33,867 bases of DNA from assembly GCA_003225295.1 (NCBI GenBank), contig QHYZ01000102.1:1-33867 (forward strand). The letters run 5' to 3'. Positions 1 to 33,867 of this stretch are shown here, in pieces (positions within the stretch are counted from its first letter, which is position 1; every line of letters starts with the position of its first letter). The notes under the pieces were generated by a model that was not told the origin of the DNA, made no database searches, and worked only from the letters and a program-made list of their open reading frames with translations. This stretch comes from Acidobacteriota bacterium (GTDB lineage Bacteria; Acidobacteriota; Terriglobia; Acidiferrales; UBA7541). The translations under genes were made by a program, and so were the position numbers.

Positions 1-89
1 GAGATTTCTACTCCCGGGAGGGCCCGGGCGGCGCGAGCGTGCGTTTCCGTGATGTTGCCGCCGCCAATGAGGCCGATGTGGAAGGTCAT
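1..89 (-). CDS. Gfo/Idh/MocA family oxidoreductase, N-terminal fragment (cut by window edge)
   Basis: Only the first 29 codons are inside the window. They begin at an ATG (complement of 87-89) and read MTFHIGLIGGGNITETHARA and onward. The short beta strand followed by GGGNIT and a T-H-x-R-A-A helix is the usual start of the NAD(P)-binding Rossmann domain of Gfo/Idh/MocA dehydrogenases, which oxidise or reduce sugars, inositols or sugar acids. Unlike the Gfo/Idh protein at 1268-2695 it has no signal peptide, so it is probably cytoplasmic. It lies 95 bp downstream of the DUF6807 gene on the same strand and is likely the third gene of that operon. The substrate cannot be inferred from so short a piece. 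Confidence 0.75.
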   Translation of the reverse strand, partial: MTFHIGLIGGGNITETHARAARALPGVEI

Positions 90-184
90 GAAAAGTGTTC
101 AGTTATTCGAAAGTCTCACGTAAGAAACGAAGAATAGTTGGAATTTGGGTTTTTGCCAAATGATCCGATGAAAGACGCGGCCAA

Positions 185-1243
185 TCAGCGATAGGTGGCC
201 ACAAAGTCCTGGTAGGCGGCTTCGGTGGCTTCGGGCGTGGCGATCGCCGAACGGATCAAGATGCGGTAGCGAAAGGTGACGCTGGCATTGCGGGCTAGCG
301 AGAAATTCAATTCTTGCTTGCCTTCGCTGAAAATTTTCTGGCCGAGCGGGTTGGCGGCGAAAAGGCCGTATCCGCGGGCGTGCCAGTAGGTGGGAAACCC
401 GGGATTGGCGGGATGGTCGAGAATGGTGATGGTCACGGGTTCGTCGCCGACAAGACCGCTGAGATTGCACCAGCGGCCGCGGGTGCCCCAGGCAAGGTCA
501 CCTTTTTTGCCTTCACTGGTGAGGTAGGTGCCGTTGACGCCGGTGTTGTCCAACTTGGCGACGGTGGTGGTGTGGCCGCTGGCGTCGGTGTAGACCTCGG
601 GTTTGTCGGAAGGAATTTCGAGTGCGCGGACGACGCGAAGGCCCAAGAGGCCGTCTTTCTCATCCTTGAAGTCGACTCTTTCATCGAGAGCGCGCAAGGT
701 GGTGATGCGGTCGACGCTGCGGAATCGCGGCCCGCCGCGAAAAACGAAGTGAGTGTGTTCTTGGAGCAAGACTTTTTTGTCGAACGTGACCCAATCGGTT
801 TCGACCTCCAGCTCGCCCTGTTCGGAACCGCTTTTTGCCGAGACGATGGAGCGCTGGACAATGGTGCCCATTTGGTGGGCAGTTTCGGGTTTGATGGCCT
901 CGGAATTGTTCCAAAAATCGATGCCGTTGACATTCTCGTAGTTGAACCAGAGGCCGGCGTGATGCGGGTGGTCGACGCGTTCGCCAGGGCGCTGCTCAAG
1001 AGGAAAGCCGCGAGTGACGATCGTGCCTGTGGCAGTACGCAGGGGGTAGAGAACGGGTTTTTTGAGCGTGGTGGGCCAGATGTAGGAGGTGAAGGGCTGG
1101 CCGTCAACGGAGATGTCCACACGGCGGGCTTGTTCGTTGACGGAGACGCTGACGCGGTCTGAGGGACGGGGACCAGCTAGGACCAGGGATGTTAGAAACA
1201 CCGCCACAATCAGCAGAGATGCACTGCCAATGAGCATGCGCAT
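185..1243 (-). CDS. DUF6807 (PmoA-like) family secreted protein
   Basis: A 352-residue protein with an N-terminal hydrophobic segment ending around LVLAGP (about residue 25), which looks like a cleavable signal peptide, so it is probably periplasmic. The region RVDHPHHAGLWFNYENVNG followed by D-F-W and the late motif TYWHARGYGLFAANPLG match the family annotated as DUF6807 or 'methane oxygenase PmoA'. That name is historical: nothing here resembles the membrane subunit of particulate methane monooxygenase. The DHPHH cluster near residue 95 is a plausible metal or active-site motif in a beta-sandwich fold. It starts 24 bp after the Tat-exported Gfo/Idh gene and precedes another Gfo/Idh gene, so a role in periplasmic sugar or glycoside modification is inferred. 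The biochemical function is not established to my knowledge. Confidence 0.85.
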   Translation of the reverse strand: MRMLIGSASLLIVAVFLTSLVLAGPRPSDRVSVSVNEQARRVDISVDGQPFTSYIWPTTLKKPVLYPLRTATGTIVTRGFPLEQRPGERVDHPHHAGLWFNYENVNGIDFWNNSEAIKPETAHQMGTIVQRSIVSAKSGSEQGELEVETDWVTFDKKVLLQEHTHFVFRGGPRFRSVDRITTLRALDERVDFKDEKDGLLGLRVVRALEIPSDKPEVYTDASGHTTTVAKLDNTGVNGTYLTSEGKKGDLAWGTRGRWCNLSGLVGDEPVTITILDHPANPGFPTYWHARGYGLFAANPLGQKIFSEGKQELNFSLARNASVTFRYRILIRSAIATPEATEAAYQDFVATYR

Positions 1244-1267
1244 GGTTAGCTGCGGCCTCCCAAGACG

Positions 1268-2695
1268 TCAAATCTCTTCCGGCACAATATAAGGTGCGCG
1301 ATAACTGCCCCGCAGGAGACGGTTGGCTTCCTCATCGCCAATGACCTGCTCCTCGGCTGCATCGAAGCGCAGCGTGCGGCCAAGACGGTACGAGGCATTG
1401 GCCAGATGCACGAGGGTCGTCGAGATGTGGGCTTCCTCAATCGGCGAATGAATATCCTGGGCACGACGGCTGCGGATGCAATCAATGAAGTTCGCGTAGT
1501 GGTCGCCAGAACCCTTGCCGTGTGGTCCCGGTTCGATCTGATCCGTTAGCCACGTTTTGTAGGTATCGTATCCATCGATGCCAAGATAGCCTTTTGATCC
1601 ATAGAAGATGTTCCCGACCGTGTTGGTTTTTGCATCTCTTGGCCCCAAGGACTGTTTGTTGGCAGGCTTTTTGCTCGAGTCGGCGCCCAGTCCTGCGGCG
1701 GGCACACCGCTGGCTCCGTAAGCACCGGTACCTATCTCCACCTCGTGATTGGTAATCCAGTGCCGGACTTCGAGTTCCATCATCTTGCGCTTGCCCTCCG
1801 CAGCATTGAAACAGAAGGTAGCATTCAAGGTGTTGGGTGTCTCCTGGTCATCCTCGAACATGAAGTGTCCACCCATGGCAGACACAGATACCGGGAATCC
1901 CACGCCCAGACCCCAGCGCGCAATATCGATCTCGTGGATGGCTTGGTTGCCGACTTCACCGTTCCCGGTATCCCAGATCCAATGCCAATTGTAATGAAAA
2001 CGATTGCGCGTAAACGGCTTCAGCGGCGCGGGGCCGGTCCACAGGTCATAGTTAACGCCGGCCGGGACGGGTTCCACTGCAGCGCGCCCAATCGATGCCC
2101 GCCACTTGTAGCAAATCGCGCGGGCCAGGTAGACCTCGCCGATCGTGCCGTCGTTCAGATGCTGCATGGCTTCGAGCATCCCGGAATTCGATCTCGACTG
2201 GCTTCCGTGTTGGCAAATGCGGTTGTACTTCTTCACGGCACGCACCAGCTGCCGTCCTTCAAAGCAGTTATGCGAGCATGGCTTTTCCACATACACGTCT
2301 TTCCCGGCCTGGCACGCCCAGATGGCCATCAGCGAGTGCCAATGATTGGGCGTAGCGATGGAAATGGCGTCGATATCTTTGTCCTCGAGCAGCTTGCGAA
2401 CATCGACGTAGGATTTGGGCTTGGGCAATCCCAGCTTCTCGATATCCCCGAGGCGCTGGTTCAACACGTTTTCATCCACATCGCACAGGGCGGCAATCTC
2501 TGTCCCTGGAACACGCGCAAAACCGCGGAGGTGATCGTTGCCGCGACCTCGCACTCCGCAAATTGCCACCCGGACACGATCATTGGGGCCCAGGATTCTG
2601 GCGTAGCCGGATGCCGTGACGCCCCAAGCAGTGCTGGCTACGCCCGCGCTGGTGAGTTTCAGAAAGTCGCGCCGCGAGGCCTTTGGTGTAGACAT
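1268..2695 (-). CDS. Tat-exported Gfo/Idh/MocA family oxidoreductase
   Basis: A 475-residue NAD(P)-dependent oxidoreductase. The N-terminus SRRDFLKLTSAG is a twin-arginine signal, so the protein is folded with its cofactor in the cytoplasm and exported. The Rossmann domain follows (RVAICGVRGRGNDHL, about 41-55), then IATPNHWHS (about 113-121), the family EKP motif at about 137-139 (VEKPCSHN) and the substrate-domain helix GNQAIHEIDIARWGLG with the conserved H-x-x-D pair. This is the long secreted subgroup common in Acidobacteriota and Planctomycetota. It is first in a leftward unit with DUF6807 and another Gfo/Idh gene. Its 420-bp upstream region holds an inverted repeat (2766-2784) and an element also found before the SDR at 10676-11452, so regulation is likely. 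The substrate is unknown; a sugar or glycoside is the usual class. Confidence 0.9.
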   Translation of the reverse strand: MSTPKASRRDFLKLTSAGVASTAWGVTASGYARILGPNDRVRVAICGVRGRGNDHLRGFARVPGTEIAALCDVDENVLNQRLGDIEKLGLPKPKSYVDVRKLLEDKDIDAISIATPNHWHSLMAIWACQAGKDVYVEKPCSHNCFEGRQLVRAVKKYNRICQHGSQSRSNSGMLEAMQHLNDGTIGEVYLARAICYKWRASIGRAAVEPVPAGVNYDLWTGPAPLKPFTRNRFHYNWHWIWDTGNGEVGNQAIHEIDIARWGLGVGFPVSVSAMGGHFMFEDDQETPNTLNATFCFNAAEGKRKMMELEVRHWITNHEVEIGTGAYGASGVPAAGLGADSSKKPANKQSLGPRDAKTNTVGNIFYGSKGYLGIDGYDTYKTWLTDQIEPGPHGKGSGDHYANFIDCIRSRRAQDIHSPIEEAHISTTLVHLANASYRLGRTLRFDAAEEQVIGDEEANRLLRGSYRAPYIVPEEI

Positions 2696-2765
2696 ACAAC
2701 CTCCATTAGAGCGGGTGAGAATGTTGCCATCTTGAAAGACAGTTCATGCAGCTGATATTGGACTT

Positions 2766-2784
2766 GGCATATCCGGGATGTGCC
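2766..2784. promoter_or_regulatory. 19-bp near-perfect inverted repeat, candidate operator
   Basis: GGCATATCC, a central G, then GGATGTGCC: eight of nine arm positions pair and the one exception is a T/G. It lies about 70-90 bp upstream of the Tat-Gfo/Idh start. The size and symmetry fit a dimeric repressor site; the regulator is unknown. Confidence 0.4.
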
Positions 2785-2841
2785 ACCGCCTGTCTCTCCC
2801 CTAAACATGCCAATATTAAGCCAACACGGGAATTTCGTGTG

Positions 2842-2877
2842 TTGAGACTTACTAAAGGAATCGTTTATCAGTCTTGA
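2842..2877 (-). promoter_or_regulatory. Copy A of a 36-bp element shared by two upstream regions
   Basis: By my count 27 of 36 positions are identical, without gaps, to 11538-11573. The shared blocks are TTGAG, CTAAAG, GTTTA and GTCTTGA, and both copies contain TAAA-N7-TTTA. Both lie upstream of leftward genes in the same orientation: about 150-180 bp before the Gfo/Idh gene here and about 86-121 bp before the SDR there. It may be a regulator site or an unusual promoter. Confidence 0.4.
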
Positions 2878-3116
2878 GTTGACCTCCGATAGGCCGGAGC
2901 CCTAGAAGTCTTCGGCGTTTGCAAAAGTGCATCAAGTTCGAGCAAGCGAAGACGGCCACACACACAAAAGCGGCGGTGAAAGGGGCGGGGAGCCTGTTTA
3001 ACCCGTGATGGCTTGTGCACGAGAAGAATGGCAGGTTGGGCGCGAGAGAAACGGGCTTTAAGAACGACAGATCCCGAACCTTGCCAGTCGAAAATCACAG
3101 GCATTCTCCCCCGGCA

Positions 3117-4007
3117 TCAATCCTCGACCAAGGCGGTCTTGAGAAAACTGGCGACGGATTCCGTCAGCTTTCGAGGACACTCGGTCTGCGCCGTGGCGAG
3201 CGCCAACCTCCTCTTCAGGCGATGACCTTCGATGCGAAACTTCTGAAAGAAGTGCGAACGCCCCCTCAAGGCATGCTCGGGAAGTATGGAGTAGCCGAAG
3301 CCAGATTCCACCAGGCGCTTAATGGCTTCCGTGTCATCAGCCTCCATCAGCACATGCGGTGTCACACCGATCTCGTTGAAAAACCGGTCGATGACCAGCC
3401 GCACGTTGCTGCGCTTGGGATAGAGCAGAAATGGGACCCCCGCGAGTTCCAAAGCTCGCATCGAGCTGACATGTCCGGTGCCCACCTTGTTTGCCGAGGG
3501 GCGCACGATGAGCAGTTCTTCGTCAAAAAGCGGAATGATGCGAAGGTTGTCTTCGGGAACGGGGAGTGAGATGAGCGCCAAATCGAAGCGGCGATCGAGC
3601 AGGCCGGCCACCATCTCCTCCGTGACGCCTACCGTCACGCGAATTTCCGCTTTTGGATAGCGCTTTCGCAGCTGCCTCAGCGGGCCGCCCAACTGATAGA
3701 TCAGGGTAGTAACGCCCGTCGCGAAATGGAAAGGACGAACATCCTTCTCCAGATCGTTTTCAAACACCCGCTGGATGCGGCCCATCATCCTCACCACTTC
3801 CTTGGCATGCTCAGCCAGGCGCAAGGCCGCCGGAGTGGGAATCAAACGTTTTCCACGCCGTACGAAGAGTTCCGTTTGAAGTTCGTCAGCAAGGTTATGG
3901 AGTTGCAGACTGACGGCGCCGGGTGACAGGTGAATCTTTTCCGCCGCGCGAGTCATGCTGGGGGCGTCCATGACCGCGAGGAACAGTTCGAGTTGGTGGA
4001 TATCCAT
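3117..4007 (-). CDS. LysR family transcriptional regulator
   Basis: A 296-residue LysR-type regulator. The winged helix-turn-helix occupies about residues 1-60 (MDIHQLELFLAVMDAPSMTR, then AAEKIHLSPGAVSLQLHNL and LFVRRGKRLIPT). The rest is a periplasmic-binding-protein-like effector domain, with FDLALISLPVP and a late GFGYSILPEHAL. I chose the ATG at 4007 because GGAG sits seven bases upstream and the family begins M-D-x-x-Q-L; the frame is open to 4133 but the extra residues look non-coding. It diverges from the kduD cluster across a 310-bp gap, the classic LysR arrangement, so it probably senses a sugar acid or KDG-pathway intermediate and controls that cluster. The effector is not visible from sequence. 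Confidence 0.9.
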   Translation of the reverse strand: MDIHQLELFLAVMDAPSMTRAAEKIHLSPGAVSLQLHNLADELQTELFVRRGKRLIPTPAALRLAEHAKEVVRMMGRIQRVFENDLEKDVRPFHFATGVTTLIYQLGGPLRQLRKRYPKAEIRVTVGVTEEMVAGLLDRRFDLALISLPVPEDNLRIIPLFDEELLIVRPSANKVGTGHVSSMRALELAGVPFLLYPKRSNVRLVIDRFFNEIGVTPHVLMEADDTEAIKRLVESGFGYSILPEHALRGRSHFFQKFRIEGHRLKRRLALATAQTECPRKLTESVASFLKTALVED

Positions 4008-4317
4008 TTCCCAGCTCCCCATAGCGCCCGCCGCGCACCGGGGCGGGCTCGCGCCGTGGCCTGCCAACAATGGTTTTCCCCGTCCGAGAGATGGCGCACC
4101 GCATTCTACACTGCGGACATCTCGACTTGCCATACGGTGACGAGAGGCAAATGGCGCTTCGGCTCTAATACTGATGTTGGATTGGCGCGATGCCAGGGCC
4201 GGTGGCGGGAAACTAAGGCGCCTGCCAAGACGTTACGATTGCTCCGACGACACCATCCGGGAAGAGTGATTTTCCAATTTGAAAGTGGCGCGGGCTCCTG
4301 ATATATGTCTTGGTCCG
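4008..4317. other. Divergent LysR/kduD intergenic control region
   Basis: About 310 bp separating the LysR start from the kduD start. A candidate kduD promoter sits at its right end (4279-4307). LysR proteins usually bind such gaps at T-N11-A sites; several A/T-rich stretches occur (for example around 4164-4185) but I cannot single out one site. No further gene is supported. Confidence 0.5.
4279..4307 (+). promoter_or_regulatory. Candidate sigma70 promoter of kduD, very short leader
   Basis: TTGAAA (4279-4284), 17 bp, TATATG (4302-4307). Transcription would start around 4313-4316, immediately before the ATG at 4318, giving a leaderless or nearly leaderless mRNA. This agrees with the absence of a Shine-Dalgarno sequence there. 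Confidence 0.35.
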
Positions 4318-5082
4318 ATGACCCTCGAAGCATTCCAACTCGACGGCAAAAATGCCCTGGTTACCGGCTCTCATAAAGGGCTTGGAGCGGCGATGGCTGT
4401 CGCACTGGCGCGGGCCGGCGCGAATGTCGCTTGCCACGGGCGTGATGCGAGTCCCGCAAGAGCCTGCGAGGAAATTCGCGCGCTGGGCCGGAAGACATTT
4501 TATTTTGCCGGGGACGTTGCCAATGCCCAGGTCTGCGTGGCCCTGATCGAGAGGACGGTCGCCGAATTTGGCTCCCTCGAGATTCTTATAAACAACGCGG
4601 GGACCATCCGCCGCGCGTCCGCCGAGGAATATCCTGCGGAGTTTTGGGACCAAGTGATCGCCGTCAATCTCACCTCCGTCTTTCGTCTTTCACAACTTGC
4701 AGGTCAGCAGATGCTCAGGCAAGGAAAACCCGGAAAGATTGTGAACATCGCGTCTGTGCTGTCGTTCCAGGGGGGGATTCTGGTGCCCGCTTATGCCGCC
4801 GCCAAAGGCGGAGTCGCGCAACTCACAAAGGCGTTTTCAAATGAATGGGCCGCCAAAGGGATCAATGTGAATGCGATTGCGCCCGGCTACATGGCGACAG
4901 ACAATACCGCAGCCCTGCGCAGCGATGCGGTGCGGAGCCGGCAAATCCTTGAACGCATTCCCGCTGGCCGTTGGGGTGACCCGGCGGATATTGCAGGAGC
5001 GGCAGTTTTTCTCAGTTCCGCTGCGAGTGACTATGTTCATGGTCATGTTCTGGTTGTTGATGGGGGCTGGCTAGCGCGGTGA
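4318..5082 (+). CDS. kduD: 2-dehydro-3-deoxy-D-gluconate 5-dehydrogenase (KduD), SDR family
   Basis: A 254-residue classical short-chain dehydrogenase. It has the TGSHKGLG cofactor motif at about 16-23, NNAGTIRR in the middle, and the catalytic Ser-Tyr-Lys within NIASVLSFQGGILVPAYAAA and the following K. Long stretches match what I recall of E. coli KduD, notably NVNAIAPGYMATDNTAALR, ILERIPAGRWG and the end VVDGGWLAR. KduD interconverts 2,5-diketo-3-deoxygluconate and 2-keto-3-deoxygluconate in pectin and glycuronan breakdown. The frame is open from a TTG at 4279, but that codon overlaps the likely promoter; the ATG at 4318 gives the normal family N-terminus (F-x-L-x-G-K). It is first in the sugar-acid cluster and 54 bp before manD. 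Confidence 0.9.
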   Translation: MTLEAFQLDGKNALVTGSHKGLGAAMAVALARAGANVACHGRDASPARACEEIRALGRKTFYFAGDVANAQVCVALIERTVAEFGSLEILINNAGTIRRASAEEYPAEFWDQVIAVNLTSVFRLSQLAGQQMLRQGKPGKIVNIASVLSFQGGILVPAYAAAKGGVAQLTKAFSNEWAAKGINVNAIAPGYMATDNTAALRSDAVRSRQILERIPAGRWGDPADIAGAAVFLSSAASDYVHGHVLVVDGGWLAR

Positions 5083-5136
5083 AACTGGCTTCCTCCGCGA
5101 TTTCCAACATGGCGCACCAGGAGATGTGAACCAAAA

Positions 5137-6345
5137 ATGCGAATCACCGATGCCAAAGTAATTGTTTGTAGTCCGGGACGGAATTTCGTAACGCTGAAGG
5201 TTTCGACGGAAGAGGGGATCTACGGGCTGGGGGATGCCACGCTAAACGGCCGCGAGCTCGCCGTTGCCAGCTATCTCTCCGACCACGTCATTCCGCTCTT
5301 GATCGGGCGCGATGCGCGGCGGATCGAGGATATCTGGCAATACCTTTATAAGGGCGCATACTGGCGCCGTGGCCCGGTGACCATGAGCGCGATTGCCGCG
5401 GTGGACACCGCGCTTTGGGACATCCAGGGCAAGGCTTTCAAAGTGCCCCTCTATCAATTGTTGGGAGGTGCTTCCCGCGACGCCGTTCTCGTTTATGGAC
5501 ACGCCAGCGGGCAGGACATCGAAGAAACAGTTAAGGCCGTGGCCGACTATCTTAAACTTGGATACAAGGCGATTCGCGCGCAGAGTGGTATTCCTGGATT
5601 GCCAAGCACATACGGGGTTGGCCGCGGCAAGATGTACTATGAGCCTGCGGAAAAAGATTCACCCATCGAGAATGTCTGGAGTTCAGAGCTCTACCTGGAC
5701 TTCGCGCCACGGTTGTTTGAACGGCTGCGCCAGGAATTCGGCTCGGATCTTCATTTGCTGCACGATGCGCATCATCGCCTTACGCCGATTGAAGCGGCGC
5801 GCCTGGGGAAGAGCCTCGAACCTTTTCATCTGTTCTGGCTCGAAGATCCGGTTCCGGCGGAGATGCAAGAAAGCTTCCGCCTCATCCGGCAGCACACCAC
5901 GACACCTCTGGCCGTCGGTGAAGTCTTCAATTCCATTTATGATTGCCAGCAACTCATCCAGGAACAACTCATTGATTACATCCGGACCACCGTGGTGCAC
6001 GCCGGGGGTATTTCACACCTGCGGAAAATCGCCAGTCTGGCGGAGCTCTATCAGGTCCGCACGGGCTCGCACGGCGCGACCGATTTGAGCCCCGTGTGTA
6101 TGGCTGCCGCGCTGCATTTCGATCTGAGTGTCCATAATTTTGGCATCCAGGAATATATGCGCCACACCGACGAAACGGACCGCGTTTTTCCACATTCCTA
6201 TAGCTTTTCCGCGGGAATGATGCATCCTGGCGATGCGCCCGGTCTCGGCGTGGACCTGGATGAAACCCTGGCAGCCAGCTACCCCTATCGCCGGGCCTAC
6301 CTGCCGGTGAATCGCAAGCGCGATGGGACCATGCACAGTTGGTAG
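5137..6345 (+). CDS. manD: D-mannonate dehydratase, enolase superfamily (ManD/RspA type)
   Basis: A 402-residue enolase-superfamily enzyme that dehydrates D-mannonate to 2-keto-3-deoxygluconate. By my count the residues described for the Novosphingobium ManD fall at the same numbers: Arg147 and Tyr159 (base dyad), Asp210 and His212 in LLHDAHH, Glu236 in WLEDP, Glu262 in AVGEVFN, Arg283, His312 in [10 protein letters not shown], and the C-terminal Trp402. The 150s loop ([20 protein letters not shown]) is present. This argues for genuine mannonate dehydratase activity rather than an unassigned MR/MLE enzyme. It follows kduD by 54 bp, with AGGAG upstream of the ATG. It is unrelated to the metal-dependent UxuA family, which is not seen in the window. 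Confidence 0.93.
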
Positions 6346-6454
6346 GCGGTATGTCATTCCATAATGATGGGGTGGGCCAAGTTCATTCGCTACTGGCATC
6401 CCGCCTTCCCCGTTTGTTGAGTCTCGTTGAATGGGATCTTCAGTTTTTTACGGT

Positions 6455-6483
6455 TTGACTCCCAGGCGGGCAATTCTTATAGT
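6455..6483 (+). promoter_or_regulatory. Strong sigma70-type promoter inside the sugar-acid cluster
   Basis: TTGACT (6455-6460), 17 bp, TATAGT (6478-6483): five of six at each box with ideal spacing, in the 211-bp gap between manD and the isomerase gene. Transcription would start near 6490, leaving a leader of about 65 nt. It would drive the isomerase, transporter, kinase and aldolase independently of kduD-manD. Confidence 0.6.
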
Positions 6484-6556
6484 TCGTGATGAATCGCCCG
6501 TAGAGGTGTGTCTCGCCGCTTGAATCGCGTCACATCGTTCCGGAGAAGGAGTTCTC

Positions 6557-7384
6557 ATGACCACCGAGAAGCAAGCCGCGGTGGAGAAAATGATTTTCCG
6601 CAAGACCAACGCGCATGCGGGCCGGCACGTTTCCATCACTCCCAGCAATAGTCGAATGCGCCATCTCGCGTACGGCCGCATCCGGCTCGATTCTTCAAAA
6701 TCCAAGGAGTCATTTTCGACGGGAAATCGGGAGACGGGACTGATCTGCCTCTCGGGCCAGGCAGTCGTGGCAGTGGAGGAAAAAGACATCGAGATTGGGC
6801 CGTACGACGCGATTTATATTCCCCGCGATTCTTCCGTGGCCATCACCACAAAGACCAGCGTGGACATCGCGGAGTTTTCCGCCGACGTCGCCAACCGCTA
6901 TCCGCTGCAAGTCGTACGGTCCCGGGAGATCTCCAAGGACCCCGGATTGAAGTTCACGACCGGCGGACCAGGGTGCACGCGTCACCTGCAGATGCTGTTG
7001 GCTAAAAACATTGAAGCCGGCAGACTCATAGCCGGGATCACCGAGGCCGATCCCGGAAACTGGACCAGCTGGCCGCCGCACGAGCACGCTCTTATGCTCG
7101 AAGAAATGTACGTTTATTTCGATATGCCGGATCCCGCCTTCGGTGTTCAACTGGTCTACAATAATACGGAATATCCGGAACTGGTGACCGTGGTGCGCGA
7201 TGGCGACGCCGTGCTCATGCCCGATGGATATCACCCCAATGTTTCCGTTCCCGGGCATCGTATTTGTTTCTTGTGGGCCATGGCGGCTCACCGCGAGGTT
7301 GCCGACCGTCAATTCGGCGTGGTTAACGTACAGCCGGGATTCAGCCAGGGAAGTTCCGGGTTGGAAGCCGGCCGCAAGAACTAG
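6557..7384 (+). CDS. KduI/IolB-family isomerase (probable 5-keto-4-deoxyuronate or 5-deoxyglucuronate isomerase)
   Basis: A 275-residue bicupin of the KduI/IolB family. The C-terminal cupin carries the metal ligands: His175 and His177 in WPPHEHALMLEE, Glu182 or Glu183, and His226 in DGYHPNVSVPG, preceded by VVRDGDAVLMP, typical of IolB. IolB isomerises 5-deoxy-glucuronate in inositol breakdown; KduI isomerises 5-keto-4-deoxyuronate, whose product is the KduD substrate. No iol gene is nearby, while kduD, manD, kdgK and eda are, so I infer that this enzyme does the KduI step here although its sequence is more IolB-like. GGAG lies just upstream of the ATG, and the internal promoter at 6455-6483 precedes it. 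Confidence 0.75.
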   Translation: MTTEKQAAVEKMIFRKTNAHAGRHVSITPSNSRMRHLAYGRIRLDSSKSKESFSTGNRETGLICLSGQAVVAVEEKDIEIGPYDAIYIPRDSSVAITTKTSVDIAEFSADVANRYPLQVVRSREISKDPGLKFTTGGPGCTRHLQMLLAKNIEAGRLIAGITEADPGNWTSWPPHEHALMLEEMYVYFDMPDPAFGVQLVYNNTEYPELVTVVRDGDAVLMPDGYHPNVSVPGHRICFLWAMAAHREVADRQFGVVNVQPGFSQGSSGLEAGRKN

Positions 7385-7402
7385 TAGCTTTCCATTCACA
7401 CC

Positions 7403-8743
7403 ATGGACCCAGCGCGCCCCACCTCCGCTAGCTTGGCCTCGTCAGTCGATACCGAAGCGGCCATGGGCAATGAACAGGCGTCGCCTTCTGTTTGGTCCCG
7501 CGCCGGCTATTTTCGCTGGGTGATCTGTACACTCCTTCTTTTCGGCACCACCAAGAATTATATGGACCGCAATGTTCTCGGAGTGCTTAACAAGACTCTT
7601 CAACATGATCTCGGTTGGAGTGAAATTGATTACAGCAATCTGGTGGTGGCATTCCAGGGGGCCTATGCACTGGGGATGGTGGTGGTCGGCCGGCTCGTCG
7701 ACAAGCTTGGCACTCGATTAGGTTATGCGTTAGCGATGGTGTTTTGGAGCCTCGCGTCCATGGGGACCGCGCTGGGGAGTTCCCTCACGAGCTTTGCTAT
7801 TTCGCGGCTCACTCTGGGATTCGGGGAGGCGGCTGTCTTTCCCGCCAGCATTAAGGCGGTGGCAGAATGGTTCCCGAAGAAAGAACGCGCTCTGGCTACG
7901 GGGATTTTTAATGCTGGCACCAGTTTTGGCGCCATGCTCACGCCGGTCGTGGTGCCTTGGATCAACGCACGCTGGGGCTGGCGCGGGGCCTTCATTGGCA
8001 TCGGTGCGCTGGGTTTCTTGTGGCTGGTGTTCTGGCTGTTGATTTATCGCCAACCAGAGGAGCACCCACTCGTCTCCCGGGCGGAACTCGACTACATCCG
8101 CAGCGATGCGCAAGAAGCGGTGGGGAAAACCAAATGGGTGGCCCTGCTTCCGCTGCGGCAGACCTGGGCGTTTGTCCTGGGGAAGTTCCTGATCGATCCG
8201 GTGTGGTGGTTTTATCTCTTTTGGGTGCCGGGGTTCTTGCAGAGCAAACACGGGCTAGCTTTGACGCGCATTGGCGCTCCGATCGTGGTGATTTATTTGA
8301 TCTCCGATGTTGGCAGTGTGGCTGCGGGTTGGATGTCATCGTGGCTAATTCAGAGCGGCAGCACGGTTAACGCCGCTCGCAAGATGGCCATGCTCATTTG
8401 TGCAGTCGGCGTCGTACCGGTGGTGTTCGCCTACCGTGTGGAGAGCACCTGGTCCGCCGTGCTGTTGATCGGACTGGCAGCCGCGTGTCATCAAGGATTT
8501 TCAGCCAACCTGTTTACGTTGACCTCCGACATGTTTCCGGCTCCGGCAGTGGGCTCGGTGGTGGGGATCGGCGGAATGGCCGGCGCGATCGGGGGTTTGT
8601 TCATCGCCACCGTCGTGGGCCACGTGCTTCAGTGGACCGGGAGTTACCGGGTTCCTTTCCTCATTGCGGGTTCGGCATACTTGCTGGCACTCGTCATCAT
8701 TCATGCGCTGGTCCCCAGGCTGGAGCCAGCCAGGATGAATTGA
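7403..8743 (+). CDS. MFS transporter, hexuronate/sugar-acid (ExuT/ACS-like)
   Basis: A 446-residue major facilitator protein with about twelve hydrophobic segments. It shows the anion:cation symporter features: NYMDRNVLGVL in the first helix, GRLVDKLGTRLG between helices 2 and 3, and RLTLGFGEAAVFPASIKAVAEWFPKKERA through helices 4-5. The cytosolic loop around residue 220 separates the halves. The family imports galacturonate, glucuronate and related acids by proton symport. It starts 19 bp after the isomerase gene, so it belongs to the cluster and probably supplies its substrate. A second in-frame ATG at 7463 would remove 20 residues; neither has a good ribosome site. The exact substrate is inferred from context. 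Confidence 0.88.
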   Translation: MDPARPTSASLASSVDTEAAMGNEQASPSVWSRAGYFRWVICTLLLFGTTKNYMDRNVLGVLNKTLQHDLGWSEIDYSNLVVAFQGAYALGMVVVGRLVDKLGTRLGYALAMVFWSLASMGTALGSSLTSFAISRLTLGFGEAAVFPASIKAVAEWFPKKERALATGIFNAGTSFGAMLTPVVVPWINARWGWRGAFIGIGALGFLWLVFWLLIYRQPEEHPLVSRAELDYIRSDAQEAVGKTKWVALLPLRQTWAFVLGKFLIDPVWWFYLFWVPGFLQSKHGLALTRIGAPIVVIYLISDVGSVAAGWMSSWLIQSGSTVNAARKMAMLICAVGVVPVVFAYRVESTWSAVLLIGLAAACHQGFSANLFTLTSDMFPAPAVGSVVGIGGMAGAIGGLFIATVVGHVLQWTGSYRVPFLIAGSAYLLALVIIHALVPRLEPARMN

Positions 8744-8837
8744 GAAATGCAAACGTGCATCTCAGAAACTTTCAACACAAACCAGGACAATCGATGGAAC
8801 GCCAATTCCCAATCCCCAGAGGGGTGGAGGTGAGCGC

Positions 8838-9932
8838 ATGGGGTTGACCATCAAGCCGAGAAAGGAATGCCACTGGGACCTGGTCAGTTTGGGCGAGGTG
8901 ATGGTGCGACTCGACCCGGGCGACCGGCGCATTCACACGGCGCGGTCCTTTGAAGTGTGCGAGGGTGGCGGGGAATACAACGTCGCGCGCGGCCTGAAGC
9001 GTTGTTTCGGCCTGAACACCGCGGTGGTCACGGCGTTCACCGACGATCCCGTCGGCAGGCTTCTTCAGGATCTCATTTACCAGGGCGGCGTGGACCAGTC
9101 GCTGGTGCGCTGGGTGGAACACGATGGCGTGGGCCGCGCGGCGCGCAACGGCCTCAATTTTACGGAACGCGGCTTCGGCATGCGTGCGGCGCTCGGAAGC
9201 TACGACCGCGGGCACACCGCGGTCTCCCAGTTGAAGCCGGGCGACATCGATTGGCATCAGATTTTTGGAAAGTCGGGTGCGCGCTGGTTTCATACCGGCG
9301 GCATCTTCTGCGCCCTTTCCGAGACAACCCCGGAAGTTACCCTGGAAGCCATCGAAGCAGCGAGGCGGAACGGCACGGTCGTCTCCTACGACCTCAACTA
9401 CCGTGCATCCTTGTGGAAGTCTCACGGCGGCAAAAAACAGGCTCAGGAGGTCAACCGCCGCATCGCACCTCACGTAGACGTCATGCTCGGCAACGAGGAA
9501 GACTTCTCGGCGGCGCTGGGCTACGACGTGCCGGGAATGGATGAGCACCACGCCACGTTTGAAGTTGAAGGTTTCAAGCAAATGATCGCCAAGGTGGTGA
9601 AGGATTATCCGTTCAAGCTGGTTGCTACCACGCTTAGGAAGGCAAAAACTGCGACACTGAATGACTGGAGCGCGATTTGTTTTTGCGATGGCCAGTTCTA
9701 CCAGGCAAAAAACCGTGAAAATCTTGAGATTTTCGACCGCGTCGGAGGAGGCGATTCCTTTGCTTCCGGTCTGATTTATGGATTCCTGGCGGGACAGGAG
9801 CCGCAGTGGTCCGTGGAGTGTGGCGCCGCACACGGGGCGCTCGCCATGACCACGCCGGGAGACACTTCCATGGCAACCTTCGAGGAAGTCATGCAAGTGA
9901 TGAAGGGAGTCGGAGCACGCATCGCGCGCTGA
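8838..9932 (+). CDS. kdgK: 2-keto-3-deoxygluconate kinase, PfkB family
   Basis: A 364-residue PfkB sugar kinase. It starts with LVSLGEVMVRLDPGDRRIHT, has the glycine-rich substrate loop CEGGGEYNVARGLKR near residue 38, and ends with FDRVGGGDSFASGLIYG, the ATP/anion-hole signature with the catalytic Asp. FDRVGGGDSF is the form usual in KdgK proteins of this group. It phosphorylates KDG made by ManD and KduD to KDPG, the substrate of the aldolase 30 bp downstream. GGAGGTGAG lies just before the ATG. It is somewhat longer than the common 310-340 residues, with an insert around residues 230-280 (DVPGMDEHHATFEVEGFKQM). Confidence 0.9.
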   Translation: MGLTIKPRKECHWDLVSLGEVMVRLDPGDRRIHTARSFEVCEGGGEYNVARGLKRCFGLNTAVVTAFTDDPVGRLLQDLIYQGGVDQSLVRWVEHDGVGRAARNGLNFTERGFGMRAALGSYDRGHTAVSQLKPGDIDWHQIFGKSGARWFHTGGIFCALSETTPEVTLEAIEAARRNGTVVSYDLNYRASLWKSHGGKKQAQEVNRRIAPHVDVMLGNEEDFSAALGYDVPGMDEHHATFEVEGFKQMIAKVVKDYPFKLVATTLRKAKTATLNDWSAICFCDGQFYQAKNRENLEIFDRVGGGDSFASGLIYGFLAGQEPQWSVECGAAHGALAMTTPGDTSMATFEEVMQVMKGVGARIAR

Positions 9933-9962
9933 CGACAAATTGACGGAGAAAGGTGACCGCCG

Positions 9963-10640
9963 ATGGACAGGCAAAAGGTTCGCGATCGGATCCTGGAGAT
10001 TGGGATCGTCCCCGTCGTCCGCGCGTCGTCGCCGGGGGAAGCGCGGATCGCGGCTGATGCCGTTTGCCAGGGCGGCATTCCCATCGTAGAAATCACCATG
10101 ACTGTGCCCGGCGCCCTGGAGGTCATCCGCGAGCTGGCAAAAAATAACAGTTCAGATGTCCTGGTCGGAGCCGGAACTGTGCTCAACCGGGAGGCGGCGC
10201 GCCGGTGCTTGGACGCCGGAGCGCAATTTCTGGTCAGCCCGGGGTTGAACCTTCAGACGGTCGAATTTGCGGTTCGGGAAGAAAAGCTGATGATGGCCGG
10301 GGCGCTGACTCCCACGGAAGTCATTACTGCTTGGGAGGCCGGCGCGGACTTCGTCAAGGTTTTCCCGTGCGGCCAGGTAGGAGGAGCCAAATACATTAAG
10401 GCTCTAAAGGGCCCGCTCCCGCAAGTCCCACTTGTTCCGACCGGTGGCGTCAATCTAAACACCGCGGCTGAATTCATCGAGGCGGGCGCCGCGGCCCTGG
10501 GTATCGGCGGAGAATTGGTGCAGGCCGACGCGCTGAGGTCCAACAAGCCGGAGGTCATTGTGGAGAATGCGCGGAAATTCCTTGCCATCGTGACCAAAGC
10601 GCGAGCTCAAATGGGTACCGCTGCCAAAGGCAGCCACTAA
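9963..10640 (+). CDS. eda: 2-dehydro-3-deoxy-phosphogluconate aldolase (KDPG aldolase)
   Basis: A 225-residue class I aldolase of the KDPG/KHG family. IVEITM carries the catalytic Glu (about residue 43) and FVKVFPC the Schiff-base Lys (about 132); VGAGTVLN, FLVSPG and PTGGVNL are the phosphate-site and barrel motifs. It splits KDPG into pyruvate and glyceraldehyde-3-phosphate, the last step of the cluster. The ATG has GGAGAAAGGTGA upstream and begins 30 bp after kdgK. It is last on this strand and faces the SDR gene across a 35-bp gap containing a short GC hairpin. Confidence 0.93.
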   Translation: MDRQKVRDRILEIGIVPVVRASSPGEARIAADAVCQGGIPIVEITMTVPGALEVIRELAKNNSSDVLVGAGTVLNREAARRCLDAGAQFLVSPGLNLQTVEFAVREEKLMMAGALTPTEVITAWEAGADFVKVFPCGQVGGAKYIKALKGPLPQVPLVPTGGVNLNTAAEFIEAGAAALGIGGELVQADALRSNKPEVIVENARKFLAIVTKARAQMGTAAKGSH

Positions 10641-10643
10641 GGC

Positions 10644-10662
10644 CAGCCCCCGGGTCGGGCTG
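10644..10662. terminator. Short GC hairpin between convergent genes
   Basis: CAGCCC, a 7-nt loop, GGGCTG, located four bases after the eda stop and before the end of the convergent SDR gene. There is no T tract on either side, so intrinsic termination would be weak; it may only protect mRNA ends. Confidence 0.3.
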
Positions 10663-10675
10663 CAGCAGTGCTCGG

Positions 10676-11452
10676 TTATTGGTTGACGCCACTGGCCAGA
10701 ATCCCACCATCCACCACCAATAAATGGCCGGTCACGAAACTGGCGGCATCGGAGGCCAGAAAAACCGCGGCGCCGGCCAGCTCTTCGATCTTACCGAACC
10801 TACGCATCGGCGTGCGCATCAGAAACTCCCGGCCGCGCTCGGTTCCATCGAGCAGAGCCGCATTCAAGTCCGTGCGCAATACGCCCGGAACAAGGGCATT
10901 GACACAAACCCCCGAGGTCGCCCATTCGATTGCCAGCGTCTTGGTAAGGGAAGCAACGGCTGATTTGCTCGCCCCATAGGCGGCCACCTCAAACAGCCCC
11001 ACAAACGAAGAAAGCGATCCAACATTGATGATCCGGCCATAGCGCTTCTCCATCATGTGCCGGCCGAAGACCCGGCAGGCGCGCAGGGTTCCGTACAGAT
11101 TCGTTTCCAGGATGGTTTTCCATTCGGCCTCCGGAAAATCGAGGGTGGGCATTCGCTTCGTCCGCCCCGCACAATTCACCAGGATTTCGACACTGCCGAA
11201 TTCGGAGCATGTCGATTGGAGGAGCCGCTCGATGCTGCCATTATCCGTAACATCACAAGTCTGGGCCAGCGACCGCCGCCCGAGCGCCACAACTTCCGCG
11301 GCCGCGGCTCGTACCTGTTCATCGCGGCGGCCGGTCGGCACGACATTCGCTCCAGCCTGGGCCAGTCCGCGAACGAGCGCTAGTCCGATGCCGCTGGTTC
11401 CGCCGATTACCACCGCCGTTTTGTTTCCTAGTTCAAGAAGTGGATGACCCAT
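10676..11452 (-). CDS. SDR family oxidoreductase (probable sugar-acid dehydrogenase)
   Basis: A 258-residue classical SDR. IGGTSGIG (about 16-23) binds the cofactor, GRR after beta-2 hints at NADP preference, NCAGR is the NNAG variant, and the catalytic triad lies in NVGSLSSFVGLFEVAAYGASK. It ends VVDGGILASGVNQ. I use the ATG at 11452 because GGAGG stands eight bases upstream; the frame extends to 11509 without support. It is convergent with eda and resembles gluconate 5-dehydrogenase or KduD-like enzymes. No UxuB-type fructuronate reductase is visible, so one possibility is that this enzyme makes mannonate from fructuronate; that is inference only. Copy B of the 36-bp element (11538-11573) lies upstream, linking its control to the Gfo/Idh operon. 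Confidence 0.85.
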   Translation of the reverse strand: MGHPLLELGNKTAVVIGGTSGIGLALVRGLAQAGANVVPTGRRDEQVRAAAAEVVALGRRSLAQTCDVTDNGSIERLLQSTCSEFGSVEILVNCAGRTKRMPTLDFPEAEWKTILETNLYGTLRACRVFGRHMMEKRYGRIINVGSLSSFVGLFEVAAYGASKSAVASLTKTLAIEWATSGVCVNALVPGVLRTDLNAALLDGTERGREFLMRTPMRRFGKIEELAGAAVFLASDAASFVTGHLLVVDGGILASGVNQ

Positions 11453-11768
11453 GAAGCACTCCTCCGAGATTCCCGAGTTGCCGAGAGCACCGCGCAAAAT
11501 GCCGTCCAATTGTAATGGGAGACACCGACTCCCAGCGTTGAGTATTGCTAAAGAGACTGTTTACCGGTCTTGATGGGAGACCGCGGGGATCCCGGTACGG
11601 CCCATCCGCGCGCGGAGACACAATGACGCGGGAAGAATGACTTGACGGTTCCAAAAACGCGAAACAACGTGCCGCAAAAGTTTGCGGTCCGTTCGAATGT
11701 TCCGGCCGGTCCAATGGCAAATTCAAATTGCGTAGTTTTTGATGTAGCCCGCCGACGGTCGCGAATTT
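11453..11768. other. Intergenic region upstream of the SDR gene
   Basis: About 315 bp between the SDR start and the aldehyde dehydrogenase stop, both leftward. It holds copy B of the 36-bp element and presumably the SDR promoter and the terminator of the upstream operon. I see no convincing gene or strong hairpin. Confidence 0.5.
11538..11573 (-). promoter_or_regulatory. Copy B of the 36-bp shared element
   Basis: Matches 2842-2877 at 27 of 36 positions by my count, including TAAA-N7-TTTA and the GTCTTGA end. It lies about 86-121 bp upstream of the SDR start and has the same orientation relative to its gene as copy A. Confidence 0.4.
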
Positions 11769-14153
11769 CTAATCACCGTACGGAACCCAGATGTTTTTCA
11801 CCTGCACGGTGTGGTCGAGGAACCACCGGCCTTCGCCTTGTTTCACGTCGAACCAATCAATGGCGCGGCCTTCGTTGGTGAACACCTGCTTCAGATTGCC
11901 AACCGAAAGAGTTTTCACCGCCGCGGCGCCGGCTTCATCCGTAAAACACCAGATGCTGTCGACGTCATCGTGTTCAGCGAGCGTCTTCATCAGTTCCGCG
12001 GCGCGGCCGGTAACTATGTTTACGACGCCATCCGGCAGATCGCTGGTTTCGAAAACCTGATAGAGATCACCGGCAATCAGAGGGTATTTTTCCGACGGAA
12101 TGGCCACCACCGTGTTGCCCGCTGAAATGGCCGGCATCACCAGAGAAAGAAATCCCAGCAACGGCACATCGGCGGGGCACACCACTCCGACCGTGCCGAT
12201 CGGTTCTTTCATTGCCAGCACGACGTTGCGGAACGGCGGGTTATGCACTGCGCCGTCATACTTATCGGCCCAGGCGGCGTAGGAAAAAATGCGCTCGATG
12301 CCCAGGCTGACTTCGGCTTGCGCTTGTTTTTTCCCCACCACGGCGGACAACCGGCCGGCCATTTCTTCGCGGCGCTGGGAAAGGTTCTCCGCCACGTAAA
12401 AGAGCACTTGCGCGCGATGATGCGCCGTCGCTCTGCCCCAGCCTTCCGCTTTGCGGGCCGCTTCGACGGCGTTGCGAATGTCCTTGCGGTTGCCCAGAGG
12501 CGCTTCTCCGAGCAAACGCCCGTCCGCGCCGTGCACTGCGATGCTGTAACCTGAATCCGGCCGCGTCTGATGGCCGCCGATGTAGAGCTTCACCGTGCGG
12601 TCGATCGGAGGAGCCCCGAGATCGGCGGGCTGCTCCGGCGGTTGATCCATCGCGAGTGGCGTTGTATGCACCAGTGGGGCGTCCTTAAACCAGACGGGCT
12701 CGAGGTATTCGCTAAGCCCCTCCCGCCCGCCCTCACGTCCGTAACCGCTCTCGCGGTAGCCGCCGAAACCGCAGGCGGCGTCGAAAAGATTTGTGCAGTT
12801 GACCCAAACCACGCCGGCCTTGAGCTGCGCCGCAACATGCAATGAAACATTGATGCTCTCGCTCCACACGCTGGCGGCCAGGCCGTAAACTGTATTGTTC
12901 GCGAGCTCCACAGCTTCCCGCGGAGTGCGGAAGCTCATGGCCGCGAGCACCGGGCCGAAAATTTCCTGCTGCGCCACCACCGAAGTCGGATGAACATTCC
13001 AGAGTAACGTCGGCGGGAAATACAGACCCCGCGACGGTACGGGAATGGCAGGCTGCCAGCAGGTCGCTCCTTCCGCGATGCCCTGATCGACCAGCCGCTG
13101 GATGCGTTCGAGCTGCACGCGCGCGACGATGGCTCCAATGTCGATGGCTTTGTCGAGCGGCGGGCCGATTCGCAGGGTGTTCATGCGATCCTGAATCTTG
13201 CCGATCAACTTCTCCGCGACGCTCTCCTGCATCAGCAAGCGCGAACCGGCGCAGCAAACCTGCCCCTGGTTGAACCAGATGCCGTCCACCAGACCTTCCA
13301 CGGCACTGTCCAGATCGGCGTCCTCAAAAATGACGAAAGGAGACTTGCCGCCAAGTTCGAGCGAGAGTTTCTTATGGCTAAGCGCGGTAGCCTTGCGAAT
13401 TGCGCGACCCACTTCTGTCGAGCCGGTGAAGGCAATCTTGTCGACGCCGGGATGCTTCACCAGCGCTTCGCCAGTCGATCCGTCGCCGGTGACGATGTTC
13501 ACGACGCCGGCGGGGAGGCCAGCTTCCTGACAAATCTCGGCAAATGCCAGCGCCGTCAAGGGCGTAAATTCCGCGGGCTTGAGCACCACGGTATTCCCGG
13601 TGGCCAGCGCGGGGGCAATCTTCCACGCCAACATAAGCAAAGGGAAATTCCACGGGATGATTTGACCTACGACGCCGCAAGCCGTGTATCCCGGAAACTC
13701 CTGCTCAAGTAACTGGGCCCAGCCCGCATGATGATAAAAATGCCGCGCGACCAGCGGAATATCGATGTCGCGGCTTTCACGAATCGGCTTGCCGTTGTCC
13801 AGTGTTTCGAGAACCGCGAGCCAGCGCGAATGCTTCTGCACCTGCCGGGCCAGTGCATAGAGATAGCGTGCACGCGCGTGCGGACTGAGGGACTGCCATG
13901 CCGGCAAAGCACCCCGCGCAGCTTTCACCGCGCTATCGACATCCGCTGCCGATCCTTCTGCCACTACCGCGAGTCTTTCACCTGTGGAAGGGTCCGCGGT
14001 GTCGAAATAAGTCCCTGCCGCGGGCGCCTGCCAGGCGCCGTTCATGAAATGTCCAAAGCGCCGGCCGTGACGGTCCAGCCAGGCAAGCGCCTCGCGCGGA
14101 TCCTCGGGCGCGGGGCCGTACTCCATGGTCATGAATTTTTCGACGATGCTCAT
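11769..14153 (-). CDS. ALDH16-type aldehyde dehydrogenase with a second, catalytically incomplete ALDH domain
   Basis: A 794-residue protein with two aldehyde dehydrogenase regions. The first (about 35-500) is complete: [18 protein letters not shown], the general base Glu266 in [12 protein letters not shown], the nucleophile Cys300 in [11 protein letters not shown], and EIFGPVL. The second (about 520-794) starts [11 protein letters not shown] and has the coenzyme-type stretch [17 protein letters not shown] and NIVTG, but ends soon after and has no ELGG or GQxC motif. This length and arrangement fit ALDH16, in which the C-terminal domain is a non-catalytic partner. Unlike vertebrate ALDH16A1, the nucleophile is kept here. 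It lies 35 bp after deoC, so oxidation of the acetaldehyde released by DeoC is the likely role. Confidence 0.88.
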
Positions 14154-14188
14154 GCGCTTCTCTCGTTATCGAACCAGGATTCTCCTGC

Positions 14189-15250
14189 CTAAGCGATGGG
14201 ATGGCGATAATCCGCCGAATAGCGTCCCGTGGCATGGTGCTCCAATTGCCGCTCGATATCCGCAAGCATGCCGCTGGCGCCAAAGCGGAACAATTCCGCC
14301 TTTAGCCACGAATCACCGACTTCCTCCTTCATCAAGGCAAGCCAGTCGAGCGATTGCTTGGCGGTGCGAATGCCGCCCGCTGGCTTGAAGCCCACCGCCA
14401 TTCCCGTTTCCTGCGCGTACTCGCGAATGGCGCGCGTCATGACCAGGCTCACGGGAAGCGTGGCATTGACGGCTTCTTTGCCCGTCGATGTTTTGATGAA
14501 GTCCGCTCCGGCCATCATCGCTACCATGCTGCCGCGCGCCACGTTGCGCAACGTCAGCAAATCACCGGTACCAAGGATCACCTTCAGATGCGCGGGCCCG
14601 CAGGCATTCTTGAACGCGGCGATCTCATCATAGAGCACTTGCCACTTACCGCCGAAGACGTGCGCGCGGGTGATGACCACGTCGATTTCGTCAGCGCCGG
14701 CTTCCACCGAGCGCCGAATTTCCGCGACGCGTTCCGGGAAGGGAGAAAGACCGGCCGGGAATCCCGTGGAGACGGCCGCAACATGAATGCCGCTGCCCTC
14801 CATGGCCCGCCGGGCGGTTTCGACGAAGGTGTGATAAACACATACGGCAGCGACCTTGATATTGAGGCTCCCGACGCCAAGCTTCTCGAGGAGTTCCTGC
14901 TGAATCGGTTGGCGCGCCTTGGCGCACAAGCGGCGAACACGCTCGTCGGTGTCGTCGCCGGAGAGGGTGGTCAGATCCATGCAGGTGATGGCGCGCAGCA
15001 GCCAAGCCGCCTGCCAATCCTTCTTTACCGTTCGCCGTGTGGAGATGGTTTCGGCGCGGCGCTCGACGGCGCTGGTGTTCACGCGCACGGCGTTCACCCC
15101 ATCCAAATTCAGCGGGATACCGCGGTTGGGCTGTAGATCGCGCCCGGCGTAATTGGCGATGGCCGTATCGGAAGGTAAAATCGGGCCTCCAAGAGCCTGG
15201 CGATCCAGGCTAGCGGAGTTGTCGATGCGCAGGTGGTCGCCGAAAGTCAT
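14189..15250 (-). CDS. deoC: Deoxyribose-phosphate aldolase, long form
   Basis: A 353-residue class I aldolase that cleaves 2-deoxyribose-5-phosphate to glyceraldehyde-3-phosphate and acetaldehyde. The core shows EIDVVI with the proton-relay Asp, GADFIKTSTGK with the Schiff-base Lys, and VGFKPAGGIRT with the second Lys, as in E. coli DeoC. About 100 residues precede the core (which begins near LLRAITCMDLTTLSGDDT), longer than the 220-260 residues common in bacteria but like the longer DeoC forms that include the eukaryotic enzyme. I chose the ATG at 15250; the frame is open to a TTG at 15289. No good ribosome site supports either. It sits between a ribokinase-like gene (65 bp upstream) and the ALDH16 gene. 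Confidence 0.92.
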   Translation of the reverse strand: MTFGDHLRIDNSASLDRQALGGPILPSDTAIANYAGRDLQPNRGIPLNLDGVNAVRVNTSAVERRAETISTRRTVKKDWQAAWLLRAITCMDLTTLSGDDTDERVRRLCAKARQPIQQELLEKLGVGSLNIKVAAVCVYHTFVETARRAMEGSGIHVAAVSTGFPAGLSPFPERVAEIRRSVEAGADEIDVVITRAHVFGGKWQVLYDEIAAFKNACGPAHLKVILGTGDLLTLRNVARGSMVAMMAGADFIKTSTGKEAVNATLPVSLVMTRAIREYAQETGMAVGFKPAGGIRTAKQSLDWLALMKEEVGDSWLKAELFRFGASGMLADIERQLEHHATGRYSADYRHPIA

Positions 15251-15315
15251 GGAATATTTCAATGCCCGGTACAACGGAGCGATCCGCAAAGCCCTATCTT
15301 AGCACCTAGACAAAG

Positions 15316-16257
15316 TCAAAGGTGCCCAACGCGATTGCGCCACTCCTGGTCGAATTCCGCCCGCTTCGAGAAGGACTTCTGGGTCCCTACTTTTGTTGTG
15401 GAAAGGGCGGCGTAGAGACTTGCGCGCGGTAGAGCTTCCTCCGCCGGCAAACCTTCGCTCAGAAAAACCGCCAAGCTTCCGATGAAAGCGTCGCCCGCGC
15501 CGGTAGTGTCTACGGCTTGGACCTTGAACGCGGGAATCAGGTCGATGCGGTCCGGTCCCGCCGCCAAAGAGCCGCGTTCGCCGAGAGTAATAACCACCCG
15601 TCCGATTCCCTGCCGCAATAGAAACTCCGCGCAGTTTCTTGCCTCATCGATCGAATGCACCGGCATTCCCGTGATTGCTTCGGCTTCGCTTTCATTGGGG
15701 ATGAAATAGTCCGCGGCGCCAACTTCCTGGTAGTCAACCGGCTGCGCCGGGGCGGGATTCACGATCGAGCGAATGCCATTGGCTTTGGCGAACTTCACGG
15801 TGTGGCAGACGGTGCGCAAGGGAATCTCAAACTGCATGATGATGGTGTCTGCCTTGCGGAGCAGGGGCGCGGCGGCATCCACATCTTCCGGTGTAAGCGT
15901 GTCGTTTGCGCCCTTCACGACGATGATGCGATTCTGGCCACTGGGATCCACAAAGATCGGGGCGACGCCGCTGGAAACGCCGGGGGCGATGCGCACGTAA
16001 GTCGCGTCAATGCCCTGCGATTCAAAATTCCCAATCGTTGCGGGCCCGAAAAGATCGCTCCCTACTTTTGCCACCATGCCCACGTTCGCGCCGCAGAGAC
16101 GCGCCGCAACCGCCTGGTTGGCGCCTTTGCCGCCGAAGCCGAGATCGAACTTCCTGCCGAAGATGGTTTCCCCCGGCCGCGGGAACACATCATGGAACGT
16201 GGTAAGGTCCACGTTAGCGCTGCCCACAACGGCAATAAAGGACGGCTTGGCCATCAT
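15316..16257 (-). CDS. rbsK: Ribokinase-like PfkB kinase (ribokinase or deoxyribokinase)
   Basis: A 313-residue PfkB kinase with the ribokinase N-terminus VVGSANVDLTTF, the substrate loop GGKGANQAVAARL (about 42-54) and the C-terminal VDTTGAGDAFIGSL with the catalytic Asp. NPAPAQP in the middle is also typical of RbsK. In sequence it reads as ribokinase, but as first gene of a unit with deoC and an aldehyde dehydrogenase it may phosphorylate 2-deoxyribose. AGAGG precedes the ATG pair. A perfect TATAAT box (complement of 16284-16289) lies 27-32 bp upstream of the start. It diverges from the sugar permease at 16514. Confidence 0.88.
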   Translation of the reverse strand: MMAKPSFIAVVGSANVDLTTFHDVFPRPGETIFGRKFDLGFGGKGANQAVAARLCGANVGMVAKVGSDLFGPATIGNFESQGIDATYVRIAPGVSSGVAPIFVDPSGQNRIIVVKGANDTLTPEDVDAAAPLLRKADTIIMQFEIPLRTVCHTVKFAKANGIRSIVNPAPAQPVDYQEVGAADYFIPNESEAEAITGMPVHSIDEARNCAEFLLRQGIGRVVITLGERGSLAAGPDRIDLIPAFKVQAVDTTGAGDAFIGSLAVFLSEGLPAEEALPRASLYAALSTTKVGTQKSFSKRAEFDQEWRNRVGHL

Positions 16258-16283
16258 TTCGCCTCTGGTGATTCTCGGCGCGG

Positions 16284-16289
16284 ATTATA
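16284..16289 (-). promoter_or_regulatory. Perfect -10 box (TATAAT) for the rbsK-deoC-ALDH operon
   Basis: On the complement the sequence reads TTCTTATATAATCCG. The start of transcription would be near 16277, giving a leader of about 20 nt. I find no good -35 box at 16-18 bp; instead there is the dyad CCCGGGCCGGG (16297-16307), which may be an activator or repressor site. Confidence 0.4.
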
Positions 16290-16387
16290 TAAGAACCCGG
16301 CCCGGGAACCGCATTTACTCTCCATTGCCAAACGAACTGTCGCGGCCGTTGGCCTCGAGTGGGGATGCTGCATTCTCCACGATGCCC

Positions 16388-16415
16388 TTGACATTTTCCC
16401 TAGCGGGAGTACTAG
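16388..16415 (+). promoter_or_regulatory. Candidate promoter of the sugar permease
   Basis: A perfect TTGACA (16388-16393) followed after 16 bp by a weak TACTAG (16410-16415). It points toward the permease at 16514, away from the rbsK promoter, as expected for a divergent pair. Confidence 0.35.
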
Positions 16416-16513
16416 CTGCGACAGTCACCATTTGCGGAAACTGCATGATAACCAAAGTTCTTGGAGCTGAAAAAAAGACCAATCGCTTGACCCTCGAAAG
16501 GAGTCAGAGACCT

Positions 16514-17497
16514 ATGTTTGTTCCTCACACTTTCGGCGTTGCGCTTCTAATGATATTCACCAGTGCGATCTGTTGGGGCTCCTGGGCCAACACCTATAAG
16601 GGTGTAAAGAACTACCGTTTCGAATTGTTTTACTGGGATTACGCCCTCGGCATTTTCCTGATTGCGGTGGCGCTGGCTTTTACGTTGGGAAATACTGCGA
16701 ACAATGCCTCTAGCTTTCTGAACAACATCCGCGCGGCGGATCGGTCGAATTTCATTTACACCCTTGCCGGTGGCGCGGTTTTCAACCTTGCGAATCTCCT
16801 TCTGGTCGCGGCCATCGACATGGCCGGTCTGGCCATCGCTTTTCCGGTTTCGATCGGCATCGCGATGGTGGTTGGCGTCGTTTCGAGCTACATGCTGCAA
16901 CCGAGAGGGAATGCGGCATTGCTCGCAGCCGGCGTGGCGTGCGCCGTTAGCGCGGTGATCCTTGATGGCCAGGCTTACCGAAACCTTACCAGGGCGGCAC
17001 GGTCAGTTTCCCGTAAGAGCATCCTGGTCTGCGTTGTCTCTGGAATCCTGATGGGCCTGTGGGCGCCATTTGTCACTCATGCGATGACCCAGGGAAACGC
17101 CCTGGGTCCCTACAGCACCGGCGTTTTCTTCACGCTGGGAGCGCTGCTGTCTTGTTTTGTCTGGAATGTCTATTTTATGAAATACCCTCTCGTGGGCGAG
17201 CCCGTGAATTTCAGCAAATTCTTTCGCGGGCCCGCCGCCGGCCACCTGCTCGGTCTGATGGGTGGGGTCATCTGGGGCACCGGCACGGTCTTTAATCTGG
17301 TGGCCGCGAATTTCACCGGGGTGGCGATTTCCTATGCGATCGGCCAGTCCGCCCCCATGGTTGCAGCCTTGTGGGGCGTGCTCGCCTGGAAAGAATTCCA
17401 GGGCGCTAATCGTCACGCAAAAGCGTTTCTGGCCCTCATGTTCTTGTTCTATACTCTCGCGATTCTTCTGCTAGCCAAGGCCAACACGGCGGGCTGA
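16514..17497 (+). CDS. DMT-superfamily sugar permease (GRP/RhaT/ureide-permease-like)
   Basis: A 327-residue integral membrane protein with about ten hydrophobic helices. It opens with FGVALLMIFTSAICWGSWAN, then TYKGVKNYRFELFYWDYALG, a glycine- and tryptophan-rich first helix pair typical of the glucose/rhamnose/ureide branch of the drug/metabolite transporter superfamily; the second half repeats the theme (GGVIWGTGTVFNLVAANFTG). I use the ATG at 16514, with GGAG about 11 bases upstream; the frame is open from 16010 but that part lies antisense to rbsK. Being divergent from rbsK-deoC-ALDH, it probably imports ribose, deoxyribose or a nucleoside. The substrate assignment is by context only. 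Confidence 0.78.
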   Translation: MFVPHTFGVALLMIFTSAICWGSWANTYKGVKNYRFELFYWDYALGIFLIAVALAFTLGNTANNASSFLNNIRAADRSNFIYTLAGGAVFNLANLLLVAAIDMAGLAIAFPVSIGIAMVVGVVSSYMLQPRGNAALLAAGVACAVSAVILDGQAYRNLTRAARSVSRKSILVCVVSGILMGLWAPFVTHAMTQGNALGPYSTGVFFTLGALLSCFVWNVYFMKYPLVGEPVNFSKFFRGPAAGHLLGLMGGVIWGTGTVFNLVAANFTGVAISYAIGQSAPMVAALWGVLAWKEFQGANRHAKAFLALMFLFYTLAILLLAKANTAG

Positions 17498-17509
17498 TGG
17501 GGGAATACC

Positions 17510-17544
17510 GTTCGCCGTGGGAATGATGGGAACAGGTTTTTTTT
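17510..17544 (+). terminator. Possible terminator after the permease (T8 tract)
   Basis: An imperfect stem (CCGTTC ... GAACAGG with a bulge) is followed directly by eight T residues at 17537-17544, 40 bp after the permease stop. The T tract is convincing and the stem is weak. Confidence 0.35.
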
Positions 17545-17548
17545 GCTA

Positions 17549-18478
17549 CTAGGCCGCGAAAACGTTGCGGACCATGAACCATAAGTTCGCGGGGCGCTCT
17601 GCCAGTCTGCGCACGAACCACGGATACCAATAACTGCCGTAGGCCACCAGCACGATGGAAGTGCAGCCCTCGCTGGCGAGCCGCTCCTGCTCGGCGCGCT
17701 GGATGCCGTAGAGCATCTGTACTTCGAAATCCGCCTTGCGAAAACCTTCCGCAGATGCAAAATCGGCCAGCCGCCGGATCAACCCAACATCATGCGTACC
17801 GAAAGCGGCGCGCACGCAGCGATTCTCCTTCTTGGCCTGCAGCATCTGCTTCCCAAGTTCGAGATAGCTTTCGTCGACATCTTGCTTGTGAGGGAACGCC
17901 ATTTCGGGCGGCTCGCGGTAGGCCCCTTTGACCAATCGAATCGAGGGCCGCCGCGGCAGAAGGTTCGCCAGGTCGTCCTTGGTTCGATAGAGATAAGCCT
18001 GCAGGCATATACCGACGTTGGGATGCGCGCTCAGCACCCGGCGATAGAGATCCAGGGTAGCGTCCACATAGTTGCTGGCCTCCATGTCCACCCAGACGAT
18101 GGAGTCCGGTTGTGCGCGCTCAATAATGGCCTGCAAATGTTCGCAGCAGAGCTCCGCGGAGAGATCCAAACCGAGCTGCGTCAGTTTGACGGAAATTTCC
18201 GCGCGCAGACCTCTTACTCTGATGCTTTCCAGAACTTCGAGATAGTGTTCCGTAACCTGCTGCGCCTCGGAGCGATCCTTGATGTTTTCGCCCAGGTGAG
18301 TAAAGACCGTTCCGATCTTCTTTCCACCCAGAACCTGTGCGGCGCTAAGTGCGTCGTCGAGCGTCTCGCCAGGCATGAACCGCGAGACGGTGCGCCTTAC
18401 AAACGGGTAATGCGTCGCGCGATGTCGCAACCACTGATTTTGAGATGCTGCCAGCAGCATCGATCGCATAAGACTCAT
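17549..18478 (-). CDS. Proline dehydrogenase, monofunctional
   Basis: A 309-residue FAD-dependent enzyme that oxidises L-proline to pyrroline-5-carboxylate. The beta/alpha barrel shows EISVKLTQLGLDLS, VWVDMEAS, LVKGAYREP, and the C-terminal QMLYGIQ followed by YGSYWYPWFVRRLAERPAN, where the Tyr and paired Arg bind the substrate carboxylate in PutA. The length fits stand-alone PRODH; no P5C dehydrogenase domain is fused and none is next to it. AGAGG lies before the ATG. It is 116 bp downstream of the membrane/TPR gene on the same strand. Proline oxidation would feed electrons to quinone at the membrane. Confidence 0.92.
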   Translation of the reverse strand: MSLMRSMLLAASQNQWLRHRATHYPFVRRTVSRFMPGETLDDALSAAQVLGGKKIGTVFTHLGENIKDRSEAQQVTEHYLEVLESIRVRGLRAEISVKLTQLGLDLSAELCCEHLQAIIERAQPDSIVWVDMEASNYVDATLDLYRRVLSAHPNVGICLQAYLYRTKDDLANLLPRRPSIRLVKGAYREPPEMAFPHKQDVDESYLELGKQMLQAKKENRCVRAAFGTHDVGLIRRLADFASAEGFRKADFEVQMLYGIQRAEQERLASEGCTSIVLVAYGSYWYPWFVRRLAERPANLWFMVRNVFAA

Positions 18479-18594
18479 GAGTGCCTCTTGGCCCTGGAAT
18501 CTAAGCGCCTGCGGCTACCGCCCGCTCATTATTCTAAACCGCATCGCAAGGTGAGTTGTTTCTCTATTTTTCGGGAAAATGCCGGGTGATCCCG

Positions 18595-20868
18595 CTAGCG
18601 CGGCCTGGCAAATAGGGAAGCCGGCAGAGCGAGTGCTTCCTTCAGAACAACCCCGCTCGAACGGCGAACCGCGGCGGCTTGCTGGCCAAGGTGCGCTTCA
18701 TTTTGCGCTCGAACTTCGACGATGGTATTGAGTTGGATGCCGGGCGTAGCGCTCGCCAACTCTTCTGCGCGAAGAAGACAGGCGAAAACGAGACGCTCCG
18801 GCAGGTGTCGCCGATCGAGGAACTGTGCGTAATTGAACCAATCGCTTGCAGCGCTGGTCGGGTCGGAAAGCGAAGCGTCAATGGCCAGGGCCCGCTGATA
18901 CGCCGACGCTGCTGCCACGGCGCTCTCTTGTCTCTCCTCGAAGTCCGCCAGATGAACCAGGGCGAGGCTCTCGAGTGCTTTGGCATTCGCTCTTTCCGCG
19001 AATTGGATTGCGGCGTTGTAGCCCGCTAAGGCCCCGTCCTGCTGATTGCCGGCCGCGTGTGCGTCGGCAACTTTGATGAGCGCGGCGAGCACCGATGCCG
19101 TTTCATTGCGGTGCTCGTCCCGATGAGAAGCCACGATCTGCAAATAGGCTCGATAGTGGCGCGCCGCGGCCTGTACTTCGCCGCGCCGGTCCTGCGCCTC
19201 GGCAAGATAGTGCTGGGCATTCGCTTGACCGGGGTCGATATCGATCGAGCGCTGCCAGCTATCAATGGCCTCATCGCCGTGCCCCAAGCGCTGTGCCAAA
19301 AGCCCATAATTCACCAGCGCAGCGGTGTTACCTGGCCAGTGGCCAAGCATCTCTTGGTATTGCGCATACGCTTCCGCTTCCCGTCCTGCCTCGATCAAGC
19401 CTCGCGCATACGCTTCTCGCAGTGGTAAGCTACCCGGACTGACTGCAGCGGCTCGGCCGAGGGCCGCAAGCGAAGCATCGCGCTTTCCCGCCAGTGTCTC
19501 GGCACGCGCTAGCCGCATCTCCACGGAACTGTCATGGGGATTCAGCTTAGCCGCGCGCTCTAGCGCCGGAACACTGTCCGCCTCGCTCGACCAGTAGAAA
19601 TGCAGCTGATCCATCGCCGCCCAGGCCAGCAGCAGGGCAACAGTAGTGATTCGCAGGCCTCTTGCCGCGGGCGTGAAACCCGTCAGCCAGCGGGCCGCGG
19701 ATGGCCACGCGCCTCTCGCGCGTAACTCCGCACCCGGGGTCTTTTCATTGCTATTGAGCAAGAATGCCGCAACGCGTGAATCGCGCAGTTTCCAGAGTGC
19801 CCCGTCGAGAATGAAGTGATGGATGTTCACCAGCGCTGTGAAGGTCAGGAAGCTGGCGGCGAAATCTCGGTGAAACATGCGGCTCGCGATCCACGGTCCA
19901 GGAATGAACAACGCGATTCCTCCCGCGACCAGGGTCAAAAGGTACCGTGAAAACCTCCAGTGGGCATCCCCTCGCTGGCGCGCTTCGCGTTGCTGATAAT
20001 AACTGGTGATCCAGAGATATTGCGCGGAATGCAGCACGGCCAGAACGCCGCTGCTGTAGCGCGTTTGCGGGACCTCGTGCCCGCTGAAAAGTTGGATCAT
20101 GGCGGGCAACAGGAACCACAGGAACTGCGTGACGGCCAGCGTCAGCGGCGCGAGGATCGCTCCGAAGCGGCCGCGCCGCGCCATGGAAACCAGCGCCCAG
20201 CCACTTGCTCCTACGAACGATAGTGCCAGCACGGTTCGCGCGGGAACGGTGACTCTTGCTGGCAGGTCGAGCGAAAGAATCAGTGCGTCGCCCGAGGGTC
20301 CGGTCTGAAAACTCAGTATCAACAAGAGAAACGATGCCATGAACGACAGATGAATTGCGTTTCTTTCTGCGGGACTCGGCGCGAGGCCCGCACGGCGCGC
20401 GAACATCATCAGCAACCCGAAATTTTGCCCCGTGTAATGCCAGGGGCTCCAGCAGATGTATAGCGTGAAGATCCAGGGAAGCAGCGGATACCAGACGTGG
20501 GCGATGACTCCGGCAAATGCCAGCAACAAAGCGATGTGCACCGTGAAAATGCGGTATTTCTCAAAGTCCGTGCGCGTATGGTAGGCGCGGTAGACGGTGG
20601 CCATAAAGTGCGGGTAATTGCATAGCAGCGCCAAAAAATAAAACGCCACGGTCCACGCTCGGGCATACGTGGTGGTCGCGTAGAAAGCCAGCAAGAGAAG
20701 AGGGGCGGACCAAGCTCCGCAGCCGATCAAAAGATCGGTCCAGGGACGATAAATCCAGGGACTTTGTCGCGCCGAGGATGCCGGTGCGGACGGCGGCGCC
20801 GCGGCTGTGAGTGCTCGTCCCATCTTATGGAAGCGTAGCTCAGGGAAACCATAGTTGTGCGAAGCCAC
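18595..20868 (-). CDS. Polytopic membrane protein with histidine motifs fused to a TPR domain, function unknown
   Basis: A 757-residue protein in two parts. Residues about 45-420 contain some nine or ten hydrophobic segments and several His/aromatic motifs at or near helix ends: NYPHFMATVYR (His87), SPWHYTGQNFG (His144), VLHSAQYLW (His280) and NIHHFILDGALWKLR (His350, His351, Asp355). Residues about 430-740 are tetratricopeptide repeats, with alternating A/L/Y positions and repeats such as AAKLNPHDSSVEMRLARAE and SIDIDPGQANAQHYLAEAQ. The His clusters suggest metal or haem binding in the membrane, but I recognise no characterised family. The start is uncertain: GTG at 20868 or ATG at 20823, neither with a clear ribosome site. 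It lies 44 bp after glpF and before the proline dehydrogenase gene. Confidence 0.75.
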   Translation of the reverse strand: MASHNYGFPELRFHKMGRALTAAAPPSAPASSARQSPWIYRPWTDLLIGCGAWSAPLLLLAFYATTTYARAWTVAFYFLALLCNYPHFMATVYRAYHTRTDFEKYRIFTVHIALLLAFAGVIAHVWYPLLPWIFTLYICWSPWHYTGQNFGLLMMFARRAGLAPSPAERNAIHLSFMASFLLLILSFQTGPSGDALILSLDLPARVTVPARTVLALSFVGASGWALVSMARRGRFGAILAPLTLAVTQFLWFLLPAMIQLFSGHEVPQTRYSSGVLAVLHSAQYLWITSYYQQREARQRGDAHWRFSRYLLTLVAGGIALFIPGPWIASRMFHRDFAASFLTFTALVNIHHFILDGALWKLRDSRVAAFLLNSNEKTPGAELRARGAWPSAARWLTGFTPAARGLRITTVALLLAWAAMDQLHFYWSSEADSVPALERAAKLNPHDSSVEMRLARAETLAGKRDASLAALGRAAAVSPGSLPLREAYARGLIEAGREAEAYAQYQEMLGHWPGNTAALVNYGLLAQRLGHGDEAIDSWQRSIDIDPGQANAQHYLAEAQDRRGEVQAAARHYRAYLQIVASHRDEHRNETASVLAALIKVADAHAAGNQQDGALAGYNAAIQFAERANAKALESLALVHLADFEERQESAVAAASAYQRALAIDASLSDPTSAASDWFNYAQFLDRRHLPERLVFACLLRAEELASATPGIQLNTIVEVRAQNEAHLGQQAAAVRRSSGVVLKEALALPASLFARPR

Positions 20869-20912
20869 CGGGGCTCAATGCGGAATCGGTTACTTGCGCT
20901 CGCGTTTCAAGT

Positions 20913-21644
20913 TCAGGAAACGGCCAGCACGCGGAGAAGCACACCAGCCAGCACGCCGCCGAGTAACGGTCCAATCACGGGAATCGGCGCATAGCCCCAA
21001 TCCGAGCCGCCTTTCCCGGTAACCGGAAGAATCGCGTGGGCAATGCGCGGCCCGAGGTCTCGTGCCGGATTGATCGCATATCCCGTGGTGCTCCCTAGAG
21101 ACAGACCGATGCCCCACACGAGGCTCCCCACGAGATACGGGCCGAGTCCTGCAGCGGGGCCGGCCGCAGAAACGCTCTTCGAGAAAATCGCACCGACGAC
21201 GAAAACCAGAACGAAAGTCGCAATGATCTCGCTCAGCAAGTTCGCAACGGTGTTGCGGATCGCCGGGGCCGTACAAAAGCACCCCAGCTTGGCGGCAGCG
21301 TCCGGCGTTTCCTTCCAGTGCGGCAAGTAGTGCAGCCACACTAGCCCGGCGCCCACCATGGCCCCGAGCATCTGGGCTGCCAGGTAGGGACCGAACTTGG
21401 CAAAATTACCCTCACGCACCGCGAAGCCCATGGTCACTGCGGGGTTCAGATGTGCATCGCTGCTGCCACACGCAATGGCGGTGAAAACACCCGCCATCAC
21501 CGCCAACGCCCACCCGGCGGTAATCACCATCCAACCGCTGCCCTCCGCTTTCGATCGTTTGAGCAGCACCGCGGCGACAACTCCATCGCCCAGCAAAACG
21601 AGAATCATCGTGCCCAGAAATTCACCGACCAGCGGTGAGGTCAT
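20913..21644 (-). CDS. glpF: Glycerol uptake facilitator, MIP family
   Basis: A 243-residue aquaglyceroporin with six helices and two half-helix NPA motifs: HLNPAVTMG in the first half and AINPARDLGPR in the second. The Asp in NPARD is the residue that marks glycerol-conducting rather than water-only channels. I use the ATG at 21644, where GGAGG and GGAG precede it and the protein starts at the first helix (SPLVGEFLGTMILVLLGDGV); the frame is open to 21680, which would overlap glpK. It lies 16 bp after the glpK stop, so the two genes are co-transcribed and the pair imports and traps glycerol. Confidence 0.93.
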   Translation of the reverse strand: MTSPLVGEFLGTMILVLLGDGVVAAVLLKRSKAEGSGWMVITAGWALAVMAGVFTAIACGSSDAHLNPAVTMGFAVREGNFAKFGPYLAAQMLGAMVGAGLVWLHYLPHWKETPDAAAKLGCFCTAPAIRNTVANLLSEIIATFVLVFVVGAIFSKSVSAAGPAAGLGPYLVGSLVWGIGLSLGSTTGYAINPARDLGPRIAHAILPVTGKGGSDWGYAPIPVIGPLLGGVLAGVLLRVLAVS

Positions 21645-21660
21645 AGCTCCAGAGCCTCCG

Positions 21661-23163
21661 TCAGGATTCCATCCAGTCAAACGATCGTGTGACCGCTTTC
21701 TTCCACTGCCTGTACAGTTGCTCGCGCTCCGTTTCGGCGAGATGCGGCGTCCAAGTGCGGTCCACCGCCCAGTTGGCGCGCAACTCTTCCAAGCCGGAAA
21801 AGAATTTCATCGCCAGGCCGGCCACATAAGCTGCGCCGAGCGCCGTCGTTTCTTGAATCACCGGGCGCACCACCTCACGGTTCAAAATATCGGCCTGGAA
21901 CTGCATCAGCAACTCGTTGGCCACCATGCCCCCATCCACGCGGAGGCTGCGAAGGCCGATGAGCGAATCTTTCTCCATCGCTTCGACCACTTCCCATGTC
22001 TGAAATGCTGTGGCTTCCAGAACCGCCCGCGCCACATGCCCTTTATTTGCGTAGCGAGTCAGGCCGGCAATAACCCCGCGGGCATTCGCCTTCCAATACG
22101 GCGCGTACAGCCCGGAAAATGCGGGAACAAAGTAAACCCCGCCATTGTCGTTGACCGTTCGCGCCAGCGGCTCCACATCCGGGCTCTTTTCGATGATTCC
22201 GAGATTGTCGCGGAGCCATTGCACCAGAGCCCCGGTAATGGCGACGCTCCCTTCCAAGGCGTAATGCGCTGCCCCCTTGCCCAACTTGTAGGCCACCGTA
22301 GTGAGCAGGCCAAAATTCGAGGGCACCGGCCGCTCGCCCGTGTTCATCAGTAAAAAGCAGCCCGTGCCATAGGTGTTCTTCACTTCGCCGGGGTGAAAAC
22401 ACGCCTGGCCGACCAGCGCCGCCTGTTGATCGCCCAGGATTCCCGCAAAGGGAACGCCCCTGATCGCGCTGAGAGTTGCTTGGCCATAGACTTCGCTGCT
22501 CGAACGAACTTCTGGCAGCACCGCGCGCGGAATGTCAAACGCGGCGAGTAGTTCCACATCCCAATCCAGCGTTTTCAAATTCAGAAGCTGGGTGCGGCTG
22601 GCGTTGGTCACGTCAGTTACATGCACTCCGCCCTGTGGTCCACCCGTCAAATTCCACAGAAGGAACGTGTCGATATTCCCGAAAAGCAGGTCGCCGCCGG
22701 CGGCCTTGCCTCGCGCGCCGGGAACATTTTCAAGAAGCCAGCGCAGCTTCAGGCTGCTGAAGTAGGTGCTCAGCGGCAATCCAGTCTGCGGCCGGAAGCG
22801 GTCTTGCCCGCCCTGGCTGGCGAAGCGCGCGACATCTTCGGCAACCCGCGTGTCCTGCCAAACAATCGCATTCGCAACCGGCTTGCCGGTCTGGCGCTCC
22901 CAAAGGACGGTGGTCTCCCGCTGATTGGTGATGCCGATGGCGGCCAGATCCGAAGCGCGTAACCCGCGCTGCTCGAGCGCGTCGGCGATCACTTCTTCCG
23001 TGCGGCGCAGGATTTCCAGCGCATCGTGCTCCACCCAACCCGGCTTCGAAAAAATCTGTTCGTGCTCTTTTTGCGCAACGGCGGCGATACGCGCGGAGTG
23101 GTCAAACACCATAAATCGCGTGCTGGTCGTACCCTGATCAATCGCCCCAATGTAGTTTTTCAC
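21661..23163 (-). CDS. glpK: Glycerol kinase
   Basis: A 500-residue FGGY-family kinase, the usual length, that makes sn-glycerol-3-phosphate. It begins [18 protein letters not shown] (ATP site), has [23 protein letters not shown] with the catalytic-site Arg-Glu, and the C-terminal half [29 protein letters not shown] and [14 protein letters not shown]. The start is a GTG with AGAGGA eight bases upstream. It is the first gene of a leftward unit glpK-glpF-membrane/TPR-proline dehydrogenase and diverges from the VWFA-related gene. No glpD is seen in the window, so glycerol-3-phosphate oxidation must be encoded elsewhere. Confidence 0.96.
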
Positions 23164-23287
23164 CGCACCGGTCCTCTTTGTTTCGCTGAAGCATACTACG
23201 CTATTCGCGCCCCTGCTTCACGCCCAGGGCCGCCTTTCCCTCCGCCCGTGCATCTAACTAGGAGGAATGGGTAAAAGGAGCCGGTAC

Positions 23288-24211
23288 ATGATGAAGAAAG
23301 CAGATCCAACGCGTGTGGTCTTGATGATCGGGACGCTGGCCTTGGCATTAGGGGTTTTTGATGCCGTGGCCGCGGGGCCGGGAACGGTCACCATGACGGT
23401 AACCGCAGTCGGCCAAAAAGACACCAGCCCACCGCTGGTTACCAAGGACGACGTCCAGCTTTTTCTGAACAAGGAGCGCACCCAAGTTGCCGACTGGAAG
23501 CATGGCGAAAAATTATACCTTGCCGTCCTGATCGACGATTCGCTGGACAGCGAAATCGCCAGTCAGTGGAGCGATCTGAAAGCGTTTCTCGCCGGCCAGC
23601 CTGACACTGCATATATTTCTGTAGCCTACGCGCGCAATGGCACCGCCGTGCTGGCCCAGGATTTCACTAACGACCACACCCTTGCGGCCCAGGCTTTGCG
23701 CCTGCCGGTCGGCAACGGGGGCGCGTTCTCGAGTCCTTATCTCGCGCTTCTGGATCTGATGAAGCGATGGCCCTCTTCCGCCGACAGGCGCTCCATACTC
23801 TTGATCTCTTCGGGGATCGACTATCTTCGTGGGAATTTTGACCTAAGAAGCCCGGATCTCGATTCCACCATCAGTCGCGCGCAAAAGCAGAATATCAACA
23901 TCTGGACGATTTATGCTCCCGACGCGGGACATAGGGGGCGCGGATTCTTTCTCGTTTCCAGAGCGCAGTCGAATCTCAGCCAACTCTCGGATGCGACCGG
24001 TGCGGAATCCTATTATCTTGGCACTGGCGCGCCGGTCACCCTTAAACCCTATTTTGACGAACTCTCGACGCACCTCAGTAACCAGTACCTGCTGACCTTC
24101 AAAGCCAGCGGAGGAGCGAAAGGGCGTTTCGAGCGCGTCCGCGTTCGAACCGAGCTAGCCCACGCTGAGTTTTTGGCGGCTTCCGAAGCCTTTCTCCCCG
24201 CGGTCGAATGA
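23288..24211 (+). CDS. VWFA-related secreted protein (acidobacterial type)
   Basis: A 307-residue exported protein resembling the VWFA-related domain proteins abundant in Acidobacteriota. A hydrophobic N-terminus (VVLMIGTLALALGVFDAVAA) serves as signal peptide. The VWA-like core contains LYLAVLIDDSLDSE, ISVAYARNG, SILLISSGIDYLRG and NIWTIYAPDAG. The metal site is degenerate: DDSLD replaces the canonical DxSxS. The C-terminus (SNQYLLTFKASGGAKGRFER) is a beta-rich stretch usual in this family. I chose the ATG at 23288 because AGGAG lies seven bases upstream; an ATG at 23267 is too close to its own AGGAGGA. It is followed by a strong terminator. The function of these proteins is not known; adhesion or surface display is the common guess. 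Confidence 0.82.
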   Translation: MMKKADPTRVVLMIGTLALALGVFDAVAAGPGTVTMTVTAVGQKDTSPPLVTKDDVQLFLNKERTQVADWKHGEKLYLAVLIDDSLDSEIASQWSDLKAFLAGQPDTAYISVAYARNGTAVLAQDFTNDHTLAAQALRLPVGNGGAFSSPYLALLDLMKRWPSSADRRSILLISSGIDYLRGNFDLRSPDLDSTISRAQKQNINIWTIYAPDAGHRGRGFFLVSRAQSNLSQLSDATGAESYYLGTGAPVTLKPYFDELSTHLSNQYLLTFKASGGAKGRFERVRVRTELAHAEFLAASEAFLPAVE

Positions 24212-24240
24212 GCGCCGAAATCGCTTGGCTGGAAAACGGG

Positions 24241-24275
24241 AAGGCGCGGATCAGGTGGTCCGCGCCTTTCTCCCT
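24241..24275 (+). terminator. Strong intrinsic terminator after the VWFA-related gene
   Basis: A perfect 10-bp stem AAGGCGCGGA / TCCGCGCCTT (24241-24250 and 24259-24268) with an 8-nt loop, followed by a pyrimidine-rich TCTCCCT. It lies 30 bp after the stop codon and before the convergent LacI gene, where it may act in both directions. Confidence 0.7.
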
Positions 24276-24351
24276 AAAGTGGTACAAACGGTCCCGCACG
24301 GTTTAGCCCGGGCAAACTGATCTTGAACGTCTTCCCGGGGGAAAGCCATGC

Positions 24352-25443
24352 TCAGTCGTCGGCGCCGCTGAGCACCGCCGCTCGCGTGGAATCGCGGATC
24401 ACCAGTTCCGGGTTCATGCGGTGCCGCGAAATATTCCAGTCGCGCTTTTGCAGCGCGGCGTTGACGCCTTCCATTACGATATTCACCGCCAGATTGCCCA
24501 TGGCTTCGAGCGGCTGCCTCACGGTGGTCAAAGACGGCGCGGACAGCGAGGACAGCGGCACGTCATCGAAACCCACTACCGAACAGTTCTCCGGCACTTT
24601 CACACCCGCTTTGGTCAGCGCACGGATCGCACCCAGTGCCGTCAGGTCGTCGAAGGCCATCAATCCCGTGAAGCGCTTCTTGCGCTGCAGGAGTTCCTCC
24701 GTGAACCGGTAGCCGCCTTCGAAGCCCGAGTTGGGGTCGAAAGAATCCGGCAGTTGCAGGACGAGCGCCGGATCGATGTCCAGTCCAGCCGCGTGTGCGA
24801 ATTTCTGAATTCCTTTCCACCGCGGTGCGCTGTCGATCAGCATTCTTGGGCCGCGGATGAAGGCGATCTTGCGGTGCCCCAGCTGGTGGAGATGTTCGAG
24901 CGCCAGCCGCCCTCCCGCTTCGTTGTCCACCATCACCGAGCTGACCGCGTTTCCGGGCATCTCCCAGCCGATGGTCGCCGCGGTAATGTTTCGCTTGCTG
25001 AGGTCGGCGAGCAGTTGGATGTCCACGAAGAGCCAGTTGGCTACTACGATCAAGGCCTCGACGTGATGCTCGAGCAGCATTTCAAGGTAGCGCTCGAACC
25101 GGTTTCTCTGGTTGTGGGCGTCGGCGAAAATCTGAACATAAGATGATTGATAAAGGGCGTTCTCTATGCCTCTCAAGACCGGCGTGCAAAAAGGATCGGT
25201 AATGTCGAAGAACATCACTCCGACGCTATGGCTCCGTTTGCTGCGAAGAAAACGGGCCATCAGGTTTGGCCGGTAACCGAGTTTCTTGGCGGCTTCTTCT
25301 ATGCGCTTTTTCGTGGCTGGCGCGATGTAGCGCGCTAGCGGCGCATTGTTCAGCACGATCGAAACCGTGGCGGGAGAGAAGCCGCTGGACTCCGCGACAT
25401 CCCTCATGGTGATGGTCTGGTTCTTTGCGCCTTGCCGCTTCAC
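24352..25443 (-). CDS. LacI family transcriptional regulator
   Basis: A 363-residue LacI-type regulator. The helix-turn-helix is TMRDVAESSGFSPATVSIVL followed by the hinge GYRPNLMARFLRSKRSH; the rest is the periplasmic-binding-protein-like effector domain (VGVMFFDITDPF, HLHQLGHRKIAFIRGP, GLMAFDDLTALGAIRAL, VVGFDDVPLSSLSAPSLTTV). I chose the GTG at 25443 since GGGAGG stands seven bases upstream; an ATG at 25470 would add nine residues without a ribosome site. It lies 84 bp downstream of the APC permease on the same strand, so it may be co-transcribed with it and control it or a distant sugar locus. The effector cannot be read from sequence. Confidence 0.9.
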   Translation of the reverse strand: MKRQGAKNQTITMRDVAESSGFSPATVSIVLNNAPLARYIAPATKKRIEEAAKKLGYRPNLMARFLRSKRSHSVGVMFFDITDPFCTPVLRGIENALYQSSYVQIFADAHNQRNRFERYLEMLLEHHVEALIVVANWLFVDIQLLADLSKRNITAATIGWEMPGNAVSSVMVDNEAGGRLALEHLHQLGHRKIAFIRGPRMLIDSAPRWKGIQKFAHAAGLDIDPALVLQLPDSFDPNSGFEGGYRFTEELLQRKKRFTGLMAFDDLTALGAIRALTKAGVKVPENCSVVGFDDVPLSSLSAPSLTTVRQPLEAMGNLAVNIVMEGVNAALQKRDWNISRHRMNPELVIRDSTRAAVLSGADD

Positions 25444-25450
25444 GCCTGGG

Positions 25451-25456
25451 CCTCCC
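25451..25456 (-). promoter_or_regulatory. Ribosome binding site deciding the LacI start
   Basis: GGGAGG on the complement, seven bases before the GTG at 25443. This is the reason for preferring GTG over the upstream ATG at 25470. Confidence 0.6.
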
Positions 25457-25527
25457 GGAGGAACTATCATCTGGTGTTTGCGGTTCGCATTGCAATGTGG
25501 GGGCCTTCAGGGGAGATGGCGCTGGTG

Positions 25528-26877
25528 CTACTCGGGGGGCGCTTCAAACGACATGGTCTTGCGGAAACCGGATGTTTTCCAAGCCCCGTAAATCAGCCCC
25601 AGGGCCACCCACACGGTGCCTAGTTTTTTTGCCGGCATACTGAGCTGCAGGAAGATGTAGCCACAAATTCCAAAGCCGAGCAGCGGCCAGAGTACCGGCC
25701 ACACCGTTTTGCGCTCCGCGCGCAGGAAGTAGCGCACAAAGGCCGCTGCGTTCACACCCATGAAGGCGATGAACGCGCCGAAGTTGAGCATCTCCGCGCC
25801 CCGCTCATAGGAAAGAAAAAACGAGCCTGCCAAAGCAATCGCACCGATCAAAATCACGTTGTTTGCGGGAATGTGCCGCTTGGCTTCAATCTTGCCGAAA
25901 AATCCCTTGGGGAGCGCATCGTTGCGGCCCATGCCGTAAAGCAGCCGCGCGGCCGCCAGCTGCGCGCCCATCCCCGAGCCGATGTTCGCGATCAGGATCG
26001 TAAAATTCAGCAACTGAAACAAAAAAAAGCCACCTATCTGCCGGGCCACCAGGGGAAATGCCGATTCCACCTGTTCGGTGGGAAAAGGCTGGGAGCCCCA
26101 CACGAGTTGGGCCGCATATACTTCCAGCGAAGATAAAACTCCCGTGACCACGCACACCAGCACGGTGGCCAACAGGATGTTCCTCCGGGGATTCTCTACT
26201 TCCTCCGAGAATGTCGAGATGCCGTCGAAGCCGATGTACGTCAATACCGCGATGGAAGTACCGTGAAAAATAGAATTCAGATTGAACGTCGCCGGATCAT
26301 AAAACGGCCGAGAAAAAAAACCGGCTCCATATTCGTGCAAGCCGAGCAAGAAGCGGATAACAAATCCGAAAAACACGACCACCACGATAGTCATCCCGGC
26401 GGCCAGCACCTCGTTGATTCGCGCCGAGGTCTTTACCCCCCGAAGGTTGAGCGCCGTGAAAGCCCCGGCATAGAAAATCGCGAGCGCCCAGTACGGCACT
26501 CCCGGCAAAATGTTCTGGGTCAGTTTGCTGCACAGAATCGTGCAGATCAGCGGGTTGAGGATGTAGTCCATCACCATTGCCCAGCCCGTCAGGTAGCCCA
26601 GGCCGAGATGAATTTCCTGGCCGACGTAGGTGTAAGCGGATCCCGCGCTCGGATACACGCGCGCCAGCATCCCGTAACTGATCGCCGTGAACAGCATCGC
26701 CACCATGGCGATCAGAATGGTGGTCACCACGTGCCCGCCCGCCGCGTTATTCACTATGCCGTACAGCCCCATGGGAGCGATCGGCTGGATGATCACGATG
26801 CCGATGATGATCAAGTTCCACAGCGTCAGCGAACGCTTCAGGCGTGGCCCAGAGTTCAGCGTGCTTTCATTGCTCAA
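25528..26877 (-). CDS. APC superfamily amino-acid/polyamine permease
   Basis: A 449-residue permease with about twelve hydrophobic segments. The first helices (LTLWNLIIIGIVIIQPIAPM, GGHVVTTILIAMVAMLFTAI then SYGMLARVYPSAGSAYTYVG) match the amino acid-polyamine-organocation family and recall PuuP-type putrescine importers. ALNLRGVKTSARINEVLAAG and GFDGISTFSEEVENPRRN are further family features. The start is a TTG with AGGAG six bases upstream; there is no better ATG in frame. It is divergent from the diguanylate cyclase and upstream of the LacI gene. Uptake of an amino acid or amine is the safe statement; the nearby amine oxidase and proline dehydrogenase genes fit such a diet. Confidence 0.87.
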   Translation of the reverse strand: MSNESTLNSGPRLKRSLTLWNLIIIGIVIIQPIAPMGLYGIVNNAAGGHVVTTILIAMVAMLFTAISYGMLARVYPSAGSAYTYVGQEIHLGLGYLTGWAMVMDYILNPLICTILCSKLTQNILPGVPYWALAIFYAGAFTALNLRGVKTSARINEVLAAGMTIVVVVFFGFVIRFLLGLHEYGAGFFSRPFYDPATFNLNSIFHGTSIAVLTYIGFDGISTFSEEVENPRRNILLATVLVCVVTGVLSSLEVYAAQLVWGSQPFPTEQVESAFPLVARQIGGFFLFQLLNFTILIANIGSGMGAQLAAARLLYGMGRNDALPKGFFGKIEAKRHIPANNVILIGAIALAGSFFLSYERGAEMLNFGAFIAFMGVNAAAFVRYFLRAERKTVWPVLWPLLGFGICGYIFLQLSMPAKKLGTVWVALGLIYGAWKTSGFRKTMSFEAPPE

Positions 26878-27199
26878 GCCATTCTCCTTCTCGCCAAGGC
26901 ATTATGATGCCACCGGGAGGTGGCCCCCGGCGGCGGGGGAACGAATTCTGCCCGCCGCAGTGTATTCAATCGTTTCAATGCTGACAGTGTGCGCAATCTT
27001 GCCTCCCCACGCAACCGCAAAAGGTTGCTCCCCGCCCGCGCTCACTCGGTCCCCCAGGTTCGGCGTGCACCTTTTGTCCTGCACTCTCGTACAGGTGGCC
27101 GAATCCCCAGGACGGTATCTCTTGCCTCACGCGCTCCTCGAATCCCGGGCAGCGGAGCTGCCCCCTGCTAGTCTAAGGAAGTAGGCAACCGGCCCGGAG
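26878..27199. other. Divergent APC permease / diguanylate cyclase intergenic region
   Basis: About 320 bp. A compact hairpin (26909-26924) and a -10-like CATAAT (complement of 26901-26906) lie just before the permease start. The remaining 270 bp shows no supported gene, repeat or clear promoter for the cyclase gene. Confidence 0.5.
26901..26924 (-). promoter_or_regulatory. Candidate -10 box and adjoining hairpin before the APC permease
   Basis: On the complement, GCCACC-TCCC-GGTGGC (26909-26924) is followed by CATAAT (26901-26906). Transcription from this box would leave a short leader containing the AGGAG ribosome site. The 6-bp inverted repeat lies where an operator overlapping the promoter would sit. 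No -35 box is evident. Confidence 0.3.
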
Positions 27200-28525
27200 A
27201 TGAAGATAAATTCGCCAAAATCCGTGGGTAATGCGCGACTCGTGAACGGCCGCAGCAACACCACGATCTTCCTGGCACATTTCGTGGCCTTTCTTTTTGT
27301 GGTCCTCGCTGCTTCCGGGCTCCGCCGCATTACTCTTCAGCCCGATGCCATTCTGCAGGGCTACCTACAGATCGTCAGCGGCCTTCTCGCCTTCGTTTTC
27401 GCCGCCCTAACCTTGGTCCGATTCCAGGGAACTCAGGATCGCATTTCACTGATTCTGGGCGCTGGGTTTCTTCTTTCCGGCGCCGTCCTGACCGCCACCA
27501 GCGTTCTCTTCTTTCAATTCTTTCCAGACACCCCTCGGCTCCTTTGGGCGCCCGTCGCTTGGTGGCTTGGCCGCATGGTCTTAGCGCTCCTGCTCGTGGT
27601 GGCGCTTCTGGTCGAGCGCTTCCTCCCGCGTTCGCGTCATCCGCGCCGCGAGATTGCCGGCGCGCTGCTGACGGTGATCGCCTTGACCTATATGCTGGCC
27701 GTCGCTCTTCGCGGTTTGCCCCCGGAAGTCTCTCGGCATCCCAGTGCCTTCTTCCCCCATCCCGAGCAGTTGTTGCCTGCGGCAATTTTCCTCACAAGTC
27801 TAATCTGGTACCGCCGCCGCTTGTCCGTTGAGGATTCCGAGTTCGACCGCACCATGTATGCCGCCGCCTGGCTGAACGTCGCCGCGCAACTTTCGGCCGC
27901 TCAATCCGCGCGCTTACTCGACGCTCCCTTCGTTTTCGCCCAGGCGCTTATGGTGTTGGGCTATACCGTCGCGCTGGGTGGCGTGCTTCTCGATAACGCG
28001 CGGCTCTTCGAGCGCGTTCACCAACTGGCCGTCAGCGATTCGCTCACGGGTCTGGCCAACTACCGCCGCCTGCTCGATGTTCTTGAAAGCGAGTCGGAGC
28101 GCACCGATCGCACCGGCCGGCCCTTCTCCGTGCTGCTTCTCGACCTCGATGGCCTGAAAAAAATAAACGACAGCTACGGACATCTCGTCGGCAGCCGCGC
28201 CATTTGCCGCCTCGCCGAGATTCTCCGCATTCACTGCCGTGCCGTCGATACCGCCGCTCGCTATGGCGGCGACGAATTCGCCCTGGTTCTCCCGGAATCC
28301 CAGGGGGACGAGGCAAACCGTGTCGCCAATCGCATCCGCGAAGTTCTCGCGAGCGACGGCGAAGAGCCGCCCCTTTCCGCGAGTATCGGCATATCCATCT
28401 ACCGCGGGGACGGCGAGCGTATCGAAAAACTGCTCTCGGAAGCGGACCAGGATCTTTACGCCGAAAAGGCCCGGCGGGGAAGACGTGTCGCGTTCCCTCC
28501 CCGCCGTCGTGACTCGAAATCCTAA
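27200..28525 (+). CDS. Membrane-anchored diguanylate cyclase (GGDEF)
   Basis: A 441-residue protein. The N-terminal half (about 10-270) has around eight hydrophobic helices forming an integral-membrane sensor that I cannot assign to a named MASE family. The C-terminal GGDEF domain begins SDSLTGLANYRRLLDVLE and carries LLDLDGLKKINDSYGH and the signature YGGDEFALVLP, so it should make cyclic di-GMP from two GTP. RAVD, five residues before GGDEF, is the RxxD inhibitory site for product feedback. The domain ends SEADQDLYAEKARRGR, a normal C-terminus. No EAL domain is present. It is divergent from the permease and convergent with the flavoprotein oxidase. The ATG at 27200 has GGAG too close upstream, so the exact start is uncertain. 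Confidence 0.9.
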   Translation: MKINSPKSVGNARLVNGRSNTTIFLAHFVAFLFVVLAASGLRRITLQPDAILQGYLQIVSGLLAFVFAALTLVRFQGTQDRISLILGAGFLLSGAVLTATSVLFFQFFPDTPRLLWAPVAWWLGRMVLALLLVVALLVERFLPRSRHPRREIAGALLTVIALTYMLAVALRGLPPEVSRHPSAFFPHPEQLLPAAIFLTSLIWYRRRLSVEDSEFDRTMYAAAWLNVAAQLSAAQSARLLDAPFVFAQALMVLGYTVALGGVLLDNARLFERVHQLAVSDSLTGLANYRRLLDVLESESERTDRTGRPFSVLLLDLDGLKKINDSYGHLVGSRAICRLAEILRIHCRAVDTAARYGGDEFALVLPESQGDEANRVANRIREVLASDGEEPPLSASIGISIYRGDGERIEKLLSEADQDLYAEKARRGRRVAFPPRRRDSKS

Positions 28526-28543
28526 ACCCCTCGAGCGGTTTGC

Positions 28544-28652
28544 CTATTTGCTCGAATCAGCTGCTGGAGCGTAAGGGGCAAGCTGCTCGCTGATCTTCGA
28601 CTTGTCTCCCGCCACCACAATCGTCATTTGATTGCGTTGCGGAACGGGACCT
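28544..28652 (-). pseudogene. Remnant resembling the C-terminus of a peptidase M16 protein
   Basis: Reading leftward immediately after the oxidase stop, one frame gives PQRNQMTIVVAGDKSKISEQ, then LAPYAPAADSSK and a stop. The sequence QMTIVVAGDKSKIxxQL is very like the last residues of M16-family zinc peptidases (x-x-MTIVVVGDxxKIxxQL). Only about 30 residues survive, there is no catalytic HxxEH, and the frame upstream overlaps the oxidase gene. I read it as debris of a gene truncated by recombination. A chance match cannot be excluded. Confidence 0.45.
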
Positions 28653-29807
28653 TCAGTATACTGTGCGCTTCTGGACGGTGCCCTTTCCTGCCAGGGAAAA
28701 GCGAGCCTCGGCGGTGCCTCCATCGAGAAGTTGGCCGGTGACATACTCTCCGATCGCTGGCCCATGCTTGAAGCCATGCCCCGAGCCTCCGCCCGCAAAC
28801 CACAAATTTTCAATCTGCGGATGCCGGTCAATTAGAAAATCCCCGTTGGAGGTGTTTTCGTATTGGCAGACGCGCGTTTCCACAATCGGCGCGTCGTCTA
28901 AGGCCGGGAACCGCCGCGCCACATACTCGCGCACTCGCTTGGTCATGGCGGGAGAAACGATTCTCGATTGCGTGTCCGGATCAACTCGTTCGCCATGCTC
29001 GTCAAACGCGATCTTTAGTCCCCGCCCCTCGATATCCGGCATGCCATAAACCAAGTCTTCCTGAAACAACCACGTCGGCAGCGCTGGTGGCCGAAATCGC
29101 AGATCCCCTGCCGGAATTCCGAAGAAGAACACTTCCTGCCGTGAAGGAAAGATCCGCGCGTGGAGAACGTCCGGGAAAACTTTGCCAAGCCACGGGCCGC
29201 ATGCAAAAACGAACTGCCCCGCGGCCACCCTTTCACCATCGCTGGTGGCCATCTCTGGCACGCGGCCGGATCCTGTCGGTCTCTGGACCTGCGCGCAGCG
29301 GTACTCCGCGCCAAGGCGTACGGCCTCTTCGACCACGAGAGCCACGGCGCGCCGCGCCAGCAGTACGCCGCTGTGCGGTTCCAGGAGCCCGCGCTTGATG
29401 CCATCGAACCCCACTTGCCTATAGCGACTCTCGAGAGTCGCGCGGTCCAACTCCTCGAACCTTACGCCGCAGCGCTCGAGAGTCGCGCTGGTCTGCTCTA
29501 ACCGCATGTCCTGGTCACCAGCCATCCACAGCACCCCGGTTTCGAGAAAAAGTGGCTGTCGCGCCGCGGCAAGAAATTCTTTCCATTGTGCCAGTGAACG
29601 CTCGGACCATCTGGTGTACAGCTCGTCCGCGCCATAGCCCATTCGCAGGATGCGTGTTTCGCCCCCGGAGCTGGCCCGCGAATGGGCCGGACCGTAGGCA
29701 TCGATCAGCGCCACGCGCTGGCCGCGTCTGACGAGATGCCACGCCGTCCACGCACCGAAGACACCCGCTCCGATCACCGCAACGTCGTATGTTTTTTGAC
29801 GGTTCAC
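28653..29807 (-). CDS. Sarcosine oxidase / N-methyl-tryptophan oxidase-type flavoprotein
   Basis: A 384-residue monomeric FAD amine oxidase (DAO superfamily). It starts with VAVIGAGVFGAWTAWHLVRR (FAD dinucleotide fold, about 9-28), then HSRASSGGETRILRMGYG, typical of monomeric sarcosine oxidase and SolA. RVCQYENTSNGDFLIDRHP contains the Cys that carries covalent FAD in this group, and WFAGGGSGHGFKHGPAIGE is the C-terminal FAD motif. It would oxidise a secondary N-methyl amino acid or similar amine, giving H2O2. The start codon is a GTG without a good ribosome site. The last residues (AGKGTVQKRTVY) run into the M16-like remnant, so the C-terminus may be a recombination junction. It is divergent from the Asp-box protein gene. 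Confidence 0.88.
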   Translation of the reverse strand: MNRQKTYDVAVIGAGVFGAWTAWHLVRRGQRVALIDAYGPAHSRASSGGETRILRMGYGADELYTRWSERSLAQWKEFLAAARQPLFLETGVLWMAGDQDMRLEQTSATLERCGVRFEELDRATLESRYRQVGFDGIKRGLLEPHSGVLLARRAVALVVEEAVRLGAEYRCAQVQRPTGSGRVPEMATSDGERVAAGQFVFACGPWLGKVFPDVLHARIFPSRQEVFFFGIPAGDLRFRPPALPTWLFQEDLVYGMPDIEGRGLKIAFDEHGERVDPDTQSRIVSPAMTKRVREYVARRFPALDDAPIVETRVCQYENTSNGDFLIDRHPQIENLWFAGGGSGHGFKHGPAIGEYVTGQLLDGGTAEARFSLAGKGTVQKRTVY

Positions 29808-29915
29808 CGCTCGAGCATCCTATCGCATCCTGTACCCCAACTAAAAACGCTTCCGTCAAACAGCCGGTAGCGATACCATTCTTCGTTTTGCGCCATTCTT
29901 CTGTGGGAGGTGGGT

Positions 29916-32900
29916 GTGACCGTTTTTCGCCGGCTGGTTTGCTCCCCGATCGGTGCTCTGGTTGCTCTCTTCCTGACTACCCTGGCCTTACCTGCCGAAC
30001 AAGCCCAGCGCTCCGCGGTGGCCAACCCGAAAGAACGCTCTGCGGCCGCCCAGCCCGTCGACCATCCTCGGGTCGCAAGTTCCGTCGACTCCAAGACCTA
30101 CGAAGGGATGAAATGGCGCCTCATCGGCCCATTCCGCGGTGGCCGGGCCCTTGCCGTGACGGGAGTCCTGAGCCAGCCGAACACTTACTATTTTGGTGCC
30201 GTGGCCGGCGGCGTTTGGAAAACCACGGACGGCGGCGTTTCCTGGGATGCACTCTTCGACAAGCAGACCACTTCTTCCATCGGCAGCATGGCGGTCTCCA
30301 ACTCCGATCCCAACGTAATCTACGTCGGCACCGGCGAAGCCTGCATTCGCGGCAACATCTCCTTTGGCGATGGCGTCTATCGTTCGAACGACGGCGGCAA
30401 GACTTGGAACAACGTTGGACTGAAAGACACCCGCCACATCGGCAAGGTCATCGTCCATCCCACGAATCCCGACGTCGCCTTGGTCGCCGCTCTCGGCCAT
30501 GCCTACGGCACGAACACGGAACGCGGCATCTTCCGCACTCGTGATGGCGGCAAGACCTGGGAGAAAGTTCTCTACCTCGACGATCGCACCGGCGGCATCG
30601 ACATTGTTTTCGATCCGCAGAATCCCCACGTGCTTTTCGCCGCAATGTGGGAAGGCTACCGCACGCCTTGGATGCTCAACAGTGGCGGTGACAAAGACGG
30701 TCTCTACCGTTCGAACGACGACGGCACAACCTGGAAGCGCGTCGAAGGCAACGGTATGCCCGAGGGCCCGCTCGGCCGCATTGGCGTGGCCGTTTCCGGT
30801 GCCGATGCGAACGTGGTTTACGCGCTTATCGAAGCGAAAAAAGGCGGTCTCTACCGTAGCGATGACGGCGGCACCACTTGGGCCTTGATTAACGACGATC
30901 ATCGTTTCCGTCAGCGTGCCTGGTATTTCACCCACGTTTGGGCTGACCCCAAGGATTCCAACAAGGTCTACATCGCCAACACCGGCCTGTTCCGTTCGAA
31001 CAACGGCGGCAAATCGTTTGAACGCCTCAATGCCCCCCACGGCGATCATCACGGCTTGTGGATCGATCCCAACAATCCCAATCGCATGATCAACGGCAAT
31101 GACGGCGGCGCCACCATCTCCATCGACGGTGGCAAGAACTGGTCCACCCAGGGCAATCAGCCGACGGCGCAGTTCTACCACGTGACCGCCGACAACGATT
31201 TCCCCTACCGCGTGTACGGCACGCAGCAGGACAATTCCTCCGTCGGTATCGCCACCGCCAGCGATCGTGGCTACATCGACCGAGCAGACTGGGACGCCGT
31301 CGGCGGAGGCGAGAGCGGCTACGTTGCCGTTGACCCGCGCGATGCACACATCGTTTACGCCGGCTCCTATTTCGGCAATATCACCAGGCTCGACCGGCAC
31401 ACCAACCAAACGCAAAACATCCAGCAGTGGCCGCTCGATCCCGACGGCTACAACGCTTCCGTGCAGAAGTATCGCTATACCTGGACGATGCCGATCGTAT
31501 TTTCTCCGCATGACCCCAACTTGCTCTACCACTCCTCCCAGTTTCTGTTCCGTTCAAACGATGGCGGCCATTCCTGGCAAACCATCAGCCCGGACCTTAC
31601 CCGCAACGACAAATCGAAGCAGCAGGACTCGGGCGGCCCCATCACGAAAGACCAGGCCAGTATTGAGTTCTATGATTTGATCTTCACCGTCGCGGAATCA
31701 CCGCAACAAAGAGGTGTGATCTGGGTGGGCACCGACGATGGCCTGATCCAACTTACGCGTGACGATGGAAAAACTTGGACCAACGTGACTCCCAAAGGTT
31801 TTCCCGAATGGGCCATGATCAGCCTGATCGAACCATCGTGGTTCGAAGCGGGGACCGCCTACGCCGCCATTGACGCCCACAGGCTCGATGATTTCAAGCC
31901 CTACGTTTTCAAAACCAGCGACTTCGGCAAGACCTGGTCGCCAGTCGCTACCGGACTCCCCGACGGCTCTTACGTTCACGCCGTTCGCGAAGACCCCAAG
32001 CGCAAAGGACTGCTCTATGCCGGCACCGAAACGGGTGCGTGGGTTTCCTTTGATGACGGCGCGCACTGGCAGGCGCTGCAGCTGAATCTGCCGACCACTC
32101 CGGTCCACGACCTCATTATCCACGGCGACGATTTAGTCGTTGCCACGCACGGCCGCGCGTTCTGGGTACTCGATGACATCAGCCCGCTGCGGCAGGCGAA
32201 CGCCTCCATCGCCGCTGAAGACGCGCACTTGTTCACTTCGCGTCCCGCGATTCGCACGCGGATGGGACGCGCGCGCCGCCGCCGCTACGCGGTCGGAGAA
32301 AATCCTCCCGAGGGTGCGGCGCTCTACTATTATTTGAAGGAAGAGCCCAAAGAGCACATCAAGCTGGAAGTGCTGGACGGGCAAGGAAAAGTCATCCGCG
32401 CATTCTCCAGCGAAGAAAAGAAAAAAGAAGGCGGCTCCGACGAGTGGGAGAGGGACGAAGCCGAGGAACACATTCCCGCGAAAGCCGGCTTGAATGAATT
32501 CACCTGGGACATGCGCTACGAGCCGCCCAAGAAAATTCCCGCCGCCATCTACGACGAAGGCGCACCCAGCGGTCCGCTCGTTCTTCCCGGGAACTATCAG
32601 GTGCGGCTGACCGTCGGAGCAGCCATTCTGGCGATCCGCGATCTCCGCGGGCAGTTGCAAGCGCTCGAAAAGCGTCTCGATCCGAGCGACGCAGCGAAGC
32701 CCGTTGTCGCCGCGGCCGTTGATCTTCGCAAGAAGATCAGCGCCATCGAGGAAGAACTCATCCAGGTGAATTCCAAAGCCAGCGAAGACGAACTCAACTA
32801 CCCGACGAAGCTCAACAGCAAACTCGGCTATTTGCAGAATGCGGTCGATAGCGCGGACTCGCCGCCGACGGAAGGCGAACTCGGGGTTTACGCCGAACTC

Positions 32901-33029
32901 GACCTGCAACTCGAATCGCAGCTTGCGAAGTGGCGCGACGTTTTGTCGAAAGACGTCCCCGCGCTCAACGACACCATGCAGAAAAACAATGTGCCGCTCA
33001 TCGCTCCATCCGCGGCCAAGGCTGACTAA
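29916..33029 (+). CDS. Large secreted Asp-box (BNR/sortilin-like) beta-propeller protein
   Basis: A 1037-residue exported protein. I use the GTG at 29916, with GGAGG five bases upstream; the signal peptide is about LVCSPIGALVALFLTTLALP. From about residue 60 to 770 there are some eleven Asp-box motifs (S/T-x-D-x-G-x-T-W), such as KTTDGGVSWDAL, SNDGGKTWNNV, TRDGGKTWEKV, SDDGGTTWALI, SNDGGHSWQTI and KTSDFGKTWSPV, forming a sortilin/Vps10-like propeller. After it come a beta-sandwich tail with a charged EEKKKEGGSDEWERDEAEEH stretch and a helical C-terminus. Such proteins are often named glycosyl hydrolase but no glycosidase active site is visible. Between VRLTV and AILAIRDLR (DNA about 32613-32620) the usual linker seems missing. 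The function is unknown. Confidence 0.88.
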   Translation: MTVFRRLVCSPIGALVALFLTTLALPAEQAQRSAVANPKERSAAAQPVDHPRVASSVDSKTYEGMKWRLIGPFRGGRALAVTGVLSQPNTYYFGAVAGGVWKTTDGGVSWDALFDKQTTSSIGSMAVSNSDPNVIYVGTGEACIRGNISFGDGVYRSNDGGKTWNNVGLKDTRHIGKVIVHPTNPDVALVAALGHAYGTNTERGIFRTRDGGKTWEKVLYLDDRTGGIDIVFDPQNPHVLFAAMWEGYRTPWMLNSGGDKDGLYRSNDDGTTWKRVEGNGMPEGPLGRIGVAVSGADANVVYALIEAKKGGLYRSDDGGTTWALINDDHRFRQRAWYFTHVWADPKDSNKVYIANTGLFRSNNGGKSFERLNAPHGDHHGLWIDPNNPNRMINGNDGGATISIDGGKNWSTQGNQPTAQFYHVTADNDFPYRVYGTQQDNSSVGIATASDRGYIDRADWDAVGGGESGYVAVDPRDAHIVYAGSYFGNITRLDRHTNQTQNIQQWPLDPDGYNASVQKYRYTWTMPIVFSPHDPNLLYHSSQFLFRSNDGGHSWQTISPDLTRNDKSKQQDSGGPITKDQASIEFYDLIFTVAESPQQRGVIWVGTDDGLIQLTRDDGKTWTNVTPKGFPEWAMISLIEPSWFEAGTAYAAIDAHRLDDFKPYVFKTSDFGKTWSPVATGLPDGSYVHAVREDPKRKGLLYAGTETGAWVSFDDGAHWQALQLNLPTTPVHDLIIHGDDLVVATHGRAFWVLDDISPLRQANASIAAEDAHLFTSRPAIRTRMGRARRRRYAVGENPPEGAALYYYLKEEPKEHIKLEVLDGQGKVIRAFSSEEKKKEGGSDEWERDEAEEHIPAKAGLNEFTWDMRYEPPKKIPAAIYDEGAPSGPLVLPGNYQVRLTVGAAILAIRDLRGQLQALEKRLDPSDAAKPVVAAAVDLRKKISAIEEELIQVNSKASEDELNYPTKLNSKLGYLQNAVDSADSPPTEGELGVYAELDLQLESQLAKWRDVLSKDVPALNDTMQKNNVPLIAPSAAKAD
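30222..32070 (+). repeat. Asp-box coding repeats
   Basis: Diverged in-gene repeats encoding the Asp boxes. At the DNA level the closest are around 30381, 30708 and 30991, all starting CGTTCGAAC and running into a GACGG- or CGGCGG-rich stretch. They reflect duplication of propeller blades and explain the long antisense open frame on the other strand. Confidence 0.7.
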
Positions 33030-33050
33030 TTTCGGCGAACCCATCAAACC

Positions 33051-33126
33051 GTCATTCCAAGCGCAGCGGCCGACTTTTTCCCTCGTTCGCATAGCGAACG
33101 TCGGCCGCGCAGTCGAGGAATCTCTT
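33051..33126. repeat. Acidobacteriota-type intergenic repeat split by a nested hairpin
   Basis: The ends GTCATTCCAAGCGCAGC (33051-33067) and GTCGAGGAATCTC (33112-33124) resemble the two halves of a short dispersed element, GTCATTCCGAGCGxAGCGAGGAATCTC, that I recall from Acidobacteriota intergenic regions. Between them lie the 9-bp arms GCGGCCGAC (33066-33074) and GTCGGCCGC (33100-33108), enclosing a smaller hairpin GTTCGC-ATA-GCGAAC (33085-33099). The whole sits between two convergent genes. Confidence 0.5.
33066..33108. terminator. Double hairpin between convergent genes
   Basis: A 9-bp outer stem and a 6-bp inner stem (see the repeat entry) lie 37 bp after the Asp-box gene stop and 38 bp before the surE stop. 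A pyrimidine-rich TCTCTTTTCTTGC follows on the + strand at 33121. It could terminate transcription from both sides. Confidence 0.4.
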
Positions 33127-33145
33127 TTCTTGCTCTCTGCGCGCT

Positions 33146-33867
33146 CTATTTGTGGAAGGCCACAGCGATTGACTTGGCCCAGTGCGAGAGGTGATTCAGC
33201 GATTCGGTGTGCGTGGGATCGAGGTGCAGCGGCGTGATGGAAACAGCGCCGGAGAAAATCGCGGCGTAATCCGTGTCCGGCTCGACATTTTTGTCCAGCT
33301 TTTGTTCGTATAGCCAGAAGTAACTGCGGCCGCGCGGATCTTTTCCTTCCGTCAACTGGTTGCGGGTGATTTTTTGCGATTGGCGCGTGAATTTCACTTC
33401 GCCGTTCCACGGCTCCGGGACGTTCACGTTGAGTAAAACCTGGTCCGGCAAGCCTTCCTTCAAAATCATTTCCGCGGCGGCGCGCGCCACGCGCGCGGAA
33501 TTTTCAAATTTTACTTTTTCTTTTTTCGAGCACAGCGACATCGCCACCGACGGAATGTGGTGCAGCGCGCCTTCGCGGGCCGCCCCCACGGTTCCGGAGT
33601 AATAGACGTTTTCTCCGAGATTCGCGCCATGGTTGATTCCGGAAATCACCATGTCCGGCTTTTCCGGCAAAAGTTTGTGCAGCGCCACGATCACGCAATC
33701 CGCCGGCGTCCCATCGATGGCCCATTCGTGCTCCGCAATCTTGTTGCAGACGATCGGCTGCCGCAGGGTCAGCGACTGCGCCGTTCCGCTCTGCTCCCGG
33801 CTCGGCGCCACGATGCTCACGGTGGCAAATCCCTCCAGCGCCGCCGCCAGCGCCCGCAGCCCCTCTG
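33146..33867 (-). CDS. surE: 5'/3'-nucleotidase SurE (start outside the window)
   Basis: The C-terminal 240 or so residues of SurE, a metal-dependent phosphatase acting on nucleoside monophosphates. The open frame continues to the window edge: codons just inside it read EGLRALAAALEGFATVSIVA and then PSREQSGTAQSLTL, the usual second strand of SurE. Only the first ten or so residues, with the M-x-I-L-x-TNDDG metal motif, are missing. DGTPADCVIVAL, PDMVISGINHGANLGENVYYSGTVGAA and the late tail follow. The Met at 33820 is internal, not the start. It is convergent with the Asp-box gene. Confidence 0.93.
   Translation of the reverse strand, partial: EGLRALAAALEGFATVSIVAPSREQSGTAQSLTLRQPIVCNKIAEHEWAIDGTPADCVIVALHKLLPEKPDMVISGINHGANLGENVYYSGTVGAAREGALHHIPSVAMSLCSKKEKVKFENSARVARAAAEMILKEGLPDQVLLNVNVPEPWNGEVKFTRQSQKITRNQLTEGKDPRGRSYFWLYEQKLDKNVEPDTDYAAIFSGAVSITPLHLDPTHTESLNHLSHWAKSIAVAFHK

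Follow-up and report, generated by a model that had tools for sequence, protein, structure and literature searches.

What a membrane protein with histidine-containing motifs in its N-terminal half and TPRs in its C-terminal half might do is the question raised by one minus-strand gene of the window, by which we mean the whole stretch of 33,867 nucleotides that was analyzed. The ORF runs from 18595 to 20868 (757 codons), and the four His/aromatic motifs listed for it by a first-pass annotation, NYPHF, PWHYTGQN, HSAQYLW and NIHHFILDGALWK, were each found in it as given. An in-frame ATG at 20823 (residue 16) is probably the true start, because the first possible start of a 95% identical homologue (L002) lies there, which gives a probable gene of 18595..20823 (-); the ORF itself extends to a GTG at 20868, and its numbering is used for residues below. 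The source genome is an 8.1 Mb assembly in 385 contigs, and those of its near relatives whose records carry names are bins of Acidobacteria, including Candidatus Acidiferrum typicum.

Upstream of the gene on the same strand are a GlpF-like MIP channel and GlpK, and downstream, also on the same strand, is a proline dehydrogenase-like gene, which confirms the position between glpF and proline dehydrogenase that had been reported for it. With neighbour clusters named from the window (GlpK, 5; GlpF, 8 or 20; the gene itself, 0; proline dehydrogenase, 3), the complete order GlpK-GlpF-gene-ProDH was present in 4 of the 49 loci obtained by a pattern scan of species genomes (L015, L016, L020 and L041, 76-95% identical), and further loci had portions of it at identities of 64% or above, L035 excepted, where the GlpK and GlpF clusters sit a few genes off. 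Since this context was seen in close relatives only, it tells little about function; a function based on an operon with glpF and proline dehydrogenase was dropped for the same reason. Amino acid permeases (cluster 7) adjoining several members were regarded as a common family and left unused.

The membrane domain of the window protein had no match among Pfam or NCBIfam models, in agreement with the earlier remark that no characterized family could be recognized insofar as curated models are concerned; a characterized distant relative, Brp/Blh, can nevertheless be named, as argued below. Because no listed curated model covers the domain above its cut-off, such genes are probably annotated today merely as TPR or hypothetical proteins. 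Sub-threshold Pfam hits, FIT among them, were seen in one or two of 75 aligned members each (25 of the 36 families listed). A FIT identity was rejected, as it concerned one member only (E 0.0027, below the cut-off). We also set aside the membrane fatty-acid desaturase, hydroxylase and alkane hydroxylase family, which has clustered HX3-4H and HX2-3HH boxes: no model of it matched, and the histidines here stand singly on separate helices, an HH pair excepted.

The domain belongs to a wide and patchy family, whose members are TPR-fused in Acidobacteriota and unfused in Gammaproteobacteria, Bdellovibrionota and others. A match was found in 13 of 61 genomes, its own included, and 12 of the matches cover most of the domain; within its own genus the count was 12 of 36 genomes, itself and G035 included. 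The G035 match (L013) comprises 45 residues with 53% identity near the fourth motif, the rest of the 271-residue frame being unlike the family, and is possibly a remnant of the gene. Profile searches, with source genomes counted, identified members in 12 of 297 genomes of the window's phylum, 6 of 274 of the Gammaproteobacteria, 25 of 191 of the phylum of a Bdellovibrio bin and 1 of 148 of the phylum of a Nitrospiria bin, this last being the source itself. The gammaproteobacterial search also showed tandem family genes on one contig of G573 (L094 and L096; 528 and 551 residues, with extra segments). Relatives of the window domain were not found in the plasmids searched. The 49 pattern-scan loci (L014-L062) fall into two kinds. 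Those of the window's type (L014-L049) come from records labelled Acidobacteria, Acidiferrales, Terriglobia, Acidipila, Blastocatellia or Chloracidobacterium, with the exceptions of L018 (Betaproteobacteria) and L042 (Actinomycetota), labels that were taken as given. The Chloracidobacterium bins among them are L045 and L049, and the gene is also present in three two-contig genomes of the phylum. The remainder (L050-L062) are unfused proteins, 367-462 residues long, from records of Gammaproteobacteria, Proteobacteria, Zetaproteobacteria, Nitrospiria/Nitrospirota, Bdellovibrionales/Bdellovibrio, Eremiobacterota and Parcubacteria.

Conservation was judged from an alignment of 75 members (A4), 36 rows of which are of the window's type. 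Seven residues were fully invariant in it (H87, H144, Q148, G151, H280, H351 and W359), and H350, D355, Q283 and Y284 were nearly so, Tyr occupying position 284 in all but one of the 74 other rows. The earlier proposal had named five histidines. Four of them were retained in 75 of 75 rows, namely His87 of NYPHF (codon 20608..20610, -), His144 of PWHYTGQN (20437..20439, -), His280 of LHSAQYLW (20029..20031, -) and His351, the second His of NIHHF (19816..19818, -). The fifth, His350, the first His of NIHHF (19819..19821, -), is Thr in L074 and Ala in L095, so that the proposed check of His conservation was passed with four histidines in place of five. As the pattern scan itself selected for NYPHFMA or LHS[AT]QYLW, the rows were split by the way in which they had been found: the four histidines were kept in all 33 profile-found rows, which were hence not motif-selected, and in all 41 pattern-found rows. 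In eight left-out ORFs, such motifs as are present retain the histidines aligned to H87, H144, H280 and H351. Loci of the search of 61 genomes are represented in A4 solely by the window and by those pattern-scan contigs that match them. Outside A4 were near-duplicate, truncated or frameshifted pattern-scan loci (L020, L033, L036, L039, L040, L041, L046 and L047), duplicates (L063, L080, L090, L101 and L131) and fragments or split or insertion-bearing ORFs (L013, L072, L073, L075-L077, L094, L096-L100, L107, L118, L120-L122 and L127-L130).

An AlphaFold2 model of residues 16-396 built on A4 had a mean pLDDT of 90.2 and a pTM of 0.87, with 283 of 381 residues at a pLDDT of at least 90. Counted by eye from DSSP elements, the predicted domain has ten membrane helices, where nine or ten had been expected; it spans ORF residues 42-358 (19795..20745, -), which are residues 27-343 in model numbering. 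When A4 was scanned simply for hydropathy, nine segments were picked up, helix 8 going undetected. The four invariant histidines are on helices 2, 4, 8 and 10 of the model, lying 18, 17, 12 and 15 residues past the start of the respective helix. Since these offsets are alike on helices of the same direction, the model places the four at similar depth, with helices 2, 4, 8 and 10 parallel if all cross the membrane, and they may converge in space. When the domain model was searched with Foldseek against the PDB and a viral library, there was no match at E <= 0.001. The best VIA-align rows were microbial rhodopsins (Z 7.4, 176-186 residues, rmsd 5.1-5.2), which may reflect a mere common arrangement of helical bundles. 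A PDB sequence search with the domain alone gave an alcohol oxidase at E 1.6, and one with a 17-row family profile had no match up to E 10.

The His domain is separated from the TPRs by an eleventh hydrophobic segment (19594..19671, -), whose Asp420 is invariant in all 27 aligned TPR-fused proteins, the set taken into the alignment through the TPR region. That region (18598..19593, -) is real, as had been claimed: Pfam TPR_14 (PF13428) scored 26.0 against a cut-off of 23.5. Loops were rich in Lys/Arg after even helices and poor in them after odd helices, both in the window protein and in the A4 average. As these charges put the N-terminus inside and an eleventh segment follows, the N-terminus and the ends of the even helices would be inside, and the TPR region outside, the cytoplasm. 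CcmH/CycH-type TPR proteins (PF23914) likewise have a TPR region after a membrane part; the window TPRs, however, score 26.1 with that model, below its curated cut-off of 42, and the membrane part of the window protein is instead the ten-helix His domain.

The order of the motifs pointed to the Brp/Blh proteins (TIGR03753, PF15461), which are beta-carotene 15,15'-dioxygenases. One unfused member (L050) matched the Blh model TIGR03753 at E 1.4e-5, the lowest value for any NCBIfam model over the 75 members. This was rejected as proof of Blh identity, given that TIGR03753 also yields 6e-5 and 1.2e-4 for SdhC-like proteins, and the comparison was instead made profile against profile, with shuffles and control families. 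SdhC-like proteins, assigned by eye, with sub-threshold TIGR03753 matches near 1e-4 were seen at L088 and L089. The Blh set comprised 22 sequences, 7 from Gammaproteobacteria, 14 from the Bdellovibrio phylum and 1 plasmid gene that adjoins a bacteriorhodopsin-like gene; L147, a Blh match under the cut-off in the Bdellovibrio phylum, was left out. Exactly four histidines are invariant in these 22 sequences, a fifth (H140) being present at 90% or more. In two Bdellovibrio-phylum loci (L145 and L146) the Blh domain is fused behind an FAD-binding domain that by eye is lycopene cyclase-like. Blh relatives were not found in the viral contigs searched.

When the 75-row alignment was compared with the 22-row alignment by hhalign, P was 0.0019 over 239 columns in local mode and 4.6e-5 over 290 columns in global mode, and the printed global alignment had all four His pairs in register. 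When the Blh columns were shuffled within windows, 2 of 300 trials in local mode and 1 of 300 in global mode scored at least as high as the real alignment. With the alignment reversed, the scores were 14.5 and 4.6, compared with the observed 30.5 (local) and about 26.7-26.8 (global). Blh ranked above all 25 control polytopic families from the same loci, the best of which scored 20.1 local and 6.2 global, although 20 of the 25 were single sequences, which handicaps their scores; single Blh sequences averaged 16.5 in local mode with a maximum of 24.2, and a 14-member control scored 17.3. Five divergent members (L071, L074, L095, L116 and L123) scored 34.2 local and 31.9 global against Blh, where the best control gave 19.2 and 10.0 and none of 120 shuffles reached the score.

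Subsets gave a more mixed picture. Smaller alignments against Blh had P values of 0.046, 0.028 and 0.0032, and when the TPR-fused rows were taken by themselves against all Blh, the local P was 0.021 and two His were in register over the 155 columns aligned, a full-length global alignment of these two sets not being obtained. In global mode, 6 of 20 subset pairs aligned at full length and the other 14 gave short, uninformative alignments, the pairs not being independent in that one Blh set contains the others; among the six, at least three His were in register in five and a single pair in one. Three out-of-register His pairings, one global and two local, occurred across the subset tests.

The likeness extends to the arrangement of the histidines. 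Blh has four invariant ones in the same order (22 of 22, against 75 of 75 in the window family), and in a predicted Blh model they are likewise on helices 2, 4, 8 and 10, as counted by eye, at offsets of 18, 14, 12 and 19. That model contains an implausible 54-residue helix and has lower confidence across much of its last third, so the helix numbering there is soft. His1 and His2 are 57 residues apart in the window family and 56 in Blh, His3 and His4 are 71 and 66 apart, and the local contexts are alike (PH, WHY-WHF, HS and HH-PH); the His2-His3 interval is 30 residues longer in the window protein than in the Blh protein L081. A review (PMC9227343) reports that in one Blh the replacement by Ala of His21, His78, His188 or His192 left less than 5% of activity. 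By their spacing, His21 and His78 would correspond to motifs 1 and 2, and His188/His192 to the HxxxH of motif 3, of which the window family retains the His of motifs 1 and 2 and the first of motif 3, together with that of the fourth motif, which is invariant in both families. There are differences too. At the +4 position of motif 3 the window family has Tyr284, whereas Blh has His in 15 of 22 sequences (7 of 22 being without it); Gly56 and Asp59 are invariant in Blh and not shared by the window family, and conversely Gln148 and Trp359 are invariant in the latter and not shared by Blh. The C-terminal eleventh helix and TPRs of the window protein are likewise unlike Blh. The hydropathy scan found 9 segments in the window family and 8 in Blh, versus the ten expected, and the loop after His2 is negatively charged in Blh and positively charged in the window family.

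On the strength of these profile comparisons, we consider it likely that the window domain is homologous to Blh, in support of the oxygenase-like reading given to it earlier. The best-surviving alternative, which we nevertheless regard as improbable, is that the resemblance is convergent and that the protein is an unrelated enzyme, such as a hydrolase or a metal-dependent lipid enzyme, that happens to have single histidines on alternate helices. This would accord with the moderate pairwise statistics of the smaller alignments, the mixed subset tests and the single FIT match below the cut-off. It would also be consistent with neither predicted model having a clear structural match: Foldseek found nothing for the Blh model at E <= 0.001, its best VIA-align row was 92 residues of a taste receptor (Z 6.2; rhodopsins Z <= 4.4), and the best rows thus differ between the two models. 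A PDB sequence search with a 7-row Blh profile gave a single chance match at E 0.7, and no solved relative of Blh or of the window family was found by sequence search. Convergence is harder to reconcile with the full-set alignment, which pairs all four histidines at a score that controls and shuffles rarely or never reach.

A second alternative, to which we give somewhat less credence, is a haem- or quinone-binding redox protein, in which histidines on different helices would ligate one or two b-type haems, the domain would carry electrons, and a redox partner would dock on the external TPRs. Four invariant histidines at similar depth in a ten-helix bundle, surrounded by aromatic residues, are what such a protein might present; the TPR region weakly resembles the CcmH/CycH TPR model, and just upstream of L038 is a gene whose product has, by eye, CXXCH motifs for haem binding. 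However, the window domain matched no haem-protein model, the TPR_CcmH_CycH score was, as noted, under its cut-off, no second cytochrome-like gene was seen among the neighbours examined (25, and those of 19 loci), and the register with Blh would not be expected.

By curated criteria the window family lies outside Blh proper, a placement based on sub-cut-off scores, the Tyr at +4 and the absence of rhodopsin and CrtI at their cut-offs from all 61 genomes. TIGR03753 (cut-off 95.25 bits) matched 1 of the 75 members, far below its cut-off, and not the window protein; PF15461 (cut-off 28 bits) matched neither the window domain nor anything in its genome and was absent among the 25 of 36 Pfam families listed for the 75 members. 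Neither rhodopsin (PF01036) nor CrtI (TIGR02734) reached its cut-off in any of the 61 genomes, the source included, with the qualification that rhodopsin and carotenoid genes in a genome are a context criterion for Blh and not a strictly defining one. Sub-cut-off CrtI-like FAD enzymes were present in all 61 genomes, the best in the window's genome scoring 151 bits against 238.1, so that a carotenoid pathway may still exist. The production of retinal from beta-carotene for a rhodopsin is unlikely on the rhodopsin and CrtI counts, and that these acidobacteria have a bona fide carotenoid-cleaving enzyme yielding an apocarotenal, for which the likely homology to Blh speaks, is very improbable in view of those counts for CrtI and rhodopsin and of the neighbours examined (25, and those of 19 loci), among which no carotenoid gene was recognized. 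An FAD-dependent, amine oxidase-like protein (by eye) adjoins L074.

The reading that we favor, by a slight balance of probability, is that the N-terminal domain is a distant Brp/Blh relative with a four-His site, likely for iron, and an external TPR region. Of the initial interpretation, the conserved multi-His, oxygenase-like core was supported, while the count of five histidines and the lack of a nameable relative were revised. In the mechanism we propose, H87, H144, H280 and H351 would form a single buried site shaped by the invariant Gln148, Gly151 and Trp359 and the near-invariant Tyr284; by analogy with Blh, this would most likely be a non-haem iron site. The domain would activate O2 and oxidize a hydrophobic substrate inside the bilayer, O2-dependent oxidation of an apolar substrate being, by the same analogy, the most likely chemistry. 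In Acidobacteriota the eleventh helix would link the domain to TPRs situated at the outer side of the cytoplasmic membrane, where they would bind a protein partner or target. Judged from its sequence, the window protein is probably a metal-dependent membrane enzyme, and the family is a real, unannotated four-His membrane family, itself probably a distant relative of Blh and here equipped with external TPRs.

The neighbours of family genes vary by branch, which suggests several substrates across the family. An arylsulfotransferase-type (ASST) protein adjoins the unfused gammaproteobacterial members L050 (4300-5940), L056 and L057, as one BLAST cluster confirmed by Pfam for L050. Members of the NWPHF type have an adjacent or overlapping cyclophilin-type peptidyl-prolyl isomerase in four of six cases (L093, L113, L115 and L126; confirmed by Pfam for L115 and assigned by eye for the other three), L114 and the split L127 having no adjoining one. 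An HTTM protein (L116:7-2652, Pfam confirmed) lies two genes from a divergent member, and HTTM proteins recognized by eye, which had no Pfam match at 0.001, are near divergent members in L120 and L123. In L071 a TPR protein (1171-2900, Pfam confirmed) is directly upstream of an unfused member, an arrangement that mirrors the fused gene of the window. By their families, several of the partners named so far are extracytoplasmic or protein-handling, as the fused TPR region would be. A divergent member of the Bdellovibrio phylum (L119:3-3719) lies between a radical SAM/DUF3641 (ArsS-like) gene and a methyltransferase gene that by eye resembles ArsM, followed by an MTA phosphorylase-like gene, and possibly performs an extra membrane step in arsenosugar metabolism. 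An ArsR-like regulator lies downstream in L124.

As far as is known, Blh is an unusual dioxygenase in being embedded in the membrane and having four His. The contexts described above, namely the external TPR fusion, the separate TPR protein, the cyclophilins, HTTM (vitamin K carboxylase-like) and the apparent arsenosugar genes, led us to speculate on a broad superfamily of membrane four-His metallo-oxygenases of which Blh would be one specialized branch, acting at the outer face on varied substrates and sometimes on exported polypeptides, an idea that we hold to be doubtful. Should a wide family share these four invariant histidines yet act on other substrates, the fold would look like a general membrane oxygenase scaffold, and many proteins would be open to structure determination, with H87, H144, H280, H351, Q148, Y284 and W359 as the residues that the family singles out. 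A description of the window family was not found in the titles and abstract openings of the open-licence papers that literature searches listed.

Two further ORFs of the window merit mention. An aldehyde dehydrogenase ORF at 11769-14153 (-) has 794 residues, which exceeds the length of the models shown, and these match it in two or three stretches. A protein of 1039 residues with Sortilin/Vps10- and BNR-type repeats is encoded at 29910-33029 (+).
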